Assembly (NCBI RefSeq): GCF_040807025.1
Contig: NC_090945.1
Span: 38,867,088-38,931,087 of the forward strand
DNA: 64,000 bases
Reading direction: 5' to 3'
DNA from: Struthio camelus
Lineage: Eukaryota; Chordata; Aves; Struthioniformes; Struthionidae
Position numbers and translations under genes: made by a program. Positions 1-64,000 of this stretch are shown here, piece after piece (position 1 is the stretch's first letter; each line of letters begins with the position of its first letter). The notes under the pieces were generated by a model that saw only the letters and a list, made by a program, of their open reading frames with translations, was not told where the DNA came from and did not search any database.

Positions 1-1770
1 CTGTTTCCTCTGGAAGTTTGGCTTTGGTCAAGGACTCAGCAAACTAGTTGAACGCTGAAGGTTGACGTTCGCTGAAGCTGTGGTAGCTCAAGTCTGTCTC
101 TCTGCAGAGCTTTAGTGATTGAGTCGTAGTGGAGGGACATCAGCCCTGCTATGGTGTGCAGTTGTTACCCTGCACCAGTTGCTTACTTTTGTGTCGTCGT
201 TAGATGTGGCAGGTACCACTGTGCTGTCTTTGGGGTGGAGACAGGATCATTTCACTTGTGTTTTATAGAGTACTTTGAAATTCTTCAGATGCTCCTAAAA
301 TTGCAGCATTTTGTTTTTTCTTGGCCTTGAATTTTGAAAGCACCCGGAAAACAATCAGTAATTATGTCTTAACTGTGTAGAGGTACATAGGAAAGCACTT
401 GGGGTGTCTGACCTGCAAGCAACGTGTTTGTACATAAATCAATTGGGAGATACTAGAATTATTTTCATTAACAGAAGTTCTACCTTGAAATAGCATTTCA
501 CGAGTATGGACAATTATTTCATAGTTAGTAGTAAACCACTAAAGGTAATCTTCTGAACTGTCTATTAGCAGTTAAGTTTTGTTGTACTGTCAGGCTCTTG
601 ATAATTTCTTTCTGTTTCAAGAAGTCCGGTAGGATAAATTAAACCTAAAAAATACTGCTATGCAGTGTTTGTAACATCACAATCAAAGGGTCAACAGACC
701 CTTTTTTTGTGCAAATAGTGTGTCTTTGAGATGCAAGGTGCTCACATGTTTATATATTGGAGAGCAATGAAAAATTGTTTTTCATTTTTTAGAGCTTTGG
801 CAGCCTTCATCTAGTGCAGCGTTTCACCTGCATTGCTTCATTTCGCAGTCATAAGGACTGCCTGTTTCAGAGAGAAAACGTGGCTTGCTCAGAGCTAAGA
901 TGTGACTAGTCAGTTGATAGGTAGGAAAAAGTAAAAATAATTGGGTGTGCCTTTCCCATTTGAGAAAACCGGTTCAATGTGATAGTTCTTGTGTGCTTTA
1001 TGCATTTTTCATGCAAAGTGGCCAGGAGTCTCAGGAGCAGATCACTGTAGCTATTTTGCAGATAGCTGAGATGCCTGGAATTGATAGAGCCGAGGTTAGT
1101 TCTGTGCTGTGCAGCAGCGGGGGAAAGGTCCAGGCAGAGAAGAGTGGCTTGACTTGAGGGACTTGGCTTTTGTTACACAAACTCTTCTTCCGCACAAGCC
1201 TCCCAAGAAAAGCAGCTTTTAGCGCTGTGCCTATCCAAAAGAAAGGACAATTTCCCTTTGTCTTTGCCCTGAACGCAGAGGGCATTTCAGAGACTTAAAG
1301 CTCCAAGTAAAGATTGGCCTTGTTTTGATCTGCACATTTTTTGAAAAATCTTCTCCCCATGCTTAGAGGGGTTTTTGTTTGCTTTTAAGCCCGATATTTG
1401 CTGACTTCAAGTTCCACCCCGCTGACCCCATGGCTGGGACCTGAACCAATAGCTCAAGCTGAAATGTGATGAGTAGGAATTGAGTAATTTGTGCGTGCGC
1501 TAAAAGTAGTATGCCCAAGAGCATGGATTGATACAGAGCTGCTTTTTGCAGCTGCTTTAAGAATTTTTACACAATATTGGCTATTGGTTTTGAAACTTTT
1601 AGCATCATCAGCCAAACAAGAACAGGTTAGCCTCCTAAAGTTTTGGAAAGCAGCCCAATTTAAAAAAAAAAAAAAAAAAAAGTAGGCCAAGGTGGAAGTA
1701 GAAGGCTTTGGGGATAAGATTAGGAGCCCATTTTCTTTCCAAGCCAACAGGTTTTATTATTTAATTGTAG
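1..1770. other. Presumed TMEM131L intron, no exon placed
   Basis: The first recognisable exon begins in phase 2, so this stretch should be intron, possibly with an upstream exon. A segment at about 1031-1092 has AG and GT borders, but its peptide is not recognisable and I did not call it. It ends with an A-run at about 1662-1681. Confidence 0.5.
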
Positions 1771-1925
1771 GGAATAGCCAGCAAGTGCCTCTCAGGAATG
1801 AAACAGAAAACTGTGAGACTTTAAAAAAGCAGCTCAACCTAAAGCCTTCCACTGAGAAAAAGATTAATAAAGGGTCTAAGGAAGAGACTCCATGCTGCGC
1901 AAAAGAGGAGATTGCTTCCTCTGAG
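1771..1925 (+). CDS. TMEM131L: TMEM131L exon (first one seen in the window)
   Basis: Acceptor ttaattgtag at 1761-1770, donor gtttgt at 1926. The exon starts with two bases of a split codon, then reads [20 protein letters not shown] and ends in phase 0 at EIASSE. The sequence is Lys/Glu-rich and hydrophilic, as expected for the tail. The donor is weak apart from GT, so the exact end is slightly less certain than for the other exons. Confidence 0.75.
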
Positions 1926-4900
1926 GTTTGTATTAAGCAATCTTTCTCCTTTTCAAATTTAAAATCATCTCCTTTTTATTTATTTCTGTATGTACGTAGA
2001 GGTGTATATATATATATATGTATGTATATAGACAATTACATATAGTCACAAAGACACTTCAAGCACTTTACTGTAAATCAGATGAATGAGGAAGTAACTG
2101 GATGTGCTCTCCCACATCCCTTACACACCAGTGCTGGTTTATAAAATGATAAACAGTTTTGGTAAAATTTAGAACAGCCCTTATATTGTGATATCAGCTG
2201 TATCACAACCAGAGATTTTCTTGCTTGTCATCAGAGCAGGCACAAACATACTGGAGCCTAATGCCAGCTCTCAGCCGCAGTAGTGGTGATGGGGGAGCAT
2301 ATCCCAGAGGGGAGGTGTACTAGCAGGCAATACCTCCCTCCGTTTGTAGACCTGATCTCCAAATATGGGGCTTTGCCTCAGAAAACTGCATTTCAGAATT
2401 AAGGGACATAAATCTTAGATATTTATTTATTTAATTACACTGAGGGGCAGAAGCCTCTTAACGGATTGTAAAGCTGCTGAAAAGGGTCATCCTGCATCAC
2501 TGGTTTCTGAGCACTTGATAAGCACAATACATTGACCCTTACTGCAGATAGCATAAAACACTTGAAGGGCTTCCTCAGGTAACTAGTAAACCAAAGAATT
2601 TAGATTAAGTTTTTATTCTGTCTGCTAGATACTAGTCCCGCGATAAAGAAGGGTAATGACAAATTGCTTGGCATGCTTCAGGAGTACCTAACAGAAAAAA
2701 CAGTTTCTAGTCTTGTTTTCAGAATTGTTGTTTCAGACTTCTTTTCATGTGTGGCTTAGTGGTTCTCAGTTTTTGTTTCTTGCATTTCTTAAAATAATTA
2801 TTATTTGTTGATTAACTTACTCCATTATTTCCTCCGTTGTAATTCGGATGAATGGGGGGAGGCACCCCAAGCTGCTGAGGAAAGGGAGGATTTATTGCTG
2901 CTGAACTTGCACACAAACTGATCATAAATCTGACAGATGTTTTTTATTTTTCGCACATTGGGAATTTTTTTGACTGCTTCCCTCTTTCTCCCCCTATTTT
3001 TTACTTCTCTGGAAGTCAGGGCTAGATGCTCTGGGGGAAGATACTAACACTGGGAATTCAAAAATTTCTCTCTCATGATCTGTTGGTGTTTTGAAGGACA
3101 AAGTCTTGGAAACACTGATGAAGTTGATGGTCCTGGAAAGAGGAAGTGCTGTGGAAAGGCACTAAATCATGCAGTAACTGTGCAATTGAGTCATTTTGTC
3201 TGGACAAATTTAGCTAGAAAAATCCAATGGAGTTCATTTACTGAGCTGACTTCATTTTATAATCTACGTATTGTCTCAGCTCGTATTTTTACCTTTAGCA
3301 AGAAGATGCTTATAGGAAGAAGAAACCTCAGGAGAAAAAAGAAGGAAATGCATCAAATATAAATTGGAATAGAAATAGAACATCTAGAAAAAATAAGAAA
3401 AAGAATGTTAATATTTCTACAAGGTATGTATTGCCTCACCAAGTCATGGAGAAAACCAGAGACGCTTTAATGTTTCCATGGGTTTTCTGAGTGTACCTTA
3501 GGCAGATTGCTTTACCTATTTAAATAAAGACACTGTAATCCAGGCCTGAGACTTTCTTTTTAAGAATCTGCAGTACTAAGAATCACCACGGAAAAAAAAA
3601 ATTATCCTTTTATAACTCTACGTGTACATAAATTCATCCCATTCTGTACAGCAGTAGTCACTCTCTGTTACATTCTGTTATTTGTTGTCTTGTCAGTTGG
3701 GATGGTTAGCTTCCTTTCCCTTACGTGTTGTATAGATAAAATCCAGTCATGGATTTCCTTCAGTAAAAAAAAAAAAAAGAGAGAGAGAGAGAGAATAACA
3801 AAATTGTTGAAATGATTCCACCTTCAGGTGAATCAGCTGGTTTATTGACAAGCTTAGGGAAAGTCATCTGCTAGTAGTTTTGAAAGAGGAAGAGAAATAC
3901 ACAGAGAAGAAGAAGGGACTTGCATTTTTGCCATAATGATTAAAAAGTTATTTTCCTCAGAGAGGCTGATCAAATAATGTAACTGAGGCTTCACAGGTAA
4001 GCATTAAGATAGGTTAGAGCAGCACTCAGATTCATAAGAATATTAAAAGAGCCTTGGGAAGATATTCTTTTTTCCCAGGTTCATTTAAATACATTTTTGA
4101 AGTGAGCTGTAAACCACTCACTGTTTCACATTTTTATTGTTTGTTTTGTTAAGAAATGCCAATTATAACTAGTGCTAGAATAGACACGCTCCTGGTGTGG
4201 GAAGTCAGCATTACATGAAAGTCCTTGCAGCATGCAGATCTTTGTAGGTGAGCAGAATGAAAAACAGTGACTGAAGTACTTAAATTGGTGTCTGTTCCTT
4301 GAACTGATTCAGTAGCTGCTATTTTTTGAGCTAAGGTGCAACTTCCTCCTGTAGAAACTTGACAGGTGGATTTTACTCATTTTCCCTTAGTACTCTGATT
4401 ACTGTATTAGATCCAGATATTTCAGTTTTGCTAGCAAACCTAAGATCGTTTCAGATGATGGATTTATTCTAGTTATAATTATGCCAGTGAAATGGATATA
4501 GGGCCCGTTTTCCTGTGTGTCTGGATCTTGGTGCGATACTGTACTGGTCTTATCACCATAACATCTGAATGCCTTCCGCAAGCGCCTTAGAGATTGGAGT
4601 TAAACATATGCATGTTGTTTTACTTCTCTCCCTGAGAAGTAATAGTTTGCGTAGTGGAACACTGAATTTTGGGAAAGCTTCAGTAGAGCCTTTCTAGGTT
4701 TCTCTGTGGTGGGGGCAAGACTCCTATTTCTGGCCCCGCATTCTGCCTTGATAGGCTCTTGAGCTGAGTGTTTAATACCTGCAAAGAAAAAATGCAGCTG
4801 AAATGTAAAATGCCGACACGATTCTTTGTGTGCGGTTGTATTAGGGTTCCTGAGCAGAGTGAGTTGAAACATCTGTGCGGTGAATTTGAAAGGCCGGAAC

Positions 4901-7900
4901 TGAGAGCAAACATGGGAATAAGAGTGTGGTGTCCTCCGGGTAACGGGGAGAATTGTAAAGCAGACCAGAAAACCGGGAGCTTGTCTGTACAGGGAGAAAC
5001 AGGTAGGTCATCTTAATTTTGTTAAACTGGGGAAGAAATGTAAAATGTTTTTTTGGCAGTAGAACTGACTTCCTTTCTTGAGTGATTTTTGCTCGTCTGC
5101 CCCGCACAGTCTGACACAAGACAGCAGTATTGGCTGAGGATACCTGGGCGAGGGACTGGTGTTTGCGTGTGTGTTCAAATTAGAGCTGATGTTAGCTGAA
5201 GCAGCTGAATTGCTAAGGCCAATTCTCAGGTCATTTGAAAAAGCGCCGCTAGCGTGGGTACCTGCTGCCTGTTTTTCTGTCAGGGTTTTAGCTGGCTATT
5301 TTCCCTAGCTTTTGGGAAGAGGAGGACTGAAGAAGGTATAAATATTTACAGGGTTGTCCTCTGTCTCCCTGATGAGATGATAAGGAGAAATCTGTCTTTA
5401 GAAGAATTGTCTTCAGAAGTTCCTACAGCCAGGACATGTTTCCTGTTTAAAATAGTATCTATATAGTTCAAAGAGCAACATGTGCTTTCTGATTCATACT
5501 GTTACCTGTAACTGCATTGTACCCTGACTTGTATTCATTGTACAGGGGATGTCATTTAGGTCATGAGCCCCTCGTGGTAGGGGCTGGCATGTGTTTCTTG
5601 ATAAGACTATCAATATATGTTGTTTTCCGTCCTGTTATCAGAAAATTTAGAAAATGCATGTAAATTCATGTTTCAGATGACTTCTCATTGAATTTGCAGT
5701 TGAAAGACCTTCTTAATTATTTTGGGTTTCTTTTTCCAACTTTTGTAGAAAGCTTTTATCAACGATCCAAAAAGAAGTGTTTGGAGAAATTTTGTTCCGA
5801 TTCAAGCTCAGACTGTGGGAGTTCATCGGGAAGCGTTCGTGCCAGTCGCGGGAGCTGGGGTAGCTGGAGTAGTACCAGCAGTTCTGACGGAGATAAAAAG
5901 CCCATGGTTACTGCTAGGCATTTTCTTCCATCCAGTAAGTTGTGCAAATACCATCGTTGCACCAGAGCGGGCAGAGTTTCGGCCTTCCTTTTGGATAGTA
6001 AAGGGATATTGGGCTTCTTAGTGGCAAGGAACGTGTAACTTGCCTTGTAAGGGAGAGAACACCTCAGAATTGAGAGGAGAGTTTAAAAGAAGTGTAAGTA
6101 CTTGAAGCAAAGTACTGGAAGTTTTGTGGCAATGAAAATGAGTTATCAGGCTCCAGGGAAGCTGTCAGACTCTGCACTGAGGAGGCTGCACTCAATTAGT
6201 TTTTATAGAAAGATGGAGGAACTAAGAGTTACTAGTCAAAGCAATTGCTGCCTTTGAATTAATGTTACATCACGTGATTCTCATGAAAATGCAATCTTTT
6301 TGTTGTAGCTATTTTAGAAAGTGCACAAATGAGGAATGTGTGAAAGCAGCTCAAAAATACCTGAGAACGCTCAGCTGGGATAGTTGTATTTGAGGTATAA
6401 GTAGTCAGGATCCCTAAGGTGCTTAATTAGTATGAAAAGTCACAACTGTGGTTCATTACTGTATCTTTCTGAATGCCTGAATATCATGAAAATAGTTGAA
6501 ACCCTAAGACTCTATCACTGCCAGACTCTTCTCAGATTGATGTAACGCTAGAAGTAGATTTAGAGGAAGTGCTGGAGTGAAACAAGAAAAAGCATCTTTG
6601 AGTACCTGAAGGAAACCGTTTTGAATGATTTAAAATTTTGTGTGTGTGTGTGTGTGTATAGATATATATGTGTGGGGAGTATATATATTTACACACACAT
6701 ATGTATGTATAAAACCCTGCAACTTTATATTTTGAAAAGATACTGTGATATATCTGAACCTGTAATCTAATGGGTTATGAATCATATGCAGGTGAATGTT
6801 CTGTTTGTTCAGATTATAATCCCTCTAAAGGAAAAGAAAAAAGTAATTTCAAATTCATAATGAATTTGATAGTAAAAAGGAATCTCCATTAAGATTAAGA
6901 CTGTAATAATACTTATAAAATACACTTAAGACCATGTGGAAATAGATTCTTCTAAGTCTGAGGCTACATGTTCTTTTAGTTAGAATAGTGATTCTAAAAC
7001 GTGGTGTAATTTTATAAGCTCCACCTTCCCCTTCAGCTAGTCATAAACAAAAGACTATATAGAGAAGGAGCTATACATGAAAACTGTGTAATTGTGGTTA
7101 GTAAGCAAACCTATTAACATGTTAGAATTAATGAAGTTATTGATACTCCAGTCTGAGAGAGGACTTGATTTATACCAGTCACGAGTCTATTTGTGTGTAT
7201 ATGTGTTCTGTGCATACTTCTTTTTTTTAGGATCTTTGATTTTCACAGTCATTCTTTTCTTTAGGAGAGAATATTTCACAAAATGATTTTCCATCTGAAA
7301 CTCCTATCACTTTAAATCTGTCTCATAACATCTGCAATACCAGGTAAAAAAATTTGAATCTATACCTGTAAGACATTAAAGAAACTCCACCAACTTGAAA
7401 TCTTGGCTCATTTTGATAAATTATACCTACCTGTTGTCTTGTTCTTTTTTTTTTTTTTTTTGGGGGGGGGGGGGGGGAAGTGTCATCTAATCCTCTTTTC
7501 CTAACTTGAAAAAGAAAAGTCTTTCTCAATATGTGAAAAGATCTATGCAAGTGAGACAGAAAATGGATTATGCTTGGGAAATATGATAAATGTTTCTAAA
7601 TGTAAAATAAAATTGGAAAAAAGGGAAATAAATTTTTTCTCTGATTTCTTCTAAATCTAGCAATTTATAACATTTCCTTATCACTTAGGTATATTAAAGC
7701 AATTATTATTTTAAAAAAAAGTGGAAATGAGACTTTCAAGTTGATGTTATTCTTTTAATGAGAAAAATGTTCTATTAGGATATACAGCATGAAAATTGAT
7801 TTCCCCTTCCTCATGTTCTTTTCTACCTCTTTCCTGTAATACAGTTAGCATCTGAAATTTTTATTACTGTGAATCCTCATTTCACCTCTCATTCCTGACT

Positions 7901-10900
7901 ATCTTAAGTTTTCACTAGCAGAAATAATTTAATCCTCTTCCTCTGGGATTCTGGTACTTGAAAATGTTCCTCTTCCACTCTTGCTGGTTTGTTTCTTTGG
8001 TGGGATTGGATGAATATGGAATCGATCTCCATGCCTGTGTTTCTTTGTGCACATAAAAGTAAACTCTGCTTGTCAGAAAGTTATGGGAAACATTGAAACA
8101 CATGAGAAGTTGTAGGCATCTTAATGCAATAGAGCTTCCTTTCCAGTCTTAGAGAACAGCTGTTGAATCAATTTGCAGTAGGTTGATATGTGGATAATAA
8201 GAGTGGGGTAATTAGGATTTACGCATTTTCCATGTCTGATGAGCAGCTGCTTTTTAACTAGAGAAAAAAGGATGTTATAAAATTGCACAGTGGTAATTCA
8301 AAATATGGAAAATCAGGAAAGCAACTAGGAAAGCGATAGCAACTGTGATGTTCATCAGAATATTTTTTACATGTCTGTATGTTTCTGTTGAATTTCAAAA
8401 CATTAGTGTGCCTAAATTTAAGGAAATAAATTTTCTTTTCATTTAGCAGAGAAATGAACACCATCCCCCAATATCCAGAAACCTTATGTCCCAGCTTCAC
8501 TGACATGGCTGCAGATCCTGACAAAAATAAAGGTCAGTTACTTTATCAGTGGCTTAGGCTGGTTTTGCACGCTCTTTGTGAGCAGCTTCAGTGATGTTGC
8601 TAATAACGCTTACCTACACAAACATCAGAGATGCATGTTATTAGAATTCAACTTATTTACTTCTAAACCAGTCTTATAACCTTGACATTTTTTTCTGCAT
8701 CTACTCTGTGTGAAGACAGCAGTTAGCTTTCAGCTCATGCATAAGGTATTCATTGTGTGGGTTTTTTTTTTTTGTTTTAATCATGCTTTGCCCAGGTTTT
8801 GTCTAAAGTAATGCGGTTGGGAGATGAAGAGCACCGATTCCTTAAAATGAAGCTCAGCATCAGCTTAGATTTGACCATTTTCTCTCCCTAAGTTTAAACA
8901 GTTAGGACTTGCTCCTCTTGAAAGAAATAATGAATGAGAGTGGGTTTGGGCTTTTAAATCTCTGAGAGCTTTCATTATTTGTATTTCAAAGGGAAATAAT
9001 ATTAACTTGTTCAGTGGGGTTCATAAAAGCAAAAGGCTACATGGTGAGATAGAGTTTGAAAGCTGGTTAAAACACACAGCTCTGTGAGCAGCAGAACTCT
9101 GATCTGCCTGTGGCTGTGCCTCTTGCTGTAGGACTAACGTGCGTCTAGTGAGGTGCAAACGCCAATTAAAGCTTTTCCTATGGTAGCAATATTCATAATA
9201 TCTATGGCGTGAAATAATGAAATTGAGCCCACTGTGCAACCATTCTGTTGTGAAGACCAATCATTTGGATCTTTTCCTTTACCCAGCTGCCTGTTTTCAC
9301 AGAGCTGATAGGAACTAAGTATCTTTGGGCAGTCAGGGGATTAAGACTGTAGAGAACACCACAGTGAATGTCTGCCCTATAGGCTAAATACAACCATAAT
9401 GAGTTCATGTACTGTTTGCACATGAGTAGTTCTAGCAACACTGCCCATCTATTGAAAACCTGACCCTGTTCCTGCATTCATGCATCCTGCAGAGTCAGTC
9501 AGTGACCCAAGGGTGAGCTGGTGGGGCTCGCGTTCATCTGGTCTGTCCTGCCATGAGGACCAGCACTGTGTTGGTGCCTGTGACTGATGGCTTAAGAATT
9601 CTCTGTAGGAATTTTTTACCCTGTTGTTTTTTGTCCTGAATTTCAGAATTGGCTTTGAATCTTTTAAAATATTGTTTAATAAATAGAATTTTTGAGATTT
9701 GTTTAAAAATTGACATTTATCAAACATATATAGGTTGGGCAGTATCTGTCTAGATTTGTTTTATCTAGCATACAGTCTTTGTTGTGGATCTGAGAGTGAA
9801 ATGGCATTGTGATGTTAAGAGTTTATAAATGCCTCCTCCTATTCTTTTGCATTTCATTCCCCTTTACCTTTCTAGGTCTTTACCCAGCAGGAGACTTGTG
9901 GCCTGCTCAACCAGTCTGCCTGACAAACAGTTTAAACTACAACCTTGAGAATAACATACCATGCATGATCCAAGAAACCCCCTCTGTCCACAACAGGCAA
10001 GTTATGTTTTATGTAGATAGTGTGGATAATACTTTATTTGGATTTCTGTAACACAGAGGACTACACTGAGCTTATCTTGCAGTATTCCTAAGGCAGATGA
10101 TAGTTAAAACAAAATCCTTGCAGTAGCTTCAAGCTTAGTTCTAGTAAGAATGTTGCTATATAGTTATGTTCTTGTATTACTAATCATTAATAATTTTGCT
10201 AATACAAATTCACTGATGTCCCTACTCATAGCTATTCCATAATCTACTTGCAAATATAATCATATACTTTTTGGAAGGCTTTTGATTTCTTCCATTTCTT
10301 TTATATGGCAGAAGGCCCTGCTTTTTTAGGTTTTTTTTTTTCTGCTCTTGCTAAACACATGGCTTCTGTATATCACAGCGTGTGTTTTGCAGTATGTGCT
10401 CACGTTAAATGATGTAAGCAGATACTATTATATAATAACAAATAGCCCAATTTGAAGATGGTATAAAAATAAAAGTTAGTCTAAATATTTCCTGCGCTGC
10501 CTGGATTTGAGTTAGTCTTCCTGCAGTAATGAACTCGAGTAACTTTTGCACTTTAGACTCTCCACACTGTAAATTTTACTAATGAAAGACGCACCACAAA
10601 CTAGGGAGAAGAAACACTCAGCCGCCACAGAGCAGGGAAATGCTGTCAGTTCTGCGAGCCATGTTCTGTCATCCAAAATGATAGAGTGAAAGCACTGAAA
10701 CGCCCAAGTGATGATCTTCTCATCCTAAGCAGCCTGCTAATCTCATTCTAAACCTTTTGTGTCGACAAACTGCAGCCCTAATGATTTAGAATAATGGCCA
10801 GTGGTCTAGTTAAGTCAGATCAAATAAATGGTGATTTGTGGCAGATTCCATATTGTGCTACTTTGCTTTCACAGGCCCATTTCGTAACTAGACTATTTGA

Positions 10901-13900
10901 ACTTTATAAACAAAAGTACACATAGTTATTTGTTAACATATCGTAGTAATAACTTAAAACTCCTTGCCTGAGTAGTAAAACCGAGTTAGTACGCTTTGAG
11001 GTAAAATCCTTTTGTATGCCTACCTTATCCAGCCTAGATCCTGCTTGAAGGCTGGACTTCTTCAAGCTCACTGCATAGCAGAGCTCTTTTCACTTCTGAC
11101 ATGTATTTAAGACTTACTTTTGAAAAATCTTTTTGAAATATTTAAATTATTTTTTATGAAAACATACATAATCCCTACAAATGAATGTGGAGTTTAAGAA
11201 AGCATTTTTTTTAATGGGGCTAACACTTGTTGTGGTGAAAGTAGAAATGCCTATTTTAGTTGTTATTCATGGAAATGCTTGAGAATGCACTAATTTTTCT
11301 TTTATTTCAAATTACATTATTTCATTTTGTGTCTACTCTTTATCTAGGAGAGAAATACAATTATTTTCTTTTTTACAGAGAAAGATGTTGAACTGTGTTA
11401 GGACTCTGCTAACTGTAGTTACAAATCATTCATTCTCTGAAAGGTAAAAGCTCAGTAAGAGAGTCGTTATGACTATGTAATGGCACAGAGTAGATAGTGA
11501 CGGAATTTGCATGGCAAGTGGAATGTGAAAAGCCTAATCATTAGTTACAGGCATTTTATATCCAATAGCTTTACAGTAGATAAGTGTTTCTAAATAATCT
11601 TCAGAAGTTCTGTGAATTGTTTCTGAAAGCAGATTTTCTTTACATTGAGACAGCTTCATTGATTGGAATGCAGCTTGTGACAGCCAGTTTTCCAACATGT
11701 ATTGTCCGTTAGAGATGAATGAATATGGTGCTTTCTCAGAAGGTAAGATGAGATAAAGCTTCTGTGTTATCACTGAGCATGTTGTTTTCTCTCACCTTTG
11801 GTAAAACAAAGGCTGAGATTGTCTGCAAACATCTGGGCATTCATCGCTTAAGCAAACTTTAGTTTTCAGCTGACTGTGTGCTCTGTAGTTATAAAGAGTG
11901 TCTGCATGCGGCAGATGAGAAAACTGTCCTTTTACAGAATTATTAAGCCCGAGGAGCCAGTATACGGGACCCTGTCTGAGAGGGAAGGGGGAGAAGTGCT
12001 CATAATCACAGTACTACACAATTAGTTTTGCACAGTTTTCTTTGTTTCCCCTCTGGCAGGCTTCTGCCTTCCAGTGTGTGAAACAGAAGGCCTCCTGTGA
12101 CCAATTACCTTTCCAGGCTAGAGTTTCTTGGCTTGGGAAGCACACTGGCAAGAACCTAGAATTCTTTAGCATTACCTAAGCAATAATTAAAGGTCAGGCT
12201 ACAGTATCGCAGACAGCATGGTGATCCCTTGGGGGCTTCGAGCCGAGGCATGTTGGCAGTGAAGCCTGGGTAGGCTTTGCCCTGCGTGTTCTGTGGCTAA
12301 TAAAGACTTCATTCTCCAGTGAAGATATTGCCTACTCTTTATCCGGTGCTCCTGATAGCAATTCATTAGTGGGTTCCTAATACAAAACGGTAGTCTTGTT
12401 GACATAAACGGTTATCTTCAGCTGCTGTGTCGCCCTAAAGCTGCCTTAAGTTACTGAAAACTAGGTCAGTTCCAGCGTGTCTCACTCTGAGAAGACTGAA
12501 CATTCCTGCACAGAAAGGTCAATAATGTTTACATTGCAAAAGGCTTATTTTGTGTTCCTGTTTTTATCAACTGTAGAAAACATGAATTACCCCAGTGGCT
12601 TCCCAGGTACCGCAGCGGTGCAGAATACGGCCTTCATTGATCAGAACTGTCCTTCTACCTGGAACGCGCCTCCCAACATGCCGCCGACCTGGGAGCCTGC
12701 TAGCTACGTCAGCTCCACAGTGAGTACTCCCCTTGTGAGGCTCTGCCTTCATGTGCCTGGTCACGAGCTTTCCTGATATATACCTGTCTTTCTCATACCT
12801 ATTGCTTTGCATGTTCTTCATGTTTCCTTTAAGTAGCCTAAGTTATGTATTTGATGCTGGTGTTGGGAGCATGGCTCTTCCTTAGTTGTTACTAGAGTTT
12901 GCTTATACAATTTAGAGACAGATCGTTTTGCCTGAAAATTGACCAAAATCTTCTTGTGTGTGGAAACGCATTTTAGACCTTGTGACAATCGACCGAGACT
13001 CTTTCCTTCCAAAGCCAACCTTACAGTTGAGAATAAAATACAAGTAGCACTGATAACAAAACCAAAAGAGATTTAAATGGAAATTGATCTCAGTGACTCT
13101 GACAGGTTTTCTTTGCTAGCAAGTCTAGGTGATTTAAAATTGTTGCAAGTTTCTGAATGCTGACCTTGACCTGTTAGGCTCAAGTGTAGCCATGTTTCTG
13201 TCAGTCCCATAGTGGAGTGAAAGACCGGCTTCAGTTCAAAGTGGTCTTTCTCTCCTCTACCACCTACTCTTCTGCTCATATTTCAAAAACTCGTGTTCTA
13301 GAAATTTATTTTTGTGTTTACAGCAAGTTTATTTTGAATAAAGCAAGAAATATTAACTACAAAAGTAAAAATTCTGCTGTATTTAAAAAGTTACAAAATT
13401 GGTAGACTGCTTCCTAAAATAACTGTGGCTTTATTTCATATTTTATTCAGGAATGCCTGGAAACACAGAAGGTAGAGATTGGAAAATACATTAGATAATT
13501 CAGTTCATTTCCCTGGCGAGCTTTTCCCTACAATACATTTCAGTGTTTCATTCAGTTTTAAAAGTCCCAGGACTTCCATGACCTTCTCTGAGAGACTTCC
13601 TCACAGACTAATACATCTTGCTCTCCAGGAGGTTCTTTATGAACTTTCTAAATTTTCTAGCTAAATTCCCTAGCTCCCAGTTACAGTCTCTTTTCTGTAC
13701 TGAATATCGCTCTCTGCTGCTGGTGTGCAGTTTGTGTCTCTTTGACACAAACTTCAGCCTTTTTCTTGTCATTCTCTTTTAATTTTACCTCTTCAAACAT
13801 GCCTTTTGTGGTGCTCTTCACGTCTTCCAGTTGTCTGCTCTTTGCCTTAATAACCTGACCAGAACAGAGTATTGTTACATGTTACAGTAATATCGGAGTC

Positions 13901-14421
13901 ATGCAGAGAGGAGTTCATATGACTTCATTTAGTGAAATGCCTTTGCACATGCAAAGTAGTGCTGCTTTAGTCTTTTCTACAATCATATTGCTTTGCAAAC
14001 TCATGCTTAGTTTTCTGCTTGTGTGCTTCCTACATTCCCCTTTGCATAACTGCTGCTTCCTCTCATTTAGTGCATTTCCATATTGTATTTGGCAAATGGC
14101 CTTGTTTGCAGTTTTCCATGGTGCTTTTATCTTGCCCTACAGCCCTACCTCTCAAGCACCCGAAGCTTGTCTCCAATGTCTGGACTTTTTGGTTCCATCT
14201 GGGCACCTCAGAGTGATGTTTATGAAAGCTGCTGCCCTGTCAGTGCCACAACCCAACATTCGACCCATGTTGAGAACCAGGCAGTGATGTGTAAGCAGGA
14301 ATACTATCCAAGGTTTAACCCGTTCCGTGCCTACATGAACTTGGACATATGGACTACAGCAGCCAATCGGAATGCAAATTTCCCACTTTCAAGGGACTCG
14401 GGTTACTGTGGAAATGTGTGA
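1771..14421 (+). CDS. TMEM131L: TMEM131L (transmembrane protein 131-like), C-terminal ten coding exons
   Basis: Ten exons join in frame: 1771-1925, 3299-3423, 4845-5002, 5749-5934, 7265-7343, 8450-8532, 9876-9996, 11654-11742, 12577-12719, 14143-14421. They encode about 471 residues ending in [10 protein letters not shown] and a TGA stop. I recognise the family from a Ser-rich stretch ([11 protein letters not shown], then [20 protein letters not shown]), from [20 protein letters not shown], and from the tail [20 protein letters not shown] and [14 protein letters not shown]. This is the cytoplasmic tail of a type I membrane protein; the PapD-like lumenal part and the membrane segment lie upstream, outside the window. 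Known roles of the family: TMEM131L restrains Wnt signalling in thymocytes by promoting LRP6 breakdown, and the TMEM131 tail engages TRAPP for cargo secretion. Splice phases agree at every junction and I see no lesion. The next upstream exon must end in phase 1; I could not place it in bases 1-1770. Confidence 0.93.
1999..2032. repeat. TA/TG-rich simple repeat
   Basis: A TATATA run with interspersed TGTA, just after the first TMEM131L exon seen. Confidence 0.85.
3299..3423 (+). CDS. TMEM131L: TMEM131L exon (Lys/Asn-rich)
   Basis: Acceptor tttttacctttag ends at 3298; donor gtatgt begins at 3424. It reads [17 protein letters not shown] and ends [10 protein letters not shown] plus two bases of an Arg codon (phase 2). 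It joins in phase with the exons on both sides. The strongly basic, low-complexity composition fits the intrinsically disordered tail. Confidence 0.8.
3765..3795. repeat. A-run plus (GA)n microsatellite
   Basis: An A-run of 14 followed by about eight GA units, in a TMEM131L intron. Confidence 0.9.
4845..5002 (+). CDS. TMEM131L: TMEM131L exon ([19 protein letters not shown])
   Basis: Acceptor ttgtattag ends at 4844; donor gtaggt begins at 5003. One base completes the previous Arg codon, then [14 protein letters not shown] follows, to SVQGET plus one base. I placed it because the flanking exons require a phase 2 to phase 1 exon and this 158 bp segment is the one that fits with good splice sites. 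Confidence 0.8.
5749..5934 (+). CDS. TMEM131L: TMEM131L exon (Ser-rich, [11 protein letters not shown])
   Basis: Acceptor aacttttgtag ends at 5748; donor gtaagt begins at 5935. It encodes [15 protein letters not shown], a long Ser/Gly/Trp stretch ([19 protein letters not shown]) and [10 protein letters not shown]. This is the most recognisable TMEM131L tail exon. It ends one base into a codon. Confidence 0.93.
6639..6710. repeat. TG/TA simple repeat
   Basis: A TGTGTG run passing into TATATA and ACACAC, in a TMEM131L intron. The TG and AC parts are inverted and could pair. Confidence 0.9.
7265..7343 (+). CDS. TMEM131L: TMEM131L exon (SQNDFPSE)
   Basis: Acceptor ttcttttctttag ends at 7264; donor gtaaaa begins at 7344. 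It reads [20 protein letters not shown] then NICNT, and ends two bases into a codon. This closely follows the known vertebrate tail at this point. Confidence 0.9.
7445..7477. repeat. T17-G16 homopolymer junction
   Basis: Seventeen T followed directly by sixteen G in a TMEM131L intron. The G-run could form a G-quadruplex and is error-prone to sequence. Confidence 0.95.
8450..8532 (+). CDS. TMEM131L: TMEM131L exon with a tandem (NAGNAG) acceptor
   Basis: The acceptor is tagcag: splicing after tag (8446) would add one codon, and splicing after cag (8449) gives the length expected from the mammalian protein ([11 protein letters not shown] against a same-length human segment). Donor gtcagt begins at 8533. 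It encodes [16 protein letters not shown] then [11 protein letters not shown]. Phase is kept with either acceptor. Confidence 0.88.
9876..9996 (+). CDS. TMEM131L: TMEM131L exon followed by a GC-AG intron
   Basis: Acceptor tttctag ends at 9875. It reads [20 protein letters not shown] and ends IQETPSVHN plus AG. The only donor that keeps frame with the next exon is gcaagt at 9997-10002, a GC donor in otherwise perfect consensus (AG then GCAAGT). No GT lies at the required position. Confidence 0.9.
11654..11742 (+). CDS. TMEM131L: TMEM131L exon ([12 protein letters not shown])
   Basis: Acceptor cag ends at 11653; donor gtaaga begins at 11743. It completes a Ser codon with the upstream AG, then reads [19 protein letters not shown] and [10 protein letters not shown]. 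The pyrimidine tract before the acceptor is poor, but phase and homology on both sides support it. Confidence 0.87.
12577..12719 (+). CDS. TMEM131L: TMEM131L exon ([10 protein letters not shown])
   Basis: Acceptor tcaactgtag ends at 12576; donor gtgagt begins at 12720. It reads [18 protein letters not shown], then [20 protein letters not shown], and ends YVSST in phase 0. Confidence 0.92.
14143..14421 (+). CDS. TMEM131L: TMEM131L terminal coding exon
   Basis: Acceptor cttgccctacag ends at 14142. It encodes [20 protein letters not shown] through [15 protein letters not shown] to the C-terminus RDSGYCGNV and TGA at 14419-14421. This 92-residue end is strongly conserved in the family, more so than the exons before it. 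Confidence 0.95.
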
Positions 14422-14913
14422 AAGGAATTTGATTTAAAAATGTGAATAAAGATGCTTGCAGTTTTGATTACTAGAGTAAGCTGGTTGTTGAAATAGATTA
14501 CAATGTTGGTGGATATTTTGGCACTTTTATATTGAAAATAAATTTTTTTTTTTTTTTACTGAAGTCTGAGCATTCAGTGCATTTTAAAGAGCAAAATATA
14601 TTCAGGACACTGTTATTGTCACACGAAGGCTATAAATTTAAAATTCAAAATTATTCAAGAATAAGAAAAGTGTTAGGTTCTTAGCAGTATCTGTGAACCT
14701 ATATTGCACGTTTATTATTCAGTTTACATTTGTGGTATAAACCAAAAGGCTTTTTTTAGTATCTGTGGGTACAGAATTACACCCGTAAATAATTGCATCT
14801 GTACCAAACAGTAATAGTGGGACCTAACTGTTGATGTGGGTCAGGTATTGTCCAAGTGGTGCCACTCTTACTGTTGACATAATTATTTGTGGGTGTAAAC
14901 TTCTGGCAATAAA
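14422..14913 (+). other. TMEM131L: TMEM131L 3' UTR with three polyadenylation signals
   Basis: AATAAA hexamers follow the stop at 14445-14450, 14537-14542 and 14908-14913. The first lies only 24 bases after the stop codon, so a very short 3' UTR is possible, with longer forms from the two downstream signals. Which is used cannot be told from the sequence. Confidence 0.6.
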
Positions 14914-15369
14914 AAATAGCTAAATTGTGGTTTGTTTATCCAGCTTCAAAATTCAGACTGTCAGCTTGGCGATAGTATGCTTGTGCAGTGTGGGTGAGTG
15001 GGTATTTCCTTCAGGAACATTTATTTCTGGGAGTAACTCCTGATATTTTGTGTTTATATTTTTAGCCTTCATGTTGCAGTAGTGTTTTTCAGTGCATTTA
15101 ATTGCCCTTGTTTAAAATGCCAACACTTGAATTGGAACAAACATTTCTTTGAGAGCTGAGTTCACCCCACTCTTCAAAACGGAACAGTATTGTGTTAGTT
15201 CATATTATGAGACTGAATCTTTGTAGTGAGAAAGTCAACCAAGAAAGTGCTGCAACCCAGTTCAAGGCTGAATCTTTCCATCATGCAAGCTGTCTCTGCT
15301 GACCGTTCCTCTAGAGCCTTTTGTTCTGACATTACAGAGCGTGTTTGGGGGTCTTCACTCTTCAGGCGT

Positions 15370-15800
15370 CAAAAAAAGAGGAAAGCATTCCTTCAGTTCT
15401 GATAAATCTAGAAGTGGGCTTGTTTGGTCCGGAGAAAAAGAGGCTGAAGAGGTATTTAATAGCAGCCTTACAGGTACTTGAAGAAGAGTTATAAAGATGA
15501 TGGATCCAAACTCTTTGAGGTTGCCGCAAGCGATAACAACTAGCAGTGGTGATAAACTGTGGCTTGGGAAGTTCAGGTTGAATGTTAGGAAAAACAGCTT
15601 CACTTAGACGGTGGTGCAGCACCAGGATAGGTTGCCCTGAGAGGTCGTCAGACCTCCCTCTTCGGAGGGTTCACGGCTCAGCTGAACAAAGCCATGGTCA
15701 CCTGCTCTGCAGTTGGTGACAGTCCTGCTCCCTGGGCAAGGTTGGACTGGAGACCACCAGGGTCCAATTGCCATTTTGAGGATGTTGTGAACATAAGCAA
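15370..15800 (+). mobile_element. CR1 LINE, worn 3' fragment
   Basis: It follows the CR1 3' end in plus orientation: a degenerate CCGGAGAAAAAGAGGCTGA, then GTTCAGGTTGAATGTTAGGA, AAAACAGCTTCACTTAGACG, and a GGTTGCCCTGAGAGG stretch. Divergence is high, so it is old. Ends are approximate. Confidence 0.75.
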
Positions 15801-15974
15801 GTTCATAAACTGTTGCTACTTCAATCATTTTCCTCTTGCCCTTTGAACTCAGACTGACTAGAGGACAGGAATTCTGTTTGACAACAAAATGCTGAAGCCT
15901 TTACATTTGTTTTTATTCTAAAGTAGAGAAAAAAAGCATTGCAAAATAGCTGATAGTCTGCTTGCAAGGCTACT

Positions 15975-16050
15975 CAGCCAGATGAGAGTCAGGTTCGATT
16001 CTTGCTCTGCCACCTTCATCAAATCTCCAAGCTGTAGAACCAGTTTGTCT
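15975..16050 (+). mobile_element. MIR-like SINE remnant
   Basis: GGTTCGATTCTTGCTCTGCC resembles the MIR core around the tRNA box B (GGTTCGAATCCCGGCTCTGCC). It is short and worn, and its ends are unclear. Confidence 0.45.
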
Positions 16051-19000
16051 GACTTGCTGGTTTCAGTCAGAAAAATCTATTCTAGGTCTTTCTTGCCAGA
16101 AACAGTATGTTTCCACAAAAAATCTGTTTCAATAAATCAACAGTTCCTGCAAAAAAAAGTTTTTGTTGAAAAATATCCTGCCAGCTATGCTTTTGTGTGT
16201 ATTTGAATTAGCTCAGAAGGAGATAGTGACTGGGTGGGATATACAAAAGCTTCTATGTTTAACTGCTTTAAGTGCTCATGTGGAAGGTGCTTCTAAGCCT
16301 TCCTGTGTTTTCAATGTCAGAAAAATCGGATCGTCACTGAATGCTTTGGTGTTTTAAAGGCTTTAGCAGGAACTAGCATTTAGAGTCTTTGGCTGCTTTC
16401 CATGATATGTCTTGCTGGACAAAATTCTGTTTGACTGTGGAGTTTAATAGTAATTGCTTGTGATGCTGAAGCAAAGTTCACGTGTTTATATGAACTTGGA
16501 TGTTCCTGAAATCAGTATTAAGCCATGAGAAGTAGTCATAACCACTAACATGCTTTCTGTGCACTATTACCTATGGCAGGAGACTTCAGGAGAAATAGAG
16601 TGGGAGTGCGTACACAATAAATATGGAAAAAAACAAGTGATCATTTGCTTTGAAATGCAATGAAGTTCTTTATTCCCTGGGTAATGTTACTTGTTTTATA
16701 GTATGTTCATTGAATTTTGGAGAGAACACAGCATGTGCAAAACTGCACTAAGCATACCCAGCTCATTCTGTTCAGTCCGTGATTTTAATGAGATCTGTTT
16801 TTTCTGTGCACTAAAGTGAAGCCTTTTTCAAGTGCCAGTATAAGGAGATGATGCTCTTATACCTGCAACAAACTACAGCAAAGAATCCCCTGGAGTTCAG
16901 GTCAGCACCATGTCCTTGTTGTCACTGCTGTGTTATGTTCCAGACTGAGTCAGTCACTTGAAAAAAAAACAAAAAAACCACACACACTATAAACCAAGCA
17001 AACACATTGGAGGGTTCAGGGAGAGCAACAAAAGTTAGTAATCTTTGGAAAAGAAGATCTCTATGAAAAAGTTGGTCAGAGTTGTTAAAGTACCAGCAAC
17101 AGACAAGGGCACTGAGCTGCAAATAACTTGAGAAACACGAGAGTGTTGTAAGACAGAAAATAATCATTCTCTTTAATCCAACCAGAACAGATCAAGAAGT
17201 AATTCTTCCGGGAGCTGTGTAGCATTAGGCAAAATATTTCATATAACTTTTCATAACAATAACTAAGGAATGTAAGAAGCTTGTTAAGGTTACCAGGAAT
17301 AATTGCTGCCATCAGGAGACAATTAAGGCTTAATTAGCAAGTGCTGAATATAAGTGGATTTGGGCCCGATTAAAAAGTATTCCTCCTACAGTAAAGAGGA
17401 AGATGAATTCTACTAGATGAAAGCTGGAGAGTTGTTTAAATTAATAACTATAAGGACATCTTGTCTTGAGCAAAATGGTTTCTAATTTGTTGTCTTGTGC
17501 CAGGAAATCCTTTTTGTAGGATTGGGAGCTTCATGGTCCTTTTTGAAACTTATTATTTTGCTGAGAATCTTCAGCAGAAGAAGCTCTCGACAAACGAAAG
17601 TACTTAAAGTTGCAAAGAAAAAGAAGAATACCAGCATAACAGAACAGCTTTATGTTTACCCGTAGGACTGGTTATGGAGTGGAGAAAAAAAATCAGGGGC
17701 AGTCCCAAACTTTCAGTATAATTTCTATCCGAATGGGAAAGCTACATAAATTTTTAAGACCTTTCAGCATTTTCACAAGAAGAGACTTGTCAAAGTGACA
17801 GCTGCCCCTGCCTACCCTCCTGGGAACAGTCAGTAGCTTTGTGGCTTAGAGGGGCATTGGGTGTGTGAGGTACCAATGCTCGGTTATTGCTGTGTGTGAT
17901 TTGCATAGGGCATGCTGGCCAAGTCTGCCTGTTTTGATGAGAATTTCCACCCGGGCCACAGGAAATGTTTGTGACTAGATTTTGCTAAGGTTTATAGGTA
18001 CTTTGAGGTACAACATTTTGACAAAATCACAATCTATCAAAGGAGCAGCCAGTTTTCCTGACCTTGCCAGGCTGCAGTAAACCCTTCCTGTGGCAGAGAT
18101 TTGCAAGACTCATATAGTGTCGGTTGGAGAGCTAAGGGAGGAGGAACAGCCAGCACAGCTCCTAGGTAGGAGATGGCTCCCTGGTATCTTGTTTTTTGAC
18201 AAGTGGGGCTGGGTGAAGGCTTGCTTCCTCAGGGACAGGATTTGGGCTGTCCAGCAGCCCTCACGCCAGCACAGTGTGGCTGCCACAGGTCCAGCCTGGG
18301 AGCCCGGTTTGAACTGCTTGGGAGCAACAGACTGGCCAGACTGAGTTACAAAAAAAAATTCTTTGTTTGTTTACACGTACCTGATTATTACCTCTTTTGT
18401 CTTGAGATGGAATTAGTACAGAACAGAAATTCCTAACATTTTTCCAGTCGTTTCTGCCCTTATAAGTGAAGTGAAGTTAGATGTTCAGTTAGTGCCAGGC
18501 TACTTCAAAAAGGAAGCGTTTAAGCCAGATGTTTTGCCAAGTGGTCTCCATGCCATGTGCCAGATGCTGCTCACAGGTGGCCACGCAGGTACCCAGGAAG
18601 TTTTGACCACATGTGCAGGCAAGGCAGTTTTGCATTGGCACAGGAACACAACTTCTGCTGGTCCTTCTGGCCCTCCACACCTCCTCCCAAAGCAGGTGTG
18701 AGGATCCTGCTGTGCCTAACCTGGATGGAGTGGAGGGTTGAAAGTACTTGGGGGACAGTATGAGCGTCCAGCAAAAAACAGAGAAGATAGACTGGCTCCT
18801 CTTCCTTCACATGAAGATGAGGACACTAAAAGTCACCATGTTCAGCTCCCTGCCTTCAGTAGCTGATTAGGGCAGAAGGCAGACTCACCATGGGAGCGCT
18901 GTTGCTTATTCCTGTGCCTTAAATCTGCAAATTGCCAAAACAGCCATGACAGTCTTACAGCTCCAGCACCTGGACTTGTGTGCAGCTCTGTTTTAGCTGC

Positions 19001-20282
19001 TTGAAGGAACAACAAAGAGCAAAGGGCTTGCCTTTACTCTTGCAGAAGTAAGCCTGAAAATATGACCTGAGTGCAGCTGAGAGGTCTGGATTGCCAGAAG
19101 GCAAATAAATTAAGTTCACTGAAAAGAGCTGGTGAATATTGTAATCTGCTGAAGGGGGGGTGGAGGGAGCAGGGGAAGAGCTCAGTGTGATCCCTGGCGC
19201 TGGCAGCGCTTTGGGCTCCGGCACCTAAATCCACTTTGGCATGGGAGAAGTCCCAGTATACAAGGCTGTCACCTGGGAAGCCGTGGCCTCGTCAGCATCG
19301 TGGCGCCTTGGGTGCCCATGGAGCCTGTGCTGCCATCCTGCCAGGTGAGCTAAGGCTGTTCGTTAACTGTGCTAGATCTGGTGTTGCTTTTCAGCATGTG
19401 CTTTTCCCTTCTTCTAGCTTTGGGGAGCCTTCTTCATTTATTTTTCTTAATCTTCTCTGTTCTCCTGGCCCTCTCCACAGATTTGCTTTTCTTTAAGCTA
19501 TTTGCAGGTAAGGTGCATACAGGCATCGCCAAGTCATCAGGTGTCTGTTTTACTTACAGCTTTGATTCTGTGGTCCCATCCCATAGCTGCCTAGAAGCGG
19601 CTCTGAACAGGGCTTATCCTGTGCTCTTTCTCTGCACTGTAGTGCACCCTTGGATGGACAAAGGGCTTAGTATCTCCCCAGGACTGCTGCTCCAGGGTGG
19701 CCATCTACTGCCTTGGCAGCAGCGTGCCCTCTAATTGTACAGCCCCTCCGTTCAGCTGGGCAGCAGGGGTGCTCGCACGTGCCGCGAGGGGTGAACGGCC
19801 CAGCTGGGGAGGACCTGAGTATTTCTTGTGTTAGTCGCTGTGTCCTGCACTGGAGGAGATGCTGCTGTGGGAAATGCAGTAGTGCTCCTCATCTCAGGCA
19901 AGCTGGGGGATGTGGAGTAAGGGGAGGCACTGGGCTATCCATGCTCTGCTCCTTTCATGGGTGAGTGGCAAGCGAAGAGCTGGGGAGAGTATTTATTGTC
20001 CCAGCCCTACAAAGCAGTATTGCAACTGATGTTTTGGGAGTTTGTATCTGCCTCTGTAGCTCATCGCTAGTGCCTGGATACAGGCGCTCCTCCACTGTTG
20101 AAAACTGAATCCTACTGCTCCTCCCTCCATCTCTGGAGCGCGATCCTCTGCAAAAGCCGACTGTTCGTGCCTGCCTGACAAAAACGCCTCCTTTGTTGCT
20201 GAAGGGTGTGGACCATGAAACTCACTTTTTCCGTGATCTCTGCTTTATTTCATTTCATTCTGCTTTCTTAAAAGACAACAAT

Positions 20283-20354
20283 GAAAACCCGAAATCTTTT
20301 ATAATTGAAAACCCGAAATCTTTTATAATTGAAAACCCGAAATCTTTTATAATT
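20283..20354 (+). repeat. Perfect 3 x 24 bp tandem repeat
   Basis: Three exact copies of a 24-base unit beginning GAAAACCCGAAATC and ending TTTTATAATT, at 20283, 20307 and 20331. In one minus frame each unit reads IIKDFGFS, but that frame is short and has no other support as coding. Confidence 0.95.
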
Positions 20355-23300
20355 GGATGGTGGTTCTGATGAGTGGCCGTTCCTGGCTGCTCCCTCTCCT
20401 TGTATGGAACGACTTGTTCCTGGGCTGTTTGGAGTTTTAACAGTGAGGAGAGTTTGGCATTTTCATACTGTTGCCTTGTGGCCCACACGCCTCTCTGGGG
20501 TTTTTACTCAAAAATTCTCACGTGCTGGTTGGAGGCTGCCAGCAGCCTGTACAAGCAGGGACTAATCTGGCATGAAACAGGGGGCCTCCCCAGTGTACAA
20601 AATGGCACCACTCTAGCAAGCCTCTGTGCAAATGAGCTGCTTGTCTGGCATAAACCGGTTATGTAATCATCGTCCGCTAATCTACCAGCAGTCAGGCTTG
20701 GCTCGCAGCTAAGTGCATACGTGTACACCTCTTGGAAGGTGTACACCGTGTCTGTAAGTGACCAAAAACTGCCTGTATCTTTCAGTAAGGCCAACTACTA
20801 CCCCATTATTTTGAGTAGGGGGTGGTCCATATCCCAGACGTGTGGGTGAGACCATCCCTCTCGGGGGGATGGGTCAGGGGATGTTCTGCCACAGTTCTGC
20901 CTCGCTTGTGAGGTGACGGGCTCCGTCAGACCTTGTTTCTCCAACCGTGTTGGCGAAACACTTCATTTGTTGGGAGTTGTTTGTTTGTTTTTAATTTTGA
21001 CTGGATGTACAATTTGTGAAGGGAAGTTAATGCTTTCACACGTCCTCGTTAGCACAGATGTGCAGGAAGCCTGTGCGCTGCACTGGCTCTGACTTTCCGA
21101 AATGGCTACGTGGAAGGCAAATAATGTTCACTGCATTTGCGGGGGAGAGGGTGTTTTGGTTTGGAGGTGTCTCAAAATTAGAAAAACTTTTCTTGTCCTG
21201 GAACGTAGCAGGTTGGGTGCTGTAGTGAAACACTTGGCCACCAACATCCCACAAGAACCTGCCCTGATTTCTGGTTCTGATTTACTGAGAGAAATGTTTC
21301 ACATCATTCACTTGACACAGCCTTGTTACAGTAAAGGTGTTTTTCAGTGCTCTGTAGGAAATGCCAAAGAGCGTAAGCCAGATTTTCAAACTGATAAGGG
21401 AACCTTGCAGGAACAACAAAAAACACTATAACCTTCTCACCATTCTCCTTAAACATATGATTTGACAACGTGGTTGCGTGAGAGAACTGCTACTCAGAAG
21501 TGCTTGCATGAGAAAGGAAGGATCATGGCAATATTCCTCCAACCAGTTTTCTGTTTGCACGCAGGCTGATTCGCTCTTCCTTGAGCGTGGCTCACAACTG
21601 CACGCGTACCTCTTGGAAGCAGCACGTAGCGGTTGTGAGTGAATGGGAAATGACCTAATTGCCACCCGGTTTCTCAAGCAATGTGGGAAGCTCTGGCTTT
21701 CCCCCCCTCGCGCTGTTTAGCTGTGTGATCCATGGTTTGCAGCGTAAATGACTCTTCAAACTCAGCAGCAGTTTCGTGTAGATCTGCTCTTTCAATGTCT
21801 ATCTACAGGTAGGCCAGTGTCTCTGCAAACAGATAGCAGTTGTTAACCAGATGCAACACCAGTCCGACTACTGCTTGTGAAAGCTTCTGCTAAATCACAG
21901 CTTGTGTGACTCATTCAGTTATCGATTTTTAATTACACCTCTGTCTCCTCTTGTTGCATGTTACAGGCATCAGACATGCACTATGCATACCTTTGGGCTG
22001 CCACTGTTAATACGCTGTTCCGTTCAGGCACTTACCAAACGACTTTGAAAACCAAGCCTCGGTGCTTCCCAGCCTATATGTCTTCATCCTATAACGCTCT
22101 TTCCAGAGCTGACAGAAATCAGACCATAGGTATCTTCTGGTTAAACAAGGCTTAGTTGCCCAATTTAGGCATTTTCTCAAGTATCCTGCCACTCTATCCC
22201 TCTGGTGAAGCCAAGTAAGCACAGATGTTATTTAGCTCCTTTTCCTAACACTTTGCCATCACTTTTCTGTACTTTTTTCTGCATTACAGAAAACACAGCT
22301 GGTCTCCGCCTTTCCTAGCTTGCATAATTTGCTTACACTTTCAGTTACAGTCTTGAACTTCTTGGCATTGTCTGGCCTGTCCTGATCTATCTACTGCTTA
22401 CAGACCAAGATATTCCTGCTCTCAAGCAGAAAGTTTTACACAAATTGAAGAACTGAAAGAGAGCTGTAAGGGATGGACAGCCTGCAAGTGTTGAGCTCAG
22501 ATTGACACAAGCCTTTCCTGTCTCTGTCTCTGCTGTACTTCTGCCTTGAGTGAAATTCACAGTTGTGGTTCTTTGTTTCCCTTGTAATAGCTGAACTTCA
22601 TGACATATGTACCCTACTGCAATTTGCAACTTTTGGTAGTTGCTGTGTTGTAATAATTTGCAGGGAAATACCAAGCCCTCAGCTTGCAATTTTTTAAGGA
22701 AGAAATATCTTCATGCCTTTTATAAATGCTCTGTTCATTCAGTTGACTTGTGTTTTTTTGCTGAGAAAGCAACCCTTCTGATCATTTGAAAAGTTTTAAT
22801 AATTTACCAGTTAAATGACTAAAATTTGTCACATGATGTTGAGGACCAAATAGTTGTTTATAGAAATACTTAAAAATCCTTAAGTGAAAGGTGTCAATGT
22901 AAAGTATCTGTTACCTCTTATATATTGGTTTTCTTAGTGAAATGCAAGCCTGGGGAATGTATCATGTATGAGGAGCCTTCATTTTCATACAGCAGGATGA
23001 CAAAGATGCGCAGGACCTTCCTCTTGGTGGAGGCCCTGACATTGCTGGAGCAAGAACTGTGCTCACACTCTTTTGCAATGCACATCCCCCAGAATGGCTT
23101 ACATGAATGAAGCTCAGCACACTGCAGATTTGGTTTTGGTTTTGGTCACAAGAATCTCATACACTATTTGCCATAATGGAGAAGCCTGAAATCTAACCAA
23201 GGCAGCATTTTTCTTTCTGAAGAACTGATTTAAGGGATAAGTGAAAAGTTCTTAGATTATCTTCCTTGTGGCTTGCTCCTTACTTTCTCTTGCTTAAGTA

Positions 23301-24514
23301 GTCCTTTGTCTGCCTGACCAGCCCTTTCCACAAACCTGTCAAGCAGGAGATCAGCTCTCTTGGCCAAAGCGCTGCTGCTATTTCATATGAGAGCGTTTGT
23401 TAGAGAAGTCCTCAGGAGACTGAGTGTTGAGTTCTATAAATAAAAAAAGAAAAGGAAACAGATGGCACCAATTTCAAAAGTTAAGTGGTTTTTAACTAGT
23501 CCAGTAACTAATGTTCTTATATACCTACAAAAATATTACAGTTTTATCTTAGTAAAGATCAAAAGAACAACTTTGAAGCACTTGCCAGGCACATACAGTC
23601 ATGTGTTTTAATAGATGGCAGACCAATGTATCCTTAAGGTAATGGGACTAACTTGCTGATTTCAAATTTTCCCATGTATTCCTGCAGTGAATAAAGCCTG
23701 ATGACTGCTTTGTATTTTTTCTTCTAATTACTACTGCTGTGGATCCAGTGTTGCCTCAGTCATACTACAGATACTAAGAGAAGGGAGAAAATGTCTAAAA
23801 GCCTGAGGTCTGAGAAAGAGCCTGGTAAGGAAGCATTTCATGAGAGGAGGAAGCCTCTCTAGCTGTGCATGTCTTCCAGAGAAGCTGATTATGTCAGCAT
23901 CCCTGCAAGTTTAGATCAACCTACTTAATCATGGTTATCTGTTTAACTTCCAGAAAGAGATGGGGAAGAGACAAGACCGTGGCATCCCTGACTTCGATTG
24001 GTGCAAGCTGACTCTGAGCTGCAACATGGTCTCTGGGACAGGATGTATTTATAATGTCTAATGTGATCAAACCCACAGGAACTGCCATGCTGCCTAGCAG
24101 CAAGTAGAAATGTTGTGTGTCAGCTGCTGGGAACTTAGAAAAACTATTTTCCAATTGTTCAATTTATTCCAAAGGCTGGAGAGGATGTTTCTCCAAAGTT
24201 AGAATGAACGTTTTGGAATCCAGACTTTTTCGAGTTATAGTTGAACTAAAGCTTGCTCTAATATGAGATGCTGACTTTTATTAGTTTGTCTGCAAAACAG
24301 CTGCTTCTACTTTCCACAAACGTTTAACATCAGTTTAAAGTCTCCGCTATGCCTCGTTGTTCTGCTCTTTAAGCAAAAGACCATGTTAATATCGCTGGGG
24401 AATGCCACTTATGTATATGACGAGTCTTAACTCCTTTTTGCTCACTGAAATATGGCTTTCCAGGACATGGACTTCCATTTTGTTTGTCTGGTTTGATTCC
24501 TTTTTTATTTTTAA

Positions 24515-24549
24515 TTTCTTTCTTTCTTTCTCTTTCTTTCTTTCTTTTT
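24515..24549. repeat. (TTTC)n tetranucleotide repeat
   Basis: About eight TTTC units with one interruption, in the intergenic region. Confidence 0.9.
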
Positions 24550-25055
24550 AAAAGTTTAAAAGAATGCCTCTCAAACAGAAGGTTATTGCTTTTCAGAGTG
24601 GGCTAAAGTCAACATATTTGCATGCAGGAGCAGTCTATCCTGCTGCCTTGCAAATTTGGGTCTAACTAAATCTACACGCTTGTGCAAAATAACTCAGCTG
24701 ATTCCCTTCAGGCACAGATCTTGAACTGGAGGATCCAATTTTCTTTGATTCATCCCAGTTGTCTTCCTTTCCTCCCTGAAGGAGGAAGAATGAAGCAAGG
24801 AGGGATGCTTTCTAACTGCCCCCAGGGCTTACTCTCTCCAACAGTACCTCAGTAGCCTAACTACTAGATTTATTCTTTAAAATGCAGTAAGTGCCCATTT
24901 AATGACAGAGTAAATACACTGGTACTGGGTAAAATGGACAGCTTTAATACTACAAAGTCGTTCTATTCCATGCCAAAACTTATAGGGACAAGTAAGGGTC
25001 AAAGTGGCAGGAAATCCCCTGACGGAGCTCGGAAGTGAGAAGCATGTAACTTATA

Positions 25056-25096
25056 AAATATATATATATACACATATATATGTGTGTGTATGTATT
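25056..25096. repeat. TA/TG simple repeat
   Basis: A TATATA run, then ACACATATATATGTGTGTGT, in the intergenic region. Confidence 0.88.
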
Positions 25097-25179
25097 TATA
25101 ATCGTGAGTTTCTTATCTTCCCCTGACTCAAGGGCATCTGGCATGACACTGTTATTCAGCCTGCGATTTTCAAATACTT

Positions 25180-25260
25180 AAGCACCGAGGCGTGGCAGGG
25201 CCTAGTGGTTAGGCAAGGCGGGCACCTCCCTGCGCACTGGGAGGTGCCACCACGGCCAGT
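25180..25260 (+). repeat. GC-rich hairpin in a tRNA-SINE-like stretch
   Basis: GGCACCTCCC (25221-25230) and GGGAGGTGCC (25239-25248) form a perfect 10 bp stem with an 8-base loop. The bases before it (CCTAGTGGTTAGG) look like a tRNA-derived SINE head. No function is claimed. Confidence 0.5.
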
Positions 25261-28200
25261 TCCCAAACAGGCCCCCGAGGAAATGAAACCTGCTACAATA
25301 GAGGCAGATCATTTCCCACATTCAGGTCTCCAAGGAGATTTCTTCTCGTCTCAGGATGGCAAGCTCTGGCTTGAGTAAGGCTGATTCTTGGAAAGACAAA
25401 GGAAGAGCTAGCAGTAATCTTGATTTTTTTTTTTAATTATTTCCTTGTTTCAGTGTTTTGTAATGTTTACCAAGGACAATTAGCCAAAGTAAACTATCCA
25501 AATGAAATACTGCAAATGAAAAAGTCAGCTGCACGGCAAGCCTAGCTGGTACTTTGCCCTTGAGTGCTTTAGTTATTTAAAATGAGGTGCTTACTTGCCC
25601 TTCTCCCACAGAGAGGCTTATAAAGAATCACTCACATACAAACCTGCCCCTGCATGCAGCCACCAGAAGAAAGCTTAAGTAGCGTCTGGAAAGACTCTCT
25701 AGCAAGAGAGGGGATTAATATGCTTGCATATTACCTTTGGCAGCAATTGCATTCATTGCTGTGCCAGGGAAGTTATGGAAAGTAAATGGGGAAGGATTAT
25801 TTTATCGTCAATTGCATTCTGGGGGGATGGAGAGTTTATTTTTGGTACTTCCTAATAGAAGTAAAAGGCAGAGCACAGCACTAAGCGGTTCCTTCACATT
25901 TAGAGTATACTGAGCAGTTTTCAGCTGGTGGGAGGCTCTTTCTGCAGGAGGAGCCATATAGAGCCAAAATGGGTGGAAACACTCCCTTCTCCTTTAATCC
26001 TTGCAGCCAGTTGCAGGCCTGACTTACCCAGAATGAGTCAGTGGTATCAGTGTTGTCCTGTTACTTGGTGAAAAGTTATGAGCTCACTATTTTTGCTTTC
26101 CTTGTCTAGCAACCTGGCTTGCCAGCTCCTTGCAGAGTTCTCTGTCAAAGAAAAGGGGCTGCCCAGCCTGGAGACAGGATTTCCAAACCCTCCACCTGCA
26201 GAAACAGAGAACAAGTCACATTTCATTCAGAAGGCCATGTTTCATCATGACAAGTGTAAGGAAAACTTATTTTAAAGGAAAGTTTAGATTGCTGAACAAC
26301 AGGGGGGAAGAGTCCTGCCAGCTACAGCCTTTCACCATATCCATCTCATCTCCTAATATTCACTGTGCTTCTGTTAGTGATTTTTAAAAGATGCTATTCA
26401 ACTGGAAGGGTTTGCAGACATCAGAGAGGAAGCTATCACAGATGGAAAGATGGAGGCACCAGAGATGTCTGAGAGGGAATCCTCTCAACAGAGGGTCAAG
26501 CATCTCAGTATGTTATGCTTGGCATTTTGATCTCAGGTGTGACCTGGCAACAAAGAGAGTTCAAGGAACCAATCCCAGCGAAGTAAAGTACTCCGAAGGA
26601 CAGATTTTTAAAGGGAATTTACTGAAACTATTAATCATAGAACATACAAGAAATAAATTTAAAATTATTTCATAAAAATAGGACATGAAAGAAACACAAA
26701 TGTAACATAACTTCTATATATAGAAAAGAATCTTTATACCAACACTTGTTTAAGTTATAAGGTGAAAAGAAACCAGGTTGCCAGTCTATTGGATTAGAGT
26801 TATTGGTAAACTTCAGCTGTTAACACCCAAAGAAACAAGGATCTTCTTGTACCTGCAGGTGTAAACCATATCGTGAGTTCAGTGCTGGAAGAATATCACC
26901 TTCTTTTATTTTCTGATCCTGAGGATAAAGCCGAATTACTACAAGTAAGGTAAGAGTTGCATCCATTTTGATATTCTCAGAATAGAGCAGATTCAACTTA
27001 TGATTACCTCTGAAGCAACCTGTTCTTGTCCTGTAGTCCTAGCTGTTGAGATGGGAAGTTGATTATTTTTACCTATTTTTTTACCTATCGTATTTCCTTT
27101 GATTCTGCTTCCTTTGATATCTCTTCTGGCTAAAGGCTGCCATTTGTAGAACATTACTTACTTGAAAGCATGAGTTATAACGCATCCTAGACTTTAATTT
27201 AAAGATCTACAAAAGTCTTGTAGCATTACTACGACCCTTCTTGCAATCTTTGTATATGCTGCCTACTTGCATTTAAATTAAGAGCTTTTTTTTTTTTTTT
27301 TTAACCTCTGTGCTTGTATATCCGCTATTACACCGAGGTCTGATCTCTGCTTGAGTTCCTAAGTATTGCTAAAAGGCCTACAGGGTCAGTCATGTTTCTG
27401 ACCATCACTACTGGAGTAATGGGACATCGCTAAGAGAGGACTATTCATTCTCAAATCTGTGTTGCTGCTGCCGCCCAACCTCTGCTCCCTCTCTTCAAAC
27501 AAAAACCATGACTTCGCAGACAGTTAGGTTGAAATAAAAACCTGAAAAAAAATTAGAAAAGCATTTCTGATCAAGGGAATGCTGTTGATTAAGCGCACAG
27601 CTTTGAGAGAGCAGATTTAACTATCACTGGGCTTGTCAAAAACATCTCCAGATGATTCTGGAAGTATCTGCATTGCCTTTGAAATATTTCTTGCATGGAA
27701 ATAGTCCAGGTAACTTTGTTTTGGTGTTAGAGAGGAATTCAACTGAAAGCTTGTAAATGTGGATATTTCACCATATTAAAAAGCACTTTGTTCCAGGGGC
27801 TGATATCCTACTATGGGGTGTTTCTTTTTGTAGATATTATGATAAAGATGCAAAGGCATATTGGAGTACAGACACAACAGTTACGTAGTCAGCTCCAAAT
27901 ACATCATTACTAAGCTGATATTATCAAATTCAAGGAAACTTATAGAAGAGCAAGAAAAGCAATCTGAGGCTAATAATGAGGAGGAATGATTAAAACAGCT
28001 GAGTGCATACTTGAAAATCAGCCTGGGATGTCTGTTTTCAACCATATTCAAGTCTAGAAAGTCAGAGGAAGATCAGATATTAGAAATATCTAATTATTTG
28101 AAGTTGTTTTGGTGGTTCTATCAGATTTTACAAACACTTTTCAAATAATTATCAACATTGTTTTATGATCAAGTTTTTTAGCAAAAATTATTTAATGGTC

Positions 28201-31200
28201 AAATTTTTAATGGTCTACAACTCTGTAGCATTCAAACTTCTAAAAAGTCAGTTCAAAAAGTTATATAAATGCAAAAGTACAGAATGTAAATAACCTCTGC
28301 AAGAAACTCACAAATCATGTCATTTTCCCAGTACACAAAAACTTGGAAGGAGGTAATTAGATTTTCCTAATTTTTTTTTTAAAATATAGTGCTTTGAAAT
28401 GAGAAAAATCAAGAAAGTTATCTGCACTAAAAGAACTGCTGAGGCAGTGAATAACTGAAATTAAAGATTTGAAATGGACTGGTTATCTTTTTCTGAAATG
28501 TAGCGTCATGTCTGAAATGTTTCATAGCATCAGATATAGACAGAGGCAGAAAACAAATGCAAAACCTGAACTACGTGTACAAAATATGTCCTGATGTTGT
28601 CTTTTTTGGATTGAATACAAAAAAGTTGATATTTTTATGGTATATGATAATGATCTGATTCATTTCCTGCTCAGATTCTTGCCCAACTGTTAAATAGTTT
28701 TTTTTTTTTTTTTGGTAACAACCAGTTAAAAATGTATCTTTGCATCCTAGCATGCTGTTTTCCATATCCATACAGGAAACAAATTCTAGCTGATCCTGCC
28801 ATGACTTGGTTCCATTCTCAGGAATGTTTCCCTTCCATTTAAACAAAATAGAGCATTCTTCAGGATATTAACAGAGATAGACACATTTCCATATACCCCT
28901 CTCAACTGGGCAATGCAGATTAGTGTTGGCTGGACCTCTCCTAAACTGATACTCACCCATATGCACGTTCTTCTGTCCAGCCTTTCTTGAAATAGCTTTC
29001 CCTTGGAGCTGAATGAAGCCTTTTTTCCTTCTTGCGGGAAATTCCATTGCTAGGATGTTAAACCCAAACTTCCTAACAATAGGCTGCTAGTGACGACTTG
29101 CACCCGGTGGACTGTGACAGAGTGTTTTCTCTCCTGGTGAGCTGAAATGAAACAGAAGCTGTCCAATGGCAAGCATAACAGATCCAATTCCTCTGTTCCT
29201 CCTTGCCCCTCATATTGCATCTAGCTCTTTGGAGGACACAGAAAGAGGGGAGAAAATTGCCAACCCTTGGGGAACTGCAGCTGCCCTGATGGCCATGGCC
29301 AGAGCCTGGTACCTGATTGAGTGAAAGGGCCACTGCTGTAGAGCTGTGACGGTCGTCTACTTTCTGCAGCATCAGAACAGAGAGCAGGGGGAACCTGCTG
29401 GGAGAACTATGCACTATATCCCACAAGGGGAGGTTTTGTGCAACCCGGGAGGCCTAAGGTGAGGGCAACTATAGCTCTGACATGACAGCTGCAAAATAGT
29501 CACTTTGCTTTGAAATAGCCACTGTGTTTTATTTCTTCAAGAGCTGAAAATCCATTTTATATCAACAAATACCTATATGGATAAGCCCATAATATTAGAG
29601 ATACTATTAGAGATAACCTCTGCAACAGTAGCTTGGGATACAGCATAAAGAGCTAATGTACACAACAAGAGTGCAATGTCTGGATAGACAGGGGAAAAAA
29701 GCCTTTCAAAATGTTAAGCAAGTGCTACTTGTGAAAGCTATACAGATGTATTTGCTGAAGGAGTCTAAAAAGCTGAAAGAGCAACTCTGTATATTGGTAA
29801 CGTTGAGCTAATTAACAGTAGGTAAACTGAAGAAAATATATTAAAAGAAAACGTGGTTTCTAGATTCTCTTGCTCATTCCTTCCTGTTTTACAGAATGAA
29901 TCCTCAGCTATAACATGCTAGGAGCTTGTTTTGCTGAGGTGACGAAAGCTACAGTTGGACTGACCTCTGAAGTCCCAGTACTGAGGTGCCTGTCTTTCAG
30001 GTTCCCAGGTCCTAGAGCCTCTTTAGGCTCCCTGTGGAGTGCATGGTGGTGATCCAGGGTCATCAATCTGCGATATATAAGGGCTGATACAGCCAAGCCA
30101 GCCTATAAGAAAAGCTGAGGTCAAGGCTGCTGCAAGCAGCATTTTTATGGGTCTTGGGCACCTGCCTCCATTTGCGGTTCTCATTCCTGCATGTTTTCTG
30201 GGAGCTGGAAGCCTTTCAAAGGGATGCAGGAAGTCCTGAGTGACGTTCAAAGGAAGTCATAGTTGACCAGCTGTATTTCCAGACAGCCATCTCCCACACA
30301 CACACGTGGAGGGAGTTTCATTAGTTGATGATATAACTTTTATATTTTACCTTATTCCTTGCAGCATGCCAGGAACTCCCATAGCAGGCAAACTTGTACG
30401 CAGATGCCTTTGATCCCGCTGTGTGTCTGCTGTTTGTGTTGCTGAGATACCCATTGGCGTACTTGATTGGAGTCCAGCACCATGAAGATCTGTGTAGCCC
30501 ATGAAGATCTGAGTAGCAACTGATAATGTTTGGAGTAACCTGTTCCAGCTGAGTTGTCTCGGAGCTTTCCACTTGGGGTAACAAATTTTTGTGATGTTGA
30601 TACTTGGGTTTTATGTGTTTTGTCATAGTGTTCTTCAAAATAGGTCCCAAAACTTGCTATAGTATTTAATGTTGTGTAACTGTCTATCAATCAAAAATCC
30701 TAACATTCCTGACAGAAACAAATTATTTTCATCTCACTTACTAAAATGTAAAGTATGGAAAGAACTGAGTTGTTTCATTTTGCTCTGTATGTAGACTTGT
30801 TTGCTCTCTGTTGATGCAATTTCCTTAGGATTCAACAAATCAACAGTTCTATTTTGGGAGAACTGAGGGCTTTTCTCCTACTGAGTCACAGTGGTGCAAT
30901 TATTCCAGAAAGACAGAACTTTCCATATTATTAGAACAAGCCTTGGTGGCCCCCACTAGCTGTTCCTGTTTTAAGGTAGCAAGCCAGCTCCACGTTATTC
31001 TGATGGAATGTTTTCAGAAAAATATGAGGGAAAAAAAAATTCTACTTCCTTGCACAGACTGCCCAAAAGGCTGGCTGCTGCGTGCACAGCCACTCTGCTG
31101 TTATCATGCTCTGCCACAAGAAGAACAGGATATCCTGGAAGAAAAATAAGTGGAATCTGTTCCTCTGCATTTAAACTTTTAGTCTGCAGATCTAACCAGA

Positions 31201-34200
31201 GGATTCAGTTGCTGGCAAAGTAGGCCTGAATATGGAACATAATGGAATTAAAATTGTTTATTTTTCATTATAATGTTCCTCTTTTTGTAGTTGAAGATGA
31301 ATACCCGAAGCGCTGCAAGTCAGATTAAAGCATAGGCACTCGCAGTGCATGCCAAGGCTCTGCTTCCAGAATCATGAAATGATGCCAAGCCTTCTGCTTT
31401 CAATTACACAAGTATTACAGCTCCTGCTCCGAAGACTGCAAACATAGTTTTGAACTCTTTTCCTCACCAGCCATTTCTAAGGGGGTTAAGAGAAGGGTGC
31501 CACAGGTTCAGTCCAGCTTGCATAGCCACAGCCAAGCTGGTATGCTAACACATCCTAGTTACCCGGGGTAATTATCAGTAAGTGCTCTGAGGTTTGCACT
31601 GCTTGAAAAGATTTGGAAGGGATTTCTGCTAGTAGGGCAGGCTGTCCAATGGATTCATGAACTCCCTCCCTATTCTATTGCTTCTGCCTTTTCTTTGAGA
31701 CATGGTTTTGGAGGAGGGTGTCAACTGCAACCTGCTAGGCCCTTTCTGTACTGCTTCCTCATCCTTTCTCCATCTCCTGAGTGAAAGAACAAAATGACAG
31801 CAGTTCTGAATGTGGAGAAAGGAGGAAAGAGAGGAAGGGAAGGGACTTGCTGCGGGATCCTTTGCCCTTAATATGGGACTTTGAAGGGGAAGTATTTTAA
31901 ACAGTGTGACATGCCCAGGTACTGCAGGGGATAGAGAAGTAAGTACTTCTGCTTGCAGAAGGGAGAGGGGTGCAGGGCTCTAGCAGCTGGAGTCTGATAG
32001 CCTAAATCCAAGTTCCCCCGAGTAACACAACACACCTCCAGAAGGAGGAGACAGTGAGGACGGAGTGGTGAAACAAACCTAGTGATCCTGATGGCTGAAG
32101 ACTAGTGTTGCCACTTGGTTAGTGGGTTTGATCAGCAAGTCCATTTCTGTGGGGTTCTGTCCCACATAAGAACATAGATATATTTCTATTTCTATGACTG
32201 TTCTGGTCAGCACCCATCTAATACAGCCCCCCCCCCATCACTGGTAGTTGCCCCTTGTCTAGGAGTAGCAGTTTAATAGCGGAGGACAGTTGTGGCAGGA
32301 GTCTGTCCCTCTGCCAGAAGCAGCAATGCAGAGATCCCCTGATTCTGCACCCAGGAGAAAGAGAGCTGTAGCTGGAGGTTAGGGAATAGTCAGCTGAGGA
32401 TACTGTGCATTTCTTATGCTGCTGTCAGATAAACAGTAAAATTTAAAGCAAGAGAGCTTTAAAAATGATCACCATAGCTCTACCTCAGCCCTAGGCTGAG
32501 ATAAAGCCTATCTGACAAAGGGGTTTTGTGCCACTTGTGTGGTGTTTGTGCTTGAAACACTGGCAGTTTCAAAAGCAGCTTGTTGCAGCTCTCTGCCCTT
32601 CTGCTGGGAAAAAGTAATGTACTGGCACTGGGGAAGGTACATGTTTTTTTTAAAGGGCTATAAAAGAGGACGGACAGTCATAGCTTCAACCAGGAAAGGG
32701 AGGAGGAGAGGGAGCACTCACAAGATGCAACAATATTCTACACTAAATGTGAGGTTACCCTGGAGAAAAAGCAGACAAATTATATTTTCATCTTAAAGAC
32801 AAGTTTGCTCCTGCTTTAGACTCTAATTTCAAAAGGTGTTGTTTTGAGCCCAGTGCTTCAGCTCACTTTGGATACTGATGATCTGGGAGGCAGCTGGCTG
32901 ATACTCAACCTCTGAGTTTAGAGCAATTGTGGAGGACGTTTCTGGTCTCCCTGAGCATTCTCAGACCTTTCTAACTCCAGATAACCTGCTAAATTGACCT
33001 GGAATGAAAGAGAGAGGTGTTGTGGTACCTGCAGACTTTTTCCTTATTGATGGAAATAAGTAGAATGCCCCTACTGATGTCTTGGTTTTTTTAAGCACCT
33101 TGCTGAGCTTGCTGTTTTGTCTGTGGATTGTAGCAAGGGAAAAAGGTCATGGTGATTCCAGTCCTCTCTTTCTGAGAGAAATGAAAAGCCTGCATTGCGT
33201 TATAGCCTCTTGCATATGACTATGAAGTTTGTATTATCAGTCCTTCTCAGTCCAGGTTCAAGACTGATGGAGAGTTGAGGAGGAAATGCCTGTTTCTTGG
33301 TCAGCAAATACCACGTAAGGGAGAAGATCTGCCTGGACCACGTCTGAAGCTACCTGTCTGCTTCCTTATGGGCTGGACCGGAGGCATGGCTCCAGATCCC
33401 ACAGCTGACTGCCACAGTTTTATCTTTTAAGGCAAGTCAGGGGCTGACCACACCAGGTTTCATCTAGACACCAGCTACAGCTCAGCTGAGTTAGCTGTGA
33501 CACTAATTAGTCAGTCTTGTTAACCTGTTGGTGCCATGAAGAAGGGAAGAAAGAAAGAAACCCTCCCAACAGCCTATCTGGTCCTAAGCAATCAGTTATT
33601 TATAGAAAAAGTCCATCTTGATTCTCCTGGATTTCAGACTCCTGTGATCGGAGTCAGCTGTGTGGGACTAGCCACAGCTGGATTGGGGTGTCACTGTTCA
33701 CCTTCAGGAATTGTTCATCTGGTGAACATGGCCAAACTCCAGGTGAGTGCTGCTTATAAAGCCCTTAGCTGGATCTTCTGTGCTTTCTGCATGAATAAAT
33801 CACTCCCCAAGGCCCAGTTTAGAAGTGTGATGAGAGTGGGCTAAGCCTGAATGTTAGGAGGCAGTCAGTATGTCTGAAAAAATAACGGATACCTATCTAG
33901 AGTGTCTACAAATGCAAGGTGGGGAATCTGTAACACATGGAAAAAAGCATGCTCTTTACACATTAAATACAGTACATGGCCTCATATTTCTTCTTCAAAG
34001 CTCTTTACAAATTTAACTATTTTTAACTTTATCAAGGAGTTGCAATTTTCATGACAAAACAAATAGGAACGAGTCACCTCAAACTCAGAATGTTTTAAAA
34101 ACTAAAAGTATTCTCTCTTTAAAAACAAGAATCATTCTAATCAAGAGAGGCTAGAGGGAAGAGTCAGCTTTTGGGAACTTGATGACATTCCTTCACTAAA

Positions 34201-35555
34201 AAGCCATTTCCCTTCTCTATGTCACACAGCTTTCTCGAGTGTCTCACTTTTTGCACAGCAAAACTGCTTTAAAAATGTTGTTACAGTTACTGTATTTCTT
34301 CAGTAACTGACCAAAAACACAAGGGTATCTCACTCTTTCAGTTCATTTTTTGGAAAGCGTTAAGTTCTTAGCCTAATATGCAGTGTTAATCTTAATGTAG
34401 CAGGATGAAAGTTTGTTATGAGACACACTCAGGCTTCTGTCTGGGCTTTGTCATCCTTGGGCAAACCGGTAAGCGCATGTGGCTAGGCAGGTGGCAAGAG
34501 TTTGTGTCTGAGTCATATTTTCAGGCAGGTACCTTTCAGTGCAAGCATGTAGCAGACTCTGACACAGCACAGAAAAAAATGGAAACTGCAGTAGAAAGGT
34601 TTGGTGTTTGAATTTAACAGATTTCTCTTTCAGAACTAGTAAGAAGACTTTTTACCCCTTTATGTATGTAGTGAAATGGCCTTTTGACCAGAAGTGTGTT
34701 TCCATTCAGTTAGGCTAAAACAAATATCATCAATCCTTCCCTTTCAGAAATGCCTTACGTGTTTACAACGGAATACTTTCTTTCAAACTGTACCTTTTTT
34801 CCTGAGACAGAATATTGTTTCATTTTGTATGCATTCCCTATTTGTTGATAACTAAGGACTACGGTGGTCTTGGAAATGAAATGATGGTGAGCGTTTCTTT
34901 GGTGTTCTTTATGAGCAAATAATTTGACTCCAATATTTATATATATTAATAATAATTTGTAGAACCTATATAACAAAATAACTTGGCTATGCAGACATTT
35001 TCTGTCTCAGTACAGTAAATAACAAACCCCTTCCCCCCTTTAATTTAAAATTTAAAAGTAGAGATATAGGGAGCAAAATGCAGTTCCATCTAAAAACTAT
35101 TTCTGCACTTAATGCTGCAGGAAATGATTATGAAAGAATGACTTGCGCAAAATGGTTGCATCAGCCATTTCACTGATAGGAGCTGACTGTCAAAAGGAGA
35201 CGGATCTGCAGCTGAATTTCAGCTTTTAAGAGAATTCAAGAATAAACTGCTTATTTTTGTGTCTTCATTCAACAGCAGGAATAGAAGTGGTTGAAATCTG
35301 CCTTTGAAGAGCAGTGTCGTGCATGGTGCGTTTCACAAGTTGCATGCAGACTTCAAGTCATGATTTTGTTAGGACTGCAGCTATTAAAGAAAAAGCTGTA
35401 CAAGCTGATATTCTTTGTTGGACAAAGAATAGTTAATAAAAACTAGGAAACTGTCAACATAAGGTTTTGCCTGAGGAGCGCAGCCAAAATATTTTCTTAG
35501 GTCTGTCATTACACCAGACCTGCCAAAGGGTTTCCAGCTTTTATTGTAATTGCAG

Positions 35556-35640
35556 GTATGAGGTGACTACTCGGATCCTAAAGTACCTGATCAGTACAGG
35601 TCTACAGACATAGACAGAAATGCAACATGCAGTACACAAG
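35556..35640 (+). other. Candidate TLR2A 5' untranslated exon
   Basis: A pyrimidine-rich acceptor (ttattgtaattgcag, ending 35555) and a perfect donor (aag then gtaagt at 35641) frame 85 bases about 1 kb upstream of the coding exon. TLR2 genes elsewhere have short non-coding leader exons. Only the splice signals support this. Confidence 0.35.
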
Positions 35641-36619
35641 GTAAGTAAGTATTTACTCTGTACATATTCAGGATTTGGGAATACTGTTCTTTTGCTGTAC
35701 TGAAACTATTCACAGCAGCTTGTGAACTTTAATAAGTGACTTATTTTCTAGAGAAGCCAATGGTGAAATGTTCTTTGGCACCAACAGCAGGAAGCATAGC
35801 CCTTTTGTAGACTAAAATCAGTATTGTTTTAATTACATTCACTGTTTATAAGGTGACAGGAAAATCTAATACTGCAATCTATTACCAGTGCTGATTTATG
35901 GAAAAGGGTGTTAGCCTTGTTTGGTTGGATATCTGCTTGTTCTGCCTTTTTAGTAAAGAAGGTAAATTGCTTATGTAATAGGTAAGAGGATGTGCCAGAA
36001 ACCTACTCAGCTTTGCTTTTTAGAAGCCCTGAGATTTGTGAGACTATTATGGGAGACCCCAAAATCTCTCCCAGAAAACTGTGCAGTGTAGGAATCCACA
36101 CACCACTTCTGAAGTGAGGAGAAGGCAAACACATACTGCGGATTACCCAGGCAGTCGTACCTTTTTTTACATTTTGGCTCTGTCCTTGCATTCAAGGCAC
36201 TTCCTCTAAGTAATAATTGATGGGCAGGCTAACACTACTAAGGCTATGGGCATTTCTAACAGTATTTCTCTGTTCAAGATAGAAACATCCAGTCATAGCT
36301 TTATTACTGAGATGGGGAATAATGCTAAAGGTCTAAGAAATGAGGGTTTGGTGAATGTGCATATGAAAAGATAGGACTATATAAACGGTTCTTTCAGACT
36401 GTTCAAACAGTATATGGCTGTACTTCAAAAATGAGTAGTGCCCTATGTTTTCAAGGTTGAGCAGTTGAACTAGGATCCTTTGTGTCACAGGATAACTCTG
36501 CAAGGTAAAATTTCAATCTGAACTTCCTAATGAAATTGCACTGGATTTCAGTTGTTTTCAGTGGCTGTTCAAAATAGAAGCAGACACTATCCTCTCTCCT
36601 TTCTGTTTCCTACAGCAAA

Positions 36620-38986
36620 ATGTTAAAATCAACAATCATGCTTACCTGGCGAGCGTGGGCCATCTACATGGTTCTATCGGTAAACCTCTCTGAAGAGCAA
36701 GCTCTGAAGCAAGTTTGTCCTTCATGCGATGCCACTCAGTTTTGCAACTGTTCTTCCAGGGGTTTGGACTTCATTCCCTCAGGGCTCACGGGTGAAATCA
36801 GGGGCTTAAACCTGGCCCACAACAGGATAAAGCACATTCGAGCACGCGATCTGCAGCAGGCTGTGAACCTGAGAGTCCTGCTACTGCCATCAAATGAAAT
36901 CAGCTCAATAGAGGAGGATTCGTTTCGTTCCCTTGCAAAACTGGAGCTCTTGGACTTATCAAATAACAGCTTGGCTCACTTGTCCCCTGCGTGGTTTGGG
37001 CACCTTTTTTCACTGCAGCAGCTCAACATTCAAGGAAACACCTACAGCGACCTGGGGGAAAGTTCCCTCTTTTCTACCCTGAGCAACTTGAGCTCTCTCT
37101 ACCTGGGCAATCCGCAGTTCTCCACGATAAGGCAAGGAAACTTTGAGGGCATTACGCTTCTTGATGAGTTGTGGATTGACGGCAGCAATCTCAGTCAGTA
37201 TGAGCCAGGAAGTCTGAAATCAGTTAGGAAGATACATCACATGATCATCAGCCTAAAAAGGGTGGACGTATTCTCAGAGATTGTAGGGGATCTTCTGCAC
37301 TCCGTCGTATGGTTAGAAGTTAGAGAGATCAAATTAGAGATTGAGAAAAAAAGTTTAGCACAAAATTCTACACTTCCTTTAATGATGCAGAAAATTACAT
37401 TTAAAGATGTTATGTTCACAGACGAATATATTAGCCCAATAATGGTACTCTTGAAGGAAATAAAATCTTTGCAAGATATAGAGATAATAGATTGTGTACT
37501 TGACGGGACTGGAGTGTGGCGTACTGAAGAAACTGCAAGCAGTGGTCCAAGTTCTGTTGAAACAATATCAATTACAAATATAACAATTCAGAATTTTCAT
37601 TTGTTTTTAGACCTGAAAAGTGCAGAGTCACAAGTAAAGGACCTGAAAAGACTCAGAATTGCAAGTTCTAGAGTTTTCATGGTACCATGCAACCTTGCAA
37701 AGCATTTTTCATCACTCGTATATCTTGATCTTCATGATAATTTGCTTGTAAACAATCGCTTAACTGAGACAACCTGTGAAGGTGGTTGGCCTTTATTGCA
37801 GACTTTAAATCTAAGTCAAAATTCTCTAAAATCTCTAAAACAGACTGCAAAAAATTTAAGTCATCTATCCAAGCTCATTAATCTTGATATCAGTCAAAAT
37901 AATTTTGGTGAGATTCCAGACACGTGTCAATGGCCAGAAAATCTGAAACATTTAAATCTGTCCAGCACTCAAATTCCTAAATTAACAACCTGCATTCCTC
38001 TGACCCTTGAAGTTTTGGATGTCAGCGCTAATAACCTGAAGGAGTTTGGGCTGCAACTCCCTTTCCTCAAAGAGCTGTACGTTGCGAAAAACCAGCTGAA
38101 GACCTTGCCTGATGCTGCACCCATTCCTAACTTGGTGGCCATGACAATCAGGAGAAACAAACTCAACAGCTTCTCCAAGGCAGAGTTTGAGTCCTTTAGG
38201 AAGATGGAGGTGCTGGATGCCAGTGACAATAACTTTATCTGCTCCTGTGAATTCCTCTCCTTCATTCATCACGAGGCTGGAATAGCCCAAATCTTAGCGG
38301 GGTGGCCGGAAAACTACATCTGTGACTCTCCCCTGACAGTGAGAGGGGAGCAGGTCGGAGCTGTACATCTCTCACTGATGGAGTGCCACAGATCCCTCGT
38401 TGTGTCGTTAATCTGTGCGCTGGTGTTCCTGGTCATTCTCGTCCTTGTGGTTGTCGGGTACAAGTATCACGCGATCTGGTACATGAGAATGACCTGGGCA
38501 TGGCTTCGAGCCAAGCGGAAGCCCAAGCAAGGTCCCCCAAAGGATATTTGCTATGATGCTTTTGTCTCCTACAGTGAGAATGACTCTGACTGGGTGGAAA
38601 ACATCATGGTGCAGGAGCTGGAGCAGGCCTGTCCTCCCTTTCGACTGTGCCTCCATAAGCGGGACTTTGTGCCTGGGAAGTGGATTGTGGATAACATCAT
38701 TGACTCCATAGAGAAAAGCCACAAAACGCTGTTTGTGCTGTCGGAGCACTTTGTGCAGAGCGAGTGGTGCAAATACGAGCTGGACTTCTCGCACTTCCGC
38801 CTCTTTGATGAGAACAACGATGCGGCGATTCTCATCCTCCTGGAGCCCATTCAGAGCAAAGCGATTCCCAAAAGGTTCTGCAAACTGCGGAAGATAATGA
38901 ACACAAAGACCTACCTGGAGTGGCCTCCTGGAGAGGAACAGCAGCAGATATTTTGGGAAAACCTGAAAGCAGCCTTAAAATCATAG
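36620..38986 (+). CDS. TLR2A: Toll-like receptor 2, upstream copy (TLR2A / TLR2 type 1)
   Basis: A single-exon 788-residue receptor for bacterial lipoproteins that pairs with TLR1-family receptors and signals through MyD88. In order: an N-terminal signal segment (about 1-27), a Cys-rich cap (CPSCDATQFCNCSSRG), about 19 leucine-rich repeats (LDLSNNSL, LNLSQNSL, LNLSSTQI), an LRRCT (about 539-590, CSCEFLSF), a transmembrane helix (about 592-614) and a TIR domain (about 643-785). TIR box 1 is YDAFVSY; the BB loop is RDFVPGKW with the key Pro at 685; box 3 FW lies near the end. Length matches vertebrate TLR2 (human 784). Splice acceptor tttcctacag ends at 36615, five bases before the start ATG, so 5' UTR exons lie upstream. 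A second in-frame ATG (codon 7, 36638) would shorten the signal segment. Residues 235-422 differ sharply from the second copy; the rest is almost identical. Confidence 0.97.
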   Translation: MLKSTIMLTWRAWAIYMVLSVNLSEEQALKQVCPSCDATQFCNCSSRGLDFIPSGLTGEIRGLNLAHNRIKHIRARDLQQAVNLRVLLLPSNEISSIEEDSFRSLAKLELLDLSNNSLAHLSPAWFGHLFSLQQLNIQGNTYSDLGESSLFSTLSNLSSLYLGNPQFSTIRQGNFEGITLLDELWIDGSNLSQYEPGSLKSVRKIHHMIISLKRVDVFSEIVGDLLHSVVWLEVREIKLEIEKKSLAQNSTLPLMMQKITFKDVMFTDEYISPIMVLLKEIKSLQDIEIIDCVLDGTGVWRTEETASSGPSSVETISITNITIQNFHLFLDLKSAESQVKDLKRLRIASSRVFMVPCNLAKHFSSLVYLDLHDNLLVNNRLTETTCEGGWPLLQTLNLSQNSLKSLKQTAKNLSHLSKLINLDISQNNFGEIPDTCQWPENLKHLNLSSTQIPKLTTCIPLTLEVLDVSANNLKEFGLQLPFLKELYVAKNQLKTLPDAAPIPNLVAMTIRRNKLNSFSKAEFESFRKMEVLDASDNNFICSCEFLSFIHHEAGIAQILAGWPENYICDSPLTVRGEQVGAVHLSLMECHRSLVVSLICALVFLVILVLVVVGYKYHAIWYMRMTWAWLRAKRKPKQGPPKDICYDAFVSYSENDSDWVENIMVQELEQACPPFRLCLHKRDFVPGKWIVDNIIDSIEKSHKTLFVLSEHFVQSEWCKYELDFSHFRLFDENNDAAILILLEPIQSKAIPKRFCKLRKIMNTKTYLEWPPGEEQQQIFWENLKAALKS
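36643..37320 (+). repeat. Near-identical 5' paralogous tract, copy in TLR2A
   Basis: 678 bp pairs without gaps to 44852-45529 (offset 8209). I see one difference: C37155 against T45364, giving Thr179 in copy one and Met175 in copy two. Similarity stops abruptly on both sides. Confidence 0.93.
37886..38927 (+). repeat. Near-identical 3' paralogous tract, copy in TLR2A
   Basis: 1042 bp pairs without gaps to 46092-47133 (offset 8206). It covers the last leucine-rich repeats, LRRCT, transmembrane helix and nearly all of TIR. I find three differences (CAC/CAT His, CGG/AGG Arg, AGC/AGT Ser), all silent. Confidence 0.93.
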
Positions 38987-39332
38987 AACAAGTCAGTAAT
39001 CCCTGTTCCAGCATGTTTTCACAAAGGTTATGTCAAGATTTTTCCTGTTAAGAAATGTTTATTTTCTTTTTCTGCTTAATGAGGCCTGGCTTTGCTGTAT
39101 ATAGAAATAATTATCTTCATGCTGAATGAAAATGACCAACTGCAAGTTTTCCAGTGTTGTTGAGACTCTGGTCTTTCCAAATTCCGGGCAATAACTGTGA
39201 CATTGGTAAGACAACTGGACTTGAAACTTTTCTAAATACATTTATCTGAATTCAGTGTATTTCTGGAGTTATTTCTCCTGTTACCACATCTCCAAACAGT
39301 TCCTATCAATGCCGTTCTTTTTTACAATGGAA

Positions 39333-39338
39333 AATAAA
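39333..39338 (+). promoter_or_regulatory. Polyadenylation signal of TLR2A
   Basis: AATAAA about 350 bases after the TLR2A stop; the first canonical hexamer I see in the 3' UTR. Confidence 0.65.
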
Positions 39339-40329
39339 AGCAAAGTACCTCAATTCTTCCCTGTGTTGTTCTCCTTTAGTTTATTTTCAGTGCCATCATA
39401 GATAGCAAGACAATTCAATTTCTGAAGAAAAACTGAGTCTTTTGATCAAAATAAGTCTTCTGAAGCCATACCATTGCTCTGCAACACAAAAAAGACAGTA
39501 CTAAATATGTACCTCCACTCACAAGTCTGTTATTTTGTCTAGTTACTGGAATCCACAGCTTCACACAGGTTGGGCTTTATTCAGTAACTTGTGCAGGAAG
39601 CATCCTGGCACCTTGCGCGATGAGTGTGGTGAACTCTAGAGGTGTTGAATCACTATTTTTCTTTCTTAGGTTACTTTCTCCCTATGAAGGGTTGTTTCTC
39701 CCTTCAGGATCTCCACGTTCCCTTCTGTCTACCTACTGGGTATGGGGCAAGGATGTTTTTCTAACGAGTCGGCTAGATAGTATGGCAGACTGGCTTATTT
39801 CTTTCTGTTTCTGCATTTTTGCACAGCACATGTAATGATTGGGCCATGCATCTCTTACAGCTCTAAATACCTTGCATTTATAATCAACAGAGTATATAAA
39901 CCCTGATAAGGGACAATTCATCTTCCTACTTCAGTGTGAGATATCTCCTGGAAGTACTGTAATGCTCTCCGCTAATTATGAAGGGAATCTAGACAAGTAG
40001 GTAGATGTGGATGTTTATCTTTGGATAGCTGGTCTTATCCTGAGTGCCTGGAGTCAGAGCTGCCATGTGTTTCTCATGTTTTAGAGAGATACTTGTGGAA
40101 ACCTGAAATCTGTCTCTGAGAAGGGATAAAGTTTGTGGGTTCCTGTAACTCAGCATTCCCATACTTCACTCTTCTTGCATTGCTGGAGCTTATGTACAAA
40201 AGATTGTAAATGAACTGTAGTTAAACTTTATATATGTAATTATTTTGTGGTGAAATACCAAAGCATTGGCATATGGGCTGTTTCCAGGTGAATATTTGGA
40301 AAATTGGGAAATTGGCCTATACATGCGTG

Positions 40330-40446
40330 TCTGTGTGGGGGTATACATGTATATATTTAAATATGTAGTATATCTGTATATGTGTGTATATATATGTATA
40401 TATTCACACACACATATATATTTGTGTGTGTGTGTACACATATGCA
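40330..40446. repeat. TG/TA-rich low-complexity block between the TLR2 copies
   Basis: Alternating TATATG, CACACA and TGTGTG runs. It is palindromic in places and lies about 1.4 kb past the TLR2A stop. Confidence 0.88.
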
Positions 40447-42670
40447 TGAGATTATATTTTTGTGGGCGTAGCCTGCAAACTCCACTTTCAGTTCTTGGTT
40501 TTACTTTTGTGTTGTAATAACATCTCTTGTGTTATTCAAAAGTCTGCTATGAAAGGACTTTTTATTCACTCTCAGATAAGGATTGCTCAAGGGCTGATCA
40601 AGTCTGAACTCTAGGTAAGTGTTCAGTGAATTGACTGGTAGCAAACACTGAGCAGTTGATAAAACTAATTAGGAGGCTGACTGCCTAGAGGTAAGGAGGG
40701 AGAAGTTGTCTTGCTGGTCATTTTGAAGAGAGTGTCAGACAGAGGCAGGAGAAGCCTTGGCTTTTCTAGAGTACGCCCTTAGCAAAGACCTAGACTTTTA
40801 CGGGTTCACACGTTTAAAAAGACTGGTAGTCTTACTGATCTTGTGTGAATCAGATCTCCTAGGTGGGAATTTCCCTGCTTCGGTAGCCCAGGCTGAAACA
40901 TGAAGCAAAAGAGAAACAGTAATGAGAGAGGAAGCTGAGTAAAGAGTGACTGCCAAGAGAGAATTCAAGGGCGAAAAAGGCAAAAACCATCATGCTAACA
41001 CCAGAGCTTGAGCTGCAGTCCCAGGGAATCTTTTCTGCACAGAGGTGAGTTTGCAGGCAGGTGGAGGCTGGAGATGCAAGGAGAGAAAGAGGAGCTGCAG
41101 AGCCACAGCAAGCAGCGAGGAGGGAGCACTGGGAAGGGTCTATCTAATCTCTTCTCTGCCTTGGGTTTTCATGATGCTTGAGGCTGCTGGGCAGGGGTCC
41201 AGCTCTTGTAGGGAATGTGGGGGTGAGGAAGGCACTTTTAGGTCCTGGCAGCCATGGAGCTGGCAGGTGTGGTTGCAGCCGGCTGGCAGGCAGGCAGCAA
41301 AAGGCAGGTTCCGTGAGCGTGCTGGGACATACTGATGGGAGCAGTGTGCTCGAGGAAAGAGGGAGAGAGGAAAGCCACTGCCTTATGAATAAATGAAAAA
41401 GAGATGGCTTGGGACAGGCAGTGTCCCTTCTGCTCAGTTTCCGCTTGGCAGGGTGCCTTGTGGGTATTTTGCCCCATTTGTATATTGAGATTGTTACCAC
41501 GTGCCCAGGAAAGGCTGGGCTTGAATACAAGCTGTTTTTGTTTTAGGAATCCACCCAGGTAAGAGATCATTAGCAATGATCTCCGGGCACTGGGCTCAGA
41601 TGTATACTGCTAAAGCGATGCTGGTGGGTGATACCCAGGACGTATGTTACCCACGCACAACTAAGTAGAAAGTAATAGCTTTCCGAAGTCTACTTGGTGG
41701 CCTGATCCTTTCACCTCTCACGCTGCAGAATCCGTTTAACAGTTTAACATTGTTAAAGCTTAACAGCCCTCTTTTAGCTTGATACTGTTTCCCATCCGAG
41801 CATCAATTTGCACGTTACAGGAATGTTTTATTCTGGCTGTTACCGCTAGTTGTTATAGATCCTCTTCCTGATGACGCTTTTTTTTTTTTTTTTTAAGAAA
41901 ATGTACATATTCCCTCAAATACTCCTACTGACCTGTGCCAGGAAAGATAATCCTGAGCATGTCTGAAGGCTCAGGTGTTTTGTCCATAAACCAGAAACAA
42001 TTTGCAAGTTTAGTTCATCACAGTCCCTTATAAAACAAGGGCTGCTTTGCAAATTCCCTTTTTATATTAACTGCATTCCAATTTCTATTTGGAAATATTT
42101 TTTTTCCTAGTACAATGGGGAAAAGCAATTCCTTGGCAGGGCAATGATATTGCGGGGTGGGCCCGTAGTTGTGTGTGCAGGGGACTGAAAGGACTGTGTA
42201 ACTCAGAGCCTTAAGCTGCGTTATTAGACATAAATGGGAAGGGGAAGAGAACGGCTGAAAATGAATGAGAGTAGAAATAGGACTTCCCTGGGGCCCCCAT
42301 TACAGACAAGCAAAGAAAACTGGGGAAGATGCTCAGGTGAGTGACAATAAAGAAACACTTCCTTGTAACACCTAACTGGAATCTATCCTGTAGTCTAGCC
42401 CTGGCTGGTTTCAAGCTGGTAAGACAGAGAGTAGTTAGGCTCATCTGGTATCTCCAGTGTTGGACCTGGCCAGTTTCCTTCTGTTCTATCAGCTTTCCAT
42501 CTGTAAATAAACTACCTAAGGGTAGATTATTTACCTAGGCTGCCTAGCTGTTTCTTTTTCTAATAGTATTTTTATGGCAATTTGGACTTGCTCTTCATTT
42601 GAAAAATTCCACTTAAATTTGCTGCTTGCGAACCTGATCTTAATAATAGTTTTGCTCATATGACCTACAG

Positions 42671-42738
42671 CACCGTGTTATCCAGCCAACCTAGCATGAC
42701 CGAAGAAGGCCTGTAAAAGAGCCTCGGCTGGACAAAAG
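42671..42738 (+). other. Candidate TLR2B 5' untranslated exon
   Basis: Acceptor cctacag ends at 42670 and donor aaaag then gtgagt begins at 42739, framing 68 bases about 2.1 kb before the TLR2B coding exon. The case rests on splice signals and position only. Confidence 0.25.
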
Positions 42739-44840
42739 GTGAGTGTGACTACAGATTGTAATTCTTCGGGTGAGAATCACCTGGCTAAATATCTAGATAT
42801 CTGAAATATGGTGCTCCATTTTAAGCTGATGGTGTCATTTCTCTTGGAGTCATCACATCTTAAAATGGGTGTCTAAATCAGATGATGTGAATTGCCCCTA
42901 AAAGTTGTTATTTTTCTCCATTGACTTTAGAGGACATGGTGGGTAACCAGCTTAGCAGTGGGCATCTGAAGACAGGGGAGAGGAATCAAGATCCAGAGCT
43001 CTACATCAGAAGGAGACAGAGATTAAAGGAAAATAACACAAGAGGTCAAAATGGTATTAGTCTTTCAGATGGGAAGCGATGGAAAGATGGAAAAAATTAT
43101 CCACATCCTTTCTTCTTCTCCCCATGTGCCCCAGTAACAGCTAATTCTGCCACTTTTGAATAATTTAAAGCAACTCTGGTTAAGAATAGCACAGTTAGGA
43201 CAGGACTTGTCAGTTTGAACTTGTCTGCATGGGCCAGCTATTGTAAAACAAATCAGAGTATGAACTCACAGTAGTAGATCATCTTCACTGAGTTTCAGTG
43301 GGATGCCTGAAGGAGAAAGTGCTCTTCAGTGAGCCAGTCTAACCAAATTAACCAAATACAGAGCCCACAATGATCTTTGGGAATCTTTTTGTTGGCCTCT
43401 TTGGGGCTGGTTCACTCTTTTCACCTTCAGTGAAATACTTAACCTTCCCCAGCGTGTCATAAGATCAGTGGGAGGTATCTTGTGCTTTACAAGTCCTCTT
43501 TGATCCTTGCCAAGGAAGCTGTATATAAATGAGAAAGGGTTACAATTCGGTATGTCACAAGGTTTTGAAAGGAAAACAGTCCTCTCAGGCTTAAAGAATT
43601 GTTTTTCCAACTCCTCAGAGAGACAGTAGAACTAATGCCGCTTTGTTGTGAGGGAGGAAGGACTGGAAATTGTGGCAAGCTATGTAATACAGAAAGCCAT
43701 GTCAAATGAGAACAATGAAAGGCACAAATGTCTGCAGAAAGAGAAGTGTGACAGGATCTCTGTGTGGATCCACACTGGCTGTGTGGATGCTCTTGAATCA
43801 TTATAGTCCAGAAGAGGAGGAACAGACTGCAGGGCTGGAAGAAGGTGGTCCAGTCCAGCCTGCTGATCTGCAGGAGGCTCCAAGAGCCCCTGCCTCTCCC
43901 TCATGGCTGAGACTTGACCGTTCTCTGTCACAAGAGACCCAAAGCAGAGAAACCCTCTAGCAGAGGAGGAGGCTGTGGCAGTACAAGGGAAGAGCTAAGA
44001 GTTAGCAGGTAACAATGGTCAGTTTTCCTGGCTTGAGTTTCATTAGCAATATTGGACTGCCCTAGTCACTGCTCTCAGCTTGGTAATGATGGCCTAAACA
44101 GACATCCAGGCAAATATTTATCTTCTTGCTCCTTGCACATTTACGGAGAGAAAAGCCAAAGGCAGATAAACTGAGAAAACAGAGTGAAACATATGCAGTC
44201 TTTTCCTCCCTGTTGTCAGAGTTGAGAAGTAGAGGTAGGCTTGAAATAAATATTAAACGTGAAAGTTACTATTTCCTGCAAGACACTGACTGCTATTGCT
44301 GTGACCAGGATTTGCAGTGCATGCAGGAGACTCCCTATAGTAAAGAATGCATATACAAAATAAAACTTATAGATCAAGAGGAAAATGACCTAGGATGAGA
44401 GGGGAGTGTGCGTGGAGGGGGGATGTATGTATTTCCTGGGAGATGGCTATTTTCTAAACAGGCAAAGGACCAAATCAGTAATAGTGTTGTGATTACTCAG
44501 ATATTCAGCTCAGTCTGTGAAAGATTTGTGCACTTGGTAATTAATTTGATATTCCTCATTCCAAAATTAGAAACTTTATAGGAAAGAAAAAAAAGAGAAC
44601 TTAATATATTTTGTATATTTTGCACCTATCGAGTGCTCCTGGAATACCTCTGTACAATATGTCTTTTTTGACTACTCTGTTTCATCTCTGAACAGCTTTA
44701 AAAACAGGTATTTTCATAGTACCTTCAACAGGGCAGATTGCTAAGGATTTTGTTTTGGTTACATCCAAAATATAAGTTCTTCAAAACTATCTGTTCATCT
44801 TACACTTGCTCTGACTGTATTTCAAATTTTAGGCAAAATA

Positions 44841-47192
44841 ATGATGACACATACCTGGCGAGCGTGGGCCATCTACATGGTTCTATCGGTAAACCTCTCT
44901 GAAGAGCAAGCTCTGAAGCAAGTTTGTCCTTCATGCGATGCCACTCAGTTTTGCAACTGTTCTTCCAGGGGTTTGGACTTCATTCCCTCAGGGCTCACGG
45001 GTGAAATCAGGGGCTTAAACCTGGCCCACAACAGGATAAAGCACATTCGAGCACGCGATCTGCAGCAGGCTGTGAACCTGAGAGTCCTGCTACTGCCATC
45101 AAATGAAATCAGCTCAATAGAGGAGGATTCGTTTCGTTCCCTTGCAAAACTGGAGCTCTTGGACTTATCAAATAACAGCTTGGCTCACTTGTCCCCTGCG
45201 TGGTTTGGGCACCTTTTTTCACTGCAGCAGCTCAACATTCAAGGAAACACCTACAGCGACCTGGGGGAAAGTTCCCTCTTTTCTACCCTGAGCAACTTGA
45301 GCTCTCTCTACCTGGGCAATCCGCAGTTCTCCACGATAAGGCAAGGAAACTTTGAGGGCATTATGCTTCTTGATGAGTTGTGGATTGACGGCAGCAATCT
45401 CAGTCAGTATGAGCCAGGAAGTCTGAAATCAGTTAGGAAGATACATCACATGATCATCAGCCTAAAAAGGGTGGACGTATTCTCAGAGATTGTAGGGGAT
45501 CTTCTGCACTCCGTCGTATGGTTAGAAGTGAGAAAAATAGCATTCAGTATTCCTGATGAAATGCAACTATTGAGACTCATGTCTTTTTCTTTTGCAAAGA
45601 AAATTTCTTTTAAACAGGTTTTGTTTACAGATGCTACCGTGCCTGAGATGATCAGCATTGTAGAGGACATGACAAAATTAACAGAGGTGGAGATGAAAGA
45701 CTGTAGACTCTTGGGAACCGGTCATTGGGGTATACAAATTCAAGCAAACCAATCACGTTCTCTTCGAGTTGTAACAATAGAGAAATTATCTATAGAAGAA
45801 TTTTATTTGTTTTCAGATCTTAAGGCTGTTGTAGATCTAATATCTCCTCTTACTAAAATTACAGTTGAAGATACCAAGGTCTTTTTGGTACCATGCAGAC
45901 TTTCACAGCATCTTTCGTCATTAGAGTATCTTGACCTCAGTGCGAATTTGCTTGGAGATCAGGGTTTGGAGCATTCAGCCTGTCAGGGTGGCTGGCCCTT
46001 ACTGCAAACTCTAAATCTAAGTCAAAATTCACTGAGTGACTTAAAAATGACCGGTAAAAGCTTATCTCACCTGAGAAACCTAATTCTCTTAGATATCAGT
46101 CAAAATAATTTTGGTGAGATTCCAGACACGTGTCAATGGCCAGAAAATCTGAAACATTTAAATCTGTCCAGCACTCAAATTCCTAAATTAACAACCTGCA
46201 TTCCTCTGACCCTTGAAGTTTTGGATGTCAGCGCTAATAACCTGAAGGAGTTTGGGCTGCAACTCCCTTTCCTCAAAGAGCTGTACGTTGCGAAAAACCA
46301 GCTGAAGACCTTGCCTGATGCTGCACCCATTCCTAACTTGGTGGCCATGACAATCAGGAGAAACAAACTCAACAGCTTCTCCAAGGCAGAGTTTGAGTCC
46401 TTTAGGAAGATGGAGGTGCTGGATGCCAGTGACAATAACTTTATCTGCTCCTGTGAATTCCTCTCCTTCATTCATCACGAGGCTGGAATAGCCCAAATCT
46501 TAGCGGGGTGGCCGGAAAACTACATCTGTGACTCTCCCCTGACAGTGAGAGGGGAGCAGGTCGGAGCTGTACATCTCTCACTGATGGAGTGCCACAGATC
46601 CCTCGTTGTGTCGTTAATCTGTGCGCTGGTGTTCCTGGTCATTCTCGTCCTTGTGGTTGTCGGGTACAAGTATCATGCGATCTGGTACATGAGAATGACC
46701 TGGGCATGGCTTCGAGCCAAGAGGAAGCCCAAGCAAGGTCCCCCAAAGGATATTTGCTATGATGCTTTTGTCTCCTACAGTGAGAATGACTCTGACTGGG
46801 TGGAAAACATCATGGTGCAGGAGCTGGAGCAGGCCTGTCCTCCCTTTCGACTGTGCCTCCATAAGCGGGACTTTGTGCCTGGGAAGTGGATTGTGGATAA
46901 CATCATTGACTCCATAGAGAAAAGCCACAAAACGCTGTTTGTGCTGTCGGAGCACTTTGTGCAGAGTGAGTGGTGCAAATACGAGCTGGACTTCTCGCAC
47001 TTCCGCCTCTTTGATGAGAACAACGATGCGGCGATTCTCATCCTCCTGGAGCCCATTCAGAGCAAAGCGATTCCCAAAAGGTTCTGCAAACTGCGGAAGA
47101 TAATGAACACAAAGACCTACCTGGAGTGGCCTCTTGAGGAACAGCAGCAGCAGATATTTTGGTTTAATTTAAAATTAGCTCTAAAATCCTAG
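44841..47192 (+). CDS. TLR2B: Toll-like receptor 2, downstream copy (TLR2B / TLR2 type 2)
   Basis: A single-exon, 783-residue tandem paralogue about 8.2 kb downstream in the same orientation. It has the same architecture: signal segment, Cys cap, leucine-rich repeats, LRRCT, transmembrane helix (about 587-609) and TIR with Pro 680 in the BB loop. The start MMTHTWRAWA is four residues shorter than copy one, and the end LEEQQQQIFWFNLKLALKS is its own. Acceptor caaattttag ends at 44832. Residues about 231-417 diverge from copy one; in places they look closer to mammalian TLR2 (EDTKVFLVPCRLSQHLSSLE). The Phe matching human F349 at the pocket rim is kept here (348) and in copy one (353). There is no lesion. 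Both copies are presumed expressed; birds are known to carry two TLR2 genes with partly different partner and ligand use. Confidence 0.97.
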   Translation: MMTHTWRAWAIYMVLSVNLSEEQALKQVCPSCDATQFCNCSSRGLDFIPSGLTGEIRGLNLAHNRIKHIRARDLQQAVNLRVLLLPSNEISSIEEDSFRSLAKLELLDLSNNSLAHLSPAWFGHLFSLQQLNIQGNTYSDLGESSLFSTLSNLSSLYLGNPQFSTIRQGNFEGIMLLDELWIDGSNLSQYEPGSLKSVRKIHHMIISLKRVDVFSEIVGDLLHSVVWLEVRKIAFSIPDEMQLLRLMSFSFAKKISFKQVLFTDATVPEMISIVEDMTKLTEVEMKDCRLLGTGHWGIQIQANQSRSLRVVTIEKLSIEEFYLFSDLKAVVDLISPLTKITVEDTKVFLVPCRLSQHLSSLEYLDLSANLLGDQGLEHSACQGGWPLLQTLNLSQNSLSDLKMTGKSLSHLRNLILLDISQNNFGEIPDTCQWPENLKHLNLSSTQIPKLTTCIPLTLEVLDVSANNLKEFGLQLPFLKELYVAKNQLKTLPDAAPIPNLVAMTIRRNKLNSFSKAEFESFRKMEVLDASDNNFICSCEFLSFIHHEAGIAQILAGWPENYICDSPLTVRGEQVGAVHLSLMECHRSLVVSLICALVFLVILVLVVVGYKYHAIWYMRMTWAWLRAKRKPKQGPPKDICYDAFVSYSENDSDWVENIMVQELEQACPPFRLCLHKRDFVPGKWIVDNIIDSIEKSHKTLFVLSEHFVQSEWCKYELDFSHFRLFDENNDAAILILLEPIQSKAIPKRFCKLRKIMNTKTYLEWPLEEQQQQIFWFNLKLALKS
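44852..45529 (+). repeat. Near-identical 5' paralogous tract, copy in TLR2B
   Basis: Partner of 36643-37320. The upstream flank (promoter side, acceptor, start codon) shows no similarity to the upstream flank of the other gene. Confidence 0.93.
46092..47133 (+). repeat. Near-identical 3' paralogous tract, copy in TLR2B
   Basis: Partner of 37886-38927. Identity ends inside the codons before box 3; after that the two C-termini and 3' UTRs differ. Confidence 0.93.
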
Positions 47193-47547
47193 GCAGGGAT
47201 ATTGGATACTGAATATACAGCTCAACTACTAATGGCTTATTTCCCTTGCCTGTACATCTCATCATCTTTCTATACCTCTAGAGTAGAGTGCTGAACTACT
47301 GGAAATTCTATTGCTTGATGTGAAATTATTTTATTTTTGCAGTTGTGGGCTGGAACTGTCTACACATTTTAATCAGCAATGTTAACAAATTCTTTTTCAT
47401 TTAAATATTTAAACTGAGGATGAGAAGTTGTTTAGAAATATGGTTATATAGTTTATGTGTCTTTATCTGAACAAAAGCTTTATGAGAGAGCCTGCTTAGC
47501 CAAGGGTATTTCTGAGTTCTTTGTATAAACCATTTCAAATCAAATGC

Positions 47548-47553
47548 AATAAA
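47548..47553 (+). promoter_or_regulatory. Polyadenylation signal of TLR2B
   Basis: AATAAA about 355 bases after the TLR2B stop. The surrounding 3' UTR is unlike that of TLR2A. Confidence 0.65.
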
Positions 47554-50306
47554 AGTCAATTTACGCAGCAAGGAGTTTGTCCTAGCGCCTCTAGTTACTG
47601 GATCTAAGGACAGATTCTCAGCAGTAGTTGGCAATCATTTTCAGTTAAGTGCCCAAATCTCTTGAGGATTGCAGATGCAAAGCTTAATCTAAAAATGCAC
47701 TTTCATACCACAGTGCTGGCTGTTGCTGTATATATGTTCTACGCCAGCCCACCTTCTTGGTGAAATACAGAAATGATGAGCAGGTGTTTAGTTTCTTTGT
47801 TCCATATATGGGAACAGATGCTTCAGAGTGGGGTACAAACACTTTTCTTTCTTGCTTAAATGTAGTTGCCTGAATACTCAGCTAGGATGTGGGAGACACG
47901 AATGTATAAGCAGTCTTTGAATCCATGACCATTCTCCTCTCTCTAATCAGTGGCTTTTGCACTGTCACAAAAACAGTGCTTCGGTCCTTTTTTGCTCTCT
48001 CTTTAAGTCAGACCGTGCAACCCAAAGGGCTGGAATGTCTCCCACCTCACAGCACTGTGTTTCTTGTTGGCTGGGCCCACCATTCCTCAAGAAGAGAGCT
48101 GGGACAAGGACTCCCAGCTGCTGAAGGAGGGGATTAAATCGAGACACCAGCACCAGGCTCTTCCTTCAGAGAAAAAATGTGTTTTAAAAAGAAAGGTAGC
48201 TCAGGAGATACCTGTATTGTAGACAAAGGAAATTTAAGATGGCTTTAATAGTTCGAATCCAGTAGGCCAGAGGGACAACAAACTACTGGACCGGTGTAGG
48301 GCTTAGGCACAGTGTACTTGAGACTGACACATCAAGGCATGTACAGTAGGAGACCTTAGAAGTTTTCACATGGAAATGTCTGGAGCATTTTGCTGAATCA
48401 ATGATTAGATCATGTCCAAGTTGTTGTTTTTAATATTGTGTTTTGGTCTTGGGCATCTAAAGTATACAAAATCTCACTTCAAACACCCGAATATTTTTAA
48501 TCAAGTTTGTACATTGAAGCTGTTCATCTTGTAGCTTTTTGCCTTCAGTGCTATTGCTTTTAGGGGGTTGTTCTCTGCAGAGTCTTCAGTGAGAGCAGAA
48601 GTCTTAGCCTCTGCTAGCCATTTAGAAGGGAGCGGATAAACATTCTTCCATTACACGCACAACTACGCAACTCTGACAGTGTAACATAAAGAGGAAGATT
48701 TATTTACCTGCATTTCTCCATATATGAACACATGCATAAAGCATTACAGGAATCATTGTCTTTGCCAGCTCTTCTAAGTGATCTAGGAAAAAAGCCACCT
48801 TTCTACTATGTATTTAAATTTTGCTGTTTCTTTTATTTACTTACTTACATTTTTATTGCTCTGTTCCCCATTTTATAGCATATAAACCTCTACCTTCATA
48901 TGTAAGATGGCTTCACGCATCTTCTGCTTTATTCCCATACATACTAAAGTGTAAGTAAAGCTAATCTGTATTTTTCACTTCTATTGACAATATAAAGATT
49001 CTTTAAAAAACTGACTATATTTCATTTGAGTTCAAAAGATACTTTAGCTAGGCTGGGAAAAATACCTTTTAAGCCAGCTACTGTGACTTCTAAGCAGAAC
49101 TGCACACTGTTGCATAAACAAGCTATGTTTCAATTCCTTGCTTTGTGGCCAGGGTAGTACTGAAGTCAAACATTCAGCCTCTGAGCAGGAAGACTCAGGA
49201 GTATACCTGTTCTAATTCTGAACACACATTTACTTTAAAAAAAAAAAAAAGGGAGGGGCTAGTCAATCATTAGACAATTAAATACATCTGTTGTAAAGTC
49301 TATTTATCACACACAAACATCACAGCAAGTCCTACTCTTCCTGTTCATTATACATTTCCAACTGGATTAGAAAAATTACAGTGCAAATATGTACACAAAA
49401 AAATTCAGTTTGTGATGATTAAGACGGAGCCAGGCCATAACTCGCTTACTCAAAACCTGAAAAAGCATGGGAGTAAAAAGCAAAAGAGAAAAATCTTTTG
49501 CACACTGTAGTCTCTTCAGAGCACAAGAATCAGTTGGACAGTCCAGCATTTTCTCTGCCAACAGGTATGTGCCTCCAACTGGCACTGCAACACAAAATCT
49601 TTGCCAAAAATCTCAGGTGCCCTTCCCTCCACAGTCAGGTCCATCTGGCTACCAAGCACACAATACACATTGCTGTGGTTCCAATTTTTTATAAGGGGGT
49701 GTTGGAAGAGGTATGAGTTATAATACAGCAGCTCTAGAAAGAGGTGAGGAAAAAAAAAAGCTAAAGATAACCTTATGCTAGTTTTGCCTGAGTTTGGGAA
49801 TAAAATTACCTTACATTAACCAAATGATCAAACTATTTAGGTGCCATGTTTTAGAATTCGCTGTATCCAAAGCCATTATGTGATCTAAAATTCTCATCTG
49901 CCACTCAGCTTTCTGTATTTAGAATTTCAACTATTAGGCACTACAAATATACTTAATAATGAAACAATTTTTAAATATTGGCACTTTCTTTTCCTTATTT
50001 TTTAAGAGCTCTACATAATAAGAAAATAAGTCCTTTTGTCTAAAACAATTTTCTCACTGAAGGCAGCAATCTCTTTTAAAACTCTCACTTTGAGAAGATC
50101 AAAAATGCTTTAACATCATGCTGTAAAGTAATGCAGTCTTGCTATTAAGATAAAAGGAGGCACCCTCCCAGTAAAAGGGTGTATAGCACACCAGAGTTCA
50201 GCCAACTACTATCTTCCATAGTCTTTTAAAATTAAGTATAGAATATGCATATTATTGTACACAGGTAAATATCCAACACTTTGCATTCTCACTAATAATC
50301 TTAGTC
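47554..50306. other. Intergenic region between TLR2B and the RNF175 3' end
   Basis: The two genes converge here. Apart from an A-run at about 49235-49249, I see no gene or clear repeat. The RNF175 3' UTR should lie in the right-hand part. Confidence 0.5.
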
Positions 50307-50425
50307 CTATTCTAAACTCAGTGAGTAATTAATGCCTTGGACTATGCCTATAACAGCTGGTTACCAAGCCACCAGATAGCGGAGCCAATCCAAAAGTTGC
50401 CCATACAACATGTGTGCGTTCCCAC
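50307..50425 (-). pseudogene. RNF175: RNF175 terminal exon with a frame break and a stop
   Basis: After the acceptor attag it reads WERTHV, then lacks two bases, then YGQLLDWLRYLVAW, a TAA in place of Gln, and PAVIGIVQGINYSLSLE with TAG at 50309-50307. The old terminal stop is preserved, so the decay looks recent. Confidence 0.83.
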
Positions 50426-50946
50426 CTAATCTGCTGTTAAGGAAACTGGAGATACAGTTTAACAGTTAGTAAATCTTGGCTTTTTTTCTTAGTCAGAATC
50501 AAAGAAAAAGTATAGGCGTAAAGTTTTGAAATGCTTTCTTTCCAGCTCTTCTAATTTAATTCCTTTTGCATAAGGGTAAGGTTAAATTTAAACATGTCAT
50601 TGACATATTGTTGAAATAAAGCTTACAGAAGTAAGCTAAATTTTGCTTCAACTCAAGCAGGTTTCTGAAGATGCAGCAGCAAATCTTGGACTATTCTTCT
50701 GTTTGCTACAGAAATTGGAGGAAAAAATGTAGTCTACCAAATAGTAAGAAGAAAGGAAAAGCACTTGTCCTGAAAGTGGACTATATCAATCCTGTGCACG
50801 AAAGAGCAAATGCCACTGCGTGGAATCTTTCTAAAACTGTGATTTACATTCTTTAAAATGTTCCTCTCATTATATAAATGATTTTTGGATGTCCGAAAGT
50901 TAAGAGGGAAAAATATATATATACACACACACACATATATATAGAA

Positions 50947-51024
<78 letters not shown>

Positions 51025-51236
51025 TTTACTTGCTTGGGGTCCCAGATAAGATAAAGTCAAACAAACAGAACTATCATCTTCCCTAAATATAATAGCTCCT
51101 TAACAATAATTGTTTTTCCATTTATTTAATGTGGGCATCTCATCCCACCACTGCAGACCAAAACAACAATTAACAAGTAATCAGGCTACAGTTTAGAAAA
51201 TTCAAATCAGAAGCACACTTGTTAAGGAAAGAATAT
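50426..51236 (-). other. U12-type intron of RNF175, apparent AT-AG ends
   Basis: The minus-strand donor ATATTCTTTC is one base from the U12 consensus ATATCCTTT. A perfect U12 branch site TTCCTTAAC (plus coordinates 50436-50444) lies 11 bases from the acceptor attag. The intron also holds a (GT)37 tract. Confidence 0.6.
50949..51023. repeat. (AC)37 microsatellite
   Basis: An uninterrupted AC run inside the last RNF175 intron, preceded by a mixed TA/CA block from about 50912. Confidence 0.97.
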
Positions 51237-52323
<1,087 letters not shown>

Positions 52324-52912
52324 TCAAGATCAAGATAATATAGGAAAAAGAAGACAATAACAAAATAATCTTTGCTTAGAGTCAAGCATACACAAACACT
52401 GTTTAAATGACATCAAAGATAGGGACAGCATGAAAATGGCTACAGTTGTCTTACTCTGTGTCAAGATGCACAGAGTTACCAAGAGACAGTTAAAATCTTA
52501 CTGTTGAGGAAAGAATGTCAGCAACTGTGTCCCTGCTTTTAAGTAACTGAGACAAATAATTGTGTTGAGATAGTCACCTTATTTGGAAAGGGAACATAAG
52601 AACTACAAAAAGGGAGAGACAATAAGACTTTCACAGACTTTGGGGAAGTAAGAAGCATGTCTCCCTATGGCAAAGGGAGAATGTTATAGTGTCTTGTACA
52701 TGGGAACTAGCCTGTTAGCAGCCCAAACCTAGGGTTCAGCAGTTTGTCTAAGGGACAAGAACAGCTTTCTTTAAGGAGAAGTGAGGTCAGTTTACTGCAA
52801 ATGTATCCAGTAGACCTTATTTATTCTTGGGAGCCCAGAGACGCAAGCAATTCAAGAGCTCGCTTCCAGTCCTTGCAAACAGTATTCAAAATGATGATTC
52901 CCCAGCACTTAC

Positions 52913-53033
52913 ACCAGTGGTGGAAGCCATGTAGTCAGAACAAATCTCTGTAAAGTCTCTTCCCATCACTCCATAGTACAGCCCATAAAAAAACAGTATC
53001 ACACCAAAACCCATAGAGTCTTCAGTCTTGATT
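52913..53033 (-). CDS. RNF175: RNF175 exon (FYGLYYGV)
   Basis: Acceptor ttttatgacag, donor gtaagt. It is intact: IKTEDSMGFGVILFFYGLYY, then GVMGRDFTEICSDYMASTTG, ending in phase 0. Confidence 0.9.
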
Positions 53034-54665
53034 CTGTCATAAAACCACAAAAGAAAACTTGGTTGAGTCTGTTGTTGCCCAGAAATGCCAGAAAAAAATA
53101 ACAAGATTTTTACTTCAATTAGCTCTTGCTTCCTTCCAACAGGAGGTTTTAGTTTCATATTTTTTGCAGCAGACACCTTCATGCTTGAAGTATCAATGTG
53201 CTTGAAGATAAGCAATGTTGAAAGCAGGCTATGGACTACTTTTGGAGCCACAGCTACTGAACTCTGTTATATACAAGCTGACACATTTTCTTATAGATAG
53301 GGACTTTGCCAAGAGCCTTAGCACACAGAACAGTTAGGTATATTTCATTGTTTTGCAGGAGCAACAAGATCAACCAGATCTTAAGACGTAAGATTCCCCT
53401 TTAAAGAAATGTTAAGCTTCTCTAGCTGAAAGTGCTCACTATTCTCCTGAAAACAAGTTCCTCAGGACAAAATATTTGCTAAACTGCAGCAAGCAATATT
53501 AAAAAAATAATAATAAAATGGGCAGAGCCTGCAAAAATGCTCCTATTTATTATCATCTATCTGAGACTGTGGTACAGGCTATGGGAGACTGCAACCTGGC
53601 TACTGAATACTCATAAAACTGGAGCTTCGCAGGTGACATCAAAAAGGGCTTGTAATTTATGTTGTAGCAGGGCACAAAATAACAGAGTTGGCAAATTTTG
53701 CAATTACCTTTTCAAAATACACTGGTGGGGGAAGATACCTGCTTAAACAAACAACCTCAATAGAATAAAGCTTACAGTATTGGTAACATAAGCCTGTTAA
53801 ATTTCTGCCATGAATTTTCCAACAGAGCTGGGTGAGTCAACTATACAATGTATGGGCAATAAATCTGACACTTAAAGGAACAGCTGATTTATGTCTGTGC
53901 AGTATCTCCAATACCTCCAAGAAGAGTTGGACTGGCAGCAGATGCATTGTGTAGTTGATCTACGTGCTCTTAGGGAATGTCTGGAATTTCTAGTTGTAAG
54001 GCACCTCAACCAGAGTTCCAGCACAGTTGCTCTGATTGGACTGCTAGCCAGCCAGAAATCCTGGGCAAACATTAAAAAAAAAAAAAAATCAAAATTGTAC
54101 TCAGACAAAAATTCCAGCTGGATTAAGAGGGCAGATCTAGAATCATCTGGATAACTTTTGGCAATAGTTAAAATAAAAAGAGGAGAACTCCCTAGCAACA
54201 TAGCAGACTCATAGAGCGGGAAATTATAATTACCAGAAAGATTTGTAATGTGTTTTTGATATGACTGTGCTTCTCTACTTTTATCCTTTACTTTCAGCCT
54301 TTGTATGTCTCATCTCCTTCAGGAATGTAGCTGAAGGACTGAGGATTTACTCAGCAGTTAAATTAAGGGTTTAAATGAGTGAACACACTGACTCTATGAA
54401 GTTTAAAGTTTTCCCCCTCCTCTCTTCATGCCACAAATACAAGTTGTAAACTTACTAAACATGAAATTTCAGACCAACTATGCAACAATAAAAATCAAGA
54501 AGAGAACCTATAACTACACAACCTAAAACAGATTTTATATGTTGAGGTGGGTGCAGAAGAGATCAAGCTTCAGCGGAGCAATTTCATTGCAAGGAAAGAG
54601 AAATCTACATCATAACAGAGGAAATCATAACAGAGCCAAATCCCAATTTTTCTAAACAATACCTA

Positions 54666-54851
<186 letters not shown>

Positions 54852-55543
54852 CTACCGAAGTATTTGCATAAAGTAGTTTTAAACTTGTACATTTCATTTG
54901 TGTATTTATTTAAAGGTGAATAAAAATGTATACTACAGAGGAGGAAAGTGGAATGTTAAACTTTTGTATCATTTTGCTTCAGTCTTCACAAGAACCATTA
55001 GCTGTGAACAGTTTGCTAACATAATTAAAACTAACATCCAGGAATTGTGGAGGAGGGGACACAGGCCAGAACAGGGGAACGGCTAAAAGACAACTGAGGT
55101 AAGTTAGATGTATTCAGGTCTATAGACCATCAGTAGATCACTGATGAAATTTTCCTAAAATACTTAAAAGTTAGCAGAAGCAATCTCTGAACCATTAATA
55201 ATCAACTTTGAGGGCACAGGGTGGAGAGGTGTAGTTTCAGAAGACTGGAGAAGGAAGAATATAGGCCTCTTTCTAGAGGAACAGTGATACCTTTAAGAGC
55301 TCAAGAACACCTGGGATGACTGTTGCTGGTAAGAGTGTGCATATTAAAAACCAAGATAGAATGGATGGAATAAACTTAATTTTAATTCTTGTTTAATTCT
55401 TTTTCATTTGCGTGTCATGCCTGATAAACACTGCTTTAGTGGTATTTATAATTCACACTGCAGTAATAAGATTCCTTTAAATTCAGCTGCTACTGGCCCT
55501 TTTTGTAATGTGATAAATTTTGGTACAGGGGTACTTTTATTTA

Positions 55544-55807
<264 letters not shown>

Positions 55808-58678
55808 CTAGAATTCCATTCTGCATGATTATTTTTGATCAAAATATTGCCAAACTGTAAAACCTGTACAAAAAATGTAACTTGTACAGCATCAGACATA
55901 GTAGGGCCTTTGGTCCTAGAATAATGATTTCAGTCTGTCTTACACCCGATAAATAGTGAGTAATCCTAGTTCTAGGAAACTGGTTATAACATTGAGATAC
56001 AGCTCATCAGACCCACACACCCTGTCCTCAAAAGCTAAACTGTCTATTGATATAATTCTACTGAATCAATCATTAAGGTGTGTTTTCTAAATCAAGTTAC
56101 ACATACATGGAGACAACTGCCCTGCTAAAACTTTTGGAGCAACTTTTCTGAAATCAGTGGAGAGTCTGGCCTAAAACCAATCTTCAGAGAAAGGTGCAGC
56201 ATTTGGCTCCTTTAATTTGGGACTGTTACCTGACTATGCTACTGAAAGTTTTCTTAAAAACCCTTTCTACACCACAACAAAATGCTGTTGCTTAAACTTT
56301 TAAATCTTTTTTATAAATTAAATGATATTAAACTTAATGATGTAAATTTGCTCAAGTCTCCTTTTCAGTTTGCCTGTAGTAATAAAATATGCTATTTCAC
56401 ATTTTTTGCAATAAGCACACATTTGAAATCCACTGAATAATCAAAAGCCCTGTAATGTCAGTTCTGTCCATGACTCACATTAATAAACCATGGATTTGGG
56501 GTTGTAGAAGCCTGATAGTGACTAAGATAAAGGAAGAATGACTTTAATATGCATTTGTATAGTTAGCTCCTGGGTCTTTGCGATAAGGCTACTAAGATTG
56601 AAGAAAAAAATCTGAGGGCAGATGGATTTATAGTTTACCTACGTTATGCAGGGATGTTTTTTAAAGCAAATGAAAACCATAATCTGTCTAGATGAAAAAG
56701 TTATTTCTGTGGAAGATGAATCTATTTTCTAAACCCAAAAATAAAGTTCTGAAGGAATAAGTGTTACTCCCAGTGAAACCAATGAGAATTTTGCCACAGA
56801 TTTTGATCGAAGCAGGACTGGATTCTTCCTCTTCACCTATGAAAAGTAAGCTACTGCTGGGGGGAAAAAAAACCCCTCTAACGAGATAGAAAGCATGAAA
56901 CTTGTGAAAAATGGTATTTCACAATATAAGTTTGAATAAATTAAATGAAATAATAGGCACATGTTAACCACACACCATCCCTGGATCACATCATTGGCAC
57001 ACATTTCTCCACCCTCCACCCCCAGCTTTAAGGGCTATCTTGCAGGAGGCTGCCAGAGCCTCTCTGTTGCCTGCCTTCCTGCTGTCTAACATGATCCCTT
57101 TCCATTGTTCTTACATACTGGGTGGGGGGCGTTGTTTTTTAGTAGGCTGAAAGTGGAGTCTAAATTTAAGAGGCAGCGCCGTAACTGGATGGGCATTCAT
57201 CTCCAGTAAGGTAGCTACTTTCTAATACAAATCTAGCACTGAGCATTGTTACCATGCAAGCTGCAAAATGAAGTCCTAACTCATTTTAAAACGGTATCAC
57301 AACCTTCTCTCAAGGAATTCTACAAACAGATCAATTGGTATATATTATTTGCAGTAATTGGCTAAAAATACCTTACTGTTTTTTACATCGGTCAGACTGT
57401 TAATTTTAATACTAATAGCCTCTATGTGAAATGTATTAATATTTTGACATGTAAAAGAGGACAAAGATATGAAACCAGTCATAGAGATGAACAGCTCAGT
57501 ATTATTGATTTATTATTAACACTGGAAGGTCACCATCTGGACAATTCCATAAAATAACACATCTGCATTGCTGCTAAATGGAAGCGTTAACATCTGGGTC
57601 ATATTATTCCAAATTTTCCTCATCCACCCATCATAGCAAGAGGAATTTCCTGACAAATCAGATCGCTGCCCAAAGGTAAAATGTTTTTCTCATTACCGTA
57701 CTTTAAATGAGCTCAAAAGACCTAGAAGTGAAGTCAGCATCAGCGTCATAGACAACTTTCCTATTTTCTAATTATGCAGATTAGACTGGTCGCGCAAGCA
57801 CCAACTGAAAAACCTGCATCTGTACTCTGCCTCACTCATAATGTTCTCCCTAATCTGAGTGAATAAAAATGCATATCGCAAGCAAATTCGGTAGAAGAGC
57901 ATTACTCTAGTATCCTTTCCATCTTATAGTATGTGGTGACCACTGCATACATAAAGAAAATAACTGCATAATAATTAGATTTATTGTGACAGACTGACCT
58001 TACCAGAACTTCCTAACTTGGCAACACAAGCTAACTGGCTTTCTAAAAGTCTAGTTTCTTTTGATGTAGACATATTCAAATACTCAGAAACATATGCATG
58101 AAAGCAGTAATAATCAGCTATGTGGGTTTTTTTAGTTTTAAATTAACATGCTTATATTTGATAGTACACTGGAAATTGGCAGAGATTTCCATATTAAGTA
58201 AACCAAATGACTTTATTTTCAAGTTTAGCCTCATTACTTAGGTGTAGAAATCAATGCTGTTTTAAGTACATTGCTTCATTTTTCATCCATATTCCAAAGT
58301 AAGTTCTCATTATATGACTGTCATATGATATAAGATGTAGAATCAGTAAAATGGGCCACTGCCTATAGGACTGCAAGTAGGGCTTTTGTGTTTGAAATTG
58401 TTCTGAGGCCATTACAAATCTGCCTCTCTATCTTATACCTTTTAAGATTTCTATTATGCCACGGGAGAACAATTTTGTCCACATATATCATATTTGTTCA
58501 ATTTTAATCAATGGACAACTTCCAACAGAAACCAAATTGCATTATAAGAATCAGCTGAGTGCCTGATAGTCAAAATTTCCTTTGGGAAAATACAGAATCA
58601 GAGCACTAGTAAGCTCTTTCCTTCTTTCCCTCATTTGACATGCTAGGCTCTACCACTTGCTTTTATGCTGCGAAAAGT

Positions 58679-58713
58679 GGATAGGGTAGGATAGGGTTGG
58701 ACAGGGTAGGATA
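58679..58713. repeat. 10 bp minisatellite (GGATAGGGTA)
   Basis: Three and a half units (GGATAGGGTA, GGATAGGGTT, GGACAGGGTA, GGATA) in the large RNF175 intron. Confidence 0.85.
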
Positions 58714-61700
58714 CATTCTCAAGGACTGTAATCTTCTGACCAGTGTTCTTGGTTGCCACCCCGTGTCCTAGAGGACACAACATGGTTGCAAGCACATAAT
58801 TGTTTCCATCTCTTCAAATTAGAGAAGTCAAAAATTCCTGAATGAACGGAGAGACAAGAACACAGACTCAAACTTACTAAAAGTAAGGTTTTTACAATGT
58901 GGATCAGAAGGGCACAGATTCTATGTTTATTTTTTAAAATCTCAGACAACAGCAAAATTCTCAAAAGTAATTGAGAAATTATGATTTTCTCTAATTTGCT
59001 TCCCTCTCTTATGGAAGTTCACTGTGAACTGCCAACTACCAAATAGAAGAAAAAAACACAATTGTCAGATTGGCCTACAAATACTTTATTCCAAGCCAAG
59101 CCTTACTAGCAAAACCATCTTTTACTTCCTCAGTACTAAGATGACACCCCTGTTACTTTATACCTGGCCATCTGGTGAAGGGCAATCTCTTCCCTCTTGC
59201 CAAAATTACCCCCAGCTGAGTTTTGGTTGCTCTGTTGCAACTTATGCTCTTTCCTCTTTGAAATAGGAGCCTTTCTCCCACCCTGCCTTTCTTTCATCAG
59301 GAGGCATTTTACATTCTTGATGAGCCTGGATAAGGCTCTTTTGGAAGCTGCAGGCTGTTGCTGGTTCTCTTGCATCTAGTAAGTAGTTGTTGCTTTTTAT
59401 TTTTGTTCTTCTTAGACCTAAGTTAATGAATGCCCTTTCAGGGCTGATTTTATGCTCCCTTTGGTCTTTGTTTCCTTTTCTCTTTACAAAGAAACCTAAC
59501 TTTTCTTTTTTCATGTTTACAAAGCACTTTGAAAGGGAAGGAGGGAGTCAATCCCTGCAGTCCTTGGCTATACTTCCACTATCAGGATTGTGCAATTCTC
59601 GCTGAGGTCTTACTATGTCTGAGAATACCATGGGTATCTGGAGAAGGGATCTATAAATGCAGACATTCATACTGAACTCAAAGACTCAGACAGAAAGGTT
59701 TGCTAATTGATGCTGCCTTCTAAGTCATGATAGGCAGTGGAAAGCTGGCTACTCATTTTCTTAATCTCCTGGGGGAAAAAAACAGAAAAGCAAGCAGTTT
59801 CTGCTCAGAGAAAAGGAGCCCTGAGCTTACCCCTTATGGAAGGCAATGTGCCCTCACTCCTTGACTTCCCTTCTCTTTTGCTCTCAAAGAAGCAAGCATG
59901 TTTTCACAAACAGTCAAAGATGTTTGGTTCTTCCTCTTCAGTGCTAGATGCCATTGTACATAACCTGTACGTGAACTACAAAGGCATAAACTGAGATGTC
60001 AAAAGCAGGATGGCAAGTAAGAGAAATGCATAAGCAAACAAAAGTAGAGGGCTTTTTCCTCTTTAGTGGGTATGTGGTTGTTTTTCTAATTTTGACTTGC
60101 TTGTTTCCCGACAAGTCGAATGAAAGTGATATGCACACGAATGCACATGTAATAACTGCCACCTGGAAGAGCTGTAATGCAGCAGTCTAGACGTGCCTGT
60201 ACTTGGTGAAGCTGTAGATTTTTTTTTTTGTTGGGTGTATTTTAATGTTAAATGGACAATTTCCTGTATGCATTAACCAAGTTGCTTAAATAATAAATGA
60301 GACCAGATACACAGCTTCTGTTTCTAAATCTGAGGGTTTCCTTATCTGATGCAGCAATGTATGCTAGTTACTTTTTCACCTAATTTGTGTAAGGATTTCA
60401 TTAATTATTCAATTTCATATTTTAATGTTTGTCCTATTTGTTAGTCTTCAAAGTATGGTGGTCTTAAAACTATATATAGTGGCTTATAGTGGTTTCAGCA
60501 TATGGTGTTAGTCTTCAAAGTATAGATTTTGGCACTTACTATACAGCTAGAAGTTCAGAATTTTAACGTCCCATACAAAATACTTTTAAGAAAGCAAGCT
60601 AATATGATGAGATCAACAGAGGGTATTAAAAAAAAAAAAACAAACTATACACAAGTTTCTGGATATGAAACATGAGGGCAGCTGCAACTTAATACACAAA
60701 CTCATACATTGTTTTAATGAAATACTCTGTTAAGTTACCTAATATGGAATAAATGCAATGAACCATCTACTGGTAGAGACCTACTATGAGTGGCACTCTC
60801 TTGTAAAAGTACCTTCATAAATACATGTAATAAGTGTGAGAATAAATTACTCTCATGACTAAACAGAGCATGAAGCAGAACCTCAGTACAAAGTTAACTT
60901 CAACTTCTCATGCTACTATTTTTACTGAAAGAGGCTCTGCTCCACTTCCTTTATTACTGGGGTAGGAGGCCTCACTGCCACCACAGAGCTGTGCTTTGGT
61001 ACCTAAAACTTAAACCCCAATATTTTTCTGATGCAGGTGTTAAGTTCTGTTTATTTTAAAATGCACTACAAAAAGAAACAAAAATGTCCTCAGAAAGTCT
61101 TAGCAAAAATCTTGTAATGCTTGCAGTTGTATGGGAGCCTCCCTAAACTAGCTTACCTGCATTTAAAAGTATAGTTTTGGGTTATGTAATTTATAGCTTA
61201 TGTAACTTTGTAAGTTTGACAAGCTCCTGTAAACTAATAGCTGGGAATGAAGCTTCAATTGCTGAAGTCAAAGTTACACAATTAAATGACTGTAACAAGC
61301 GGCAGACTGTTGGTGTTTTGACTTGGGAAAGCAGATGTAGTACACAGCAACTAACCTTAAAGTACTGTAAAGCAAAGCAGTGAAAAAGCAATGCAGACTG
61401 CATTTTTCTTAGGCTACCACAGACTTTCACAGACAAACAGGGTCTTCCCAGTTGCTCATTGTTGTATCGGCACTGATTAGGCACCAGTCTCATAAAAACG
61501 ATTTTTAATGGAATGGTGACTGAGCGACTTCAGTTACTTCTAATCTGTTCTTCATTTAATGGTTGTTGAAATCAGTGATGCAAAGACTGCTGCAAAAGAA
61601 ATGCATGAAAAGCTCCGAACTGAATTTGGCCAAGATGCGACAACAAACATAAAGTGGTTAAATGGTATAACAGAACTGGTCTAGATGAGAAGCTAAAGAG

Positions 61701-62539
61701 AACATCAAGGTAAAATAGTATCACATATGATGCTCAGATGCTACACATGCTCAGGGTTAGGGTCCTGTGTGTTTGTAAAAGTTGTTGACATGAAGCCAAA
61801 CTTCTCAATGGCTTACACTACCTGTGATTTCATTAGACTCTTCACTACTATATTTGTTGCCATTACTAACATTTCATCACCATTCCAGACTCTGTCAAGT
61901 ATAGTTGAAGAGTCTGATTCATAACCTCTCCATTACAATCTTGTGCTAAAGCAATCATAGATCAGGCTATTTTTATATCTCTTACCAAAATAGTTTATGT
62001 AAATTGAATTAACAGCTCATTCTCCCTTCTATGTTTAGCAGCCTTGTTAGAAATCAAGGTTTTAGAATTAACTCAACTTAAAATCCTTTAGAATCTGGGG
62101 AGCAATTGCCAGGGGATCAAGTATTGCTTGGGACAGTTATTGATGCCACTGTAACTGAACTCCTAAACAGCAAAAGTCTGTATTTCAACTTGCAGATGGC
62201 TTAGGGCACTCATCAACTCATGAAGAAGGGAAAAGATGAGACACTACTTGTGTGCTTCAGATTCTGCCTATCTGTAGTATCTGTGTAATCTCCATTCACC
62301 CAATAGTTTTATTTATTTATTTAATGTTTACCTAAAACTCATTCCCTTTCAAGGGCTGTGTTATGAGTACAAGATGATGCCCATTTCCACCTCTTCTTTT
62401 CCCTAGTAAAATTCTTCTCCTTTGACTCAGTAAACAGTAATTTGTGCTACGGAGGAAAAAAAAATCAACAGAAGGGATGGGGAGGCCATTTACGAGGTGC
62501 CTGACTTTTTCCAGCTATTGAATAGCAACTGCAGGGGTG

Positions 62540-62660
62540 GAGGCTGGGTCTTTCTAGTTTTCTCAGGTTTACAGAGAAGTGTGTTGCAGTGAAAGGAACC
62601 GAGCTGAGGCACATTAAGCCTCAGTTTTAGCACCTTAACCACAAGACAAGCTTTCTCTCT
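62540..62660 (-). mobile_element. MIR-like or tRNA-derived SINE remnant
   Basis: On the minus strand, GTGGTTAAGGTGCTAAAACT is followed about 30 bases on by a CGGTTCCTTTCACTGC stretch, the order of box A and box B parts in tRNA-derived SINEs. Confidence 0.35.
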
Positions 62661-63076
62661 AGTTAAGTATGTGCATGAGTAACTTGATGAATAGGGGCCT
62701 TGGATTTTCTCAGTAAACCTTCTCTGAAATATTACTTCATCTAGATAAGGGTAGTGACTGTGTTCCTCCCTAGTCCATTTTAAGACAGTTGTTTGAAAAC
62801 TCAAAGCTTTTTCCTAAAGGCTTTCCCACCAAAGACTGACTGCAGCATCAGTATATATACATAGAAAATAAAACAGAAGTTGTTTTTTCTCCCCACATAA
62901 AAGCTATTTTCTACCCGATCAAGAACCGAGGCTTGCTGCTCTCCATGGATGCACAGTTGTCTTGCCAGATGTAAATACCTAAGAGTATGTCATGATTGCC
63001 AACAGTTGCCTGAGAAAGATGGCTATCTTAAACCACCACAGCTCTAAAACTGCAGTCTTTCTGAAAAGCTACTCAC

Positions 63077-63217
63077 ATTGTATGACTGACAGTGTCTTTG
63101 CTTCCACTGAATAAGTATAATCCGGGCAACAATCAAGGTTGCAATGAGAATAAGAATTATTTCCATAAGCATGATTCATGACTATGGTGCTTTGCATGCA
63201 TTTTCTGATGTTGGAAC
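63077..63217 (-). pseudogene. RNF175: RNF175 exon, first seen in the window, with a frame break
   Basis: Acceptor tttcttttcag, donor gtgagt. It reads FQHQKMHAKHHSHE, then shifts by one lost base before MLMEIILILIATLIVA and QWKQRHCQSYN. Both halves match the family, so the part before the break was coding. Translation could restart at the ATG right after the break. Confidence 0.82.
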
Positions 63218-63674
63218 CTGAAAAGAAAATATACACACTATTTAAAAAAAAAAAAAAAAATTGGATTGCTTTATTGACCCTAGAGGTGACAGTGAGCCTA
63301 TGGGTGTGCGGTTATTTGCAAGGAAATGTGCTAGTGTAGTTGTGCATGAAGGCACCAAATAAAAAGTCAGACAATAATACTCCCTCTTTATAACCGGAAC
63401 TGTTATCCTGAAAAGAAAATGTGAAGTAAATTTATGAGCAGAGAAGGACATCTCTTTTGGTGTTTTTTTTTTTCCCCCTAGTGACTTGGTCCTGAACAGA
63501 AATGTAGCCACAAACACACAATTCCTGTAAATTTTAAGGAGAAATTTCAGATCAGCAGATCTGAGCTCTGCATGCTCTTTTCAGTCCAAGCAAAATGCAA
63601 ACTCAAAAGAGATTACACCCTGTTTTAGCTTCCTTCCCTATAAAGTGAGGATCATAACTGACTCTTCCTTCTAG

Positions 63675-64000
63675 AGTTAATGAGAGTTGGGAGGTGATCC
63701 TGCCCCTCTACTCAGCCCTGGTGAGGCCACATCTGGAGTGCCGGGTCCTGTTCTCGGCTCCCCAGTACAAGACAGACATGGAGCTACTGCAGTGAGTCCA
63801 GCAAAGGCCTATTAAGACAACGAAGGGACTAGGGCATCTCCCTTATGAGGAAAGGCTGAGAGAGCTGGGACTCTTCTGCCTGGAGAAGACAAGACTGAGA
63901 GGCGATCTCATCAATGCGTACAAGTATCTGAAGGGAGGGTGTCCAGAGGATGGGGCCAGACTCTTCTCCGTGGTGCCCAGCGACAGGACGAGAGGCAACG
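63675..64000 (+). mobile_element. CR1 LINE fragment running off the window
   Basis: It matches the CR1 reverse-transcriptase C-terminal and 3' region: CTCAGCCCTGGTGAGGCCAC, ATCTGGAGTGCCGGGTCCTG, TATGAGGAAAGGCTGAGAGA, CTGGAGAAGACAAGACTGAG. It is much better preserved than the copy at 15.4 kb and 5' truncated like most CR1 copies. It probably sits in an RNF175 intron. Confidence 0.9.

Follow-up and report, generated by a model that had tools for sequence, protein, structure and literature searches.

Conversion between neighbouring TLR genes has been described in birds and in mammals. Closest to the case presented here are the avian TLR2A/TLR2B pairs of Huang et al. 2011 (PMC3125219). Table 1 of that work sets out an N-terminal, central and C-terminal layout in four birds, with GENECONV p-values for TLR2A/B down to 1e-40; in alignment columns the converted tracts span 63–713 and 1291–2375 in chicken, 47–713 and 1329–2385 in turkey, 34–725 and 1285–2371 in duck, and 42–718 and 1285–2328 in zebra finch. 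In trees of the four species the centre follows the expectation of the species tree and the ends group by species. The unconverted part lies between LRR8 and LRR15, with LRR9–12 as the ligand-binding repeats. In a penguin TLR study such tracts are taken to be established for birds in general, with reference to Velova et al. 2018, and a tit study finds conversion between TLR1LA and TLR1LB.

A related arrangement is found in mammalian TLR1/TLR6 (Kruithof et al. 2007, PMC2077338): the C-terminal half is converted up to a conserved inner border and the last part of the TIR domain is unconverted, the reason for the conservation of the borders being left open in print. Also from mammals comes an accepted sign of conversion, namely a third-position GC content (GC3) that is higher in the converted than in the unconverted parts of the same gene (PMC2720389).

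Here we analyze the TLR2 pair of the ostrich in a single Struthio camelus assembly (1.45 Gb). The window, by which we mean the whole stretch of DNA analyzed, comprises 64,000 nt (NC_090945.1:38,867,088–38,931,087); coordinates count from its first base unless another gene or contig is named, and all TLR2 features lie on the + strand. Given the published avian tracts and trees, the ostrich mosaic is a further instance of known avian conversion: it has the three-part layout of avian TLR2A/TLR2B, with homogenized ends and an old centre (PMC3125219). In segment length the nearest of the published pairs is that of zebra finch, with 677/566/1044 columns (centre at 719–1284) against 678/565–562/1042 bp in ostrich. 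Four differences are found within the ostrich tracts, as compared to 14 in zebra finch, 22 in duck, 7 in turkey and 2 in chicken. The likeness to mammalian TLR1/TLR6 extends to the converted C-terminal half, the inner border and the unconverted end of the TIR domain; however, the mammalian case involves another gene pair and one tract rather than two. The original prediction had put forward the tract limits as the novelty of this species: the exact borders do hold in ostrich, but both the layout and the borders were already in print. What the present analysis adds to the published layout is a step in GC3.

Mosaic structure of the TLR2 pair

Two uninterrupted reading frames, each with Pfam LRR_8 and TIR matches, encode proteins with an LRR ectodomain, a transmembrane segment and a TIR domain: TLR2A (36620..38986, 788 aa) and TLR2B (44841..47192, 783 aa). 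They lie in tandem, 8.2 kb apart. Among solved structures the best match of TLR2A is TLR2 (E = 7.5e-152, covering residues 33–592 plus the TIR domain), and TLR2B pairs with TLR2A across the whole frame at 85% identity (tblastn). Ectodomain and TIR domain are closest to TLR2, of the TLR1 subfamily; the labels A and B are carried over from the original prediction and do not denote orthology to named bird genes. Elsewhere in the window, two short frames at 51943..52287 (−) and 5688..6038 (+) gave no Pfam match; we take them to resemble exons of RNF175 and TMEM131L, genes that commonly flank TLR2.

Aligned to each other, the copies fall into sharply delimited segments. The N-terminal tract (36643..37320 in A, 44852..45529 in B) extends over 678 bp with a sole difference, at 37155 in A and 45364 in B (ACG/ATG, T/M). 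The C-terminal tract (37886..38927 in A, 46092..47133 in B), which runs from the last LRRs to the TIR domain, extends over 1042 bp with three differences, all silent (38470, 38516 and 38761 in coordinates of copy A). Between the tracts lie the centres, 565 bp in A (37321..37885, GC3 0.26) and 562 bp in B (45530..46091, GC3 0.32), which are unlike from the first base to the last: nucleotide identity is 56% (247 differences at 564 aligned sites) and amino-acid identity 41% (78 of 188 aligned codons). Outside the tracts the frames diverge as well: the A frame is unlike B over its initial 23 bp, and the final 59 bp (38928..38986 in A, 47134..47192 in B) carry 17 differences.

The lengths and difference counts of both tracts, and the abrupt borders at 37320/37321 and 37885/37886, had been predicted in advance and are reproduced to the base by the alignment. 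Two further points call for amendment. The centre does diverge throughout its 565/562 bp, but about half of its residues had been said to be identical, where the codon alignment gives 41%; and the near-identity claimed for the ends of the frame holds for the tracts but not for the outermost 23 bp (A) and 59 bp.

Each centre retains its own match to TLR2: that of copy A corresponds to positions 223–391 of the TLR2 structure 2z7x_A (E = 1.5e-36), that of copy B to positions 225–390 of the TLR2 structure 2z81_A (E = 8.8e-39). Since both are TLR2 at the same place of the fold, neither is foreign.

Origin of the identical ends

Chance similarity as the cause of the identical tracts is ruled out by shuffling: of the 2349 aligned columns, 584 form the longest identical run, and when the 274 differences were shuffled 10,000 times no run exceeded 112. 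Among the 637 codons for the same amino acid (M and W excluded), up to 217 identical codons follow one another, as against 147 at most in the shuffles. By a simple Nei–Gojobori count the N-terminal tract has 0 silent differences at 158 silent sites (dS 0) and the C-terminal tract 3 at 232 (dS 0.013), with no replacement difference in the latter; dS in the centre is 1.30 and dN 0.54 (188 codons). Silent sites are close to saturation in the centre, and silent divergence is close to zero in the ends. Where both copies encode the same residue, they use the same codon in 224 of 224 cases in the N-terminal tract, 344 of 347 in the C-terminal tract and 41 of 78 in the centre: a surplus of silent identity in the tracts beyond what protein constraint provides. 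These results match the 99% and 56% reported for avian TLR2 (PMC3125219). The ends include the conserved TIR domain, and strong purifying selection could be thought to have kept them alike without any conversion; the silent sites, however, are identical too, which refutes constraint at the protein level alone, and we attach practically no credence to purifying selection as the explanation.

The surroundings of the two genes are of a different character. When 10 kb surrounding A was compared with 9 kb surrounding B by sensitive blastn, one strong match was returned (36643–38986 vs 44852–47192); the other eight matches measure 14–34 bp, with E-values of 0.076–0.92, and no clear similarity between A and B was detected in this comparison outside the reading frames. 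Flanks without clear similarity point to an old duplication with recently homogenized ends. Alike ends around an unlike centre would equally result if a plain recent duplication had been followed by replacement of one centre from a third gene. Yet recent duplication leaves alike flanks, unless it is a retrocopy, and here the flanks lack clear similarity and the outermost parts of the frames diverge. Nor was a donor found: there was no third TLR2-like copy among 7 DNA matches or the 11 examined of 23 TIR matches in this genome (the scan scores the best candidates only). Moreover, the two centres match TLR2 about equally and are alike in being GC3-poor, and A and B are old paralogues in the published trees of the centre from four birds (PMC3125219). 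In the window, tblastn with the four TLR1/2 proteins returned no further TLR fragments, and scans of bacterial genome contigs, viral contigs and phages found no relatives. Duplication with replacement of a centre is, in our estimation, exceedingly unlikely.

Together the unlike flanks, the contrast at silent sites, the absence of a third copy among the matches examined and the GC3 step (see below) support gene conversion: as judged from the sequence, TLR2A and TLR2B are very probably an old tandem pair, the ends of which have recently been homogenized by interlocus gene conversion. This is the process to which the original prediction had attributed the ends, on the grounds that a plain recent duplication would not suffice – a view upheld by the dissimilar flanks and the diverged extremities of the frame – and it had rightly taken conversion between avian TLR2 copies to be known, as it is from the four birds of Huang et al. 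2011 (PMC3125219), whose segment trees have the outcome that the prediction had named as support for conversion.

Each of the four differences within the tracts pairs a CG of copy A with another dinucleotide in copy B, TG at three of them and AG at the fourth. CpG sites mutate fastest, and the differences therefore look like the first mutations to have arisen since the last conversion. The CpG is destroyed in copy B at all four positions (37155, 38470, 38516 and 38761) and in copy A at none, which could be chance.

The same differences bear on the quality of the assembly. Within the tracts short reads cannot be assigned to one copy, and the ends of one gene might have been assembled or polished with reads that belong to the other; in the penguin TLR study, TLR1/2 paralogues were missing or inseparable with short reads owing to their near-identical converted regions. 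The window, however, contains no N, and the contigs of this assembly are chromosome-long (at least 225 Mb for the largest). All four differences coincide with CpGs of copy A and three are CG to TG, which is a spectrum of mutation and not of assembly error. GC3 steps at the tract borders, present in both TLR2 copies and in a TLR1 pair, are not made by an assembler, and in duck and turkey the layout was cloned and sequenced (PMC3125219). We regard an assembly or polishing artefact as very improbable.

Under gene conversion, repeated non-reciprocal copying, probably in the germ line and by way of mismatch-repaired heteroduplex DNA, would have homogenized both ends of TLR2A and TLR2B, the latest event being so recent that only four mutations would have arisen since. 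The outer borders would fall where the copies cease to be alike in coding sequence, and the inner borders where the copies are too diverged to pair, over the LRRs of the lipopeptide pocket and dimer face. That the ostrich centre holds this pocket and dimer face is suggested by the LRR placement of Huang et al. (PMC3125219). Selection to keep two different sensing parts may contribute to the sparing of the centre, and mismatch repair favouring G and C could, over the long term, have raised GC3 nowhere but in the converted parts. The two receptors would then probably share their signalling half and differ in the part that binds the ligand; it is by conversion with a spared centre, it seems, that birds maintain two TLR2 genes that signal alike and sense with two distinct parts.

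GC3 footprint and the inner borders

In the TLR2 genes GC3 is 0.587 in the N-terminal tract (both copies) and 0.634/0.628 in the C-terminal tract, but 0.261/0.324 in the centre (A/B; tracts vs centre, Fisher p = 1.9e-17 in A and 8.5e-12 in B). At fourfold sites the GC counts for tracts vs centre are 150/236 vs 11/70 in A and 148/234 vs 20/78 in B. GC in the 1 kb flanks of the two copies is 0.38–0.40.

The TLR1 pair of the same genome is an independent replicate of this pattern. It consists of a short gene of 653 aa (L008:6711-8672) and a long gene of 802 aa (L009:7499-9907), located on the same contig, with 1167 bp in common that show no difference; the N parts and the last stretch are unlike. 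Avian TLR1A/TLR1B likewise combine an unlike N part with an identical C part, with one difference in the tract of zebra finch (PMC3125219). The ostrich tract also has a GC3 step: GC3 is 285/389 (0.73) in the tract and 90/254 (0.35) and 160/406 (0.39) in the unconverted N parts.

The best single GC3 step reaches a 2dlnL of 97–100 in the TLR1 genes and 33–46 in the TLR2 genes. Control genes L036, L037, L038, L039 and L040 (a partial frame), which we take to be TLR15, TLR5, TLR4, TLR7 and TLR3, gave values of 15.2, 9.3, 6.2, 14.1 and 4.5. Modest rises in GC3 toward the 3′-end are seen in L036 (0.31 to 0.42) and L039 (0.40 to 0.49), so the rise in the C-terminal tract of TLR2 need not come wholly from conversion. 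Two genes on small, GC-rich contigs are GC-rich throughout (GC3 0.87–0.94 in L011, 0.97 in L012). Their best steps (24.9 in L012, confined to the last 22 codons, where GC3 goes from 0.98 to 0.68; 13.8 in L011) show that a step in GC3 does not by itself mark a gene as converted, but these steps differ in size, place and direction from those of TLR1 and TLR2. Position within the gene is no explanation on its own, since the converted parts are both ends in TLR2 and the 3′-end only in TLR1.

With GC3 raised in the converted relative to the unconverted parts and a step near the tract border, the pattern fits long-running GC-biased conversion. GC3 is raised in converted parts of BMP8A/B, DDX19A/B and TUBG1/2 as it is in ostrich TLR2 (PMC2720389), although those are mammalian pairs of other genes and the effect is significant in two of the three. 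No report of a GC3 step in bird TLR1/2 was found in the literature searched, which lay mostly outside subscription journals: the terms 'GC content', 'GC3' and 'biased gene conversion' do not occur in the text of Huang et al. 2011 (PMC3125219), nor do the GC terms sought in that of Kruithof et al. 2007 (PMC2077338).

The steps do not everywhere coincide with the borders of identity. Given with two-unit support ranges, the 5′ inner change point of GC3 is at 37309 (37282–37351) in TLR2A and 45518 (45485–45539) in TLR2B, for identity borders at 37320 and 45529; the 3′ inner change point is at 37990 (37984–38038) in TLR2A and 46223 (46190–46247) in TLR2B, for identity borders at 37885 and 46091. 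In TLR1 the change point is at 699 (693–735) in the short gene, with the identity border at 762, and at 1191 (1185–1206) in the long gene, with the identity border at 1218. Relative to the identity border, the GC step is thus displaced by 105–131 bp to the inside at the TLR2 3′ inner border and by 27–64 bp to the outside in TLR1. Along the inner edge of the C-terminal tract (37886..37990) the copies are identical, but GC3 is still centre-like: in copy A it is 10/35 codons vs 210/312 in the remaining tract (p = 1.2e-5), and the first 33 informative codons of the tract have a GC3 of 0.24, reached in none of 2000 shuffles. Because A and B are identical here, the two do not count as separate evidence. 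Most simply, this edge would be a late addition to the tract, although a local quirk of composition is possible. The offset hints at a recent shift of the 3′ inner border; in both TLR2 and TLR1, the failure of step and border to coincide counts against a clean conversion reading.

One reading would account for all of these offsets jointly: GC3 would be the long-term record of conversion and the identity border that of the latest event. The TLR2 3′ inner border would then recently have crept ∼105–131 bp into the centre, the TLR2 5′ inner border would have stayed, and the TLR1 border would have drawn back by 27–64 bp. As a whole we find this rather doubtful. If true, the conserved borders of bird TLRs would be a moving balance between loss of homology and conversion, not fixed sites, and the ligand-binding centre would slowly be eaten from its 3′ side. 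The GC step is a further measure of where a border lies, one that does not depend on recent identity and can be read in any bird genome; with it one could ask whether function holds the borders in place or whether they shift as sequences diverge.

It is also possible that what chiefly determines the inner borders is selection against the mixing of ligand-binding repeats and not a barrier of divergence: a question of why the centre is spared, not of whether conversion occurs. In its favour, the centre spans LRR8 to LRR15 and includes the ligand-binding LRR9–12, border positions are alike in several birds (PMC3125219, Table 1), and they are conserved in mammalian TLR1/6, with 'no clear explanation' according to Kruithof et al. 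(PMC2077338). However, at 56% nucleotide identity the centre is far too diverged for easy pairing, and its present sparing therefore calls for no selection. With a dN/dS of ∼0.42 the centre is under constraint on average, a value that does not in itself show selection for divergence. The GC3 offset, moreover, suggests a shift of the 3′ inner border by ∼100 bp, in which case it is not pinned to one residue. We take borders set mainly by selection to be a real possibility, without leaning towards it.

Other receptor genes in GC-rich sequence

Two receptor genes on small contigs deserve mention. The first (L012:2449-5295, on the 443 kb contig G000:C39) has a GC3 of 0.97 and is presumably a TLR21-like receptor gene. 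The second (L011:2638-5220, at about 3108637–3111219 of the 5.3 Mb contig G000:C30) is an LRR–TIR receptor gene with a GC3 of ∼0.9. For the ten usual bird TLRs we follow the list in the penguin TLR study. The nearest solved relatives of L011 are TLR2, and a small tree places it with the TLR1/2 genes (92/92 with TLR1, on long branches). Since the ten usual TLRs seem, by our own assignment, to be accounted for by other TIR matches in this genome, L011 may be an eleventh bird TLR, located in GC-rich sequence.
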